Shown piece by piece: positions 1 to 64,000 of a DNA stretch of 64,000 bases. The notes beneath the pieces were generated by a model. It ran no database searches. It saw only the letters and a list, made by a program, of their open reading frames with translations, and was not told the DNA's origin. Position 1 is the stretch's first letter, and every line of letters begins with the position of its first letter. Source of the DNA: an uncultured Lactobacillaceae bacterium (lineage in GTDB: Bacteria; Bacillota; Bacilli; Lactobacillales; Lactobacillaceae); contig CALYPJ010000003.1 in assembly GCA_945273735.1 (NCBI GenBank), positions 1-64,000 on the forward strand. The letters are read 5' to 3'. The position numbers were made by a program, and so were the translations under genes.

Positions 1-77
1 AGATTTTTTAAGCATTTTTGGTACTATGTCAAACATGAAAATAATTATTGTTCAAAAATAAGAAAAGGAGTTAAATT

Positions 78-1874
78 TTGAATTCTAAAAATATTCGTAA
101 TTTTGCCATTATTGCCCATATTGATCATGGGAAATCTACTTTAGCTGATCGAATTATGGAAATGACTAATACTGTTAGTCAACGTGAACAAAAAGATCAA
201 TTACTTGATGATTTAAATGTAGAGCAAGCACATGGTGTTACAGTAAAATCTCGTACTGTAAGAAATATTTATCAAGCAGTTGATGGACAAAAGTATGAGT
301 ATAATTTTATTGATACTCCGGGACATGTTGATTTTTCTTATGAAGTTTCTAAAAGTTTAGCTGCTAGTGATGGGGTTATTTTATTGGTAGATGCAACTCA
401 AGGGGTTCAGGCACAAACAGTAGCAAATTATTATTTGGCTAAAAAAAATCATCTAGTAATTATTCCGGTAATTAATAAAATTGATTTACCAGCAGCAGAA
501 GTAATGAAAACTGAGGATCAAATTAAAAAATTAGATCCCAAATTTGCTAAAGCACCAATTTTAAGAATTTCAGCAAAGACAGGACAAGGCGTTAAAGAGG
601 TCTTGGAAGCAATTAGAACCAACATACCTGCACCAAAGGGTAATCCTAAAGCGCCAGTTAAAGCTTTAGTATTCGACTATTTATATAATTCTTTTTTAGG
701 TATAGTAGCATATGTTCGAATAATTGATGGACAACTACAAGCTCAAGATAAAGGTTTGTTAATGGCGAAAGATGAGAAGTTTTTAATCCGTGAAGTGGGT
801 ATTTTTACACCTAAAATGGTAGCTTGTAAAAAATTAGGTGTAGGTGATGTTGGATATATTGTGACGGGTTTAAAGGATCCTCAATCAGTACGTGTTGGTG
901 ATACTTTAACATTAGAAAAAAATCCAACTGATCGGGCATTACCGGGTTATCAACCCGCTAAATCAGTAGTTTTTGCGGGATTTTATCCCCAAGATAATAA
1001 TTATCCTGAATTGAAAAGCGCTCTTGCTAAACTTGCGCTAAATGATCCTTCTTTTAATTATCAAGAAGAGGTTACAGAAGCTCTAGGATCTGGTTTTCGA
1101 TGTGGATTTTTAGGAATGTTTCATCTACAAATTATTAAAGAACGATTAAAAGACGAATATGGTTTAAATGTTTTGACGACAGCACCTAATGTTACATATC
1201 GAGTTTACTTAAAAAATTCAGATCAATTTACAGAAATTACAAATCCAAGTCAATTTCCATATTTTAATGATATTGATTATGTTGAAGAACCAATGATAGA
1301 GGCTAAAATTATTGTTCCTAATAAGTTGTTAACTTCGGTGATGAAATTAGCTGATCAACATAAAGGTGAATTGAAAGGTATGAATCAGCAAAGTCAAAAC
1401 ACAGAAGTAATTTATAAAATTCCTCTTTCAGAAGTTGCTTATCAATTTTTTAATAAATTAAAATCAGTTTCTCATGGGTATGCGAGTTTAGAAACTAGCG
1501 ATGCTGGATATGATTTGGCAGACGTAGTAAAAATAGAGGTAGATATCAATTATTCTCCAATTGATGCTTTAGCTTTTATTGTACATCGCGAAGATGCGCC
1601 AAGTTTAACCCAGGAGTTGGTTCATAAATTAAAATATACGGTACCTCGTATGCTTTATCCTATGCCAGTGCAAGCAGTAGTTGAAGGTAAGACCTTGGCT
1701 CGAGTAGATATTCCACCATTGCGAAAGAATGCTGCAGTTTCTGGTAATAAAAAAAGCATTTCGAAAAAGCAAGAACTTTTGCGTCGACAGAATATTAATA
1801 AACGTCAAGCTGTAAAAAATAATGTTAAACTTTCACAAAAGACATTTAATTCAATTTTGGAGTTAAAGCCATAA
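78..1874 (+). CDS. lepA: Elongation factor 4 (LepA), TTG start
   Basis: AHIDHGKSTLADR G1 motif, DTPGHVDFSYEV, NKIDLP; full-length LepA domain order; SD aaaggag upstream. Confidence 0.97.
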   Translation: MNSKNIRNFAIIAHIDHGKSTLADRIMEMTNTVSQREQKDQLLDDLNVEQAHGVTVKSRTVRNIYQAVDGQKYEYNFIDTPGHVDFSYEVSKSLAASDGVILLVDATQGVQAQTVANYYLAKKNHLVIIPVINKIDLPAAEVMKTEDQIKKLDPKFAKAPILRISAKTGQGVKEVLEAIRTNIPAPKGNPKAPVKALVFDYLYNSFLGIVAYVRIIDGQLQAQDKGLLMAKDEKFLIREVGIFTPKMVACKKLGVGDVGYIVTGLKDPQSVRVGDTLTLEKNPTDRALPGYQPAKSVVFAGFYPQDNNYPELKSALAKLALNDPSFNYQEEVTEALGSGFRCGFLGMFHLQIIKERLKDEYGLNVLTTAPNVTYRVYLKNSDQFTEITNPSQFPYFNDIDYVEEPMIEAKIIVPNKLLTSVMKLADQHKGELKGMNQQSQNTEVIYKIPLSEVAYQFFNKLKSVSHGYASLETSDAGYDLADVVKIEVDINYSPIDALAFIVHREDAPSLTQELVHKLKYTVPRMLYPMPVQAVVEGKTLARVDIPPLRKNAAVSGNKKSISKKQELLRRQNINKRQAVKNNVKLSQKTFNSILELKP

Positions 1875-2009
1875 AAATAATTTATCAGATAATTTTTTTA
1901 GATGTTAAAAATTATCAGTATCAAACGATTTTTTAAAGTTGCAAAAGTGTAAGGTTATTTAAATTCCTGCTTGTTAGAATATGTTTGAAAAATACATGGA
2001 GGAAAGATA

Positions 2010-2762
2010 ATGACCAGCATAGTTGCAGTACAACAAGTAAAAAAAGTATACGGTAAGGTTCATGAAGAAAAAACTGTTGCTTTAAAGAATGTCAATTTTC
2101 AGGTGGAAACAGGAGAATTTATTGGAATTATGGGAGCTTCTGGTTCTGGTAAGTCAACTTTGTTAAATATTTTATCGACCATAGATCGTCCGACTTCGGG
2201 GCAAGTTTTGATCAATGGTTATGATATTACAAAATTGCGCGGTAATAAGTTATCCGATTTTCGAGCTCACCAAATTGGCTTTATTTTTCAAGATTTCAAT
2301 TTATTGGAAGATTTAACTGTTGAAGAAAATATTGCTTTACCATTGTCATTGGAAGAAATGAGTCCGAAAAGAATTAAAGCTTTAGTCACATTAATTTCTA
2401 AAAAACTTTCTATTTCATCAATTTTAAAAAAATATCCAGCAGAAATTTCTGGAGGTCAAAAGCAGCGTGCAGCTGCGGCACGAGCTTTAATTACTAAGCC
2501 GGCAATATTATTGGGTGATGAACCTACAGGATCATTAGATTCGAGTAGTGCTCGCGAATTATTAAATACAATGACTAATTTAAATCAAAAAGATAAAATT
2601 TCAATTTTATTGGTAACTCATGATCCAGTTTCTGCAAGTTTTTGCCAACGTATTTTATTTATCAAAGATGGGGTTATCGGTAAGGAATTGCGGCGAAATA
2701 ATTTAGATCGAATAAGTTTTTATCATCAAATATTAAATGAAGTTGAAAGTTTTGAAAGTTAA
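2010..2762 (+). CDS. ABC transporter ATP-binding protein (BceA/MacB-like)
   Basis: Walker A GASGSGKST, signature SGGQKQR, Walker B LLGDEPTGSLD. Confidence 0.93.
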   Translation: MTSIVAVQQVKKVYGKVHEEKTVALKNVNFQVETGEFIGIMGASGSGKSTLLNILSTIDRPTSGQVLINGYDITKLRGNKLSDFRAHQIGFIFQDFNLLEDLTVEENIALPLSLEEMSPKRIKALVTLISKKLSISSILKKYPAEISGGQKQRAAAARALITKPAILLGDEPTGSLDSSSARELLNTMTNLNQKDKISILLVTHDPVSASFCQRILFIKDGVIGKELRRNNLDRISFYHQILNEVESFES

Positions 2763-4576
2763 TGGTGAAAAAAATGACTTTAAAACTAGCATTAAGTGGT
2801 TTAAAAAATCATCTAAAAGATTATTTCATTCTTTTTTCTGGATTAACAATTTCTGCAGCAATTTTTTACATGTTTCAAACCCTAGCAGCTAACCCACTCT
2901 TTTTAAAAAGTAATACTTATTTATCATCCATTGTTGTTATTTTTAATTTAGGCACTTTTCTTTTAGCTATTATTACTTTTGCCTATCTTAATTATGCAAA
3001 TAATTTTTTAATAAGTTTGCGTTCGCGTATTTATGCAATGTATTTAATGCTCGGAGCAAAGTCACGGAAGATTGCGCAACTTATTTTTTTAGAAACTATA
3101 GTTATAGGTTTTTTAGCCATTCTAACCGGCATAGTATGTGGAATTATTTTAACCCAATTAATTAGCAGGTTACTAATTAAGCAGTTGGATTTAAGTTTGA
3201 TACATTATTCGCCATGGAATAACCAAGCAATATTAGTTACTTTAATTTTCTTTCTATTTATTTTTGTTTTTTTTGCTCTCAAGAATGCAAGAAAACTAGT
3301 CTATACTCCTATTTTAAAATTATTAAATCAAGAAAAAACTCCAGTTCGTGCTCATAAAAATCCTTTATTGTGGGGTGGAGAAATTATTGCCGGAATAGTT
3401 TTATTAGCAATTGGATACTGGGCCTTAGCACATTTAGATAAATTAAACGTAAATGGAATTTTTATGGCAATTATAACGATTGTTTCTGGAAGTTATTTCG
3501 TTTTTGATTCCTTATTTTTAGCGATTATTCAAAGTTTGCAACACCGTCCAAACTTCGCTTTAAAAAGATTACATAGCTTTACTTTAGGCCAATTAAATTT
3601 TCGTTTACGTGACTTAACAAAATTACTGGCCATGATTTCAATCATGTTCGCTTTAGCTCTTGGTGCCATTACTGTAGGTATTGGTTTTCATCGTGATATT
3701 GCTACTATAACTAACGTCTGTTCAGATTATGATTTTATTTTACATGATCCAAGTACTAGAGAATTAGATCAGGTTAATAATCTTAAATTAACAGATACAA
3801 GTGTATATCACTATAAAATTGCTTCAAATAAAGTTTATTGGTTGGTTGATGATTTTAATCTTAAACCTTTTAATCACGTAATACCTAATGGATCTTTTAA
3901 TCCAATTAAATATTCTCATGTTACTGGTAAACAAATGTTAAAAGATAAGAATCAATGGCTTAGTATATTACAATCATATTTGGGCGATACATCAACTATA
4001 CTTCCCGGTGGTTTTCTGTCAAAAAAAGAATTTGAAACTAAAACGGGAAAAGAACATATAATTAACTTATATGTTTTAAAAAATTTTATGGCAGAAAAAA
4101 ATCAGATTAAACCTCTAGTATTAGCAGATAATAAAAAAATTAAATTGGATGTTAATCGTGATTCGACTCAAAAATATAACATGTTTTTTGTAATTAATGG
4201 AATGCTCTCGGGTTTTGAATTTATGGGATTATTTTTAGGAATAGCCTTTTTAGCAATGTTAGCATCTTGTTTAATGTTTAAAATTCTTTCAGGAGCAAAT
4301 AATGACATGCACCGTTACCAAATATTAAAACAAATTGGAGCCCGACACCAATTATTAGAATATTCAATTGCTCAAGAAATAGGTACTATTTTTCTATTGC
4401 CGGCTTTACTTGGGGTTGTTCACGTCCTTTTTGGATTACAAATGTTTAAAGTAACTAACTTGATTTATGAGCCATATAAAAATTTAATAATTCCCATTGG
4501 CATTTTTTTAGTTCTTTATGCCTTTTACTATTTAGTAACAGATTTTATTTACCAAAAAAAGGTTTTAAGAAAATAG
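2762..4576 (+). CDS. FtsX-like ABC permease (BceB-like)
   Basis: Multi-TM 604 aa protein, translationally coupled to the ATPase; MYLMLGAKSRKI motif typical of this family. Confidence 0.85.
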   Translation: MVKKMTLKLALSGLKNHLKDYFILFSGLTISAAIFYMFQTLAANPLFLKSNTYLSSIVVIFNLGTFLLAIITFAYLNYANNFLISLRSRIYAMYLMLGAKSRKIAQLIFLETIVIGFLAILTGIVCGIILTQLISRLLIKQLDLSLIHYSPWNNQAILVTLIFFLFIFVFFALKNARKLVYTPILKLLNQEKTPVRAHKNPLLWGGEIIAGIVLLAIGYWALAHLDKLNVNGIFMAIITIVSGSYFVFDSLFLAIIQSLQHRPNFALKRLHSFTLGQLNFRLRDLTKLLAMISIMFALALGAITVGIGFHRDIATITNVCSDYDFILHDPSTRELDQVNNLKLTDTSVYHYKIASNKVYWLVDDFNLKPFNHVIPNGSFNPIKYSHVTGKQMLKDKNQWLSILQSYLGDTSTILPGGFLSKKEFETKTGKEHIINLYVLKNFMAEKNQIKPLVLADNKKIKLDVNRDSTQKYNMFFVINGMLSGFEFMGLFLGIAFLAMLASCLMFKILSGANNDMHRYQILKQIGARHQLLEYSIAQEIGTIFLLPALLGVVHVLFGLQMFKVTNLIYEPYKNLIIPIGIFLVLYAFYYLVTDFIYQKKVLRK

Positions 4577-4603
4577 TTTATTAAATTGATTATTTATAAT
4601 TTT

Positions 4604-4644
4604 ACGAGATCAAATTTTGAGATTAAAATTTGATCTCGTTTTTT
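4604..4644 (+). terminator. Rho-independent terminator after the ABC operon
   Basis: acgagatcaaatttt-gagatt-aaaatttgatctcgt followed by a T tract. Confidence 0.9.
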
Positions 4645-5392
4645 AGTTTACATATATGCGAAGTTAGTATTATTTAAAATGAATGTAATATACTATAATC
4701 CTATAAAAATATTATAAGCTCTTTTTTAAAACAATTTACTACATGTTTCCTGGTGATCAGGAAAGCTTTTTATTTTTAATCCATTAATTAGAATTAATAT
4801 TAATTATTTTTTAGTTCTAATTATATTTATTGATTTTTTTAATGAATCTTTAATGGAAAAATGGTAAAATAACTAATTAGGAGTTGAGTTTTAATAATTC
4901 TTTTTAATAATTGCAGTTTAATAAGATATTAGAAAGTTTTTATAATTAATCATTTCCAATTAAATAAGAAAAGCCATCCATATTTTGATAAAAAGTTTCA
5001 GAATATAGCTTAGTGTATTTTAGATTTTAAAAAACTTAATTATAAAAATAAATTACTAGGAAACTTCTAAGTGTGAAATTTTCCTACATTAATTTAATAT
5101 CTACTTCTTAATTTTTTCAATAATTTGAATCTTATAAAAAGTAAAGAATAATTTTTTGAGGACTTTGAGTTATTGGTTAAATTAAATGTTTATTTTCTTT
5201 TTTTTATTTTAGTTACACATTTTATTTTCTATCTTTTTTTAGAAAAAATGGTAAAATTTTCTTATTGCTTTAAAATATATATTAAAAATTTTTAAATAAT
5301 TTTTTGAAATAAACTTTCAAAGATGGTTTTAATTGTATTATTATGTATGTATTAAAGTAAAGATATTTTAATTTAATTTAGGAGGACAAAGT

Positions 5393-5764
5393 TTGGAAAA
5401 ATTAAAATTTACAAAGCGTGAACTTGATATTATGCATGTATTATGGGATGCAAAAGAACCCTTATCAGCAAAAGAAGTTTTTGAACAGAATTCTTCAATT
5501 AGTTTAAATACGATTCAAGCAGTATTAAGGAAATTACTTCGGAATAAGATTATTAAAACTGCTGAAATTGGTTACAGTGGTACTGTTTTAACACGTAAAT
5601 ATTCGCCATTATTATCTGAAGAAGACTATTTAGCATCACAATTTTCGAAAAAAAGTATTTCAAATTTAATTTCGCTTTTGATTAAAAATAGTAAAGCTGA
5701 AGATCTTGATAAAATTGAAAAATTAGTCAAAGACAAAAAGGCTGAATTAACTGTTAATAATTAG
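5393..5764 (+). CDS. BlaI/MecI/CopY-family transcriptional regulator without cysteines
   Basis: Winged-helix N-terminus (FTKRELDIMHVLWDAKEPLSAKEVFEQ...NTIQAVLRKLLRN); SD aggagg; TTG start. Confidence 0.85.
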   Translation: MEKLKFTKRELDIMHVLWDAKEPLSAKEVFEQNSSISLNTIQAVLRKLLRNKIIKTAEIGYSGTVLTRKYSPLLSEEDYLASQFSKKSISNLISLLIKNSKAEDLDKIEKLVKDKKAELTVNN

Positions 5765-5954
5765 TCTTTTAATAACGGTACTTTAAGATTTAAATTTTAG
5801 TATTTTAACTATAAAAGTCACTTTAGACTTTTTAAATTTACCATTAATATTTGTGAATGGTTTTCTTAAGGTACAACCTTTATGTGTTAATTATCATAAT
5901 TTTAATTAATAAAATTTAGTTTTTACCTTTCATAGTTGAAAAACAATTTAAGGT

Positions 5955-5996
5955 AAAAGGCATTCAGTAAACTTATAGTTTATTGAATGCCTTTTA
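5955..5996. terminator. Bidirectional terminator between convergent genes
   Basis: aaaaggcattcagtaaac-ttata-gtttattgaatgcctttt. Confidence 0.85.
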
Positions 5997-6036
5997 TTAT
6001 ACTCAAAATAATCTTTTAAGAGAATGAATATTCAAT

Positions 6037-6984
6037 TTAATGTTTGAGTAAGATCAATATTTTACTAGCTACTGATTCACTAAGATAGAAAGTGTTTAAA
6101 AGTTGACCTCTCATTGCCCCTAAAGTGGCTTCAGCTTTTAATTTATTAGTTACAACGGTAATTTTTTTAGGAGTTTTAAGAATTTGTTTTATAGGCATAC
6201 TAAAAACGGGGATGTCTTTTTCATTAATAAAATTACCATTTAAGTCAAAGGGACGACCATAAAGTAATCCAGCAACTTTTTTTCGAGCACTTGGAGGAAT
6301 GATTCGGTCAATTTCTTGTTTCCACGTAGAAACTGTTTCAAGTGATTCTAAATTTCCTAAACTGCAAATAATTAGATTAAGAGAACTTCCTAAAGCTAAA
6401 GTTGGTTTAATTGCCGGCTCTTTAGTCCAAAGTTCGCGAGCTTGATCATTAAATACATATAATGGTGCAACCATGGTTTGATATTTTGCTCCTAAACGGT
6501 TTGCTGCCATTTCAACTAAACGCATTGAACCAGCTTTTGAATTATATTTCATATTTTCACCCATAATTTGAGTAAACAGAATGTTGGGATAATCAGCTGT
6601 GTTGAAATGTTGAATTAGATCATATATTGTTTCGCCCCAGGATAAACCAATCACTTCATTAGGTGTTAAAGAATGTTGAATTTCTTGGGCGGCATACAAG
6701 AAAACGTTGGCAGTAGTATTTGTAGGGTTAGGAGCATCTTTAACAATAATTATTTTTTCATTTGGGAAAATTTGTTTAAAAAGACGTTCCATTGTGCGTT
6801 GGCGACTAATAGGGGCATTAATTTGAATATTAACTAGTCCTTCATTAGTAGCTTCATCGAGATATTTTTCTACATAGTAACGTGAAATTTTGAATTGTTT
6901 AGCAATTTCACTAATTGAATTTCTTGAATAGTAAAAGCATTGAGCAATTGCAATAATTAGCTCTTGATGATTAAAATCGGACAA
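6037..6984 (-). CDS. citI: SorC/DeoR-type sugar-binding transcriptional regulator, CitI-like
   Basis: N-terminal HTH plus effector-binding domain; divergent from the citrate lyase cluster, as for CitI. Confidence 0.75.
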   Translation of the reverse strand: MSDFNHQELIIAIAQCFYYSRNSISEIAKQFKISRYYVEKYLDEATNEGLVNIQINAPISRQRTMERLFKQIFPNEKIIIVKDAPNPTNTTANVFLYAAQEIQHSLTPNEVIGLSWGETIYDLIQHFNTADYPNILFTQIMGENMKYNSKAGSMRLVEMAANRLGAKYQTMVAPLYVFNDQARELWTKEPAIKPTLALGSSLNLIICSLGNLESLETVSTWKQEIDRIIPPSARKKVAGLLYGRPFDLNGNFINEKDIPVFSMPIKQILKTPKKITVVTNKLKAEATLGAMRGQLLNTFYLSESVASKILILLKH

Positions 6985-7205
6985 TTAGTTAAAGCCTCCT
7001 CAAATTGATTATTTTAATTTTATCATTGTTTTTATTTTAAACTTTCGTAGGAAGAAAAATAGTAGGAATATAATATGAAATTAACTATAATAGTAGATAA
7101 TAGTTAAAAATAAATATAAGGTTAATTTATGTCAAAATTAGGATACATTATCAGTTAGAAACTAAGTTACATTTCTGAACATAAATGGTAATAAATAATT
7201 GACTA

Positions 7206-7222
7206 CACTTAATCATTAAGTG
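7206..7222. promoter_or_regulatory. Perfect 17-bp palindrome CACTTAATCATTAAGTG just downstream of TTGACT (7199-7204); candidate CitI operator
   Basis: 8-1-8 perfect dyad in the citI/cit intergenic region, within the -35/-10 spacer. Confidence 0.6.
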
Positions 7223-7305
7223 GATTAATAGCTATTTTTTATATTAATGAAGTAATTATTTAAGTTAATTATTTATTAACTAATAATAAAATTAGGAAGT
7301 ATAGA

Positions 7306-8277
7306 ATGACAATATTTTGGACCTCAATTCAAAGTGTATTGGCGATTATGTTTATGATTGCTATTGGTTACTTTGCTGATCAAAAAAATTGGTTTGATCA
7401 GCAGTTTTCCAAATCACTATCAAAAATCATTATGCAAGTGGCTTTACCGGCTTCTATCTTTATGTCCATGATGGAACATTTTAAACCAAATCAGCTTGCA
7501 AACTTATCGATAGGTTTAATATATTCTATTCTAAGTATTAGTATTGGTTTGCTTTTAGCATCATTAATAGTTAGTTCTCTTAAAGTATCTAAGGGACGAC
7601 GAGGTTTAATGATTACAGCAATGAATTTTGCTAATACTGTTTTTATTGGCATGCCCCTTAATGAAGCTTTATTCGGTACAATTTCAATTCCTTATTTATT
7701 AGTTTATTACATTATTAATACTATTATGCTGTGGACAGTAGGAGTATGGATTATTGCTGCTGATGATCCTACTATCAACAGTAAGGGGCAAAAAGTAAAA
7801 TTTGATTGGCATCATTTGATTCCAGCACCAATTTGGGGTTTTATTGTTGCGCTTCCTTTTATTTTCATTCCTTGGTTGAAAACTCACCTTTTAGTTAGCT
7901 TTGTAACGACTACATTGTCTAAAATTGGAGGATTAGTAACTCCGTTATCCTTAATTTATATTGGAATTATGCTTAGTAATTTTGGCTTAAAAAATATGAA
8001 ATTTGATCGTTCAGTTATTGTTACTTTATTTGGGCGTTTTGTTACAGCACCAGTAATTATGACAATTTTAATTTTTATTGGCGCTCAAGTAGGATTAACC
8101 GTAATACCTGTATTTTATAAAACATTGATTATTCAAGCTGCAACTCCAACTTTTGCGGTATTACCAGTTTTAGCAACTACTTATCATAGTGATGTACAGT
8201 TTGCTACTAATATTGTGGTTACTTCATCAGTGTTATTTATAATTGTCGTTCCGATAGTTATGTTAATTATGGGGTAA
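7306..8277 (+). CDS. AEC-family transporter (malate/citrate permease-like)
   Basis: 10-TM AEC topology; first gene of the cit cluster. Confidence 0.8.
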   Translation: MTIFWTSIQSVLAIMFMIAIGYFADQKNWFDQQFSKSLSKIIMQVALPASIFMSMMEHFKPNQLANLSIGLIYSILSISIGLLLASLIVSSLKVSKGRRGLMITAMNFANTVFIGMPLNEALFGTISIPYLLVYYIINTIMLWTVGVWIIAADDPTINSKGQKVKFDWHHLIPAPIWGFIVALPFIFIPWLKTHLLVSFVTTTLSKIGGLVTPLSLIYIGIMLSNFGLKNMKFDRSVIVTLFGRFVTAPVIMTILIFIGAQVGLTVIPVFYKTLIIQAATPTFAVLPVLATTYHSDVQFATNIVVTSSVLFIIVVPIVMLIMG

Positions 8278-8283
8278 GGATCA

Positions 8284-9333
8284 ATGACTAAAATACGTCA
8301 AATATTTTTACAAATTCCTAGTTTAAAAAGAAAATGGGAACAATTTTTACATCAACAAGGTTTAACTAGTTTTTCAGAAGCTGAAGTAACTAATTTGGAT
8401 TTTACTTTGGGACTTTATGAAGGGCAAAAATTACTTGGCACCGGATCAATAAGCGATAATGTTTTAAAATTTATTGCCGTAATTCCAGGGGAATTGTCAG
8501 CAACTTATTTTAATCAAATTGTTTCGGCATTACAAAGCTATTTAGTTCAAAATGGTCAAACTCATATGATGGTTTTTACTAAACCACAATATGAAGCAAG
8601 TTTTAATTATGTAGGTTTTAAAACATTAACGAAAACAATACAAGGTTGTTTATTGGAATCCGGGAATCCGGGAATTCAACAATATTTCAAAAATTTGCCC
8701 AATGTATCTAATCAAAATCAGCATCAAGTAGCTGCTGTTGTAGTTAATGCAAATCCTTTTACGATGGGACATCGATATTTAATTGAAAAAGCGGCACAAG
8801 AAAACGAAATAGTTGACGTCTTTGTATTGTCAGCTAATCATTCTTTATTTACTAGTGATGAGCGTTTTCATTTAGTTAAACTTGGAGTTGCAGATTTTAA
8901 AAATGTGCGGGTGTTTCCTGGTGGGAGCTATTTAGTCAGTTATGCTACTTTTCCAGCATATTTTATCGTGTCAAAAGATAATGTAATTCGTTACCAAACG
9001 ACTTTAGATGCTCAGTTATTCCGTGATCAAATTGCTCCAGTATTAAATATTAAAAGACGCTATTTAGGTGATGAACCTTTCTCACATACAACTAACATTT
9101 ATAATCAAACACTTAAAGCAGTGCTACCACCTAAAATACAGGTAGTTATAATTCCTCGTTTACAACAAGGTAATCAAATTGTTACTGCTACAGCGGTAAG
9201 GCAAGCAATAGCGCATCAAGAAATTACAATGGTAAAAGATTTTCTGCCTGAGATCACTTATCAATTTATTCAAGATCATCAATCAGAGTTACTCGAACGA
9301 ATTGGGAAAGGAGTTAACATTAGTGGAAATTAA
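8284..9333 (+). CDS. citC: [Citrate (pro-3S)-lyase] ligase
   Basis: Nucleotidyltransferase motif NPFTMGHRYLIEKA; cluster context. Confidence 0.92.
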   Translation: MTKIRQIFLQIPSLKRKWEQFLHQQGLTSFSEAEVTNLDFTLGLYEGQKLLGTGSISDNVLKFIAVIPGELSATYFNQIVSALQSYLVQNGQTHMMVFTKPQYEASFNYVGFKTLTKTIQGCLLESGNPGIQQYFKNLPNVSNQNQHQVAAVVVNANPFTMGHRYLIEKAAQENEIVDVFVLSANHSLFTSDERFHLVKLGVADFKNVRVFPGGSYLVSYATFPAYFIVSKDNVIRYQTTLDAQLFRDQIAPVLNIKRRYLGDEPFSHTTNIYNQTLKAVLPPKIQVVIIPRLQQGNQIVTATAVRQAIAHQEITMVKDFLPEITYQFIQDHQSELLERIGKGVNISGN

Positions 9334-9616
9334 AAAAACAGTTATTGCTGGAACGTTAGAATCTTCTGATATTCAGATTACCTTAAGCCCAGCAACGGGT
9401 GATAATTTAGAAATTGAGTTAGAATCAGATGTTTTAAATCAATTTGGTAATCAAATTAAAAAAGTAATTACTGAAACTTTGCAAAAGTTTCAAATTACCA
9501 AAGTTCATGTTAAAGCTATTGATCAAGGAGCGTTAGATTGTGTTATTAGAGCTCGAACGATTACGGCTGTTCAAAGAGCATTGGGTCAAACCGAACCAGC
9601 TTGGGAGGAACTTTAA
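9323..9616 (+). CDS. citD: Citrate lyase acyl carrier protein (gamma); GTG start downstream of ORF-track start
   Basis: EIKKTVIAGTLESSDIQI; SD aaaggag at 9307-9313; DCVIRARTITAVQRA. Confidence 0.92.
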   Translation: MEIKKTVIAGTLESSDIQITLSPATGDNLEIELESDVLNQFGNQIKKVITETLQKFQITKVHVKAIDQGALDCVIRARTITAVQRALGQTEPAWEEL

Positions 9617-10528
9617 ATGAATGCAGGTGAGCGTTTACGGCGTACGATGATGTTTGTTCCAGGAAATAGCCCTGCTATGTTAAAGGATGCAGGAATTTAT
9701 GGAGCAGACTCAATAATGTTTGATTTGGAAGATGCAGTTTCTTTAAGCGAAAAAGATGCTGCTCGGACATTAGTTTATGAATCTTTACAAACAATTGATT
9801 ATGGTGAAGCGGAAAAAGTGGTTAGGATCAATAGTATTGATACTCCTTATTATCTTGATGATGTTCGAGTTATGGTAAAAGCAGGAATTGAGGTAATTAG
9901 ATTAGCTAAAACCGATACTGCCGAAATGATTCAACAATTAGCAAAAGATACTGCAGCAGCGGAAAAAGAATTTAATCAACCAGTGGGTTCAACAAAATTA
10001 ATGGCTGCAATTGAAAGTGCCAGAGCAGTAGTTAATGCTAATAAAATTGCTGCTGCTTCGCCACGGATGATGGGGATCGCTTTGTCGGCTGAGGATTATA
10101 CAACTGATTTAAAAACACATCGTTATCCTGATGGTCAGGAATTATCTTATGGACGGAATGTTATTTTACATGCTGCTCGTGCGGCAGGAATTTGCGCTTT
10201 TGACACCGTATTTACTAATTTAGATGATGAGGCCGGCCTAATCCGAGAAACCAAGTTAATTCATCAGTTAGGTTTTGATGGCAAATCGGTAATTAATCCA
10301 CGTCAAATTCCAATAATTAATCAAATTTATGAACCAACACAATTTGAAATTGAGCAGGCACAAGAAGTAATTACCGCGATTAATGTAGCACATGAAAAAA
10401 GTTCAGGAGTAATTGCACTAAAAGGTCAAATGGTAGATCGCCCTGTTGTTATGAGAGCCCAGCGAGTTATGAAGTTAGCAATTGCGTCTAATTTAGTAGA
10501 TGAGGAGGGTAATTATCTTGAAAAATAG
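9617..10528 (+). CDS. citE: Citrate lyase beta subunit
   Basis: [35 protein letters not shown], classic CitE. Confidence 0.96.
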
Positions 10529-12056
10529 CATCGGTGTCGAATTACCAGATAATTTAATGAACCAATATCATTATCAACCTTTTATAACAACCAAGTTTGA
10601 TTATCCTGAAATTTCACGGGTAGCGCCTGTGGTGCGAATTAACACAAATCAAAGTAAGGTAGTGGATTCTTTAGATGACTTAATTAAAGAAAATGTAAAA
10701 GATGGGATGACAATTTCTTTTCATCATCACTTAAGAGAAGGAGATCAAATTTTTAATTACGTTATGCAGGCGATTATTAATTTAGGAATTAAAGATTTAA
10801 CTTTGGCACCTTCTTCATTGACCAATGTTATGAATGAAATGGTAATTAAAGCAATTAAAGCTGGGACTATCACTAATATTACTAGTTCAGGGATGCGAGG
10901 TACCCTTGGTAAAGCTGTTTCCCGTGGTTTACTAAAAAATCCAGTAATTTTTCGATCACATGGTGGTAGAGCTCGGGCAATTGCTACCGGTAAGATTAAA
11001 ATTGATGTTGCCTTTTTGGGGGTGCCTAATTCTGATGAAATGGGTAATGCTAATGGAATGAATGGTGAAGCTGTGTTTGGTTCCATGGGATATGCTTTGA
11101 TTGATGCTCGTTATGCTAATAGGGTAGTTTTATTAACCGATAATTTAGTAGATTATCCTAATACTCCCGCTTCCATTAATCAAACTCAAGTTGATTATGT
11201 CGTAAAAGTCGATCAAGTGGGAGATCCAACTAAAATTGGATCGGGAGCTACTCGTTTTACCAAAGACCCTAAAGAATTACAAATTGCGCAAATGATTAAT
11301 GAAGTAATTGTTCATTCTCCTTATTTTAAGGAAGGTTTTTCTTTTCAAACAGGTTCCGGTGGAGCAGCTTTAGCAGTTACTCGTTATTTGCGACAAGCTA
11401 TGCTCAAACGAAAAATTAAATCTTCGTTTGCATTGGGTGGAATTACTAATTCAACGATTGAATTACTCAATGAAGGATTGGTCAATAAAATAATGGATGT
11501 TCAAGATTTTGATCAAATTGCGGCTACTTCTATGAGGGATAATAAAAATCAACAAGAGATTGATGCTTCATGGTATGCTGATCCCTTTAACAAAGGAGCT
11601 ATGGTTACTAAACTTGATGTTGTCATTTTATCGGCATTGCAAGTTGATACTAGTTTTAATGTTAATGTTTTAAGTGGTTCGGATGGGATTATCCGTGGTG
11701 CTATTGGTGGTCATCAAGATGCCGCTACTGCAAAGTTAACAATTATTTCTGCACCTTTAACTCGAGGACGTATAGCAACGATTGTTCCTAAAATGACGTC
11801 GATTACGACACCTGGAGCTTCAGTTGATGTTGTCGTGACTGAATATGGTATTGCAATTAATCCTCAGCGTCGAGATTTAATTTCTTATATTAGTAAAATT
11901 CCAGATATTCCACTGTATTCAATTAATGAGTTAGCAGAAAAAGCTGTAGATATCGTTGGTGAAGCTCAACTACCTGAATATTTTAATCGGCCAGTAGGGC
12001 TTGTTGAATATCGAGATGGTACTTTAATAGATGTAATAAATCAGGTAAAAATATAA
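10518..12056 (+). CDS. citF: Citrate lyase alpha subunit; TTG start at 10518 after SD gaggagg
   Basis: CitF-type citrate CoA-transferase sequence ([43 protein letters not shown]). Confidence 0.95.
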
Positions 12057-12080
12057 CCTATTTATTAAATTTAATTTTCA

Positions 12081-12110
12081 AAAAAACACTTTTACATAGT
12101 GCTTTTTTTA
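12081..12110 (+). terminator. Terminator after citF
   Basis: aaaaaacact-tttacat-agtgcttttttt. Confidence 0.65.
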
Positions 12111-12675
12111 TATGAAAGTCAATTTGTTAACCGTATATAGTTGCAAGTAAAAAAAAGATAGAAGGTAGAAACAATAAATAAAAGTTTAGTTTACAATTTT
12201 AATATTCCAGTATTATTATGTGATAATATTAATGTAATTAGTATTAACAAAATTAAGAATTTTAAACAACTTTAAAATTCAATCAGAAGTTTTAGATCAT
12301 TTACAAAAAACATGACTTTTTAAAAACAAACCGTTAATTAACTTTGATATATTATGAAATTAGTAATAATTTAGTTAATATTTATATAAAATTATAAAAA
12401 TGAAATCTGCTTAGTAGCGATTTTGAAACATCCAATATTATAGTGTAATACTGTTGTTGAACTTTTTTTTAATTAAAATCGAAAAAGGGTGAAAAAAAAT
12501 TAAATTATCTTTATCATGATTTTTTAAGACAATAATAATTATGAAGGACTAGAGAGAACGTATTATGTAACTAAACTGCAACAATTATTAATTAAATTTA
12601 AAATAGCTATAAAAATTAGTAATTAAAGAATATAAAATTTTTTATTATTACAAAAATTTCTAGGTAAAATAAAAA

Positions 12676-13212
12676 ATGAAAATAACAATATTTGAAACTG
12701 GGAAGCCGCAAACATTAGAAGCAATTTTGGCAAATAAAGATCGTCGGGCAACTTTGCAAAATCAATTATTAAAACAATTTCCTTCGAAGACACTGTTAAC
12801 AATTAAATTAAACACTCCCGGGACCATTAAAAACAATGAAAAAATTAAGCATATTTTTACTACAGGAATAACACAATTGCGTCATTATTTCCCTGTAGTG
12901 GAAAAAGAATGGCCATTTGATCAACTAGTTACAGGTCCAGAAGTATTTTGGATTATTAATCTTTCGGCAATCGAGTCTAAACAAAGATCAGTTGCTTTTG
13001 AAGAAAATTTTCAACTAGGTAGATTATTTGATGTTGATGTTTTATCAAAAGGAAAAATAATCTCAAGGAATGATTTAAACTTACCATCACGGAAATGTTT
13101 AATCTGTAGTGACTATGCTAAAAGTTGTGCTCGCAGCCAACGACATTCCATTCTCCAATTACAATTTAAAATTTCAAAAATGTATCAAAATTATTATAAA
13201 CATGAAAACTAA
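12676..13212 (+). CDS. citX: Holo-ACP synthase for citrate lyase (CitX)
   Basis: GRLFDVDV, SRKCLICSDYAKSCARSQRHS motifs. Confidence 0.88.
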   Translation: MKITIFETGKPQTLEAILANKDRRATLQNQLLKQFPSKTLLTIKLNTPGTIKNNEKIKHIFTTGITQLRHYFPVVEKEWPFDQLVTGPEVFWIINLSAIESKQRSVAFEENFQLGRLFDVDVLSKGKIISRNDLNLPSRKCLICSDYAKSCARSQRHSILQLQFKISKMYQNYYKHEN

Positions 13213-14050
13213 AAACATTCCTCATTTAGCAGTACAAGCTTTGATTGAAGAAGTGATGGTTCATCCTAAACCAGGATTAGTTGATCCTGTATCTCATGGT
13301 GCTCATCCAGATATGGATGTTTTCACATTTATTTCAAGTGCCTTATCTTTAGAGCCTTATTTTATAGACATTACAAATTTAGCCATTAAGTTTTCCCAAA
13401 AAGATTTACGTGTTCTTTTTTCTCAAATTCGAAAATTAGGAATGAAAGCTGAAAAAACGATGTTTCAGGCAACTAGAGGAATTAATACTCATAAGGGGGC
13501 AATTTTTTCTCTAGGAATTTTGGTTACCGCTACTTCCTATGAACTAAGTCATCGATCAGCTTTAACTTTATTAGGAATTAAAAATACGATTAAAAAGATG
13601 CTTTTAGGTTTAACTATTCATGATTTTTCAAATATTAAGGAAAAACCAAAAGAAGAGTTAACTGCTGGAGAAAAAGAATATTTAAAATATGGTTTAACTG
13701 GGATTCGTGGACAAGCAGAATCTGGTTTTCCAATTGTATTTAATTATTCATTTCCTTTTTTAAAATCGACAAATATTACAGATCGTAATTCTCAATTAGT
13801 TGATACATTAATGGTAATTGTGCAACATATTAAAGATAGTAATTTGGTGAAAAGAGCTGATCAACTATCAGTACTATCCTGGACTAAAGAACAAGCTCAA
13901 ATTTACTTTCAATTAGGAGCTAGTCAAACAGTTTTGGGAAATGATTTTTTGAAAAAATTAGATCTAATTTTTGCTGATCGACGTTTAAGTTTAGGTGGAA
14001 GTGCAGATTTACTAATTTTAACCATTTTTTTAGACTTAGTTTTTGATTAA
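13202..14050 (+). CDS. citG: Triphosphoribosyl-dephospho-CoA synthase (CitG), ATG 13202
   Basis: VHPKPGLVDPVSHGAHPDMDVFTFI; NTHKGAIFSLG; GLTGIRGQAESGFP. Confidence 0.92.
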   Translation: MKTKNIPHLAVQALIEEVMVHPKPGLVDPVSHGAHPDMDVFTFISSALSLEPYFIDITNLAIKFSQKDLRVLFSQIRKLGMKAEKTMFQATRGINTHKGAIFSLGILVTATSYELSHRSALTLLGIKNTIKKMLLGLTIHDFSNIKEKPKEELTAGEKEYLKYGLTGIRGQAESGFPIVFNYSFPFLKSTNITDRNSQLVDTLMVIVQHIKDSNLVKRADQLSVLSWTKEQAQIYFQLGASQTVLGNDFLKKLDLIFADRRLSLGGSADLLILTIFLDLVFD

Positions 14051-14206
14051 TATTATTTAAGTATCAGAATTAATTAACACCTTTTTTATAAGCAATTTTA
14101 TTAAAAAATATTATCTAGTAAATAAAATAAAGATATTAATATTGAAAAAAATTAAAAAAAGATTAATATGCAATTAATAAAGTCTAATTTAATTGAGAAA
14201 AAATAA

Positions 14207-17002
14207 ATGAAAAGAATTGATAGAGTGTATCAAGCACTTTTAGATGAATGGCATCAAACTTCATATAAAGAAATAGAGCAAAAACATGGAAGTACAACTC
14301 AAGAAATTGCCAATAAGTTAAAGTTGGGCCGGGCTAATACTTCAACGGAACTTAATCGCCTTGTACGTCAAGCAAAGGTTATAAAAATTAAAGATTTTCC
14401 TATACGCTATTTACCAGTAGAAATTGTGCAAAAGGAATTTAATTTAAAAAATTTAAATTATTATGAAATTAATTCTTTTGCTGATTTACCTTTAACTCAT
14501 AATTTGGCGGGGACACAAAAAGCAAAAATAATTGATACTAAACTCCAAAATCCTTTAGAAAATATGATTGGTTATCGAGGTATTTTACGTCAAGCAGTAA
14601 TTCAAGCTAAAGCTGCATTAATGTATCCACCACACGGATTGCATATGATGTTACTAGGACCGACAGGTGTTGGAAAAACATATTTTGCTAATTGTATTTA
14701 TCAATATGCTAAATATCAGCAAATTTTTAATCAAGATGCTCCATTTATTTCATTTAATTGTGCCGATTATTATAATAATCCTCAATTGCTTCTAAGTTTA
14801 TTATTTGGTTACGCAAAAGGAGCTTATACGGGAGCAGTTAAAGATCAATCTGGGTTAGTAGAACAGGCTGACGGAGGAATTTTGTTTTTAGATGAGGTTC
14901 ACCGTCTGCCACCAGAAGGTCAAGAAATGTTGTTTTACTTTATAGACAATGGTATTTTTAGTCGAATGGGAGAATCTCAAAAGACACGTCATTCCAATGT
15001 TTTAATTATTTGTGCAACAACTGAAGATACAAATTCTGCTTTGCTTCAAACATTTTTGCGTCGGATTCCTATGAATATTCAAATTCCTTCATTTGACGAC
15101 TGGAGTTGTCAGGAGAAAGTTGAATTAGTTAAATTTTTATTTCAGCGGGAAACGAAAAGAATCAATAAAAACTTGTTGGTTGAGCGTGGAGTATTTGAAA
15201 TAATTTTGTCTTTACCAAATTATGGTAATATTGGGCAAATTAAATCAGAAGTACAGTTAACCTGTGCACAAGCTTTTTTAAATAATATTTCAGGGAAACA
15301 AAAAATTACTATTCGTTTGACTGATTTACCAGAACAGTTACGAGAGCGTTGGGTAAAAATGGCAGCGGTTGATCGTTATCAAATTGATTTAAGTGATTAT
15401 TTAACTAGTGTTACTAAATTTTATGTTAATAAGCCTTTAATTCCTTCCGAAAATGAAGAAAATATTTACAGCTTAATTGAAAATAAAGTTAGTCGGCTTC
15501 AAGATCGTGAAATTCCTAATTCAGAAATTCAACAATATATTATGACAGATCTTTTTTTACATATTAAAAATTTTGTAAAGCAAAATAGTTTAAGTGAAAA
15601 TCTTCAAGAATTTGTTAGTCCAGAGATTATTGAATTAACTCAAAGGCTTAAAGATATTGCTGAAAAAGAGCTAGGAATGAAATTTGGTCAACGATTTATT
15701 CATTATTTTAGTTTACATATTGCGTCGTATTTTAGTCGTAAAGATAAAAAAGCAATTCTTTTACCAAAAGAGCAAAAGCAAATCAAGAAAGCTTATCGAA
15801 AGGAATATAATGTAGCTCAACTTTTTCAACAAGAAATTACAAATTATACTAATCAAGATTTACCCGAAATTGAAGTAATGTACCTTACGATGCTTTTAAA
15901 TTCTGTGGAGTCAATGTCTTTTAGCAAAAAAGTCGGGATAGTAGTTGCTGCTCATGGCGATTCAACCGCTTCTTCGATGGTGAAAGTCGCTCAGGGATTG
16001 TTGGGAACCGCTAATGTTGCCGCGGTTGATATGCCATTAGAAGTAGCACCAGACGCAATGCTTAATGATCTTCAGCAGGCAGTTATGAATGTAAATCAGG
16101 GTAAAGGGGTATTGTTACTTTTTGATATGGGATCGTTTAGTGTGTTAGCTAATAAAATATCTGAGAAGACTAAAATTCTCATTCAAACATTGCCTAATGT
16201 TACAACATCACTAATTTTAGAGGCTATTCGTAAAGTTAATTATCTTGAAATTAATTTAAATACACTTTGCATGCAATTAAAACATAATTTAATTGATAGT
16301 ATGAAAATTAATGATCAACAAGAACGTTGGGTTACAAAGCCAAAAGTAATTGTTTCAATTTGTATGAGTGGGGAAGGAACAGCAGAAAAAATAAAAAATT
16401 TAATTGATAAAATTATTTATCAATCAACACTAGAACCAATTCATGTATTAACTGTTTCTTCATTAAAGTTAAATGAGATATTTCCTAAAATTTTAAAGGA
16501 ATATGATGTAATTGCAGCAGTGGGTACTAAACAACCTAGTACAACTGTCCCTTTTATTTCGTTAGAAGATTTAATTATTAATCATGGTGAAAGTAAATTA
16601 GTTAATTTAATTACTCAAAAAAATAACGAAAAAATGCAACGTATTCCTGATAAAAGTATTATTGTAGATGATGCTTGTAAGCAAATTTTAGATGAGCAAT
16701 TAGTTTATTTTAATCCACGTGTTATTAATACTACTTTACAAAATTGGTTAAATCATTTATTGATTAAATTAAAAATAAAGATGACTAATGGACAAAAAAT
16801 CAAATGTATTACGCATACTGCCTTAGCTTTAGAGCGCTGTTTAAAAAAGACTGAATTAAAATTTAAAGCAACTCCAAGTACTAAAGTAAAAAAAAATTTG
16901 CCTATAGTTACTAAGACTTTACAGCAGGCGGTAAATTTTTTAAATATAGTACTTTCAACTGATGAATTGCTTTATATTACAGAAATAATTTTAGACTGTT
17001 AA
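14207..17002 (+). CDS. LevR-type sigma-54 activator (HTH, AAA+, PRD, EIIA-Man-like)
   Basis: Walker A GPTGVGKT; sigma-54 loop GAYTGAV; ILFLDEVHRLPPEGQE; C-terminal EIIA-like VVAAHGDSTASSM and PRD regions. Confidence 0.93.
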   Translation: MKRIDRVYQALLDEWHQTSYKEIEQKHGSTTQEIANKLKLGRANTSTELNRLVRQAKVIKIKDFPIRYLPVEIVQKEFNLKNLNYYEINSFADLPLTHNLAGTQKAKIIDTKLQNPLENMIGYRGILRQAVIQAKAALMYPPHGLHMMLLGPTGVGKTYFANCIYQYAKYQQIFNQDAPFISFNCADYYNNPQLLLSLLFGYAKGAYTGAVKDQSGLVEQADGGILFLDEVHRLPPEGQEMLFYFIDNGIFSRMGESQKTRHSNVLIICATTEDTNSALLQTFLRRIPMNIQIPSFDDWSCQEKVELVKFLFQRETKRINKNLLVERGVFEIILSLPNYGNIGQIKSEVQLTCAQAFLNNISGKQKITIRLTDLPEQLRERWVKMAAVDRYQIDLSDYLTSVTKFYVNKPLIPSENEENIYSLIENKVSRLQDREIPNSEIQQYIMTDLFLHIKNFVKQNSLSENLQEFVSPEIIELTQRLKDIAEKELGMKFGQRFIHYFSLHIASYFSRKDKKAILLPKEQKQIKKAYRKEYNVAQLFQQEITNYTNQDLPEIEVMYLTMLLNSVESMSFSKKVGIVVAAHGDSTASSMVKVAQGLLGTANVAAVDMPLEVAPDAMLNDLQQAVMNVNQGKGVLLLFDMGSFSVLANKISEKTKILIQTLPNVTTSLILEAIRKVNYLEINLNTLCMQLKHNLIDSMKINDQQERWVTKPKVIVSICMSGEGTAEKIKNLIDKIIYQSTLEPIHVLTVSSLKLNEIFPKILKEYDVIAAVGTKQPSTTVPFISLEDLIINHGESKLVNLITQKNNEKMQRIPDKSIIVDDACKQILDEQLVYFNPRVINTTLQNWLNHLLIKLKIKMTNGQKIKCITHTALALERCLKKTELKFKATPSTKVKKNLPIVTKTLQQAVNFLNIVLSTDELLYITEIILDC

Positions 17003-17059
17003 TCAAGTGTTTCACTTTTTGGTTAGTTTACATTGTTCATTTTAATAAATAATTTAAAT

Positions 17060-17089
17060 CTGTTTTAAATATTAAAACAGGTTTTTTTT
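17060..17089 (+). terminator. Terminator after the LevR-like gene
   Basis: ctgttttaa-ata-ttaaaacag followed by gtttttttt. Confidence 0.85.
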
Positions 17090-17119
17090 ATATTTGGCTT
17101 TAGACCAATTTTTATGATA

Positions 17120-17136
17120 TGGCATGAAATTTGCTT
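17120..17136 (+). promoter_or_regulatory. Sigma-54 (-24/-12) promoter for the mannose-family PTS operon
   Basis: TGGCATGAAATTTGCTT; GG-N10-GC spacing; directly downstream of a LevR-like activator gene. Confidence 0.88.
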
Positions 17137-17294
17137 ATAAGAAAGTGACGTTATTCTTAAAAACTGGAATGCAAAAAACAACTAGCATATGTATAAAGCC
17201 AAATATTTTTTGCTTAATTAAACAGGAAAATAGCGTATTTCAATATTACTTTGTAGTAATTTTGGAGCATTTAATTGAGAAAGGGGGTTAAATT

Positions 17295-17726
17295 GTGAAA
17301 TATTTATTGCTAGTTAGTCATGGCGATTTTTCTAAAGGTTTAGCTCAAGCTTTAGGGATGTTTGCAGGTAAAGCTACTGACACAATTGTGGCTGTTGGTT
17401 TACAGCCAGATGAATCAGCTCAGGCTTTTGGTCAAAGATTTACTGAAATTTTAGCTAAATTAGATCCTAAAGGAGAGTTTATTGTTTTGGCTGATATTAT
17501 TGGGGGAAGCCCATTAACAACAATTTGTAATATTCTTAATGATCAGCATCGTTTAACGGGAAGCTTAATTTTAGGTGGAATGAATTTTCCGATGGCTTTA
17601 TCTGCTTTGTTAGCTAAGAATGATTTAGAAATTCCAGAATTAAAAAATAAATTATTAACAGAAGCAACTGAAGCAATTAAGGAATTTACTGTTGGCTCTG
17701 TTGAAAACAATGATGATGATATTTAA
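17295..17726 (+). CDS. PTS mannose/fructose-family EIIA
   Basis: LLVSHGDFSKGLAQAL; EIIA-Man fold residues (LADIIGGSPLTT). Confidence 0.92.
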   Translation: MKYLLLVSHGDFSKGLAQALGMFAGKATDTIVAVGLQPDESAQAFGQRFTEILAKLDPKGEFIVLADIIGGSPLTTICNILNDQHRLTGSLILGGMNFPMALSALLAKNDLEIPELKNKLLTEATEAIKEFTVGSVENNDDDI

Positions 17727-17736
17727 AGGAGGAAAA

Positions 17737-18231
17737 ATGGTAGTTTCATTTGTAAGAATTGACGATCGAATGATTCACGGTTTAATTACTACTCGTTGGG
17801 GAAAAGAATATCCATGTGAAGGGATAATTACAGTAAATGATAAAGCTGCTAATAACCCAGTATTAAGAGAAGCTTATAAAGCTGCTTCTGATAAAAAAAC
17901 TTTTGTGTGGACGATGGAACATTTTTCTAAAGTACAAGATAAGGTTTTAAATTCAAAAACTAAATATTTTTTAATTACTAAAAATCCGCAAGATATGAAA
18001 AAAATTTTGGTAGATTTAAAGTTTAAACCAAGTGACGTTAAAACTGTTAATGTTGGTCCAGGCAATGATCGAGACAATGCTATTAAATTAGGAGATAATC
18101 AATCGTTTACCCAAGAAGAAGCAGATGCTTTTGAAGCTATTGAAAAAGCAGGGTATAAAGTTGATTTGGCGTTATTACCTGATCAGAGGTTAGGAAACTG
18201 GGATAAGTTTAAATCTAAGTTTGGCTATTAA
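17737..18231 (+). CDS. PTS mannose/fructose/sorbose-family EIIB
   Basis: VSFVRIDDRMIHGLITTRWG; SD aaggagg. Confidence 0.93.
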   Translation: MVVSFVRIDDRMIHGLITTRWGKEYPCEGIITVNDKAANNPVLREAYKAASDKKTFVWTMEHFSKVQDKVLNSKTKYFLITKNPQDMKKILVDLKFKPSDVKTVNVGPGNDRDNAIKLGDNQSFTQEEADAFEAIEKAGYKVDLALLPDQRLGNWDKFKSKFGY

Positions 18232-18261
18232 AACTTTTGGGAGAAAGAAAGGAATTAAGAA

Positions 18262-19131
18262 ATGACAATTAATTGGTTACAAGCTGCCCTTTTGGGTTTT
18301 TTTGCCTGTTTGTGTTCTAATTCGTGTATGGCTGGTCAAGCTGTTGGTAATTATACAATCGGTCGTCCTCTCGTTGGAGGACTGGTTTGCGGCATCATAT
18401 TAGGTGATATTAAGTTAGGAATTGCTTGTGGCGTTGCGATGCAGTTGGTTTATATTGCATTGGTTACTCCTGGTGGAACGGTATCGGCTGATGTTAGGGC
18501 GATTTCTTATATTGGAATTCCTTTAGCAATGGTAGCAATTTCATCACAAGGATTAAATCCCTTGGGTAATACTGCTGCAGATTTGGCTAAATCAGTAGGT
18601 ACTTTAGTCGGAACAGTGGGAACGGTTTTATATTATGCTGTTGCAACAATGAATTTGGTTTGGCAATCATTTGGCTGGAAAGATGTTCAAAAAGGCAATT
18701 TAGATAAATTACCTGCAGTTAATTTTCTTTGGCCTTGGGTTTCTCATGCAATTTTCTCATTTTTGCCAACTATGTTGTTAACTTATTATGGAGCAACCGC
18801 CGTAAAGGCTTTACGTAATGCTTTACCAATGGATGGGATTGCAATGAAAACTTTATTTACGGTTGGAGGAATGTTGCCTTGTGTTGGTATTGCTATATTA
18901 CTGCGTCAAATTGTAAATAAGCCAACTGACTTTATTCCTTTTTTAGTAGGTTTTACATTAGCTGCATCACTTCATTTAAATTTAGTTTCCATTACTATTG
19001 TTTCGTTGTTATTTGCAGTTTTGATATATGAAATTGAGATGGCTAAAGGATCTAATAAAAATCCGGTAACAGCTACTGGATCGTCAAGTGTAAATGATGA
19101 TGATAGTAATGATGATGAGGAGGACATTTGA
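18262..19131 (+). CDS. PTS mannose/sorbose-family EIIC
   Basis: EIIC-Man hydrophobic pattern, GRPLVGGLVCGIILGDIKLGI. Confidence 0.92.
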   Translation: MTINWLQAALLGFFACLCSNSCMAGQAVGNYTIGRPLVGGLVCGIILGDIKLGIACGVAMQLVYIALVTPGGTVSADVRAISYIGIPLAMVAISSQGLNPLGNTAADLAKSVGTLVGTVGTVLYYAVATMNLVWQSFGWKDVQKGNLDKLPAVNFLWPWVSHAIFSFLPTMLLTYYGATAVKALRNALPMDGIAMKTLFTVGGMLPCVGIAILLRQIVNKPTDFIPFLVGFTLAASLHLNLVSITIVSLLFAVLIYEIEMAKGSNKNPVTATGSSSVNDDDSNDDEEDI

Positions 19132-19982
19132 TTGTGGAAAATACTAATAATAATTTAAAAAAACTTGATCAAAAAACTTTAAGCCAATCTTTTCATCGTT
19201 GGTTTTGGGGTGCATTAACTTGTTTTTCTCAAGAACATATGCAAACTTTTGGTTATATGGCTTCAATGCTTCCAATTTTGAAAAAGCTATATCCTAATCA
19301 TGATGATCAAGTAAATGCAATTCATGCTTATACAGCTTTCTTTAATACTAACCCAATGTTAGGCTCAGTAATTGTAGGGATAACTGCTAGTATGGAAGAA
19401 GCTCGAGCTAATGGGAAAGATATTGATGGCGAAACTATTAATGATATGAGAGCGGGATTAATGGGGCCTATCGCAGGTATCGGCGATTCTTTAATTGATG
19501 GAACTTTAATCCCAATTTTATTGGGAATTGCTTTAGGTATGTCTTCTGGAGGTTCACCAATTGGGGCTATTTTTTACATCATAGCCTGGGTAATTATTGC
19601 TTATTTTGGTCAACGATTTTTGTATTTTCGTGGCTATAAATTTGGTGATCAAGCCGTTAATTTTTTAGTTGGCAAACAAGGTGCTGCTGTAAGAAGAGCA
19701 ATTGGAATTGTCGGTAGTATGGTTGTTGGAGGAGTGTTAGCCTCTTGGGTTAACGTCACTACTTCTTTAAAATTAAAAGGTGCTGACGGTAAAATCTTTT
19801 TAAATTTGCAAGATAAACTTAATAGTATTTATCCCGGTATCTTAACAGTTATTGTTACTCTATTTTGTTGGTGGTTAATGTCTAAAAAACATGTTTCCGC
19901 AATTTGGACAATGGTCATATTGGTTGTTATTTCATTTCTGGGAGTATTAGTAGGATTCTTTAATCCGGGATTATCTTATTAA
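19128..19982 (+). CDS. PTS mannose-family EIID
   Basis: QTFGYMASMLPILKKLYP, GPIAGIGDSLIDGTLIPILLGIALG. Confidence 0.94.
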   Translation: MIVENTNNNLKKLDQKTLSQSFHRWFWGALTCFSQEHMQTFGYMASMLPILKKLYPNHDDQVNAIHAYTAFFNTNPMLGSVIVGITASMEEARANGKDIDGETINDMRAGLMGPIAGIGDSLIDGTLIPILLGIALGMSSGGSPIGAIFYIIAWVIIAYFGQRFLYFRGYKFGDQAVNFLVGKQGAAVRRAIGIVGSMVVGGVLASWVNVTTSLKLKGADGKIFLNLQDKLNSIYPGILTVIVTLFCWWLMSKKHVSAIWTMVILVVISFLGVLVGFFNPGLSY

Positions 19983-20055
19983 ATTCTTAAAATTAAGTTT
20001 AATAAGTACTTTTTAAAAAATTAAATAAGAATGATTTTAGATGAAGGGTAAAAAA

Positions 20056-20361
20056 ATGACCTTAGAGGAACTACGTAAAGGGTATGAAGAAGAGGTTGCT
20101 TATCAAAAGCATATGTTGCAAAACTTAGGTTATTGGTTCCAGTTAGCGACTATCATTAGTGGAATTGGAATTGTTATTATTTACTTTTACCATGCGAAGT
20201 CATTAATCTTAAAAATTTTAGGAATTATCTTATTTGTTTTAGGCGCTTTAGGAATGCTACTGTTCGGATATTCCGGTTGGAAAGGACAACAAAATGTACG
20301 AGCAGTAATAGATGACTATGAAAAAAAAGTCAAATGTCTTAAAAGTCAAAACAAAAGCTGA
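20056..20361 (+). CDS. Small two-TM membrane protein of unknown function in the PTS operon
   Basis: ORF with SD-like aaggg; two hydrophobic segments; no family recognised. Confidence 0.65.
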   Translation: MTLEELRKGYEEEVAYQKHMLQNLGYWFQLATIISGIGIVIIYFYHAKSLILKILGIILFVLGALGMLLFGYSGWKGQQNVRAVIDDYEKKVKCLKSQNKS

Positions 20362-20376
20362 AATGGGAGGATAGAA

Positions 20377-21012
20377 TTGCAGGCTAGATTACAAGTAGCT
20401 CTAGATGCAATCACATTGAATGGGGCTTTAAATTTAATTGAAAAAATTCAAGATGATATTGATATAGTTGAAGTTGGGACACCATTAATGATGCATTATG
20501 GTATGAATGCAGTAGAAAAGCTATTTCAAAATTTTCCGAAGTTGCCAGTTTTGTGTGATGCAAAAATTATGGATGCAGGAAACTATGAGGCAGGTTTAGC
20601 CTTTGATGCTGGAGCAGAATATGTTACAGTTTTAGCTTTGACAGATGATTTAACAATACAAGGAGTAACAAAAGCAGCACATGATCGAAATAAGAAGGTT
20701 GTGGTTGATTTAATTAATGTTACAGATTTAAATCGAATTGAAAAATTAGAACAGTTTGGTGTTGATGTAATTGCTATTCATACAGGTGCTGATGCTCAAG
20801 CCGCTGGTCAAACCCCTCTGGATGATTTGAAAAAAATACGCCCCTTAGTAAAAAAGGCTGATTTAGCGGTTGCTGGTGGCATTAAAACAAATACAATTGA
20901 AAAGTATTTAAAAGAAAAGCCAGAAATTATTATTGTTGGTGGGGGGATATTAAACCAAGCGGATTCTGTAGCTGCAGCACATAAATTACATCAGGCGATT
21001 CAACGGGGTTAG
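20377..21012 (+). CDS. hxlA: 3-hexulose-6-phosphate synthase
   Basis: LQVALDAI...VEVGTPLMMHYG...CDAKIMDAGNYE, VVDLINV, AVAGGIKTNT; HPS-like rather than UlaD because it is paired with PHI. Confidence 0.88.
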   Translation: MQARLQVALDAITLNGALNLIEKIQDDIDIVEVGTPLMMHYGMNAVEKLFQNFPKLPVLCDAKIMDAGNYEAGLAFDAGAEYVTVLALTDDLTIQGVTKAAHDRNKKVVVDLINVTDLNRIEKLEQFGVDVIAIHTGADAQAAGQTPLDDLKKIRPLVKKADLAVAGGIKTNTIEKYLKEKPEIIIVGGGILNQADSVAAAHKLHQAIQRG

Positions 21013-21014
21013 CA

Positions 21015-21578
21015 ATGAGTGTTAAGCAGAATATTCAAGCTATTATTAATGAATTGTCTCATAATTTAAGTTTAATGGAAGACGATCAATTACAAGAATT
21101 AGTTAAAATGATTTTACCAGCCAAGCATATTTTTTTAGCTGGAGCTGGTCGCTCAGGAGTTGCTATTCAAGCTTTTGCTAATCGTTTAATGCACTTGGGT
21201 AAATCAGTTAGTGTAGTTGGAGATATCACTAGTCCCCATTCAAATGTGGATAATATTTTAATTATCGGATCGGGTTCAGGAGAAACTACAAGTTTAGTTG
21301 CTTTGGTAAATAAAGCTAAATCAAACGGTGTAAAAGTTGGATTGCTAACTATGGATCCAACATCAACTATTTCCCGAAAAGCTGATAAAATTGTGGTACT
21401 TCCTGGCAGTTCACCTAAACTCAAGCATCAACAAGATAAAATGACTTCAATTCAACCTATGGGTTCAGCCTTTGAACAATTATTGTTTTTAACTTTTGAC
21501 GGTATAGTTCTGGAATTGATGACAAAATTACAAGAAACTGAAAAAACAATGTTTGCTCGTCATGCAGATCTTGAATGA
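21015..21578 (+). CDS. hxlB: 6-phospho-3-hexuloisomerase
   Basis: SIS domain IFLAGAGRSGVAIQAFANRLMHLGKSVSVVGD; QPMGSAFEQ motif. Confidence 0.9.
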   Translation: MSVKQNIQAIINELSHNLSLMEDDQLQELVKMILPAKHIFLAGAGRSGVAIQAFANRLMHLGKSVSVVGDITSPHSNVDNILIIGSGSGETTSLVALVNKAKSNGVKVGLLTMDPTSTISRKADKIVVLPGSSPKLKHQQDKMTSIQPMGSAFEQLLFLTFDGIVLELMTKLQETEKTMFARHADLE

Positions 21579-21590
21579 ATTTTTAAATTA

Positions 21591-21627
21591 AAACGACCTG
21601 TTTCAATTTTTGAAACAGGTCGTTTTA
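21591..21627. terminator. Bidirectional terminator
   Basis: aaacgacctgtttca-atttt-tgaaacaggtcgttt. Confidence 0.9.
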
Positions 21628-21629
21628 AT

Positions 21630-22370
21630 TTAATTTGAAAAATGATTTAAAGATGATTTTTGATTAATATCAATAACAAAAGAGTTTAAATCTCCACGAT
21701 AACTGGCTAAAGAATATTCAACAATTTGTTCTTGTTTATTAAAACCCCAAGTTTTGAAATAAAAAATTGGATCTTGGGGATCAATTTGTAATAGATTAGC
21801 TACTTTCTTAGAAGCTGCTTTAACTTCCAATTGTCGGCGAACGTGAACCACTTCTTGCCCATTATCTTTTAAGCATTGATATAAAGATACTTGATTAAAA
21901 TCTTCGTGTTCAATTTCGGGAACTAAAACTTGAGGTAAATAAGTTGTGACTGCAACTATCGGGTTATGATTTGCGTATCTCAATCTTCTTAATTTAAAAA
22001 CCGAGTCGCATGGTTTAATCTGTAATTGTTCAGATAAACTTGTTGAAGCAGCTATTGTCGAAAAAAATAATACTTTAGTTTGAGGAATTAACCCCTTTTG
22101 ATCAATTTCTTGATTATAATTTTCTATCACTTGCATGAATTGCTGTTGCAAGTGTTGCTGTTTGACCAAAGTTCCCCGATGTTTTCTTTTTTCGAGTAAA
22201 CCTAGATCAACTAAAGATTGTATTGCTTGACGTATAGTGGGACGACTCACATGATATATTCGAGCTAAATCAATCTCACGGGGAATTAAAGTGTTTAAGG
22301 GATAGATATTATCTTGAATTTTGTGTAAAAGATCTTGGGCTATTTGTCGATATTTTGGTGTATCACTCAT
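21630..22370 (-). CDS. GntR family regulator (HutC/UTRA type)
   Basis: YHVSRPTIRQAIQSLVDLGLLEKRKHRGTLV wHTH plus UTRA domain. Confidence 0.92.
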   Translation of the reverse strand: MSDTPKYRQIAQDLLHKIQDNIYPLNTLIPREIDLARIYHVSRPTIRQAIQSLVDLGLLEKRKHRGTLVKQQHLQQQFMQVIENYNQEIDQKGLIPQTKVLFFSTIAASTSLSEQLQIKPCDSVFKLRRLRYANHNPIVAVTTYLPQVLVPEIEHEDFNQVSLYQCLKDNGQEVVHVRRQLEVKAASKKVANLLQIDPQDPIFYFKTWGFNKQEQIVEYSLASYRGDLNSFVIDINQKSSLNHFSN

Positions 22371-22412
22371 AGCAGTATCTTACGCTAATTTATAAAAATT
22401 TAAAACCAAGGC

Positions 22413-23132
22413 TTAAATTGTTCGCTTTATTTCAATGCTTTTAACGTTATCTATCATCATTCGTTGTTTTAGAGCGGTGATAATTTTAATACCTGAACTA
22501 GTTCCAATACGATCGGCGCCTGCTGCAATCATCGCTAAAAAGTCGTCACTATTTCGAATACCACCAGCTGCTTTAACCTTCACAGTGTCACCGACTGTTT
22601 GTTTCATCAATTTAACGTCAGCAATTTTGGCACCGCTAGGTCCAAATCCAGTAGATGTTTTAATAAAGTCTGGTTTTATTTCTTTTGCTATTTGGGCTAA
22701 TTTTTTTATTTCATCGTTGTTTAAATATGTATTTTCAAAAATAACTTTAGCTATAACATGATGATCATGGCAAATTTTAACAATTTTTGCCATTTCTTCT
22801 TTAATGTAATTATAGTTATGATTTTTAACTTCAGTTAAATTAACAACATAATCGATTTCGTTGGCGCCATTAGTAATTGCATCTTTAGTTTCAAATTCTT
22901 TAGATGCAATGCTAGTTTGACCTAAAGGAAAACTTATTGCTGCTCCTACATGGACGTTACTATCTTTTAATTCTTTAGCACAGAGGGCTGATTGAACTTG
23001 GTTAATTGCAACCATTTTAAAATGATATTTTTTAGCTTCAGAACACAGCTTTTTGATATCAGTAGCCGAAGCATTAGCATGAAGATTGGTATGATCGATC
23101 ATTTGAGCAAAATCATCTAAACTGTATTTCAT
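22413..23132 (-). CDS. deoC: Deoxyribose-phosphate aldolase (copy 1)
   Basis: [52 protein letters not shown]. Confidence 0.94.
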
Positions 23133-23142
23133 AACAATTCCC

Positions 23143-23170
23143 TTCTTTATATGTAATTACATATAAAGAA
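23143..23170. promoter_or_regulatory. 28-bp perfect palindrome TTCTTTATATGTAATTACATATAAAGAA; candidate operator upstream of deoC
   Basis: Exact self-complementarity immediately upstream of the deoC translation start. Confidence 0.75.
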
Positions 23171-23209
23171 TAATTTCCTTTTATTATTATGTCAATGGGG
23201 AAATAAGAC

Positions 23210-24022
23210 TCATTTATTTTGGACATACTTTTCCAAAGCAAAAGCTACACCACCATCATTATTACTAGGAACAATAAAGTCAGCATTTGCTAAAAGGGCT
23301 GGTGAAGCATTGGCTAAAGCAATTCCAATTCCTGCTTTTTTAATCATTGTTAAATCATTATCACCATCGCCCAATGCCATTGTTTTATTTAAGGGAATAG
23401 AAAAATAAGCAGCTAAATGTTTAAGGGCAGCAAATTTAGATACACTTTGGTCGGTTATTTCAAGATAAGTGGGTTTAGATCGGGATGTGGTAATTTTTAA
23501 TTGTGTTTTTCTAGCTAGCAAATTGCTTAATTGTTTAATTACTTGTGATTGTCCCATGCAAAGAATCTTATGAATTTTTTTTTGATTATAGATTGAATTA
23601 AAATCAATCAAACTTGGTTTAATTTGAGTAATCTTAGCTTCTTGGGAACTCCAATAATTTGGGTGTTCAATGAACCAATCCTCTCCTGAATATAAATTTA
23701 AACTAATCTTTAGGTGATTTTTTTTAATTATTTGAATAATTTGCATTGTCGATTTATTTAATAAAGGTTGTTCAAATAAAATTGTTTTATTTTGATCAAA
23801 TTTAATAATATAAGCGCCATTTAGTGTAGCTAAAGGGACTTTTAAGTTCATTTGTGATGCTAAAACAAACATTGCTTTTGCAGGTCGCGCTGAAGCTAAA
23901 CAGAAAAGTCCGCCTTTTTGAACATAATGTCGTATAGCATTTTTAACTGATGATAATAATTTATGTTGGTCATTTAAGAGCGTTCCATCAATATCACTTA
24001 AAATTAATTGAGGAATAATCAT
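23210..24022 (-). CDS. Cof-type HAD-IIB family phosphatase
   Basis: LSDIDGTLLNDQHK; MALGDGDNDLTMIKKAGIGIALANA. Confidence 0.93.
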   Translation of the reverse strand: MIIPQLILSDIDGTLLNDQHKLLSSVKNAIRHYVQKGGLFCLASARPAKAMFVLASQMNLKVPLATLNGAYIIKFDQNKTILFEQPLLNKSTMQIIQIIKKNHLKISLNLYSGEDWFIEHPNYWSSQEAKITQIKPSLIDFNSIYNQKKIHKILCMGQSQVIKQLSNLLARKTQLKITTSRSKPTYLEITDQSVSKFAALKHLAAYFSIPLNKTMALGDGDNDLTMIKKAGIGIALANASPALLANADFIVPSNNDGGVAFALEKYVQNK

Positions 24023-24215
24023 TAAAACCTCCTAAATCATGTTGCTCAGTACTAAAAACTTGTCGAATAATATTGTAACCAGCATAACCAATAAAGATGG
24101 CAACTAAAACACCAAATTGATGTAAGCGGTAAATTGAATGAACTTTTGAATCGGGAATCTTAAATTTGGCATCAGGTGCGGTTTTTAAAAAAGAAAATAA
24201 TTTTAAACCTTCTAT
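23994..24215 (-). pseudogene. N-terminal remnant of an OPA-family (GlpT/UhpC-like) MFS transporter
   Basis: Minus-strand frame reads FLKTAPDAKFKIPDSKVHSIYRLHQFGVLVAIFIGYAGYNIIRQVFS then stops; matches the OPA N-terminal signature; no usual start codon. Confidence 0.75.
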
Positions 24216-24449
24216 TCTAAATTTTATTTATTTACTTATAGTATACTCAAAAAATTAAACTAAAGAAGGCGCTTTACTTTGATGTTAAAATTGTTTCATT
24301 TTTGATTAAGATACTTTTATTTATGGTTGCTTATTGAAAATAAAGCTAAAATTTCAAATTTTTCTAACCTTAGGGTAATTTATTAATTGACTAATGAGAA
24401 AAATTGTTCCATTATGAATTAGATTCGATCAATAAATAGGAGGAAATTG

Positions 24450-24932
24450 ATGTTTAAATTTTTGCATAAAAGTAAAGACGAAGAAATAAAGACACCACTT
24501 ACGGGTGAGGTAATTGAATTATCAGATGTTGCTGATCCTGTTTTTTCGCAAAAAATGATGGGTGAAGGTTTTGGAATTCATCCTAGTTCGGGAACGATTT
24601 ATGCGCCAGTTTCTGGCAAAGTTACTTTAGTAGCTGATACAAAACATGGAATTGGAATTACTACAGATAGTGGTTTTGAAGTATTGATACATTTAGGAAT
24701 TGATACTGTCGAACTAAAGGGTGCCCCTTTTACTATTAATATTGCTGTTGGTGATGAAGTTAAAGCTGGTCAAGAAATTGGTACAATGGATCTTGCTGCA
24801 ATTAAAGATGCTGGAAAAGATTCTACAGTAATGGTTGTAATCACGAATAGTAAAGACGTTGTTGATAAAATGACCGTTGAAACTGGTAACAAAAATGGTG
24901 GTGAAACTGCAGCCCAAGTTACAAAAAAATAA
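24450..24932 (+). CDS. PTS glucose-type EIIA (Crr-like)
   Basis: PLTGEVIELSDVADPVFSQKMMGEGFGIHPSSG; VLIHLGIDTVELKG. Confidence 0.93.
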   Translation: MFKFLHKSKDEEIKTPLTGEVIELSDVADPVFSQKMMGEGFGIHPSSGTIYAPVSGKVTLVADTKHGIGITTDSGFEVLIHLGIDTVELKGAPFTINIAVGDEVKAGQEIGTMDLAAIKDAGKDSTVMVVITNSKDVVDKMTVETGNKNGGETAAQVTKK

Positions 24933-24950
24933 ACATAAAAATTGATTTAG

Positions 24951-24980
24951 GCGTTAACTTAAAGAAGTTAACGCTTTTTA
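24951..24980 (+). terminator. Terminator after EIIA
   Basis: gcgttaactt-aaag-aagttaacgcttttta. Confidence 0.88.
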
Positions 24981-25065
24981 TTTTAAAATGAATTCAATTT
25001 TATACTTGAAAAAAAAGAAATCATGCGTATGGTAATAAAAGAACTATTACCATATTTTTTTACTG

Positions 25066-25115
25066 TTTACAAATGTAAATTTTCAAGGTATACTAATTTT
25101 ATATTTACAGTTGTA
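25066..25115 (+). promoter_or_regulatory. cop operon promoter (TTTACA-N17-TATACT) with two CopY-type boxes
   Basis: TACAAATGTA (25068-25077) and TACAGTTGTA (25106-25115) both match TACAnnTGTA. Confidence 0.85.
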
Positions 25116-25133
25116 GACGATAGGAGTAGACTA

Positions 25134-25520
25134 ATGTTCAAAATTTTAATTGTAATTGGGGCATTGTTTTTGATTGGTTTTATTATTTGGTGGTTTTTAA
25201 TTCCACGGCCCCAAAAAGCGGTTACAGCACGAACAGATGTTAATCATTTACAAAACGTAACAGTTAAAGTAGACGGGGGCTATCGGCCAAGTACTGTTGT
25301 CGTTTATCAAGGTAAGCCCGCACAAATTACTTTTAATAGAATTGATCCTTCAAGTTGTTTAGAGCAAGTTGTTTTTCCAGACTGGGGAATTAGTGAGTAT
25401 TTACCGGAAAAAAAAGAACATCCCATTAAAATTGATACAAGTAAGGCAGGAGAGTATCAATATGCTTGCGGGATGAATATGTTTCATGGAAAAGTAATTG
25501 TTAAGAAAGAGAGAAAATAA
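25134..25520 (+). CDS. Membrane-anchored cupredoxin-like protein
   Basis: N-terminal TM, then cupredoxin domain with DPSSCLEQVVFPDWG and CGMNMFHGKVIV; ATG 25134 after SD taggag. Confidence 0.85.
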   Translation: MFKILIVIGALFLIGFIIWWFLIPRPQKAVTARTDVNHLQNVTVKVDGGYRPSTVVVYQGKPAQITFNRIDPSSCLEQVVFPDWGISEYLPEKKEHPIKIDTSKAGEYQYACGMNMFHGKVIVKKERK

Positions 25521-25781
25521 ATGCAAACGCAAAAAATAATTATTAAACAAGGTTATCAACCACGAACGGTCTATTTTAGACAAGGTGAGCCTGCTCAAAT
25601 AATTTTTTATCAAGAAGATCCATCTGCTTGTTTACACGAGGTTAAATCAAAAGATTTAAATCTTGATTTGGCTTTAAATGTTGGTGATGCTAGATCAGTT
25701 TCAATTAATACTGACCAAGCTAGAGAAATAAACTTTAGATGTGGAATGAATATGTTTCACGGAAAGATAATTATAGAATAA
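25521..25781 (+). CDS. Small cupredoxin-like protein, no evident signal peptide
   Basis: DPSACLHEV and CGMNMFHGKIII match the upstream protein. Confidence 0.8.
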   Translation: MQTQKIIIKQGYQPRTVYFRQGEPAQIIFYQEDPSACLHEVKSKDLNLDLALNVGDARSVSINTDQAREINFRCGMNMFHGKIIIE

Positions 25782-27727
25782 TGACGATCACACAACGCTT
25801 CTTTTTTTCTTTGATTGCAGTAATACCTCTTTTAATTAATATGATTGGTATGCCCTTTGGTTGGATGTTACCTGGTGGCAATTGGACGGCATTAGTTTTG
25901 ACTACAGCAATTATGTTAGTATCAGCTCGCCCTTTTTTGCACAGTGCCTGGGCTGCATTTAAGAATCATCAGGCTAATATGGATACTTTGGTGGCAATTG
26001 GGACTACTACGGCTTATCTTTATAGTCTCTATGCCATGTATCGTCATCAACCAGTATTTTTTGAAAGCGCTGCTTTTATTATAACTTTTATTCTTTTGGG
26101 TCAAGTTTTGGAAGCAAAGATGCGTAAAAGTGCTTCTAGTGCAGTAGAAAAATTATTAGATTTACAAGCTAAAGATGCAAATGTTTGGCGGAATGGTAAG
26201 TGGCAACAAATCCCCTTGGAACAAGTACAAATCGGTGATTTGATTAGAGTAAAACCTGGTGAAAAGGTACCAGTTGATGGTGTAATTACTGAAGGAAGTT
26301 CTAATCTTGATGAATCAATGGTGACTGGTGAGAGTATGCCAGTAACTAAAAATAAAGGTGAAAAAGTAATCGGGGCAACTATTAATCAAAGTGGTACTTT
26401 TACAATGCAGGTCCAAAAAATAGGAAATCAAACCTTGCTTTCTCAAATTGTACAGATGGTTAAAAAAGCGCAAACGAGCCGAGCACCAATTCAACGAACA
26501 ACTGATCAAGTTTCACATATTTTTGTTCCAGTAGTTTTAATTTTAGCTATTTTGACTTTTGTAATATGGGTAGTAATTATCGGTGAAACTCCTGAAAAGG
26601 CAATGATGTTTGCGGTTTCAGTAGTTATTATTGCTTGTCCTTGTGCTCTAGGTTTAGCAACTCCAACTGCTTTAATGGTAGGAACCGGACGTAGTGCAAA
26701 ATTGGGAGTTTTAATAAAGAATGGTGAAGTTTTAGAGGCGGCAAATAATATTAAAACTGTTATTTTTGATAAGACAGGGACAATTACTCAGGGGAAACCC
26801 GTAGTAACTGATGTTGTGGGTTCTAAACAACAAGTGTTAGAAATTGCTGGTGCTTTAGAAAGTGATTCCGAACACCCTTTAGCAAGTGCTATTTTAGCTA
26901 AGGTTAAGACAGAAGGAATTAAAATATCAAAAGTTAATAATTTTACTGCTATAGCAGGTAAAGGTATAAAAGCTAGTTTTAAGGGACAAGAAGCTTTAAT
27001 AGGTAATGAATCTTTATTTACAAATAAAATTTTAAGTTCCAGTTTGAAAATTCAATTGACAAGACTTCAAGATGAAGCTAAAACAGTTGTTTTAGTTGGA
27101 TATGGTCAACAAATTATAGGATTAATTGCAATTCAAGATACTCCTAAAATTTCAGCTGTTCCTACAATTTCAACACTAAAGCATCAAGGCCTACAAACAG
27201 TTATGTTGACCGGTGATAATGAAAGAGTTGCTAAAGCCATTGCTCAACAAGTAGGAATTGATTGGATTGTTGCAAATGTTTTACCACAAGATAAAGCAAA
27301 AGTTGTAGAAGAGCAACAAAAAAAGGGACCAGTTGCCTTTGTCGGGGATGGAATTAATGATGCTCCAGCTCTAACTTTGGCTAACGTTGGAATTGCAATG
27401 GGATCAGGTACTGATATTGCTATTGAATCAGGAGGAATTGTTTTAGTTAAGAATAATTTATGGGGCGTTGTTGAAGCAATAGAGTTGAGTAAAAAAACTT
27501 TTCAACGAATAAAGCTTAATTTATTTTGGGCATTTATTTATAATACAATTGGAATTCCTATTGCGGCAGGAATTTTTGCAAAATGGGGATTGATTTTAAG
27601 TCCTGAATTAGCAGGTTTAGCAATGGCTTTGAGTTCAATTTCGGTCGTTTCAAGCTCCCTTTTGTTAAATCGGACTAAGTTGTCAGAAGAACCTGATTTT
27701 GCCGATAGCTCAAATCATAAACTCTAA
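25781..27727 (+). CDS. copA: Copper-translocating P1B ATPase
   Basis: IACPCALGLATPTALMVGTG, DKTGTITQGKP, SEHPLASAI, GDGINDAPAL; no N-terminal HMA domain. Confidence 0.93.
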   Translation: MTITQRFFFSLIAVIPLLINMIGMPFGWMLPGGNWTALVLTTAIMLVSARPFLHSAWAAFKNHQANMDTLVAIGTTTAYLYSLYAMYRHQPVFFESAAFIITFILLGQVLEAKMRKSASSAVEKLLDLQAKDANVWRNGKWQQIPLEQVQIGDLIRVKPGEKVPVDGVITEGSSNLDESMVTGESMPVTKNKGEKVIGATINQSGTFTMQVQKIGNQTLLSQIVQMVKKAQTSRAPIQRTTDQVSHIFVPVVLILAILTFVIWVVIIGETPEKAMMFAVSVVIIACPCALGLATPTALMVGTGRSAKLGVLIKNGEVLEAANNIKTVIFDKTGTITQGKPVVTDVVGSKQQVLEIAGALESDSEHPLASAILAKVKTEGIKISKVNNFTAIAGKGIKASFKGQEALIGNESLFTNKILSSSLKIQLTRLQDEAKTVVLVGYGQQIIGLIAIQDTPKISAVPTISTLKHQGLQTVMLTGDNERVAKAIAQQVGIDWIVANVLPQDKAKVVEEQQKKGPVAFVGDGINDAPALTLANVGIAMGSGTDIAIESGGIVLVKNNLWGVVEAIELSKKTFQRIKLNLFWAFIYNTIGIPIAAGIFAKWGLILSPELAGLAMALSSISVVSSSLLLNRTKLSEEPDFADSSNHKL

Positions 27728-27855
27728 TAAATAGTAATTAAAAAAGCCTAATATTTTCTATTTTTTAAAAAAAGTATAAAGTAAAAAAGTTGTTGACTTT
27801 TAACTTGTATATAGATTACATTATATACATTCAGTCAGTCAGGAGCGTTTGAAAA

Positions 27856-27933
27856 ATGAGCAATATGCAACTTAGACAATTGAATAATTATTTGTACTTT
27901 CGTTTATACTTTTTGAAAAAGTTCAACCGGTAG
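27856..27933 (+). CDS. Leader peptide MSNMQLRQLNNYLYFRLYFLKKFNR
   Basis: 25-codon ORF with SD aggag; 3 Tyr and 4 Phe; shares QLNN with two other leaders. Confidence 0.7.
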   Translation: MSNMQLRQLNNYLYFRLYFLKKFNR

Positions 27934-28004
27934 GAATGAAAGTTTATTTTGAACGATAAATCTAATCCTAACGGTTCAAAAGTCTGTTAGGAATAATACG
28001 ATTA

Positions 28005-28042
28005 AAAACCTAGCAGATTAAATTTTAACTGTTAGGTTTTTT
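28005..28042 (+). terminator. Attenuator terminator upstream of the 2-hydroxyacid dehydrogenase
   Basis: aaaacctagcag ... ctgttaggtttttt. Confidence 0.8.
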
Positions 28043-28112
28043 GGTAATTTAATTAAGAAGTTATTATATAATCACTGAAATTAGCATTAATTTAAATAGG
28101 AGGAATAGATAA

Positions 28113-29102
28113 ATGAAATTTATTTTAACAAGTGTTCGAGATGATGAAATTCCGCCAATTAAAGAATGGGAAAAAAGGCATCAGGGAATGCAAATAGATT
28201 CAGTAAAATGGGAACTTAATATGGATACAATTAATCTGGTAAAAGATTATGATGGTATAGCTATTCAGCAACGAGGCCCAATCGATGATCGGGTTTACCC
28301 CAAATTGAAAGAATTTGGTTTTAAACAATTAACCACTAGAACTGCAGGTTTTGATAATTTTAATTTAGCCTTAGCTAAAGAAAATGGATTGAAAGTAACT
28401 AATGTTCCTGCTTATTCTCCCCGTTCGGTTGCTGAGTTAGCTTTGACACATACGATGCGTTTAATTCGGAAATTACCCCAGTTCGATGAACGAATGGCAC
28501 AACAGGATTTTCGATGGGAAGGTTTACAAGCTACTGAAATTCATTCCTTAACGGTTGGAATCATAGGTGCAGGCCGTATTGGCGGAACTAGCGCTCAACT
28601 TTTTCACGCTTTAGGAGCAAAAGTAATTGCTTATGATACTAAACCTAATCATGATTTAGATAATATTTTAACTTTTAAATCTAAATCTGAGGTATTAAGA
28701 GAGTCTGATGTAATTTGTTTGCATGTTGATTTGAACGAAACATCTAAAAATCTTATTGATGCTGCTGCTTTTAATCAGATGAAATCGACTGCCTACTTGA
28801 TTAATGAATGTCGTGGCCCAGTTGTTGATACAGATGCGTTAATTAATGCTTTGAATCAAAAACAAATTGCTGGAGCAGCTTTGGATACTTTAACTGGTGA
28901 AGAAAATTTTTTTAATGTCGACTTGCGTGGCAAAGAAATTCCAAGTGAGCAACTTAAGCAATTACGGGCAATGACTAATGTAATTTTGACTCCACATATT
29001 GGCTTTTATACTAATATTGCAGTTCAAAATATGGTGGATATTTCATTGGATGACGTTTTGAGTATCGTTGAAGGTAAAATTAGTGACCATATTGTTAACT
29101 AA
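28113..29102 (+). CDS. D-2-hydroxyacid dehydrogenase (D-LDH / D-HicDH-like)
   Basis: GIIGAGRIGGTSAQLFHALGAKVIAYD; NECRGPVVDTDAL; LTPHIGFYT. Confidence 0.93.
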   Translation: MKFILTSVRDDEIPPIKEWEKRHQGMQIDSVKWELNMDTINLVKDYDGIAIQQRGPIDDRVYPKLKEFGFKQLTTRTAGFDNFNLALAKENGLKVTNVPAYSPRSVAELALTHTMRLIRKLPQFDERMAQQDFRWEGLQATEIHSLTVGIIGAGRIGGTSAQLFHALGAKVIAYDTKPNHDLDNILTFKSKSEVLRESDVICLHVDLNETSKNLIDAAAFNQMKSTAYLINECRGPVVDTDALINALNQKQIAGAALDTLTGEENFFNVDLRGKEIPSEQLKQLRAMTNVILTPHIGFYTNIAVQNMVDISLDDVLSIVEGKISDHIVN

Positions 29103-29136
29103 ATTTTGGGAGAGTCAAGTAGTAAAATCAAGAATT

Positions 29137-29170
29137 AACAGCTACTATTTAAGATAGTGGCTGTTTTTTA
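29137..29170 (+). terminator. Terminator
   Basis: aacagctactattt-aagatagtggctgtttttt imperfect hairpin. Confidence 0.7.
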
Positions 29171-29342
29171 TGATTAAATTTATTTGTTAAAAGTTTTAGT
29201 TGATAAAAATTTCTTTACATTGAGCTTAAGTTATGATTATTTTAAAGTGGAAGAGATTTAGTAAAAGGTAAATTGCTTTTATGAGATTATTTTAGAATCT
29301 TTTTATTTATAAATATAATAAAGTTAACGAAAGGTTTTGATC

Positions 29343-30008
29343 ATGGAATTAACCAAAGAACAATTAGCTAAGTATTTAGATCATACTAATTTACAACCTA
29401 ATGCTACGGCTGCCCAAATTAAGCAAACTTGTGCCGAAGCTCTTAAATATCAAACTGCTTCAGTTTGTGTCAATGCACATTGGGTTGATTTAGTTACAAA
29501 AGAATTAACAGGTAGTGGCGTTAATCCGATTGCAGTTGTTGGATTTCCTTTGGGAGCAACAACTACGGAAATTAAAGTCGCTGAGGCCAAGCAAGCGATG
29601 ATAGATGGTGCAATGGAAATCGATATGGTAATTAATATAGGTGAGTTCTTGGGGGGTAATTTTGATTTTGTAAAATCAGATATTACAAAAGTTGCTGAAG
29701 TCGTTCACCAAGAATCAAAATTATTGAAAGTAATTATTGAAACATCTTATTTAAATAATGATCAAATTGTCAAAGCTTGTCAGATTTGTGAAGTTGCTCA
29801 TGCAGATTATGTAAAAACCTCTACTGGTTTTAGTGATTCTGGAGCTAAGGTAGAGGATGTAGTTTTAATGCGTAAAACTGTAGGTAATCGGTTAGGAGTT
29901 AAAGCCTCAGGTGGTATTCACACTCAAGAGGAGGCGATAGCGATGATTAAAGCGGGAGCAAGCAGATTAGGTGTTAGTGCGACTGTGAAAATTTTAGAAG
30001 GTAAGTAG
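29343..30008 (+). CDS. deoC: Deoxyribose-phosphate aldolase (copy 2)
   Basis: LDHTNLQPNATAAQIKQTC, YVKTSTGFSDSGAKVEDVVLMRKTVG, VKASGGIHT. Confidence 0.95.
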   Translation: MELTKEQLAKYLDHTNLQPNATAAQIKQTCAEALKYQTASVCVNAHWVDLVTKELTGSGVNPIAVVGFPLGATTTEIKVAEAKQAMIDGAMEIDMVINIGEFLGGNFDFVKSDITKVAEVVHQESKLLKVIIETSYLNNDQIVKACQICEVAHADYVKTSTGFSDSGAKVEDVVLMRKTVGNRLGVKASGGIHTQEEAIAMIKAGASRLGVSATVKILEGK

Positions 30009-30018
30009 GAGGTAGATT

Positions 30019-31209
30019 ATGACAAAATATCAACGTATTTTTTTAATTGTCATGGATTCTGTAGGTACTGGTGCAGCAGCAGATGCCGCTAAATTTAATG
30101 ACGTTGGAGCTGATACATTAGGACACATTGGTGATTATTTTAAAGGCGAATTGAATTTGCCGAATTTTCAAAAATTAGGAATTTCTAATTTACGAAATCA
30201 ACCAATTAAAGGAGTTCCTGCTAATGCTAATCCTTTGGGTTATTATGGTAAAATGCAAGAAATTTCGGCAGGTAAAGACAGTATGGATGGTCACTGGGAA
30301 ATGATGGAATTACCAGTCAAAAAACCTTTAAGTTATTTTCCTAAAGGTTTTCCCACTGAATTAATGGACAAAATTTCTAAATTTTCTGGTCGCAAGATTA
30401 TAGGGAATCGTCCTGCATCGGGAACTCAAATTATTGAAGAACTTGGTGAACAGCAATTGAAAACAGGGGATTTAATTATTTATACCTCTGGAGATTCTGT
30501 ATTACAGATTGCGGCGCATGAGGCTATTATTCCGGTTAAAGAATTATATCGAATCTGTGAATATGCTCGTAGTTTGGTTAATGGGCCTCAGTATACTGTT
30601 GGTAGGGTAATTGCACGTCCTTACGTTGGTTCAGATAGCCATCATTTTATTCGAACCGCTAATCGTCATGATTTTTCTTTAAAACCTTTTGGTAAAACGG
30701 TTCTTGATTATCTACAAGATAGTGGCATTCATACTGTTGGCGTTGGAAAAATTAATGATATTTTTTCCGGTCAAGGAATTGATGAAGGTTACCATAATGA
30801 AAGTAATATGGATGGTATGGATCATGTACAACATGTTATGGGTGAAAATTTTACTGGATTTTGTTTTGTAAATTTAGTTGATTTTGATTCAATGTATGGT
30901 CATCGTCGTAATCCTGAGGGATATGGTGAAGCTTTAATGGAATTAGATACTCGAATTGGGGAAGTTTTAGCAACTTTAAAAGATAATGATTTACTTATGA
31001 TTACTGCTGATCATGGTAATGATCCAACTTTTCGGGGAACTGATCATACTCGTGAATATATACCGTTATTGACTTATTCACCAAGTATGGAGACAAGTGG
31101 TTCTTTAGGTACTAGATCAACATTTGCTGATTTAGGAGCTACCATTTTGGATAATTTTAAAGTAAAAGGAAATGATGTCGGTACTAGTTTTTTGGCAGAT
31201 TTAAAATAG
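30019..31209 (+). CDS. deoB: Phosphopentomutase
   Basis: [60 protein letters not shown]. Confidence 0.96.
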
Positions 31210-31227
31210 ATAGGAGAAAAATTTAGC

Positions 31228-32526
31228 ATGAGAATGGTAGATATCATTCATCAAAAACGTAATGGTGGTGCTTTAAGTGAAGACCAAATTAATTTTTTTA
31301 TTAACGGTGTTGTAAGTGGAGATATTCCTGATTATCAAACTACTGCTTTATTGATGGCGATTTATTATCAAAATATGACTGTTGATGAACGAACTATATT
31401 AACTAAGGCAATGTTAAATTCCGGTGATCGTTTGGATCTACATAAAATACCTGGAATTAAAGTTGATAAACATTCTACTGGTGGTATCGGTGATAAAGTT
31501 AGCATTCCTTTGGCACCTATTGTGGCAGCGGCAGGAATTCCTGATCCGATGGTTTCCGGCCGTGGTCTTGGAAATACTGGTGGAACATTAGATAAATTGG
31601 AAGCAATACCAGGATATAAAGTAGAAGAAAGTGAAGCACAATTTATCAAACAAGTCTCAGATATTGGTTTGGCTATTATTGGAGCAACAGGAAATATAGC
31701 ACCTGCTGATAAGAAAATTTATGCTTTACGTGATGTTACTGACACAGTAGATTCCATACCTTTAATAGCAAGTTCAATTATGAGTAAAAAAATTGCTTCA
31801 GGGACAGACGCCTTAGTTTTTGATGTTAAAACAGGATCTGGTGCTTTTATGAAAACTTATGATAAAGCAAAGGAATTAGCTCAGGCTTTAGTCGACATCG
31901 GTAAAAATGCTGGAATTAAGTCCATTGCCGTAATTACTGATATGAGTCAACCTTTGGGTAATAAAATCGGTAATTCCTTGGAGATTGAAGAATCAATTGA
32001 TTTATTGAAAGGCAAAGGTCCTGATGATCTAAAAGAAGTCACTTTAACTTTAGGAAGTTATATGGCTATTTTAGGTCAAAAAGCTCAAAGTTTTAATGAA
32101 GCTTATCAAATGTTAGATAAAGTAATTAGTTCAGGTGCAGCATTGGATAAATTTCGCCAAATGCTGAAAGCGCAAGGTGCTGATGATCATGTAATCGATG
32201 ATTATTCAATAATGCCTCAAGCTAAGTATCATTTTGATTTACTTGCTGAACGCACCGGAACAATTGGGCAACTTTCAGCTAATGAAGTGGGTATTGCCAG
32301 TATGATGTTAGGCGGTGGTCGTCTTAAAATTGATGATCAACTTGATTATAGTGTCGGAGTTGTATTGCATAAAAAAGTCGGTGATTTAGTTAAAGAAGGG
32401 GAATCCATTTTAACTATTTACAGTAATCATCAAGATGTGGCAGAAGTGAAAGCTTTATTAAACAATCATATTAGCATTGTTGAAACTGCTGATAAACCGC
32501 GCTTAATTTATGAAACTATTTATTAA
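31228..32526 (+). CDS. pdp: Pyrimidine-nucleoside phosphorylase
   Basis: KHSTGGIGDKVSIPLAPIVAAAG; SGRGLGNTGGTLDKLEAIPGY; DVKTGSGAFMK. Confidence 0.96.
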   Translation: MRMVDIIHQKRNGGALSEDQINFFINGVVSGDIPDYQTTALLMAIYYQNMTVDERTILTKAMLNSGDRLDLHKIPGIKVDKHSTGGIGDKVSIPLAPIVAAAGIPDPMVSGRGLGNTGGTLDKLEAIPGYKVEESEAQFIKQVSDIGLAIIGATGNIAPADKKIYALRDVTDTVDSIPLIASSIMSKKIASGTDALVFDVKTGSGAFMKTYDKAKELAQALVDIGKNAGIKSIAVITDMSQPLGNKIGNSLEIEESIDLLKGKGPDDLKEVTLTLGSYMAILGQKAQSFNEAYQMLDKVISSGAALDKFRQMLKAQGADDHVIDDYSIMPQAKYHFDLLAERTGTIGQLSANEVGIASMMLGGGRLKIDDQLDYSVGVVLHKKVGDLVKEGESILTIYSNHQDVAEVKALLNNHISIVETADKPRLIYETIY

Positions 32527-32542
32527 TTAAGATCGATAAAGT

Positions 32543-32567
32543 AAAAGGCTCATTTTTGAGCCTTTTT
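32543..32567 (+). terminator. Terminator
   Basis: aaaaggctcatttttgagccttttt. Confidence 0.88.
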
Positions 32568-32648
32568 CTATTTTAAAAATCAAAAAAATGAATTATTTTT
32601 CTTTGATCTGAACTCTATTTCAAAAAAATAAAGACTGATTTTTAAATG

Positions 32649-32663
32649 ATGGAAGCGAAATCA
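32649..32663 (+). promoter_or_regulatory. Candidate CcpA cre site
   Basis: ATGGAAGCGAAATCA fits WTGNAANCGNWNNCW; upstream of a sugar-PTS operon. Confidence 0.55.
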
Positions 32664-32801
32664 GTAAAATTAATAGAATTTAATTTTTGAATTTTTTAAA
32701 AAAAATCTTGAATTTATAACAAAAGCATTTAAAATTGATTTTAGAAGATAATATGATGTTATATAATCTTATGCTTTAAATAATTTGAAAGGACAATTAA
32801 C

Positions 32802-33776
32802 ATGCGCGAAGAACATTTGCAAGAAATTAATCAAGCATTAACTGCTTTAAAGGATAGGAAAATAAATAGTATTTATTTTACTGCCTGCGGTGGTTCTCAG
32901 GCTGTTTTAATGCCAGGACAATATATTTTTGATCACGAAACTGAACTAGTTTCGCAAGTTTATAATGCGAATGAATTTGTTCATGATTTACCTAAGTCAG
33001 TTAATGAACATTCTATAGTAATTTCAATTTCACACTCGGGAACCACACCAGAAACGGTCAATGCAACAAAGAAAGCTCGTGAAGCTGGGGCAGTTACCAT
33101 TGCTTTTTCACATGAAAAAGAATCACCATTATGGCAAGCAGCAGAATTTCCAATTCATTACGATTGGGGTACAGATGCAGATGCTAGTGATTTAAATAAA
33201 CCAGTTTTTTATGGTTTAATTTTTAAACTTTTGAAATATTTCACTAATGATTCTAAATGGGATAAATGTTTTGAGGAACTGAATAAATTACAAGATTTAA
33301 CAATTATTACTAAAAATCAATATCAAGATTTAGCTACCCAATGGGCTAAGGATAATAAACGAGATCAAATTATTTATACAATTGGTAGTGGTATAAATTA
33401 TGGCGAAATGTACTCTACAGCTAACTGTTGGTTTATGGAAATGCAATGGATAAATTCAGCAGTAATTCATTCTGGTGAATATTTCCATGGTCCTTTTGAA
33501 ATTACTGACGATCAAGTACCTTTCATAATGATTAAAAGTATTGGAAATACTCGTGAATTAGATCAAAGAGTTGAGAATTTTGCCCCTAAATATACAGATA
33601 AGTTAACAGTTTTAGATCAAGCTGATTTTAAACTTGATAATGTTGTCGATGTTGCTAAACCTTATATTGCCGCTATTTTGTCAGGAGTTGTAATTAGACA
33701 AATGGTAGAAGCTATTGCTTATGAGAGAGGACATTCCTTAGAAGTCAGACGTTATATGTGGCATGAAGAGTATTAA
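32802..33776 (+). CDS. SIS-domain sugar isomerase/deglycase, FrlB/Gfr-like
   Basis: IYFTACGGSQAVLMPGQYI; SISHSGTTPETVNATKKAREAGA; context with mannose-family PTS. Confidence 0.82.
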   Translation: MREEHLQEINQALTALKDRKINSIYFTACGGSQAVLMPGQYIFDHETELVSQVYNANEFVHDLPKSVNEHSIVISISHSGTTPETVNATKKAREAGAVTIAFSHEKESPLWQAAEFPIHYDWGTDADASDLNKPVFYGLIFKLLKYFTNDSKWDKCFEELNKLQDLTIITKNQYQDLATQWAKDNKRDQIIYTIGSGINYGEMYSTANCWFMEMQWINSAVIHSGEYFHGPFEITDDQVPFIMIKSIGNTRELDQRVENFAPKYTDKLTVLDQADFKLDNVVDVAKPYIAAILSGVVIRQMVEAIAYERGHSLEVRRYMWHEEY

Positions 33777-33798
33777 TTTAAAAATTTGAGGAAAAATT

Positions 33799-34257
33799 AT
33801 GATTAAAATTGTTAGAGTCGATCATCGCTTAGTTCATGGTCAAGTAATTTTTTCATGGGTTAAACAATATAATATTGACCATATTGTTGTAGGTGATGAC
33901 CTTGTTCAGAGTAATCCAATTGCTTCTATGGCTTTAAAGATGGCAAAACCTGCTGATACCAAATTAGATATTGTTAAAGTAGCTAAAGTTAAAGAAATTG
34001 TTGAGACTAATCCTAAAGATAAAATTATGATTTTAGTTAAAGGCCCTCAACAGGCATTACAATTAGTTCAAGATATACCTGAAATCAAAGAAATAAATTA
34101 TGGCGGGATTGCAAAAAAAGAGGGCTCAAAGTCCTATGGACAAGCAATTTATTTAAATTCAGAAGAATTAAAAGCAACTAAAGATATTGTATCTAAGGGT
34201 GTGAAAATTTTTATTCAACAAGTACCTTCATCTCCAGTAGAAAAAGCAAACTTTTAG
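33799..34257 (+). CDS. PTS mannose-family EIIB
   Basis: IVRVDHRLVHGQVIFSWVKQY. Confidence 0.94.
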   Translation: MIKIVRVDHRLVHGQVIFSWVKQYNIDHIVVGDDLVQSNPIASMALKMAKPADTKLDIVKVAKVKEIVETNPKDKIMILVKGPQQALQLVQDIPEIKEINYGGIAKKEGSKSYGQAIYLNSEELKATKDIVSKGVKIFIQQVPSSPVEKANF

Positions 34258-34290
34258 TTTTTATTAATTTAATGATTGTGAGGTGAGAAA

Positions 34291-35043
34291 ATGTTAATTA
34301 AGGCAATTTTGTTAGGACTCGTATCTGTTGTAGGAGTGATTGATTCCCGTTGGATTGGTCGTCAAAATATTGGTCGACCTCTTATATTAAGCTCCTTAGC
34401 AGGTTTAGTATTGGGGAATCTTTCTCAAGGAATAATTCTTGGGGCTTCGCTGGAATTAATTTCGATGGGATTTGTTGCAATTGGTGCAGCATCACCTCCC
34501 AATATGCAAATTGGAAGTGTTATTGCGACAGCTTTTGCAATTATTTCTCATGCAAGTACTCAAACTGCTTTGGCCATTGCACTACCAATTGCAGTAGCGG
34601 CAGAATTTTTGGATATTTTAATGCGAATGATAATGGCTCAATTTGGTCATTCAGCTGATAAAGCAATTAAACAAGGTAAATTTAAAAAAGCACAGCATAT
34701 TCATGTTTATTGGGCATTTGCTTTAAATGCAACTCTTTATTTTCTATTAATCTTTATAACTATCTATTTTGGAGCAAATTCAGTTAAAGATATTGTTGAC
34801 ATGATTCCAAAAGTGATTACCCATGGATTAACTGTTGCTGGAAATCTTTTATCAGCTCTGGGTTTTGCAATGTTGTTAAGTACGATGTTAAGTAAGAAAC
34901 TTTTCTTATATTTCTTGTTTGGGTTTTTAATTGTAGCTTACTCGAAGTTAGACTTAATTGGATTAACTTTGTTTGCGGTAATTTTAGCCTTCATTATGGA
35001 TAAAGTTGTTTATGGTCGTAAAGAAAAAGAAGAGGAGCAATAA
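34291..35043 (+). CDS. PTS mannose-family EIIC
   Basis: GRPLILSSLAGLVLGNLSQGIILGASLELISMG. Confidence 0.93.
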   Translation: MLIKAILLGLVSVVGVIDSRWIGRQNIGRPLILSSLAGLVLGNLSQGIILGASLELISMGFVAIGAASPPNMQIGSVIATAFAIISHASTQTALAIALPIAVAAEFLDILMRMIMAQFGHSADKAIKQGKFKKAQHIHVYWAFALNATLYFLLIFITIYFGANSVKDIVDMIPKVITHGLTVAGNLLSALGFAMLLSTMLSKKLFLYFLFGFLIVAYSKLDLIGLTLFAVILAFIMDKVVYGRKEKEEEQ

Positions 35044-35861
35044 TGACTGTTGAGAAAAAGCAATTAACTAAAAAAGATTTAGTAAAAGTGTTTTTACATT
35101 CCATGGCTATTATGTGTTCTTGGAATTATGAACGACAAATGAATATGGGCTATATGTATGGGATGGCTCCAGTTTTAGATCGACTTTACGCTGATAATGA
35201 AGAAGAAAAAAAGCGGGCTTATCAAAGACATATGGAGTTTTATAATTGTACGCCACAAATGACCCCGTTTATTATGGGCTTGACTGCTTCAATGGAAGAG
35301 GAAAATGCTAATAGTAATGGAGATTATGATACTGAGTCAATTTCAATGATTAAGACCAGTTTAATGGGACCTTTTGCTGGAATTGGTGATTCATTTTTTC
35401 AAGGAACAATTAGGATTATTACATTTGGGATTGGTCTTTCCTTTGCTAAGCAAGGTAGTATTTTAGGACCTATTTTAGCAGTTGGTTTATTTATGATCCC
35501 TTCGTTGTTAGCATCTTATTATGGAACTTTTTTAGGTTATAAATCTGGAAAAACCTATCTAGCTAAACTCTACGAAGAGGGATTGATGGATCGAGTGATG
35601 CAATTTGCTTCCATTGTTGGATTAGCTGTTGTTGGTGGTATGGTAGCCAGTATGGTTGATATTACTACACCTTTGAAATTTGCTGCTGGAGGTGCTAAAT
35701 TAGGTATTCAGAAAATGCTGGATCAAATTTTTCCAAAACTTTTACCTTTTGGTATTACTTTAGGCATATATTATTTAATTAAAAGGAAAATTAATACAAA
35801 TTTTTTACTGATTGGTATAATAGTAGTAGGAATAATTCTTGGAGCATTAGGAATTTTGTAA
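35043..35861 (+). CDS. PTS mannose-family EIID
   Basis: MGYMYGMAPVLDRLY; SLMGPFAGIGDSFFQGTIRII. Confidence 0.94.
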   Translation: MTVEKKQLTKKDLVKVFLHSMAIMCSWNYERQMNMGYMYGMAPVLDRLYADNEEEKKRAYQRHMEFYNCTPQMTPFIMGLTASMEEENANSNGDYDTESISMIKTSLMGPFAGIGDSFFQGTIRIITFGIGLSFAKQGSILGPILAVGLFMIPSLLASYYGTFLGYKSGKTYLAKLYEEGLMDRVMQFASIVGLAVVGGMVASMVDITTPLKFAAGGAKLGIQKMLDQIFPKLLPFGITLGIYYLIKRKINTNFLLIGIIVVGIILGALGIL

Positions 35862-35888
35862 ATTTTTAAATTGAATGGTCATAGGGTA

Positions 35889-36605
35889 ATGGATCTTAAG
35901 AAAAATAAACCATTGTATCAACAAGTAGCAACGGAAATTGAATTTGATATTTTACAAGGTAAATATCAACCAGGTGAACAATTACCCACGGAAACAGAAT
36001 TATGTGAATCTTTTTCAGTAAGTAAAATTACAATTCGTCAAGCAGTTCAAATTTTGGTGAAAAAAAATTTAGTTAAAAAAGTGCGAGGTAAAGGGACATT
36101 TGTTTTAAGTATTAAGGAAACAATGCCTCTAGGTAAAAATTCATTTGGGTTTAATGATTTTTTAGCTTCGAAAGGTCATAAAATTACAAGTAAGATTTTA
36201 AAAATTGATGTGGCGATATCTGATTCCAAAATTGCAGATAATTTAAAATTATCCCGACAGACTCCAATTACCTTAATAAGTAGACTAATGCTTGAAGATA
36301 AAATTCCAATTGGGGTAGATAACATTTATGTCGAAACAGACCGTTTTCCAAATTTACCGGAAAATTTATCTAAACATGATTCTTTTTATGAGATGATTAA
36401 GCAAAAATATAAAGTTAATATTAACCGTTCTAAACTTAAAATTAATGGTATAGTAGCCGATCATAGTTTATCCGACCTTTTAGAGTGTACATTAGGTGAC
36501 CCATTATTTGTTTTAGATAAGACAAGTTTTGTTAATGATGATGTCATTCACTTTTCAAAATCATTTGTACGATGTGATCGTGTTGAGTATACGATTTCAA
36601 TGTAA
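35889..36605 (+). CDS. GntR family regulator (UTRA)
   Basis: NKPLYQQVATEIEFDILQGKYQPGEQLPTETELCESFSVSKITIRQAVQ. Confidence 0.94.
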   Translation: MDLKKNKPLYQQVATEIEFDILQGKYQPGEQLPTETELCESFSVSKITIRQAVQILVKKNLVKKVRGKGTFVLSIKETMPLGKNSFGFNDFLASKGHKITSKILKIDVAISDSKIADNLKLSRQTPITLISRLMLEDKIPIGVDNIYVETDRFPNLPENLSKHDSFYEMIKQKYKVNINRSKLKINGIVADHSLSDLLECTLGDPLFVLDKTSFVNDDVIHFSKSFVRCDRVEYTISM

Positions 36606-36653
36606 TTAAGCTAAACAGTTAACTTTTCTAGTTAGTTATTTTCGGAGATGTTA

Positions 36654-36681
36654 AACAATCCAAAGCGGATTGTTTTTTTTT
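36654..36681 (+). terminator. Terminator
   Basis: aacaatccaaagcggattgtttttttt. Confidence 0.88.
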
Positions 36682-36969
36682 ATATTTTTTTTTGAAAGTA
36701 ATTATTAAAAGGAAAAAAATCATTCTTTAAAAGTTTTAATAGTGTAATGAACTTTTGTGGAATTTTATGAAATTAAGTTTTAAATATTCAAATAAAATTT
36801 AATGGCAATTATTCATTAAAAGCCGAATAAATGTTAGGATTGCGCTTAAAAGAAATTGAGTTATACTGATAATTGTAAACAAGTCTATTATCGAAAAATA
36901 TGAAATAAAGTTTCACAATAAGTTAATAGCTTTGTTGTATTCAATTTAAATTAAGAGAGGAAAACGACA

Positions 36970-39900
36970 ATGCTCAAAAGATGGCGTAAATTTGGAGAAA
37001 TGTTCTTGGCAATTTTATTTTTAATAAACTCCGTTAGTTCCGATATTTCTGTAATCGCTGCGCCGATAGAAAATTATAATTCAGCAAATTTATCTAAATC
37101 CCCGATTAATTTTCGTGATTCTAAAGACACAAGGGTAAATTTAGCTTTAAATCAACCGGTAACTTATTCTGGGGTTGAAGGTGATAAACTAAAAGGTGAT
37201 TGGAAATATCCACAATTTATAGGAGAAAAAGTAGTTGATGGGGATGAAAATACTCGTTGGTCTGCAGGAAAAACTGATGATCAATGGTTAACCATTGATT
37301 TAGGAAAAGCTCAAAAGGTAAGTGAGATTCAATTATTATTTCATGCTGAATCACCTTCTTATCAGGTATTAGCTTCATCAGACGGTAAAAACTTTAATTC
37401 CGTCTATAATATGACAAAAGGTACACAAGGGCAAAAAGTTCAACGTGTGATAACTTTTAATTCGATAACTACTCGTTATATAAAATATCAACAAAATAAA
37501 ATGTGGTTGAATCCGGCAAACAACCAGTATTATGGATCTAGTTTATATGAAATTAAGGTTTTTGCAGAATCTCGATCAATTAAAAGTTTAACTTTTGATC
37601 AAACGTCTCAAAAATTAAGTGTAGGCTATAGTAAAGTTTTAAATTATCAGTCCGATCCCGCAGATTTGAAACCAGCAGCAGATAAATTAATTTGGACTAG
37701 TTCTGATCCTTCGGTTGCGTCGGTAGAAAAAGGTCAGGTAAAAGGGTTAAAAGCTGGAACAACAACGATTACAGCGCAAGTACCTGAAACATCTATTAAA
37801 GCTACTATGGAATTGATTGTACAAACGAATCAACCGGAATACGCTGTAATGCGACAAAAATGGCGAGAACGTTTAATTGCTACTAAGCCTGATTTAAGTG
37901 ATCCAAATATTAAAAAATATCTAACAGATTTAGCAAAACAAAGTGATGAACTTTGGCAAAGTATGGATCGCAGCACTAGTCGAAAACGAATTTGGCCTCA
38001 AAAGTCTTCCGATACTGTATCTGCGGACTATACGACTACTTTTACTAACATTAAAATATTAACATTAGGGTATTATAATCCATTAAGTAATCAATACCAA
38101 AAACCTGAAGTTTATAAAGCAATAATTGATGCACTTAATTTTATGGTTGATAATAAAAAGTACAATGGTAGCTATTCAACTGGTAATTGGTGGGATTGGC
38201 AAATTGGTTCTGCACAACAATTAGATGATATTTTAATTTTATTAAATGACGATTTAGTAAAGCAAGATCATGATCAATTAATAAAATTCGTAAAACCGCT
38301 TTTAGGCTATGATCGTGATCCTAATGTGCGTTGGCCTTCATCAGTGGCTACCGGAGCTAATTTGACTGATATTTCAATTTCTGTATTAGCTACTGCAATT
38401 TTATTAGAAGATGATCAACGAATGGCTTTAGTAAAAGACAATTTACCTAAAGCAATGCAATTGGTTACTCAAGGTGAAGGAATTTATGCTGATGGTTCAT
38501 TTATTCAGCATATTGGTATTCCATATAATGGCAGTTATGGTAATGAAATGATAAAGGGCATTGCTCGAATTTCATCCTTATTAGTTAATACGCAGTGGGC
38601 AATTAGTGAAGAACAATTTAAGAATATTGCTAATTTTATTGATCAAGGATTTTTACAATTAATGGTAGAAGGTCGTATGCCTTCGATGGTATCTGGAAGA
38701 AGTATTTCCCGGGCACCCGGAACAAATCCTGAAACAACAGAGTTAGAAACTGGTAAGGAAACGATCGCTAATTTAACTTTAATTGCAGATGCTTTACCAC
38801 AATCATTGAAAGATAAAGTAAATCAATCAGTTGCAGTATGGGTTAAGCAAATAGGAACTAGGTATAACTTTTTTGATAATCCTCGGGATTATGCTGCGAT
38901 AACAGGTTTAAAAAACGCTTTGGCAACAGCAAAGCCTCTTGATGCTGATTTTACTTCATTAAATATTTATGCTTCAATGGATCGCGTAATGCAAAAAGCT
39001 TCAAATTATGCTGCTGGTATTAGTATGTATTCTAGCCGAGTTTCTAATTATGAATCAATTAATGGAGAGAATAAGCATGCATGGCATACAGCTGATGGAA
39101 TGTTCTATCTTTATAATGATGATTTAAATCAATTTGGTGAAGGTTATTGGGCAACAGTCGATCCCTATCGTTTACCTGGAACTACTGTAGACACACAAAG
39201 ATTAAATGATGGTGCACAGCAGTCTAAAAAGAGTCCGCAAAAATGGGTTGGCGGTGCAACTGATGGAGCAACTGCCAGTGTTGGAATGGCACTAGATAAG
39301 AGTAACCAAGGCCAAGATTTGAGTGCTTTAAAGTCATGGTTCTTATTAAATGGCCAGATTGTTAATTTAGGAACTAAAATTCAAGGTAATACTAGCGCTG
39401 ATATTGAAACAATCCTTGATCAAAGACAAATTACACCTGAATCAGATCAATTGTGGCAAGATGGAAAAATTGCTTCTAGTTTTCCAACCACTATTAATAA
39501 ATGGTTTAACATTCAAGAACCTAATACTAAAAATAATGTAGGTTATATTTTAGGGAAAACTAATGATCCTGTACTGGTTACTAAGAATACACGACAAGGT
39601 AGTTATCAAAATATTAATCCTTTATTCCCTTCAGATAAAATTTATCAACATACTTATGTTACTTTAGCAGCATTACATGGTTCCCAGGTTAAGAATGGAA
39701 AATATGAATATGTAATTGTTCCAGGTGCAAGTAATGAAAAAATAGCTCAGCTAGCAGCAAAGCCAGATTATCAAGTATTGTTGAATAATAGTGAAGTCCA
39801 AGCAATTAAAACTTCTGATCAAATTATGGCAAACGTGTGGAGTAAAGTTGAAGATCTTGGAGGATTATTTAGTACTAATTCTGCATGTTCAGTTATTATT

Positions 39901-41421
39901 AAAAACTTAGGTGCTAATAATTATCAAATAACAGTTTCTGATCCTACTCAAAAAGATGGAACAGTTAAACTTAGTTTTAACTATCCAATAACATTGACGA
40001 CTGAGACTTCTGATTTTGCAGTTTCTGGGCAAGATTTATTGTTTAAAGCCAATGGTTTAGCAGGTAAAAGTAAAAGCGTTAAAGTTAGCCTTGATATTCC
40101 TGTTGATAAAAGTAAGTTAATAGATACAATAAAAAAAGCTCAGCAAATTAAAGAAGATGCTTATACGGCACAATCTTATTCAAAACTAAAAACAGCTTTG
40201 CAACAGGCAATAGTTATTAAAGATCAGGATAACACCAGTCAAAACGAGGTAGATGTTTCAAATAGTAATTTAGAGAAGGCAATTAATGAATTAGTTAAAA
40301 TTGCTGATATTGCAGATTTAAAACAGCAAATTGCTAATGCTGAAAAATTAAATGAACAAGATTATACTAGCAATTCTTGGGCAACATTAAGAAAAGCTTT
40401 GGAAACAGGGGTACAATTAATAAGTCAAATAGATAATTTTAGTCAAAAAGAAGTAGATGATGCTACGGAAGCAATTAAAACTGCTTTAAATAATTTAGTA
40501 AAACAATCGAATCCTCAATTACCTAATGATCCTGTTGATCCAAGTTTACCAGTAGTGGACAAAAATGAGTTAATGGCTTTGATTGATCAAGCACAAGAAG
40601 TAATTAATCAATCTGCTAAATACCCATTAGAAACTATTAAGCAGGTAAAGCAAGCAATGATTGAAGCTCAAAAAGTTGTTAATGATGTTAATGCATCTGC
40701 TAAAGATGTTTCTACAGCTGTTAGCAGTTTACATGATATTTTAAATAAATTAAAACCAATTAATCCAATAACTAGTCAAGTTGATCTAACAGCTTTACGA
40801 CAATCTTTGAAAATATATGATGAGTTAGTTTCCAAATTTGAAATTTATACCAAATCAAGTGTTACAAATTATAAAAATGCCGCTGAAAACGCACGAGAAT
40901 TATTAAAACAAAGTAAAGTTACACAGAATGATGTAGATAATGCTACAAAATTACTTAATAAAGCACACGAGAACTTAACTAAAATTTGGGATTATCAAAA
41001 AGTTCAGCAAATTGGATATATTGATTATGAACCAGGATACGGTATTAACGTTTATCGTGAGCCAGCCAAACTGTTTACTGGAAAAAGACTACCTCATGGT
41101 AGTGCCTGGAAAATTAGTGGTATTGCAACTCATTATGATGGAGTTAAGTATTATCGCGTAGGATCAAATCAGTGGATTGATAGTCAATATGTCACTTTTA
41201 AACCAATTTACTTTAAACCTTTAACTGGGGTAATTAAAATTAATTATGTTCCGGGATATGGTGTTAACATTTGGCAAGATGCAACAACTAATTGTGATTA
41301 TGACCATCATCGAAAACTTTTAACTAATACTAAATGGCGAGTTAAAGGTATACAAAATGGGTTCTACTATGTTGGCAAAAATCAATGGGTAGATGCAATT
41401 TATGCAGTTTATTCTAAATAG
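36970..41421 (+). CDS. Secreted polysaccharide lyase family 8 (hyaluronate/xanthan-lyase-like) with F5/8C, Big2, FIVAR-like and two C-terminal wall-binding-like repeats
   Basis: Signal peptide; discoidin-like VVDGDENTRWSAGKTDDQWLTIDLG; TSSDPSVASVEKGQVKGLKAGTTTITA; PL8 NWWDWQIGSAQQLDDIL, DGSFIQHIGIPYNGSYG, SGRSISR; repeated GYGINVYREPA/GYGVNIWQDAT modules. Confidence 0.88.
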   Translation: MLKRWRKFGEMFLAILFLINSVSSDISVIAAPIENYNSANLSKSPINFRDSKDTRVNLALNQPVTYSGVEGDKLKGDWKYPQFIGEKVVDGDENTRWSAGKTDDQWLTIDLGKAQKVSEIQLLFHAESPSYQVLASSDGKNFNSVYNMTKGTQGQKVQRVITFNSITTRYIKYQQNKMWLNPANNQYYGSSLYEIKVFAESRSIKSLTFDQTSQKLSVGYSKVLNYQSDPADLKPAADKLIWTSSDPSVASVEKGQVKGLKAGTTTITAQVPETSIKATMELIVQTNQPEYAVMRQKWRERLIATKPDLSDPNIKKYLTDLAKQSDELWQSMDRSTSRKRIWPQKSSDTVSADYTTTFTNIKILTLGYYNPLSNQYQKPEVYKAIIDALNFMVDNKKYNGSYSTGNWWDWQIGSAQQLDDILILLNDDLVKQDHDQLIKFVKPLLGYDRDPNVRWPSSVATGANLTDISISVLATAILLEDDQRMALVKDNLPKAMQLVTQGEGIYADGSFIQHIGIPYNGSYGNEMIKGIARISSLLVNTQWAISEEQFKNIANFIDQGFLQLMVEGRMPSMVSGRSISRAPGTNPETTELETGKETIANLTLIADALPQSLKDKVNQSVAVWVKQIGTRYNFFDNPRDYAAITGLKNALATAKPLDADFTSLNIYASMDRVMQKASNYAAGISMYSSRVSNYESINGENKHAWHTADGMFYLYNDDLNQFGEGYWATVDPYRLPGTTVDTQRLNDGAQQSKKSPQKWVGGATDGATASVGMALDKSNQGQDLSALKSWFLLNGQIVNLGTKIQGNTSADIETILDQRQITPESDQLWQDGKIASSFPTTINKWFNIQEPNTKNNVGYILGKTNDPVLVTKNTRQGSYQNINPLFPSDKIYQHTYVTLAALHGSQVKNGKYEYVIVPGASNEKIAQLAAKPDYQVLLNNSEVQAIKTSDQIMANVWSKVEDLGGLFSTNSACSVIIKNLGANNYQITVSDPTQKDGTVKLSFNYPITLTTETSDFAVSGQDLLFKANGLAGKSKSVKVSLDIPVDKSKLIDTIKKAQQIKEDAYTAQSYSKLKTALQQAIVIKDQDNTSQNEVDVSNSNLEKAINELVKIADIADLKQQIANAEKLNEQDYTSNSWATLRKALETGVQLISQIDNFSQKEVDDATEAIKTALNNLVKQSNPQLPNDPVDPSLPVVDKNELMALIDQAQEVINQSAKYPLETIKQVKQAMIEAQKVVNDVNASAKDVSTAVSSLHDILNKLKPINPITSQVDLTALRQSLKIYDELVSKFEIYTKSSVTNYKNAAENARELLKQSKVTQNDVDNATKLLNKAHENLTKIWDYQKVQQIGYIDYEPGYGINVYREPAKLFTGKRLPHGSAWKISGIATHYDGVKYYRVGSNQWIDSQYVTFKPIYFKPLTGVIKINYVPGYGVNIWQDATTNCDYDHHRKLLTNTKWRVKGIQNGFYYVGKNQWVDAIYAVYSK

Positions 41422-41460
41422 TATTTAAAGAAATTTTATGTTGATATATTAATGGAAGTA

Positions 41461-41496
41461 AAAAAGCACTGAGTATTATTTACTTAGTGCTTTTTG
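41461..41496 (+). terminator. Terminator after the PL8 gene
   Basis: aaaaagcactgagta ... tacttagtgcttttt. Confidence 0.85.
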
Positions 41497-41559
41497 TATA
41501 TTTGAAGTAACCATATCATTTTGAATGCGTATTGCATGAGTGTTTAAAGAAAACGACTA

Positions 41560-42170
41560 ATTACTTTGAGCGGCAGACGAGAATGTACTTCAAACTCAGG
41601 AAAAATAAGCTTTTTTGCTTATAACCGCTAAAAGCAATTTCTGACTAATTGATTAATTTTCCTCGATTATTTGTAGTTATCGTTATGGTTGAAACCCGAT
41701 TTTTTAGGATAATTTGACCAGAATTAAATAAAGAATAGGTTTCACCATTTAATGAAAAAAATAATTAAGTTACTGCGCTTAATGCGATTACTAATTGGGA
41801 TAATAATATTAGGATCATCATGAAACTCTACATTTTTATCTAATAATTCTAATTTAATTTGCATTTTCCAAGCTGTCATTTCAGAAAATCCCTGAGCAAA
41901 AATATAAACTTTTTTGCAATTTTAATTTTTTGGTTCATATCTTTAAATTTTGGGAAACTATTTAAATTGTTATTCTCTTGAATTACAGTTTAACGAAAGT
42001 TGGTATAAACACTGTAACTTCGTTTTTTCATAGCTCGTATAATAGTTCTTTCACTAAGTTGAATAATTTAAAGATTAGAAATTTGATGACGCTATTAATC
42101 AATATAATTTCAAAGATAGTTTTCAGTGTTACTTAATTTTTTATAAGCCTTTTAAAATAATTTTATCATA
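41560..42170 (-). pseudogene. Decayed RpiR-family regulator
   Basis: Minus-strand fragments LSERTIIRAMKKRSYSVYTNFR and NGETYSLFNSGQIILKNRVSTITITTNNRGKLIN with stops and frame changes. Confidence 0.5.
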
Positions 42171-42196
42171 CAATAATAATGAAGTTTGGAGGAAAA

Positions 42197-43129
42197 ATGA
42201 TTTATACATTAACATTAAATCCGGCAATTGATTTATTTATTGAAACTGAACATTTAAAAAAAGATATTGTTAATCGGACTAAAAGCTATGATGTTCAAGC
42301 AAATGGAAAGGGAGTTAACGTCTCGTTAATTTTAAAAGCGTTAGGGATAGATAATATCGCGATGGGTATTGGAGCGGGATTTACTTTGAGATACATTGTA
42401 GATTATCTAAATGATCATGATATTGCTACTGATTTTTTATATACACCAGGAATTACTAGAATTAATGTTTTTACACGGGTGTTAGAAGGAAATAATGAGT
42501 ATAAATTGGTTAATCCAGGCCCGTATGTAAATACTATAACAATAGATAAGTTAATGAAAAAGATAAAAAATATTAAAGCTAGTGATTTTTTAATTATTTC
42601 AGGTAGCTTTGCTCAAGGAATTTCACCAATTATTTTGAATAAGATTGCTCAATCAGCTTGTATTAACGGTTTTAATTTAGTAGTTGATACTAGTTATTCT
42701 GAAGTAATGCAAATATTAAAACATCATCCTTTTTTGATTAAACCAGACGAAGAAGAAATAATGTCATGGTTTAATTTATCAGATAAGCCGGATTTAATGG
42801 GTTTTTGCGATTTATGTTTGGAATTAATAAAAAGAGGTGCACAGCGTGTACTACTATCATTAGGTTCAAAAGGGGCTCTTTATGTGGATCCAGATAAAGT
42901 GCTTTTTGGGAATGCAGCTAAAGGTAAAGTAATAAATACTGCTTGTTCGGGAGATACGATGTTAGGTACTTTTATTGCTGGAATAATTAAAGGGCAAAAA
43001 ATTTCATTCAATTTACAAAATAGTATTGCTGCAGGGAGTTCGACTGCATTTAGAGCTGGATTAACAGATTTTTCTGATATTGCAGAATTAAAAAAGCAAA
43101 TTGAAATTGAAAAACTTGGAGGGAATTAG
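42197..43129 (+). CDS. 1-phosphofructokinase-like (PfkB family)
   Basis: IYTLTLNPAIDLFIE; GKGVNVSLILKALGI; GSKGALYVDP; ACSGDTMLGTFIAG. Confidence 0.9.
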   Translation: MIYTLTLNPAIDLFIETEHLKKDIVNRTKSYDVQANGKGVNVSLILKALGIDNIAMGIGAGFTLRYIVDYLNDHDIATDFLYTPGITRINVFTRVLEGNNEYKLVNPGPYVNTITIDKLMKKIKNIKASDFLIISGSFAQGISPIILNKIAQSACINGFNLVVDTSYSEVMQILKHHPFLIKPDEEEIMSWFNLSDKPDLMGFCDLCLELIKRGAQRVLLSLGSKGALYVDPDKVLFGNAAKGKVINTACSGDTMLGTFIAGIIKGQKISFNLQNSIAAGSSTAFRAGLTDFSDIAELKKQIEIEKLGGN

Positions 43130-43130
43130 A

Positions 43131-43693
43131 ATGGCTAAATATCAAATTTTAGCGGTAACTGGATGTCTAACAGGAATTGTTCATACTTACATAACTCAGA
43201 AAGCTATGGAGGGAACTGCTAAAAAGCAAAATGTTTCAATAAAAGTTGAAACTCATGGACAAACCGGAATTAAAAATAATTTTACAGCAGAAGAAATTGA
43301 ACAGACTCAAGGTATTATTATTGTTTGAATCATGTGTGTAGCAGATATGGGTGGATCAATTAATAAAGCTGATTATGTCACAGGAACTACTTTACTAGCT
43401 CAAGGAAATTATTTATTTATGGCTATCCGCGGCTTGTATTACTTCACCTTTAGTTACAGGTTTTGCTGTTATATTTAATAAAAAAGCTGTTAGAGCTAAG
43501 GAATTACTGGATATTTTAATTTTCTCTTGGGTTTTACTTATATTACTGAAGGGGTTATTCTTTTGCAACGAAAAATCCAATTTTAAATATTTCTAGTTTT
43601 ATGATCGGTTCAGCTATAACAGCAATTTTAACTTATATAAGTAAAATTAGTGTGCCAGCACCCCATGGCGGCTTTATTGTTTTACCATTATAG
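43131..43693 (+). pseudogene. Fructose-family PTS EIIBC remnant
   Basis: EIIB VTGCLTGIVHTYITQKAMEGTA ... TGA; then out-of-frame EIIC pieces DMGGSINKADYVTGTTLLAQGNY and ISSFMIGSAITAILTYISKISVPAPHGGFIVLPL. Confidence 0.88.
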
Positions 43694-43949
43694 TTTTTAC
43701 ATATAAATTAAAAGTTCTTTAGTTTGAGCTTAATTTACTTTTAAATATAGTAAGCATTAAAAATATAATATTTATTTAAATTTTAATGAATATATAATAT
43801 AACGTCTATTAACATATTTTAGCTTTTTTTATAGAACTCTTTAATTTTGAAAAGAAAATCTAAATTTTAGTATTGCTTTTTTTTTGTAAGCATGCTAAAT
43901 TCTTCTCTGTAAAAATTTATATTTGTTTAACATACATGTAATCAGTATG

Positions 43950-44010
43950 ACCAAATGTAAGTGAATATGTTTAGATTTTTTATGAACAATTCACCATGTT
44001 TGGTTTTTTT
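43950..44010 (+). terminator. Terminator-like hairpin in the 5' leader of the beta-glucoside PTS gene
   Basis: accaaatgtaagtgaa ... ttcaccatgtttggttttttt, 30 nt before the start codon. Confidence 0.7.
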
Positions 44011-44038
44011 AATTTTAAAGAAATGAGGTGATATTTTT

Positions 44039-45970
44039 ATGGATTATCAAAAAACTGCACACCAGATTTTACAAAATGTTGGTGGTAAGGAAAATATATC
44101 TGAATTGACTCATTGTTTTACACGATTGCGCTTTGTACTTAAAGATAGAAATAAAGCAAATAAAGATGTAATTTCCAATATTGAAGGAGTAATTCAAGTT
44201 GTTGAAGCTAGTGGACAATTTCAAGTCGTTTTAGGTAACAAAGTAGATAAGGTTTATGAAGCCATAGCTCCTTTAATTGGTAAAGTAAACAATGTTTCAA
44301 CTAATGATAGTGAAAAAATAGGTTGGGGTACAAAAATTCTTAATGTAATTTCAGCTATTTTTACGCCAACAGTTCCTGCGATTGCGGCATCGGGAATGCT
44401 TAAAGGGATTTTAGCGGTAGCTGTTTTAATTGGAATGAATTATTTTCACGTAGATATAAAAACTAATAATACTTATATCATTTTAAATGCGGCATCGGAT
44501 GCTTTATTTTATTTTATGCCAATTATCTTAGCTCGGGCGGCAGCTAAAGTTTTCAAAACTAATGAATATATTGCAATGATTATTGGAGCAACTCTTTGTT
44601 ATCCAGCAATTGTTACTTTAATGACAGGTAAAACACCAGTTACGTTATTTGGAATAGGAATTACTAAAGCTAATTATACTTCTTCAGTAATTCCAATTAT
44701 CATAGCTGTTTTTATTCTTTCTTATGTTGAACGTTTTATTGACAAAATTATGCCTGAAGTTTTGAAAATTATTATGGTACCAACTCTTTCACTATTAGTT
44801 ATGATACCGGCAACTTTAATTGTTTTTGGACCTATTGGCAACTATTTAGGTGAATTTGTAAATTGGCTATATTATTATATTATGCACTTTAGCCCAATTC
44901 TTTTAGGAGCTTTTATAGGTGGTATTTGGTGCATTTTGGTTATTTTTGGTGCACACCGAGCAATTATCCCGATTGGAATTAATGATGTTGCAAAAACAGG
45001 TCATCAAAATTTATTAGCTTTTGCTGGTGCAGCTAATTTTTCTCAAGCTGGTGCAGCTTTAGGAGTATTTTTGAAAACTAAAAATAAAAACTTAAAAACA
45101 GTTGCAGCATCAGCTACAGTAACTGCTCTATTTGGGATTACCGAACCAGCGATTTATGGTGCTAATCTAAGATTAAAAAAACCAATGATTTATGCGGTTA
45201 TTAGTGGTGCTCTTGGTGGCGGCTTGATGGGCTGGGGAGGTTCATTGGGTAATGCTTTTGCTAATCAGGGAATTTTGACGATTCCTGTTTATGCAAGTGC
45301 TGGAACTAAGGCTTTTGTATGTTATCTTTTGGGGTGTGCCATTGCCTTTTTTGGAGCATGTGCCCTAACCATAATTTTTGGCTTTAAAGATTTACCGGCC
45401 GGTGATAGTGGTGTAGCTCAAGCGATGGATATAACTGGATCTACAACCCAAGAAACTACTTTGGCTCCAAAATCAGCTGTTACCGATGAAATAACTTTAG
45501 CTCAAAGTGATTTTCAAATTGGGTCACCACTTGCTGGCAACGTTATTCCGCTAAATGAAATTGCTGATGATGTTTTTGCTTCTGGTTCTATGGGAAAAGG
45601 TGTTGCGATTAATCCTAGTCGAGGGATTGTCGTCGCTCCAGCTAAATGTAAGGTTAGTGTACTTTACCCCACAATGCATGCCATTGGCTTGATTTTGGAT
45701 AATGGCGTAGAGATGTTAATTCATATTGGAATTAATACTGTCGAACTAAAAGGAAAATATTTTGAAAAAAAGGTTGCTGTTAATGCAGAGTTACAAAGAG
45801 GTGATCCAATTATTACTTTTAATGCTGAAGCAATAAAAAAAGCCGGTTATGATCTAACGACTTCGATTATCATTACTAATTCTAATAAATACGCCGCAAT
45901 CGGAGCGACTACTGTAGCTAATGTTGATTTAAATGATGATTTATTATTTATAAAAAAAGAAGAAGGTTAA
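44039..45970 (+). CDS. PTS beta-glucoside-type EIIBCA
   Basis: EIIB GKENISELTHCFTRLRFVLKD; EIIC GITEPAIYG; EIIA MLIHIGINTVELKG. Confidence 0.94.
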   Translation: MDYQKTAHQILQNVGGKENISELTHCFTRLRFVLKDRNKANKDVISNIEGVIQVVEASGQFQVVLGNKVDKVYEAIAPLIGKVNNVSTNDSEKIGWGTKILNVISAIFTPTVPAIAASGMLKGILAVAVLIGMNYFHVDIKTNNTYIILNAASDALFYFMPIILARAAAKVFKTNEYIAMIIGATLCYPAIVTLMTGKTPVTLFGIGITKANYTSSVIPIIIAVFILSYVERFIDKIMPEVLKIIMVPTLSLLVMIPATLIVFGPIGNYLGEFVNWLYYYIMHFSPILLGAFIGGIWCILVIFGAHRAIIPIGINDVAKTGHQNLLAFAGAANFSQAGAALGVFLKTKNKNLKTVAASATVTALFGITEPAIYGANLRLKKPMIYAVISGALGGGLMGWGGSLGNAFANQGILTIPVYASAGTKAFVCYLLGCAIAFFGACALTIIFGFKDLPAGDSGVAQAMDITGSTTQETTLAPKSAVTDEITLAQSDFQIGSPLAGNVIPLNEIADDVFASGSMGKGVAINPSRGIVVAPAKCKVSVLYPTMHAIGLILDNGVEMLIHIGINTVELKGKYFEKKVAVNAELQRGDPIITFNAEAIKKAGYDLTTSIIITNSNKYAAIGATTVANVDLNDDLLFIKKEEG

Positions 45971-45975
45971 ATTTA

Positions 45976-47379
45976 ATGAAAAAGTTTAATAAAAGTTTTC
46001 TATGGGGAGCTTCTTCTTCGGCTTTTCAAATTGAAGGTGCCTGGAATGAAGACGGCAAAGGTGAAAGTGTTGCTGATTTTAATTCTTTTAAACGCTCAAA
46101 AATACAAGCAGATTCTACGGTAGCAAGCGATTTTTATCATCATTATCATGAAGACATAAAATTAATGCAAGAAATGGGGTTGCAAGTATATCGATTTTCT
46201 ATTGCTTGGAGTCGAATTATTCCTGACGGAGATGGAGAAATTAATCAAGCAGGTATTGACTTTTATAACCATGTAATCGATGATCTTTTGGCTGCTGATA
46301 TTGTACCGTTTGTAACTTTGTATCATTTTGATTTACCGCTAGCTTTAGCTAAAAAATACAATGGTTGGGAAAATCGTGATTGTGTTATTGCTTTTTGTCG
46401 CTATGCCGAAATATGCTTTAAGTGTTTTGGTGACCGGGTGAAATATTGGCAAGTAATTAATGAACAAAATTTAATGATTCGTGTTGATGAACGCATGAAT
46501 CTGTGGAATACACCTTTAGAAAAAAGAGAACAAGTACGCGCTCAAATGGATTATCATATGTTTTTAGCTAATGCTTTAGTAATCCTTAATGGCCATCAAT
46601 TAATTCCTGATGGAAAATTTGGCCCAGCAATTTCCTCAACAATGACTTATCCTGCTACTAGTAAACCAGAAGATGTATGGGGAGCTAAAATGAATGATAA
46701 TTTTAAAACTAATTATGCTTTAGAAATGTATTGCTATGGCAAATATCCTGGTTATTATTTAAATTACTTAAAAAAAATTGGAGTTAAGTTAAATACTTTA
46801 CCAGATGATTCAGAAATTTTAGCTACTGCTAAACCAGATTTTATTGCCGTTAATTATTATCGGACTTTAATGGCTCAGTATTTACCAACTGATAATAATC
46901 ATTCTTTAGGTATGAGGCGTAATGACATTGATTTTGATTTATATGGTTATTTTCAAATTGTGAATAACCCACAACTAAAGGCTTCAGAGTATGGTGCACA
47001 AATTGACCCATTAGGTTTAAGGCTAGTTCTTAATGAATATTATCACCAATTTCGTTTACCTTTAATTATTACCGAGAATGGTTTAGGTACTGCTGATAAA
47101 ATTAATAAGCAGGGAGAAATTAATGACCAATATCGTATTGACTATTTGCGTAACCATATTGTAGCCTGCTATAAGGCGATTGAAGATGGAGTTAATTTAG
47201 TTGGTTATTGTCCTTGGTCAGTATTAGATTTATTAAGTTCTCATCAAGGATTTAAAAAGCGTTATGGTTTTATATATGTTAATCGGTCAGATTTTGATTT
47301 AAAAGATTTAAGGAGAATACCGAAAGCAAGCTTTTATTGGTATCAACAAGTGATTAAGAATCATGGACTAAAAGATTAA
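45976..47379 (+). CDS. 6-phospho-beta-glucosidase (GH1)
   Basis: FLWGASSSAFQIEGAWNEDGKG; VINEQN; LIITENGLG. Confidence 0.94.
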   Translation: MKKFNKSFLWGASSSAFQIEGAWNEDGKGESVADFNSFKRSKIQADSTVASDFYHHYHEDIKLMQEMGLQVYRFSIAWSRIIPDGDGEINQAGIDFYNHVIDDLLAADIVPFVTLYHFDLPLALAKKYNGWENRDCVIAFCRYAEICFKCFGDRVKYWQVINEQNLMIRVDERMNLWNTPLEKREQVRAQMDYHMFLANALVILNGHQLIPDGKFGPAISSTMTYPATSKPEDVWGAKMNDNFKTNYALEMYCYGKYPGYYLNYLKKIGVKLNTLPDDSEILATAKPDFIAVNYYRTLMAQYLPTDNNHSLGMRRNDIDFDLYGYFQIVNNPQLKASEYGAQIDPLGLRLVLNEYYHQFRLPLIITENGLGTADKINKQGEINDQYRIDYLRNHIVACYKAIEDGVNLVGYCPWSVLDLLSSHQGFKKRYGFIYVNRSDFDLKDLRRIPKASFYWYQQVIKNHGLKD

Positions 47380-47430
47380 ACTTTTTTATTATTAATAATA
47401 ATTATAGTAATTTTACTTTTATAAATAAAT

Positions 47431-47460
47431 AAGCAGTTTTATAAACTGCTTATTTAATTT
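47431..47460. terminator. Terminator between convergent genes
   Basis: aagcagttttataaactgctt. Confidence 0.8.
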
Positions 47461-47465
47461 AATTA

Positions 47466-48410
47466 CTATTTCCAATTATAGGAGGCTTTACGGCCTAACT
47501 CATCAATTTTATCAAAAAATTTAGGGGCATTAACAGAAGTAACAAAAGTTAAAGGACGACCACTTTCAGGATTATAATAAGTTCTTCCTGCTTCAGGTTC
47601 ATTCAAATTTACACTACTTTTAGTTTCTTCGGTTGTAATTATTTGTGGATAATTGCAACTTAAAGTTGTCAGTACATCCCATAAATAATATGTGGAATTT
47701 GCTTCAAAAGAATGAACTAAAGCATATCCTTGTCCAATTAAATCTAAAGCAGGATAGCGTCTCAAACTAGCCCAGTGCCATTTTAATTTTTGGGTTAAAG
47801 GAACTTGTTTTGTGCTATCTAGACCAACCATAACGATATTAATATTAGAGTCCCAAACCGTTTTCACTGCCTCGGGATCCCAATAAGCGTTCCATTCAGC
47901 GCTACCGTTGTGATTGGGTTCATCAACGTTGCCAGCTTCATGCAGAGATCCACCCATCCAATACAGTTCAGCAATATTATCTGTAATTTGAGGATTTACC
48001 ATAATTGCCCGAGCTAAATCTGTTAATGGGCCAGTCATTACTAAGGTAACTTTACTTTTTGATTGCATTATTTTTTCAACTAAATCCAAATGAGCTGGTT
48101 GAGAAGTCAAGGGTGTTTTTAAGTTTTGTCTCTCATTTAAAATGGGTAAATCGTTAAAAGAAAAAGCTGTAAGTCTCCATTCTTTAGGAAATTGATGTAT
48201 GGCTCGTGAATTTGAACGAGAAACACTGATTTGAGAATTTTGACCAAAAGCGTCAATGATTTTGCGAGAAGCACTAACTGCTGGATCAACATAGCCATCA
48301 CCATCGATTACTCCTACTCCTATTAAATTTATTTCTGGCATTTGTAATAATAATAGTAAGGAAATGAAATCATCAATATTACCGTCATGATTTAAGTATA
48401 CGTTTTTCAT
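47466..48410 (-). CDS. Inosine-uridine preferring nucleoside hydrolase family
   Basis: VYLNHDGNIDDFISLLLLL; MTGPLTDLARAI; EWNAYWDPEAVKTVW. Confidence 0.92.
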   Translation of the reverse strand: MKNVYLNHDGNIDDFISLLLLLQMPEINLIGVGVIDGDGYVDPAVSASRKIIDAFGQNSQISVSRSNSRAIHQFPKEWRLTAFSFNDLPILNERQNLKTPLTSQPAHLDLVEKIMQSKSKVTLVMTGPLTDLARAIMVNPQITDNIAELYWMGGSLHEAGNVDEPNHNGSAEWNAYWDPEAVKTVWDSNINIVMVGLDSTKQVPLTQKLKWHWASLRRYPALDLIGQGYALVHSFEANSTYYLWDVLTTLSCNYPQIITTEETKSSVNLNEPEAGRTYYNPESGRPLTFVTSVNAPKFFDKIDELGRKASYNWK

Positions 48411-49047
48411 ATTTTCTCCAATTACAGTAATTAAGTAATAATTTATTTTTAGTATATACTTTTTATAATTTTCAAATTGTCTTTTCTTATTTTAACTTTT
48501 TTATGATAATAATCATAGCATTATAAAATTTTTGATATGATATGAATGCTTAGATTAAATTTCAATTGAAAATAATTCCTCATATTTGCGGTATAATTAG
48601 AATTAACTTCTTGTTGTAATTTTTGAGATTTAATATTGTAGTTGTTTTAATTAGAAATATTTAGGTAAAGATGTATTTTATGATTTACAGCTAATGAAGA
48701 GATTATTAATTTTAATTAAATGAAAATAAATTCTATACTAATTTGAATAATTATGTAAAAAATTATTGATTTATAGCTATTGAAAACCTTAAAGATCCTA
48801 TAATTAAAATAGGTTTAGAAATGAAAATCGAAGCCACCTAACAGGTAACGGCATTGGTTTTGTTTGCGCTATTTTAGATTTTTAGAGATTAATCTTCATA
48901 TAAATCTAAAAATGGTTGAATTAAAGGTAGTAGATTTTAATTAATGAAAAGTTAAGTTTTAAAAAAGATAAATTTCATCAACAAGAGACTAATAGAAGTA
49001 TTTACAATTTTTGGTTTTTAAAAAATATTAGTAAGGAGACATAATTA

Positions 49048-50097
49048 TTGGTAATAAAACCACTTCAGATGAATCGTTTGAAAAATCAAATTAATATAAA
49101 AATAAAACCCCCACTTAATGCTGTTGGACAGTTAACCGGATATAATAAACCTCAATTTCATTCAAAAATTTTTCAGATTCCAGTAAATCTTACAGATGGC
49201 GCTTTTGAAATGGAAGATCCTTGTCCGCAAAAACGCCTATTTTTGAAATTATCAATTGGTTCTCAGAATTATTTTGGCAGTGTTCGACATCTAACTTTAA
49301 CAAATTTATCTAATTTAAGAGATCTAGGAGGATATCAAAGTAATTACGGAATAGTAAAATGGGGTTACTTATACCGTAGTGATGCATTAAGTGATTTAAA
49401 TTCTTTGGAAACACAATTTTTAAAGACTCTACAAATTAATACGGTTATTGATCTCCGATCAGCTCCTGAAATTCGTCGAAATCCTGATGTTTCAGTTGGT
49501 GAAGAAAATCATGAAGAAATTGATCCAAAAGCTTTTATTGCAGCCCAAGCAAGTAAAATTCCTAATCCTAAAAATTATGATGAAAGGCGTGTAAGAGAAT
49601 TAGAGAAGATATCTCAAAGTCCCGGTGGTGAAAAAAAACTAATTCAAATGCAAAATCAGATGATTATTCAAATGCATGACATGGTTGCTTCTAAGTCATC
49701 CCAAGAGGCATATGGTAGATTTTTGCAAATGGTAGTTACTGCTTCTGGACCCGTACTTTTTCATTGCCAAGGTGGCAAAGATCGTACAGGATGGGGTACC
49801 GCTCTAATATTAGGCTTATTAGGAGTTGATAAAGATGTAATTATGCGTGATTACCTTTTAACAAAGAAATATAATCAACATCGTAATGCAAAACGTTTGG
49901 CAACATATAGGAAATATACAAATAATGAATTAGTTTTAAAATATTTGTGTTCACTTCAATTAGCTAATTCTTCTTATCTAGATTCAGCATTAGATACTCT
50001 AATTAATATTTCTGGATCGTTTGAAAAATATGCCGAGGATAAATTGAATTTCACTAGTAATGATCTTAAAAAATTAAGAAAAAAATATTTAATATAA
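49048..50097 (+). CDS. Tyrosine/serine protein phosphatase (PF13350-like)
   Basis: NLRDLGGYQ; IDLRSAPE; VLFHCQGGKDRTGWGTALIL. Confidence 0.9.
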   Translation: MVIKPLQMNRLKNQINIKIKPPLNAVGQLTGYNKPQFHSKIFQIPVNLTDGAFEMEDPCPQKRLFLKLSIGSQNYFGSVRHLTLTNLSNLRDLGGYQSNYGIVKWGYLYRSDALSDLNSLETQFLKTLQINTVIDLRSAPEIRRNPDVSVGEENHEEIDPKAFIAAQASKIPNPKNYDERRVRELEKISQSPGGEKKLIQMQNQMIIQMHDMVASKSSQEAYGRFLQMVVTASGPVLFHCQGGKDRTGWGTALILGLLGVDKDVIMRDYLLTKKYNQHRNAKRLATYRKYTNNELVLKYLCSLQLANSSYLDSALDTLINISGSFEKYAEDKLNFTSNDLKKLRKKYLI

Positions 50098-50389
50098 TTA
50101 TTTTTATTATTAATAGAATTTATGAGCAAAACAAACAAAAAAATCTTCTTCGTTAATTAAAAATTTTACAAATTCTAAAATCTGATTTAATTAGCAATCA
50201 AATGATAAATATTGTACCTTTTTTTGACTATTAATTGATTTTTAATTTATGGAGACTAATCATTAAAAATATTTTTGATAAAGTGATCATATTTCTAATT
50301 TTTAATTGTTAGCATGAACACAGGACAAATTTAAATAATTTCTAATTTTAAGTAATAATAATTTAAATCTATATTTATCATTGATGAAA

Positions 50390-50886
50390 TAAAAGCACGT
50401 TTAAAGACGGGTGATGTTTACCAGCAAATTCAAGATTTTTCCGATTTTAATCAGATACCTAATAGGGGTGTATAGTACTAGATGATACTGATACAACAGA
50501 GGCCAAGCATACTTTAAAAATTAATGGTCCATATGAAAATGCTTGAATTAATCTTTGGTCAGATGACTATACTTCTATTTTTGTTATGAACAATATAAAT
50601 TTGCATGGTACTGATTGATGTGGTGTAGTTTCATCATATTTTAGTCCAAATAAGCGAATTATATATCGTAATATTACACATATCAGGGGTCTCATTAGCG
50701 GCTTCTTATGCAAGTAATGTCATTTTTGCTAATTTATTTAGTGAGCAAGTATTATCTACTGCAACTGGCAATATGATTACAGAAAAACAAGTTTTAACAG
50801 TTAAAAGTCCAGCTATTGATAGTAAACTGAATGGTTTAGATTATACTTCAACTCTCACTTGGACTTTATTTGATAGAACTCCTTAG
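50390..50886 (+). pseudogene. Decayed WxL / pectate-lyase-like adhesive surface protein
   Basis: Out-of-frame pieces WSDDYTSIFVMNNINLHGTD, SPNKRIIYRNIT, and ASYASNVIFANLFSEQVLSTATGNMITEKQVLTVKSPAIDSKLNGLDYTSTLTWTLFDRTP*. Confidence 0.7.
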
Positions 50887-50930
50887 ATAAAATTATTTGA
50901 TTAAATAAAATCTTTATTAATAAAAAGCAC

Positions 50931-50970
50931 CTCAGAAGGTTAATTTTAAACTTGGGTGCTTTTTATTTTA
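50931..50970. terminator. Terminator-like hairpin
   Basis: aaaaagcacctcagaagg ... cttgggtgctttttattt. Confidence 0.65.
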
Positions 50971-51226
50971 GAATTAGTGGCATAATTCCAGTGATAAACG
51001 GTAAAAGAGAACAGATAAAAACTAAAATTAAACATGATTTTTGTAAAGTGTTGAAATTTTTAAAATTTCCCCAAAAACTGCCGGTTAATAAAACTACACT
51101 AAAAAAAATTAAGAAACCTTCTAAAACATAAATTGAGTGATGCAATATAATAAATCCTTTTAATAATATTATAATTTTATTTTTTACATAAATATTAAAC
51201 ACTACATCTGGCTGAAAGTGGCACAA
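50963..51226 (-). CDS. Hypothetical small membrane protein (overlaps the galT 3' end)
   Basis: Hydrophobic ORF; start uncertain. Confidence 0.4.
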   Translation of the reverse strand: MCHFQPDVVFNIYVKNKIIILLKGFIILHHSIYVLEGFLIFFSVVLLTGSFWGNFKNFNTLQKSCLILVFICSLLPFITGIMPLILK

Positions 51227-52677
51227 AACCTGAGGAAGGCTTCTTTCCCTTGCTGGTTAAGTTTAAACACCCCTGCATCTTTAAGTATTTGTGTAAAAAC
51301 ATTACCTAATTCTTGGTGAAGTTTTTGATCTACATTTTGTGGATTCCAAGTAGTTTCCTTTCTTAAATTCTCTGCCCAAAAAAAATGTTTGGGCGCAATT
51401 TGATTATCTTCTTGTAAAAGAAATTTTTTAACTTCTTGTAATTCAGATAAAAGTCGTCCTGGTAAAATTGCTAATCCCATAACTTCAATTAAACCAATGT
51501 TTTCTTTTTTAATATGTTGTACGTTAGGGTGTGGATGAAAAATTCCATCAGGATATTTTTTACTGGTTTGATTATCTCTTAAAACAATTTCTAAAATATA
51601 GTTTTTTCCTTGTCGATGAGCAATAGGTGTGATGGTATGCTTGCGTTCATGGTTCACTAAAGCTCGAATATTAACAGATTTATCACTATAATTGAGCCAA
51701 GATTTTCTAATTATATCAGCTGCAGCAATTAGTTGCTCAGGAATTGGGCTAATTAATCGGATTAAGCTCATTGGCCATTTGACAATTCCTGCTTTTACTT
51801 TAGGAAAATTGTTTATTTTTAAATTCTGAATAATTGGAGCTTTAAACATGGGAAATTCATGCTTACCTCCTTGATAATGTTCATGATCAAGCATTGAGCC
51901 ACCAACTATTGGAATATCGGCGTTAGATCCAACAAAATAATCGGGAAATAACTGAGTAATTTCAATTAAATTTTCAAAAGTTGTTCGAGATATATTCATT
52001 GGTTCATGAACTTGATCAATAAAAATAGCATGTTCTGGAAAATAAACATATGGGGAATATTGAAATCCCCAAACTTTATTTCCTAATTTAAAGCGTACCA
52101 AGCGATGGTTACTTCGTGCTGGATAATCTTCTCTACCTTGATAGCCTTCATTTTCAAAGCACAATTTACATTGTGGATACTGATTTTTTGAATGCCTCTT
52201 TAGCATTTTTGCTATTTTTTTCGGATCTTTTTCGGGTTTGGCTAGATTAATTGTAATTTCCAAATCACCAAAAGAAGAATGAGCCCAAAAATGTTGATTT
52301 TTAGCGATAGATCGGGTTTGAATGTAGTTATTAGCGCAACATAAATGATAAAACCAATTAGTTGCGTTTTGGGGGTTCAATTGATATTTTTGCCAGAATA
52401 TCCGATTAATACTACTCGGTGATGGGGTTGAAAGATCCATTAATTGAGCTGCTAAAGTTTCGATTTGTGAAGCATCGTTAGTTATTTTTCCATTTTGTTG
52501 GGCTGCTTTTATTAGTAATTGAAGATTATCTAAATAATTATTGCTACCTAAAATAGTGCTTGCAGAATCACCAACAAGTGCTAAAACACGATTAGTTAAA
52601 TAATTTTTATCTAAATTATTAAAATCTGGATTTAGACTTATGCAATATTTAATATGACTTTCTACTATATTCATCAT
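51202..52677 (-). CDS. galT: UDP-glucose--hexose-1-phosphate uridylyltransferase (GalT2 class)
   Basis: GGSMLDHEHYQGGKHEFPM; HPHPNVQHIKKENIGLIEVMGLAILPGRL. Confidence 0.95.
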   Translation of the reverse strand: MMNIVESHIKYCISLNPDFNNLDKNYLTNRVLALVGDSASTILGSNNYLDNLQLLIKAAQQNGKITNDASQIETLAAQLMDLSTPSPSSINRIFWQKYQLNPQNATNWFYHLCCANNYIQTRSIAKNQHFWAHSSFGDLEITINLAKPEKDPKKIAKMLKRHSKNQYPQCKLCFENEGYQGREDYPARSNHRLVRFKLGNKVWGFQYSPYVYFPEHAIFIDQVHEPMNISRTTFENLIEITQLFPDYFVGSNADIPIVGGSMLDHEHYQGGKHEFPMFKAPIIQNLKINNFPKVKAGIVKWPMSLIRLISPIPEQLIAAADIIRKSWLNYSDKSVNIRALVNHERKHTITPIAHRQGKNYILEIVLRDNQTSKKYPDGIFHPHPNVQHIKKENIGLIEVMGLAILPGRLLSELQEVKKFLLQEDNQIAPKHFFWAENLRKETTWNPQNVDQKLHQELGNVFTQILKDAGVFKLNQQGKEAFLRFCATFSQM

Positions 52678-53858
52678 ATCGTCACTTTTAGTTCTCTTGG
52701 TCCATCCGTAGTTTTCGCTAAATAAAATTTAGCTGGATAACCTATCTTTTTATTATATACAGTTTGAACTTGTTCAATAAAAGAAGGTACAATGTTTTCT
52801 TCAACAAGTGCAATTGCACATCCGCCAAAACCGGCACCTGTCATTCGAGAACCTAAAACTCCAGGAATTTTTAAAGCAGTTTGAACTAATGTATCTAATT
52901 CTTTTCCAGTAACTTCATAATCATAGGCTAATGAAATACCTGAAGCTGAAATTAAATGTCCAAATTTTGCTAATTGATGAGTTTTAAGAGCTTTTGCAGC
53001 TAAAATAGTTCTTTGATTTTCAAAAACAGCATGACGAGCTCGTTTAATTAATATTGAATCATTAATTAAATAAGTATATTCATCAAATTGATCTTTTGTT
53101 AGATCTCCAAGACTATTAATTGATAATTCTTTTTGAAGCTTATGTAAAGCACTGTTACATTCTTTTCGACGTTCATTATATTTTGAATCGATTAAGGTAC
53201 GAGGTTTATTTGTATTCATGATAACAATAACATTATTTTCAAGTTCAAGGGGGAAATACTCATATTGCATATTATTGGTGTTTAACAGAATTGCTTGATT
53301 TTGTTTGCCCATACCAATTGCAAATTGATCCATTATACCGGTTTTGAGCCCTAAATAATTATTTTCTACACGTTGTCCTGCTAGAATTAAATCTTTCTTT
53401 TCAATAGAAAGATTATATGTATTTTTTAAAATAGTACCAAATAAAAGCTCTAATGCCGCAGAGCTAGATAATCCTGCTGCTGGCGGTAAATCTCCAGCGA
53501 GATAAATATTTAATCCAAATTTTAATTCTAAATTTTGGGGAATTATTTCTTGAACCATTCCACAAAAATAATCACTCCAATTTTTTTGCTTGGGGCGATT
53601 TAATTCATTACGTGATAAATTGATTAGTGATTTCTCCTGATAATTAGCTGAGTAAAGGTGAAAATTAGTATCTTTACTTGGACCTACAGCAGCATATATT
53701 CCTAGTGTAACTGCACATGGAAAAACAGCTCCCCCATTATAATCTGTATGTTCACCAATTAAATTAATTCTTCCAGGAGAAAAAAAATAATGTTGAGGTT
53801 TTTGTTGAAATTTAGTCTGATAACCTGAAGTCACCTGCTCAATTAACTTTTTTGTCAT
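52674..53858 (-). CDS. galK: Galactokinase
   Basis: SPGRINLIGEHTDYNGG; LPPAAGLSSSAALE; RMTGAGFGGCAIAL. Confidence 0.97.
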   Translation of the reverse strand: MTKKLIEQVTSGYQTKFQQKPQHYFFSPGRINLIGEHTDYNGGAVFPCAVTLGIYAAVGPSKDTNFHLYSANYQEKSLINLSRNELNRPKQKNWSDYFCGMVQEIIPQNLELKFGLNIYLAGDLPPAAGLSSSAALELLFGTILKNTYNLSIEKKDLILAGQRVENNYLGLKTGIMDQFAIGMGKQNQAILLNTNNMQYEYFPLELENNVIVIMNTNKPRTLIDSKYNERRKECNSALHKLQKELSINSLGDLTKDQFDEYTYLINDSILIKRARHAVFENQRTILAAKALKTHQLAKFGHLISASGISLAYDYEVTGKELDTLVQTALKIPGVLGSRMTGAGFGGCAIALVEENIVPSFIEQVQTVYNKKIGYPAKFYLAKTTDGPRELKVTI

Positions 53859-53949
53859 CTATTAGCTTTCCTTTAAATTGATTTATTCTATTTCATTGTA
53901 CCTAAAGAAAGCTTAATGTTAAGTTTTATTAATTAAAAATTCAAAATAC

Positions 53950-55335
53950 TTATTTAGAAGATTGATGAAATCTTGAAATTAAAAATAGGACTAAAGGTAA
54001 AATTATATAGCCAATTATCATAGCAGTTATAGCAAAAATATTTGGTTGAATTTGTCCAGTTGAAGTAGTTACTGTGAATTGACCAATCCAATTAAATTTA
54101 ATTAAAAGGATACCTGTTAAAATAAATCCTAAAAGCGGAAAAATGACATCGGTAATAAAATTTTTGGGTGCATCAGTTAAAATGGGTTCTTTATTTTTGC
54201 CATAGTAAAACACAATAACCGCTGCTGGTACAACTAAAAATTGAATAAATCGGGAAATGGAGCTTAAAACAATAATATTAGTCATGTTATAGTTAAAAGC
54301 CATTGGTAAAATAATTGCGATAGCAAACGTTATGAGAAAATCTCGTAAAGGGAAGTCTTTTGATGTACGGTGATTAAACCATTGAGGAATTTGTTTTTCT
54401 TTGGCGATTGATTCAAGAATTCTGGGTGTACTAAACGAAGCAGCTACATTAATTCCTAACATTGAGATTAATGCGCCATATAAAATAATATTTTGAATTA
54501 ACGGCTGTTTAAATACGGCAACTAGAGCTACAACTTGTTTGGTTTTAACTAATGCTTGGGGATTAACCATCATTGTAATCACAATAACTCCAATATAAAT
54601 TATGCCGATTATACCAATCGCTATAGGAATCGCTATAGGTAAATTTTTTTCAGGTTTTTCCATATCATCAGATCCACTAGCTACGCTTTCAAATCCAGTA
54701 AAAGCATAAAAAGCAGCAATTGTTGCCATTACAAATACAGAAATATTCATTGGTTTAATTAACGGCTGTCCTGTAGCATTGGTTAATTGATTAATTTCAG
54801 AGAAGTGGTTTGTTCCCGTTTTTAAGACAATAAATAATCCAGCAATAATAGTTGTGAGTAAAGCTAACAGTTTGCCAATCGTTGATAAGTTATTAATAAT
54901 TTCAAAAAGTTTCGGCCCAAAAAAATTAACTGCTAACAGAATAAGTAATAAAATTCCAAATCCTAAAGTAATTAGACCAAAATCGTTATTATTTCCGTGA
55001 AATATTGCAATCACAGTTTTAATCACAGCAGTTGCCATTACTCCCCAAGCGATGCATGCTGCAATAAAACGTGTAATGCCAATGTAAAAACCAATATTAC
55101 GACCAAAGGCAGCTTTGGCATAAGCATAAGCGGCACCACCATGAGCAATATATTTTGCTGCTGCGGCGAAAGAAATTGCTAAAATGGCTGCAAAAATTGC
55201 AGCAACCAAATAAACTATGGGTGCTAAAGTCCCTGCAATGGATACAACTGATCCTGGTGAAAGAAAAATTCCTGAACCAATAATTGAATTGATGGTTAGT
55301 AAAATAATTGACCCAATTCCTAGTTTCTTTTTCAA
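53950..55335 (-). CDS. APC superfamily amino acid permease
   Basis: INSIIGSGIFLSPGSV; AFYAFTGFESVASGSDDMEKPEKNLP. Confidence 0.9.
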   Translation of the reverse strand: MKKKLGIGSIILLTINSIIGSGIFLSPGSVVSIAGTLAPIVYLVAAIFAAILAISFAAAAKYIAHGGAAYAYAKAAFGRNIGFYIGITRFIAACIAWGVMATAVIKTVIAIFHGNNNDFGLITLGFGILLLILLAVNFFGPKLFEIINNLSTIGKLLALLTTIIAGLFIVLKTGTNHFSEINQLTNATGQPLIKPMNISVFVMATIAAFYAFTGFESVASGSDDMEKPEKNLPIAIPIAIGIIGIIYIGVIVITMMVNPQALVKTKQVVALVAVFKQPLIQNIILYGALISMLGINVAASFSTPRILESIAKEKQIPQWFNHRTSKDFPLRDFLITFAIAIILPMAFNYNMTNIIVLSSISRFIQFLVVPAAVIVFYYGKNKEPILTDAPKNFITDVIFPLLGFILTGILLIKFNWIGQFTVTTSTGQIQPNIFAITAMIIGYIILPLVLFLISRFHQSSK

Positions 55336-55337
55336 AT

Positions 55338-56075
55338 TTATTTCCTCGTTTTTGCCTGTTTAATTAAAGAACCGAAAATTTGTTGATTCATTTCTGGTTC
55401 GCTAGTATGTAACATTTCAGGATGCCATTGAATACCGATTAAATAAGGATAGTTATTAGCTTCAATACCTTCAATTACTCCATCTCCAGCTTTTGCTGCT
55501 ACTGTAAAGTTTGGCGCTACTTGTTTAATTATTTGATGATGAAAAGAATTTACAAGAAATTTAGATTTATGAAAAATTGCAGCAAGTTTACTATGAGGTT
55601 CAACTTTAACAGTATGGGTTACTTGTGTCGGATTATCACCCTGGTAATGTCGGTATGTTATTTTCTGACGATAGCTTAAATCTTGATAAAGAGTACCGCC
55701 ATAAAATGTATTAATAATTTGGATACCACGACAAATCCCTAGAATAGGTATTTTTTTCTTAACTGCTAATTTTATTAAGGCAAATTCAAATTCATCCCGT
55801 ATAGGCATCGTTGCTTCTAATTTGTTTAAGGGTTCTTCATGGTAATTATGTGGATCTACATCATAGCCACCTGTTAAAATTAAGCCATCGATTTGTTCAA
55901 TTTGTTGTTGAATAACTTCACTATTTTGGTTTATTGGAATAATGAAAGGCACACCACCGTTTTTTAGAACTGAAATCACATAATCTTCATTAACATAAGC
56001 TCTTTGATACCCAGCAAATGAACCGCTTTGATCTTTAAGAATATTTGCTGAGATGCCGATAATTGGTTTTTTCAT
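55338..56075 (-). CDS. Gamma-glutamyl-gamma-aminobutyrate hydrolase family (class I glutamine amidotransferase-like)
   Basis: PIIGISAN; LILTGGYDVDPHNY; ILGICRGIQIINTFYGGTLYQD; GIQWHPEML. Confidence 0.92.
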   Translation of the reverse strand: MKKPIIGISANILKDQSGSFAGYQRAYVNEDYVISVLKNGGVPFIIPINQNSEVIQQQIEQIDGLILTGGYDVDPHNYHEEPLNKLEATMPIRDEFEFALIKLAVKKKIPILGICRGIQIINTFYGGTLYQDLSYRQKITYRHYQGDNPTQVTHTVKVEPHSKLAAIFHKSKFLVNSFHHQIIKQVAPNFTVAAKAGDGVIEGIEANNYPYLIGIQWHPEMLHTSEPEMNQQIFGSLIKQAKTRK

Positions 56076-56284
56076 TGTAATAGCCCTCCGTTTTATGTGT
56101 ATTATTAATAACAAATAAACTAAATATATGTTTACACTTTATTTAATCATAAACTTTTAAAAAAATATATGTTTTCTTTTTTGCAAAATTTATTAAATTT
56201 TTGACACGATTTTTTATTTTTTCTGGTAGCTTTTAAAAAAAATGTTAACATTAAAGTAGTTTTTTTGTTAAAAGGAAAATAATA

Positions 56285-57367
56285 GTGCAAAGAATAGAAC
56301 ATCATTCTCCACGTAAACCTAAAAGTCATCGACTTTTAAAGATTTTATTATTAGTTATGGTAATTTTAGGTATTGGTGTTGGAGCTTATGCAGGTAAAAT
56401 TTATCTAACCGCTCATTCTGCAATGAATAAAAGTTTTAGGGGGAATACCGACAAGAATGCCGATAAACGGATTAAAGATAAAGATAACCTTAGTATTTTA
56501 ATTCTTGGAGTTGATACGGGAGAAGAAGGACGTATTGATCGAGGAAATTCAGATACAATAATTGTTGCCGCTTTAAATCCAAATCAAAAGAAAATGCAGA
56601 TGGTAAGTATTCCCCGTGATACGGCTGCACAAATTATTGGTCCCAAAAATTTTAAAATGACTAAAATTAATTCAGCTTATAATATTGGTGGTTCAACAAT
56701 GGCAAAAAAAACTGTTTCTGAGTTATTGAATATACCAATTAATTATTATGTAACTTTAGATATGAAAGGATTAGAAAAAGTAGTTGACGCTGTAGGAGGA
56801 ATTGATGTAAATGTACCATTTACTTTTACTAGTGAAGCTACTGGTGGTCAGACTTTTAATAAAGGAAAACGCCATTTGAACGGAAATATGGCTTTAGCTT
56901 ATGCGCGAATGCGCCATGAAGATGCGGAAGGTGATTATGGTCGTCAAAAACGTCAGCAACAGGTAATTAAGGCAATTTTGCAAAAATCAATGTCCTTTAG
57001 TGGCTTTCAAAATTTTTCTAGTTTACTGGATTCACTATCTGACAGTTTAGTTACTGATATAAATTTTGATAACATGGTTGGATTATTTAATAACTATCGA
57101 GTAGTTATTAATAACGTTGAATCAGATACATTAAAAGGACAAACTGCATGGGTTCAAACAGCTGACTATAATTTTCCTTTATCTTTTCAAATTATTTCTC
57201 AAAAAGAATTACAACGATTGTCAGATAAATTGCGAAGCACTTTAAATTTAGACTCAGAACCCATTAATAATGCTGAGACTAAAGAAAATGCTTTAAATCC
57301 TGATTTTAAATTTGGTGTTGATTATGATCAAAATTACTTAATAAAAAATCTAGATGAAGAAAATTAG
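56285..57367 (+). CDS. LytR-CpsA-Psr (LCP) family protein
   Basis: LSILILGVDTGEEGRIDRGNSDTIIVAALNPNQKKMQMVSIPRDT; ALAYARMRHEDAEGDYGRQKRQQQVI. Confidence 0.95.
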   Translation: MQRIEHHSPRKPKSHRLLKILLLVMVILGIGVGAYAGKIYLTAHSAMNKSFRGNTDKNADKRIKDKDNLSILILGVDTGEEGRIDRGNSDTIIVAALNPNQKKMQMVSIPRDTAAQIIGPKNFKMTKINSAYNIGGSTMAKKTVSELLNIPINYYVTLDMKGLEKVVDAVGGIDVNVPFTFTSEATGGQTFNKGKRHLNGNMALAYARMRHEDAEGDYGRQKRQQQVIKAILQKSMSFSGFQNFSSLLDSLSDSLVTDINFDNMVGLFNNYRVVINNVESDTLKGQTAWVQTADYNFPLSFQIISQKELQRLSDKLRSTLNLDSEPINNAETKENALNPDFKFGVDYDQNYLIKNLDEEN

Positions 57368-57398
57368 TTTTAGTAGCTAATTAAGGGACTATAGTAAT

Positions 57399-57437
57399 AA
57401 AAAAGTGTTGAATATTTTACTTCAACACTTTTTTTAT
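57399..57437. terminator. Bidirectional terminator
   Basis: aaaaaagtgttgaa-tattttac-ttcaacacttttttt. Confidence 0.88.
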
Positions 57438-57446
57438 ATAATTTTC

Positions 57447-58160
57447 TTAACCCTCGGCTTTAATAATTGAATTAAGCAGGTTTTGCAGCTTAAATTTCTT
57501 TTTTAAAAATAGAGGGTCTTCTATCGGTAAATGTAAATTAAAGTCAGTAAAAACTTGAATAAACAGCTCCCCAGAATTCAATTTAAAATCTAATAAGTGA
57601 CCGCCAGTTTGTTGATTTTCAGCTAAAAAATGTAAGTGAAATCCTGGAGTTCCGGTACCTGAATAAAGATCAGGACAAAAATAGCCAATTGCTGTACCTC
57701 TAATATCAGTTGTTAAATATTCCTTTTGTTTTGCAGCTGCATCAGTCAATGTTGGGTAAGGTGGTTTTTGTGCTGCAATAGCGCGTGTATGTATTTGGTC
57801 AAAAAGTCCAACTAAACGGACGGCAAAAAAAAGGTTTAAGGTCTTTATTTTTTGAGGTATCCGATTTTTAAATGTAGCAAAGTCTAGGTTAGCTAAAGTG
57901 CCAATACTTTGATCATTTTGAAAATGAATGTTAGCAAAAGGGACTTTTTCATCAGAATTAACTAAACGAATTTTACCATTGGCAGCAAATTGATAAACTT
58001 TGCCTTTAATGATCATTAATTCTCCATCTAATCCACTTAAAGTTCCAATTCCGGTATCGCCATGTTCTAATAATTCACCTATACTTAGATTACCTTCAAA
58101 AAGTCCTGAAACTAATTGGGCTAAAGTTCCATGCTGATATAAAGTTTCTATTTTTTTCAT
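57447..58160 (-). CDS. alsD: Alpha-acetolactate decarboxylase
   Basis: LYQHGTLAQLVSGLFEGNLSIGELLEHGDTGIGTLSGLDGE; PGFHLHFL. Confidence 0.95.
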   Translation of the reverse strand: MKKIETLYQHGTLAQLVSGLFEGNLSIGELLEHGDTGIGTLSGLDGELMIIKGKVYQFAANGKIRLVNSDEKVPFANIHFQNDQSIGTLANLDFATFKNRIPQKIKTLNLFFAVRLVGLFDQIHTRAIAAQKPPYPTLTDAAAKQKEYLTTDIRGTAIGYFCPDLYSGTGTPGFHLHFLAENQQTGGHLLDFKLNSGELFIQVFTDFNLHLPIEDPLFLKKKFKLQNLLNSIIKAEG

Positions 58161-58175
58161 TTAGGGCTCCTAATT

Positions 58176-59846
58176 TTAATAGAATTGATCTAATAACATT
58201 GCTTTTCCAAGTTCCTCGTTATCACTATAATCTACGGGAACTTCGACAATAACTGGACCGTTTTGAGAAAAGGCTTTATCTAAAGTTTCATTAAGTTCAC
58301 TGGGATTGTTAACCCGGAATCCTTTGGCTCCAAAACTTTTAGCGTATTTTACAAAATCTACAGGTCCAAAATTTATTCCAGCACTTCGATGATACTTCAT
58401 TTCTTCTTGAAATTTAACCATATCATAAGTCCCGTCACACCAAATAATGACTACTAAGTTAATCTTTAAACGGACAGCTGTTTCTAATTCCATTGAAGAA
58501 AATAAAAACCCTCCGTCACCGCATACAGCGATAATTTTTGTTTTTGGACGTAATAAACCGGCTGCTATTGCCCAAGGTAAAGCTACACCTAAAGTTTGCA
58601 TACCATTAGAAAATAATAAATGTCGAGGTTGATAACAACGAAAATGCCTTGCCATCCAGATATAATGGCTACCCACATCAACTGTAACTGTCATTTCATC
58701 AGTAACGTGTTTTTGTAAACTTTGGATGATTGCTAAAGGATGACTATATTTATCATTCATCTGCGGAGGTACATCTCGTTTTTGTAATTTTTCTTGTAGT
58801 TGCATTAAGTATTTATTAGCTTGCGGGGCAACTTTATAACCACGTAGTAAAGGATTTAGAACCGTTAAAGTTTGTTCAATATTTCCGATTAATTCAATTT
58901 CGGGTTGATAATTGTGATCAATTTCTACGGGAATATCATCGATTACCATAATTTGTGCATCACGTTCAGCATTCCAGTTTCGGGGTTCATATTCGACAGC
59001 ATCGTAACCAATGGAAATTACTAAATCACTTTTTTTCAAAAGCATATCGCCTGGTTGATTTCTAAATAAACCTACTCGTCCAAAAAAGTTTGATTCTTGT
59101 TCATGCGAAATAATACCTGCGCCTTGAAAAGTTTCAACTACTGGTAATTCAGTTACTGCTAAAAGTTGACGAATAGCAGTGGTTACTTCTGGAGAAGAAG
59201 CACGCATTCCTAATAGTAGTACTGGTAATTTAGCTTCTTTAATTCTTCTAACTAAATAAGTTAAGTCTTCATGACTTGCCGGACCAAGTTTAGGAGTTTG
59301 TAATGGTTTAATTACATGAGAGGTAACGATACTATCGACAATATCTTGAGGGATAGACACAAAACTGGCCCCTTGTTTACCAAATTGTGCTTTTCGAAAT
59401 GCATTTGCGATTATTTCTGAAATGTTGCTAGGATCTTGAATTTCTGCTGCATATTTTGTAATTGGAGCAAAGAGCTCTACATTGTGCATGCTTTGATGAG
59501 TTAACCGCACTAGATCAGCACGTTGAACTTGACCGGAAATTGCAACAACTGGATCACCTTCAGCATTAGCAGTAACTAATCCTGTAGCTAAATTAGCTGC
59601 ACCGGGACCACTAGTTGTTAAAACTACTCCGGGATTGCCAGTAATTCGTCCCACCGCAGCAGCCATAAAGGCTGCATTTTGTTCATGACGGGTAATGATT
59701 AATTTTGGTTTTTTAGGATTTTTACTGTAAGTTAAGGTTTCAAAAACCCGATCAATTTTAGCTCCTGGAATCCCAAATACATATGGAACATTAAGATTAA
59801 CTAAACTATCAACAACAATGTCAGCACCATAACAAGGTTGAGTCAT
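58176..59846 (-). CDS. alsS: Acetolactate synthase, catabolic type (ATG at 59846)
   Basis: [71 protein letters not shown]. Confidence 0.95.
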
Positions 59847-60489
59847 TTGTTTCTCCTTTAAATATTTTTTAGTAAAAGCTGACTTTAAAATAAAAAGCAA
59901 ATTAGGTAAATTTCAAAATAACAAAAAATTATGTACTTAGTGTAATTTTTAAATTACCATCATTCTGTATTTTATTATAAGCTTTATTACTAGCGTTTGA
60001 ATATCGTAATGAATATTTTATTATTACATCATCCAAAACATATTTATTTTTTTTCTAGATATTGATAACTATTAATTATTTGATATACTACCTATGCCTA
60101 AATTCTAACTGGTATTGATTTTTGCCAGGTTAGAGTGGCGATTGTTTTAGTTAAAATATTATTTTTTGGTAAATCTTTCTTTTTCTTTTAATTACATTAA
60201 ATTATAATTTTTAACTAAAATAATGTTTAAATTATCAAGATAGTTATTGCGTTAGTTAGCACTATTTGTGAAATATGTGCAATTCTTCGTTTAGCTTTTA
60301 TCGTGGCTTTTACAATCAAGTAAACGAATCTAGGGATTATTGTGTATTTGGTTACCAGAGTTAACTCTAGTTCTGACCGAAATATATGTCATTTTATATA
60401 ATTTAATTTAAAAATTATAATTAAGATGATTTTATGAGATTATTTACAAAAATAGGATATAAAATTGTATAAAATTTATATAGACAATG

Positions 60490-60960
60490 AGCAATTTAAT
60501 TTTCAGGTTAATCTTTTCTTGGCAGATTTTTTTAAATGAGAAAGACGAACGAAAAGAAGCAATTCAATTTATGAAGAATTAAAAAGAATTTTTACAAAAG
60601 TTTAGATATTTCAAATTTAATTTTTGAAGATGTTAAATATAAAAATGGTTTTATGGCTGTTGCGCGTATAAATCATCCAAATGCTGATCGAACATTAATC
60701 TTTCATGATGGATTTGATTCATAATGACTATAGTGAAGACTTTTTAAGAATTATGTCTTAACTTTGCGGATTAAACATTCGAGTAGAATTTGTAAAAACA
60801 TTATTAACACTTTGTTTTCATGATCCCGTGAGTTTAAGAATTAATATTCTACTGATGAAATGTATTCAGCAATGTTGAATAATTGATTATTTAGAAATCA
60901 TTTAAAGCAATTTAGTAAATCGATTTTGTAATTAAATTCAATTATTTGTTAGTGATTTAT
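60490..60960 (+). pseudogene. Decayed alpha/beta hydrolase-like gene
   Basis: Pieces EKDERKEAIQF / YEELKRIFTKV, DVKYKNGFMAVARINHPNADRTLIFHDGFDS, YSEDFLRIMS*LCGLNIRVEFV in different frames. Confidence 0.5.
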
Positions 60961-61071
60961 TCGATTATTTAATTGCAAAGGATTTTTACTTTTTAAAAGT
61001 GTATTTTTATCCTTGACTTTGTATTTTTAGTCTTTTATAATTTCATTTATTGAAGTTGGAGGTAGTTTCTT

Positions 61072-61137
61072 ATGTTTAAGAATTTAAAACGAAGCTTACA
61101 ACTGAATAACCGTTATTACTATAGCTATTTTAGATAA
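61072..61137 (+). CDS. Leader peptide MFKNLKRSLQLNNRYYYSYFR
   Basis: 21-codon ORF with SD ggagg; Tyr/Phe cluster before the stop. Confidence 0.75.
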   Translation: MFKNLKRSLQLNNRYYYSYFR

Positions 61138-61280
61138 GTTTGAATTCATCAAGATGAATTCAAACGGAATTCAAGTTTGAATTTGTCTATGATGGCTTTA
61201 GTGTTTTGTTTTACGGTTAGCCACATAGTTTCTAAGTGGTTAGTCGTAATTAATAAATTTCTGAAATTAATTTTGAGGTA

Positions 61281-61307
61281 CCCACTTAGAAATAAGTGGG
61301 TTTTTTT
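61281..61307 (+). terminator. Attenuator terminator 2
   Basis: cccacttagaaataagtgggttttttt. Confidence 0.9.
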
Positions 61308-61342
61308 AATGAAATTATTTTATAACATTTGGAGGAAATAAT

Positions 61343-62311
61343 ATGAAATTTAAAAAATTAATTACAGGAATTAGTTTGTTGGGGTTATTAATGATGGGAG
61401 GTTGTAGTGCTAAAAAAACTAGTAACGAATCTCAAGTAAAACATATTGGTGTTCTTCAAGTTGTCCAACATCCCTCACTGGATAAAGCTTACCGAGGTTT
61501 TAAAAAGGGACTTAAAAAAAGTGGTTATGTTGAAGGGAAAAACTTAAAAATAGATTATCAAAACGCACAAAATAGCCAAGATAATTTAAAAAGTATGAGT
61601 GAAAAATTAGTCAATGATAAGCCAGATTTAATTTTGGGAATTGCTACTCCGGCTGCACAAAGTGTAGCTAATGCTACTCAAAATATTCCGATTGTTGTCA
61701 CAGCAGTAACAGACCTAAAAGCAGCAAAATTGGTTGATTCTAATGAAAAACCTGGTCGTAATGTTACTGGTAATACTGATATGGCTTCAATTAAACAACA
61801 AATTGAATTACTTTTATCAATTGTTCCAAAAGCTAAAAAAATTGGGATTATGTATAATGCAGGAGAAGTTAATTCGAAGGTTCAGGCAGATTTAGCTATT
61901 AAGGAATTGAAAAAAGCTGGTATTACACCGGTGATTAAAACAGCTAATACAACTAATGACGTTCAGCAAGTTACTGAAGCGTTAGCGGGGAAAGTTCAAG
62001 GCATTTTTCTCCCAACGGATAATACTTTTGACTCTGCCGCTTCAGTCGTCGGTAAAGTGGTTAAAGAAAAGAAGATTCCTTTAGTTGCGGGATCAGTAGA
62101 TCAAGTTAAGGTCGGTGGTTTAGCTTCAATTGGGGTAGACTTTGAATTACTTGGTGAAGAAAGTGGAGAGATGGCGGCAAAGATTTTATCTGGTAAAGCT
62201 AAACCAGCAAATATGCCAGTTCAAAAGCCACATAAAGTTAAGTTAGTAGTCAATAAAGATATGGCAAAAGCCTTAGGCATTGACCCAAATTCTATTAAAG
62301 CACCTAAATAA
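61343..62311 (+). CDS. ABC transporter substrate-binding lipoprotein (TrpX-like, ABC_sub_bind family), copy 1
   Basis: Lipobox LLMMGGCSAKK; HIGVLQVVQHPSLDKAYRGFKKGLKKSGYVEGKNLKIDYQNAQ. Confidence 0.93.
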   Translation: MKFKKLITGISLLGLLMMGGCSAKKTSNESQVKHIGVLQVVQHPSLDKAYRGFKKGLKKSGYVEGKNLKIDYQNAQNSQDNLKSMSEKLVNDKPDLILGIATPAAQSVANATQNIPIVVTAVTDLKAAKLVDSNEKPGRNVTGNTDMASIKQQIELLLSIVPKAKKIGIMYNAGEVNSKVQADLAIKELKKAGITPVIKTANTTNDVQQVTEALAGKVQGIFLPTDNTFDSAASVVGKVVKEKKIPLVAGSVDQVKVGGLASIGVDFELLGEESGEMAAKILSGKAKPANMPVQKPHKVKLVVNKDMAKALGIDPNSIKAPK

Positions 62312-62434
62312 ACAAATTCGGCTAGAGTTTGGTTAAAGGAGATTAGTATCAGTTAATAAATTTTTTAAGCAGTTACTTGAATGTGAAATTAAATAAGTTG
62401 AAATGTAACTGAAAATTATTTTATGTTATTATTC

Positions 62435-62730
62435 TTGACTTTGCTTTTTTGATATTTTATAATTTTTACATAAAAGTTGGAGGTAGTTTTTAATGCTTAA
62501 GAGTTTAAAGATAGTCTTACAACTGAATAATCGTTTTTACTTTAGCTATTTTAGATAATGTTTGAATTCATCTAGATGAATTCAAACGAAACTCTGGTTT
62601 GAATTTATCTATGATGGCTAAAGAATTTTAGATTACGATTGGCCACATAGTTTCTAAGTGGCTAATCGCAATTAATCATTTACAATAATTAATCTTGAGA
62701 TACTCACTTAGAAATAGGTGGGTGTCTTTT
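62435..62730 (+). promoter_or_regulatory. Attenuator leader 3 (paralogue of leader 2)
   Basis: TTGACT-N17-TATAAT; same segment order; terminator ACTCACTTAgaaaTAGGTGGGT plus T tract. Confidence 0.8.
62493..62558 (+). CDS. Leader peptide MLKSLKIVLQLNNRFYFSYFR
   Basis: 21-codon ORF with SD ggagg; aromatic cluster; paralogous to 61072-61137. Confidence 0.75.
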   Translation: MLKSLKIVLQLNNRFYFSYFR

Positions 62731-62768
62731 TTTATATCATTTAGTACAAAAATGAAAGGATTAAGGAA

Positions 62769-63737
62769 ATGAAAATAAAAAGGTTAATTGCAGGAATTAG
62801 TTTAGTTAGTTTATTAATGGCAGGAGGATGTAGTAGTAAAAAAACTAGCAAGGAAACTCAAGTAAAGCATGTTGGTGTTCTTCAAGTCGTCCAACATCCA
62901 TCGTTAGATAAAGCTTATAAAGGATTTAAAAAAGGACTTAAAGATGGTGGTTATACTGAAGGAAAAAATTTAAAAATAGATTATCAAAACGCGCAAAACA
63001 GTCAAGACAATTTAAAAAGTATGAGTGAAAAATTAGTCAATGATAAATCAGATTTGCTTTTGGGAATTGCTACTCCGGCAGCTCAGAGTTTGGCTAATTC
63101 TACTAAAGATATTCCAATTGTAGTAACAGCAGTAACTGATTTAAAAGCGGCTAAATTGGTTAAATCAAATGATAATCCTGGTGGAAATATTACTGGAACT
63201 ACAGATATGGTTTCAATTGATCAACAAATTGCACTTCTTTTATCTATTGTGCCTAACGCTAAATCAATTGGAATAATGTATAACGCCGGAGAAGCTAATT
63301 CTAAGATCCAAGCCGATTTTGCGATTACAGCTTTGAAAAAAGCTGGAGTTAAAGCAGTAGTTAAAACCGCAAATACTACTAATGATGTTCAGCAAGTTAC
63401 TGAAACATTAGCTAGATCAACGCAAGGAATATATGTACCTACTGATAATACCTTCGCTTCTGCATCTGCAATAGTTGGTAAAGTAGTTAAGGAAAAGAAA
63501 ATCCCTCTAGTTGCAGGTTCAACTGATCAAATTAAAAATGGCGGACTAGCTACCATAGGTATTGATTACGAATCTTTGGGAAAACAAACTGGAAAAATGG
63601 CGGCAAAGATTTTATCTGGTAAAGCTAAACCAAAAGAAATGGCAGTTCAAAAAGCTGATAACTTAAAACTAGTAGTTAATAAAGAAATGGCTAAAGCTAT
63701 AGGGATTGATCCAAGTACAATTAAGGAACCTAAATAA
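62769..63737 (+). CDS. ABC transporter substrate-binding lipoprotein (TrpX-like), copy 2
   Basis: Lipobox LLMAGGCSSKK; near-identical HVGVLQVVQHPSLDKAYKGFKKGLKDGGYTEGKNLKIDYQNAQNSQDNLKSMSEKLVNDK. Confidence 0.93.
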   Translation: MKIKRLIAGISLVSLLMAGGCSSKKTSKETQVKHVGVLQVVQHPSLDKAYKGFKKGLKDGGYTEGKNLKIDYQNAQNSQDNLKSMSEKLVNDKSDLLLGIATPAAQSLANSTKDIPIVVTAVTDLKAAKLVKSNDNPGGNITGTTDMVSIDQQIALLLSIVPNAKSIGIMYNAGEANSKIQADFAITALKKAGVKAVVKTANTTNDVQQVTETLARSTQGIYVPTDNTFASASAIVGKVVKEKKIPLVAGSTDQIKNGGLATIGIDYESLGKQTGKMAAKILSGKAKPKEMAVQKADNLKLVVNKEMAKAIGIDPSTIKEPK

Positions 63738-63767
63738 ATTTAAAGGAAGGTAGTTTAAAAACATATT

Positions 63768-64000
63768 ATGATAAATACTTTTTGGGAATTATTTCTTTCT
63801 GCTACTTCACAGGGACTTCTTTGGTCATTGATGGCAATTGGTGTTTATTTAACTTTTAGAATTTTAGATTTAGCTGATATGACTGCTGAGGGTAGTTTTC
63901 CATTAGGCGGAGCTATTGCAACCATGTGTTTAATTAAAGGAATTAATCCAATATTGGCAACATTGGCGGCTTTTGTTGGTGGTTTGATTGCGGGTTTTGT
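63768..64000 (+). CDS. ABC transporter permease (TrpY-like), truncated by the window end
   Basis: MINTFWELFLSATSQGLLWSLMAIGVYLTFRILDLADMTAEGSFPLGGAIATM, open to the window end. Confidence 0.88.
   Translation, partial: MINTFWELFLSATSQGLLWSLMAIGVYLTFRILDLADMTAEGSFPLGGAIATMCLIKGINPILATLAAFVGGLIAGF

Follow-up and report, generated by a model that had tools for sequence, protein, structure and literature searches.

An aromatic leader-peptide attenuator family proposed to control aromatic amino-acid genes in Lactobacillales

Leader-peptide attenuators of the trp, his and pheA type are known in amino-acid operons of Proteobacteria and Actinobacteria (PMC1262725), and T-boxes are the usual regulators of such genes in Firmicutes. 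Aromatic regulation in low-GC Gram-positives was reportedly treated by Panina et al. in 2003, a study that PMC2494555 cites and that may bear on the novelty of the family described here. Attenuation by a leader peptide is also described for histidine in bacilli (PMC2965389) and for a leucine-rich leader of Staphylococcus aureus (PMC5794164). A literature search, in which only open-licence papers were searchable, found no published description of an aromatic leader attenuator family. Here we analyse a leader in a 64,000-nucleotide stretch of DNA from an uncultured Lactobacillaceae bacterium (contig CALYPJ010000003.1, hereafter the window), and propose that it is a ribosome-mediated transcription attenuator of a Lactobacillales-wide family controlling aromatic amino-acid genes, which would sense the charging of Tyr and Phe (sometimes Trp) tRNA and be off by default. 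We consider this model very likely to be correct.

The leader occupies positions 27793–28044, and its features all lie on the forward strand. A candidate promoter (TTGACT-18 nt-TACATT, 27793–27822) matches the consensus at 9 of 12 positions and keeps its place in an alignment of four genomes, although the scan finds candidates in this region no more often than in shuffled sequence and is weak evidence alone; transcription would be expected to start at about 27829. A Shine-Dalgarno sequence AGGAG (27841–27845), of which GGAG is invariant in the four genomes, precedes a leader ORF (27856–27933) that encodes the 25-residue peptide MSNMQLRQLNNYLYFRLYFLKKFNR with its aromatic codons, and whose stop codon lies within segment 1 (AACCGGTAGGA, 27925–27935; identified by partner tests, masked folding and helix energies). 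Partner tests and helix energies likewise identify segment 2 (TCCTAACGGTT, 27966–27976), which can pair with segment 1 or 3, and segment 3 (TCTGTTAGGA, 27983–27992), which can pair with segment 2, favouring termination, or with segment 4 as an antiterminator. The intrinsic terminator (28005–28042) has segment 4 (28009–28017) as its 5' arm and segment 5 as its 3' arm, followed by a T-run. The original prediction had placed the ORF, segment 1 (as 27927–27935), segment 2 (as 27966–27974), segments 3 and 4 and the terminator correctly base for base, with the stop codon in segment 1 as the sequence bears out, and the segments it named stand; its count of five does not, as it overlooked S0 (ACTTTCGTTT, 27896–27905), which lies inside the ORF, and S0' (GAATGAAAGT, 27934–27943), which adjoins and partly overlaps segment 1. 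These two pair with each other in the minimum free energy (MFE) structure of the leader, and both are supported by covariation and, for S0, by a leader-shuffle control.

The controlled gene (28113–29102) encodes a D-2-hydroxyacid (D-lactate-type) dehydrogenase by NCBIfam and Pfam, with 4xkj as its nearest solved relative and orthologues that follow an aminotransferase gene in other genera, and it possibly acts on aromatic 2-oxo acids. A spacer of 70 nt that follows the terminator in this copy could house a promoter, but a consensus scan downstream of the terminator found none for the dehydrogenase and a separate promoter there was dropped. Two deoxyribose-phosphate-aldolase-like genes, of which the second alone was checked against NCBIfam, lie within 7 kb of each other on opposite strands of the window (22413–23132, reverse; 29337–30008, forward).

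Compared with 200 dinucleotide shuffles, the terminator helix 4:5 (-15.4 kcal/mol, z -5.2), helix 2:3 (-11.2 kcal/mol, z -5.1) and helix 3:4 (-12.9 kcal/mol, z -5.8) all stand out, as does the entire leader (27828–28050; -54.4 kcal/mol, z -4.4). Helix 1:2 is weaker by this measure (-13.8 kcal/mol, z -2.55), two of the 200 shuffles being equally good. When each segment's partner is compared with shuffled upstream sequence, p is 0.010 for 1:2, 0.030 for 2:3 and 0.010 for 3:4, such that all three pairings of the original prediction are significant in the window's dehydrogenase copy. The same test over 114 loci, for which the script-made assignment of segments and terminators is imperfect, gives p <= 0.05 for 3:4 in 61%, for 2:3 in 68% and for 1:2 in 52%. 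Antiterminator and terminator are mutually exclusive, and the latter ends in a T-run, as expected of an attenuator.

We observe the anatomy of the leader family, its reading frame and gene context, its covariation and how it is predicted to fold; we infer ribosome stalling, a tRNA signal and an effect on transcription, which would operate as follows. RNA polymerase would make a leader whose ORF of about 20 codons ends in Tyr/Phe, sometimes Trp, codons. With no ribosome present, S0 would pair with S0', 1:2 would be blocked, 2:3 would form and the terminator would fold, leaving the gene off. When charged Tyr and Phe tRNA is plentiful, the ribosome at the window's dehydrogenase copy would reach the stop codon and cover segment 1, while in most relatives it would cover a further segment, a1, and a2 would pair with a3 beside segment 1; both arrangements would be off. 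When charged tRNA is scarce, the ribosome would stall on the aromatic codons and cover S0, leaving segment 1 free; 1:2 would then form, segment 3 could pair with segment 4 and the terminator would be prevented, turning the gene on. The earlier logic, off with a ribosome at the stop codon and on with a stalled one, is retained here, and the predicted off state without a ribosome is added to it.

To model these states, we used an RNA ending after segment 2, with the ribosome represented as a mask, and counted the pairs of 1:2. Over 114 loci the mean is 7.7 for a ribosome placed at the second aromatic codon, 3.3 for one at the stop and 2.3 without a ribosome, with up to 13 of the 114 going the opposite way in the masked tests. 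In the window's dehydrogenase copy five of the Tyr/Phe codons each give a count of 8.5, the last Phe codon and the stop give 0, and the RNA without a ribosome gives 0.1; the zero at the stop is trivial because the mask covers segment 1, but the value without a ribosome is not. Stalling on the aromatic codons thus favours 1:2 and a ribosome at the stop disfavours it in the folding predictions, as had been proposed. If the leader RNA alone is shuffled, 1:2 in the absence of a ribosome rises from 2.3 to 5.5 on average and from 0.1 to 8.5 in the window's dehydrogenase copy, and the leader's own coding RNA is therefore predicted to hold the switch in its off state.

With RNA extended to segment 3, all confident loci that change do so in the predicted direction (17 to 0), the effect being small, and at equilibrium 2:3 is dominant in every ribosome state of the window's dehydrogenase copy; with RNA through segment 4, 3:4 beats 2:3 in every state of that copy. 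Because one or other helix dominates at equilibrium regardless of the ribosome, the switch would need the RNA to fold in the order in which it is transcribed, and we infer that, like classical attenuation, it relies on which helix forms first. Folding the whole leader at equilibrium, where 3:4 always wins, is uninformative as a test of the switch in this copy and was replaced by the RNA to segment 2. The position of the ribosome selects the structure in silico by masked folding, although equilibrium folding of the full leader fails to show this for the window's dehydrogenase copy.

The alternative helices are also evident from covariation, for which we used an alignment of 76 sequences fitted to the structure (A4) and an unfitted MAFFT alignment (A3). 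On A4, each of the 19 base pairs in S0:S0' and a1:a2 shows double changes, and the covariation of these helices is 0.450 as compared with 0.215 (sd 0.008) when shuffled and 0.06–0.08 when slid; on A3 the corresponding values are 0.219 and 0.180 (sd 0.012, shuffled). The alternative helix a2:a3, which is exclusive with a1:a2, covaries as well (0.275, as compared with 0.163, sd 0.009, shuffled). Within the four genomes of the window's genus, S0/S0' shows a series of G-C, G-U and A-U pairs, and in one of them, the uncultured Lactobacillaceae MAG G003, Arg is replaced by His with the pair kept. A 5' stem joining ATTCAAT to the QLN codons was rejected as a universal feature, being present in part of the family only.

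The leader lies 5' of the orthologous dehydrogenase gene in all four genomes of the genus examined, and their alignment shows an RQLN(N/S)YLYF core, S0/S0' and segments 1–5. The terminator passes directly into the Shine-Dalgarno sequence of the gene in two of them, G001 and G002, and must therefore act on that gene. Both genomes carry an additional hairpin between the leader and segment 1, with the stop codon before it, whereas the window's dehydrogenase copy and G003 are without that hairpin; a stop codon in segment 1 is therefore the compact form only. The claim that the stop codon lies in segment 1 thus holds here and in the nearest relative, G003, but in the others the stop is earlier and additional segments take over its role. 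Searching for the core with a strict DNA pattern gives matches in the window's genus only. One weak match in G003 (L006) looks like a chance AT-rich match, without leader or switch, and was set aside.

Outside the genus but within Lactobacillaceae, the nearest orthologues of the dehydrogenase gene mostly lie directly 3' of a PLP aminotransferase gene, and the same leader is found 5' of the aminotransferase in those operons, for example MLKLQIRQLNAYYYFRFFR and MKLAKQHSNNWYYNFYFFR; one record among these aminotransferase-dehydrogenase operons is Bombilactobacillus bombi. Covariance model R1 (16 leaders) has matches in 142 of 401 Lactobacillaceae genomes and 19 of 40 genera, and model R2 (76 leaders) in 260 of 398 Lactobacillales genomes and 66 of 81 genera, with the proviso that likeness among the leaders is partly selected for because some search models contain leader sequence. 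Family members are present at three places within the window. Of the genomes outside Lactobacillales in a class-wide sample, only five matched at E 1e-4; three of these, belonging to one family (L188, L189 and L191), carry the leader MLLTKQQQHNRFYFSYF 5' of an ORF that is DAHP-synthase-like as judged by eye, and the attenuator family appears to extend past Lactobacillales at least once. What had been read as a single attenuator in front of the dehydrogenase is thus upheld as an attenuator but not as a gene-specific element; the predicted family is order-wide and larger than the one copy first seen.

Judged from sequence, these leaders contain a translatable short ORF of about 20 codons, with a run of codons for Tyr/Phe (sometimes Trp) at its end. 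An ORF with a Shine-Dalgarno sequence and ATG is open in the aromatic frame at 109 of 118 loci and in the two alternative frames at 2 and 0, and aromatic codons number 5.17 per 8 in that frame versus 1.2; aromatic residues average 28% across 71 unique leaders. The aromatic-rich peptide proposed at the outset is thereby confirmed as a frame conserved across 118 loci. Ahead of the aromatic run, QLN (CARTTGAAT; 27874–27888 in the window) is kept in most leaders.

The first gene 3' of the leader is an aromatic amino-acid gene in 115 of 118 sampled matches. The first recognised gene encodes a TrpX-type substrate-binding protein at 55 loci, an aminotransferase at 34, AroE at 16, the dehydrogenase at four, a transketolase at two, an MFS protein carrying a chorismate-mutase domain at two, and AroC and a permease at one each, three being unassigned; DAHP synthase follows aroE at several loci. 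At L118 (1098–2546, reverse strand) the gene under an aromatic leader encodes an MFS protein whose C-terminal domain is of the chorismate-mutase type (Pfam MFS_1 and CM_2), and chorismate synthase follows it. The leaders are enriched in codons for the amino acid whose metabolism the downstream genes serve, and their composition differs between gene classes: Phe-only runs (FAFSFFF) precede transporters in several genera, YYYYWF precedes aroE operons, and aminotransferase leaders have all three kinds of aromatic codon. The genes under this leader family appear to form an aromatic amino-acid regulon. Leaders of TrpX-type genes have a mean of 0.0 Trp codons (51 unique leaders), and because these leaders (L091–L179) are without a Trp codon, transport of Phe/Tyr is the likelier role despite the NCBIfam name of tryptophan binder. 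Frame, aromatic gene context (115/118), covarying alternative helices and masked folding together support the ribosome-mediated attenuation originally put forward.

The same RNA switch could in principle be worked by nascent-chain arrest, in which the QLN and aromatic peptide stalls the ribosome on a free small molecule such as an aromatic amino acid, a metabolite or an antibiotic. The constancy of the QLN-type residues, with LN[NSTARGK] in 63 of 71 unique leaders and no RNA partner shown for them, and a C-terminal pattern that is alike in distant families are what this explanation would account for. However, Y, F and W interchange freely, the residues between the aromatics vary, S-Y-F-R is accounted for by S0 pairing, and the aromatic composition varies with the controlled gene, and we therefore regard arrest as unlikely. 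We are similarly doubtful of an order-wide combination in which conserved QLN-aromatic arrest, responding to a free aromatic metabolite or other ligand, is added to the codon input.

Returning to codon-directed attenuation, the window contains two more copies, both on the forward strand. The second has a leader ORF MFKNLKRSLQLNNRYYYSYFR at 61072–61137 (R1 match 61095–61214) and a switch with terminator at 61121–61307, ahead of the TrpX-type ABC transporter substrate-binding protein that it would control (61343–62311; 320 bits to NCBIfam TrpX, below the cut-off of 390; Pfam ABC_sub_bind). The third has a leader ORF MLKSLKIVLQLNNRFYFSYFR at 62493–62558 (R1 match 62516–62636) and a switch with terminator at 62542–62735, ahead of a second TrpX-type substrate-binding protein (62769–63737), with a permease gene next, from 63768. 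The tandem genes (61343–63737) each have their own attenuator, and similar pairs are present in G001 and G003 (L123 and L124).

Both switches overlap matches above gathering to the Rfam covariance model RF02863 (sRNA_2410; 61121–61285 and 62542–62708), which also matches 8 of 20 further family loci; in the Rfam search it was not above gathering at 27793–28044, and no other Rfam leader family matched family members. The model is like the family in that it overlaps S0, a1:a2 and segments 1, 2 and 3 at these two copies, and unlike it in being typed as a small RNA gene and in beginning inside the leader ORF, hence without start codon and Shine-Dalgarno sequence. RF02863, described as Enterococcus sRNA 2410, is part of the same family and is probably an attenuator. 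If the leaders were instead trans-acting small RNAs, with the terminator as the normal 3' end, these matches would be expected, as would the 195-nt sRNA_2410 of E. faecium, seen as two transcripts by RNA-seq and Northern (PMC5593968). However, the element is directly 5' of aromatic genes, and oriented as they are, at 115 of 118 loci, an antiterminator is present and the ORF is conserved; two transcripts would also fit the terminated and longer RNAs expected of an attenuator. Given this gene context and the terminators that abut the next gene's Shine-Dalgarno sequence in relatives, we reject a trans-acting RNA as highly improbable. The faintest chance of all attaches to a riboswitch or T-box-like RNA that binds a ligand or tRNA, with the ORF incidental, since for all the strong covariation and the frequency of T-boxes in related bacteria (PMC2494555) the frame is kept with its Shine-Dalgarno sequence and start, the codon content agrees with the controlled genes, and the Rfam check called for by the original prediction gave no T-box or other riboswitch match at 27793–28044 or in the relatives searched, on which ground such an identity is rejected.

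If attenuation by a translated aromatic leader is the correct explanation, a single family of ribosome-read attenuators would govern the uptake and synthesis of aromatic amino acids across much of Lactobacillales, a role in which T-boxes would be expected, and an aromatic regulon could be defined from sequence alone. It would also follow that the Rfam small RNA RF02863 is to be reread as an attenuator's terminated transcript, and that the TrpX-type transporter in this group may serve Phe/Tyr, its leaders being without a Trp codon.

T-box leaders resemble this family in controlling the same kind of genes in response to the same tRNA-charging signal in related bacteria, but differ in that the tRNA is read directly, without translation, and there is no T-box match here. 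The histidine leader of bacilli and the leucine-rich attenuator of S. aureus are alike in being leader-peptide attenuation in Firmicutes, and unlike in amino acid and genes. With the attenuators of Proteobacteria and Actinobacteria the proposed family shares a short ORF enriched for the amino acid under control, hairpins that exclude each other, an intrinsic terminator and an operon of the same pathway. It differs from them in occurring in another bacterial order, in spanning transporter, shikimate and aminotransferase operons as one family, and in having more segments together with the S0:S0' helix, in which coding RNA is predicted to hold the switch off when no ribosome is present.
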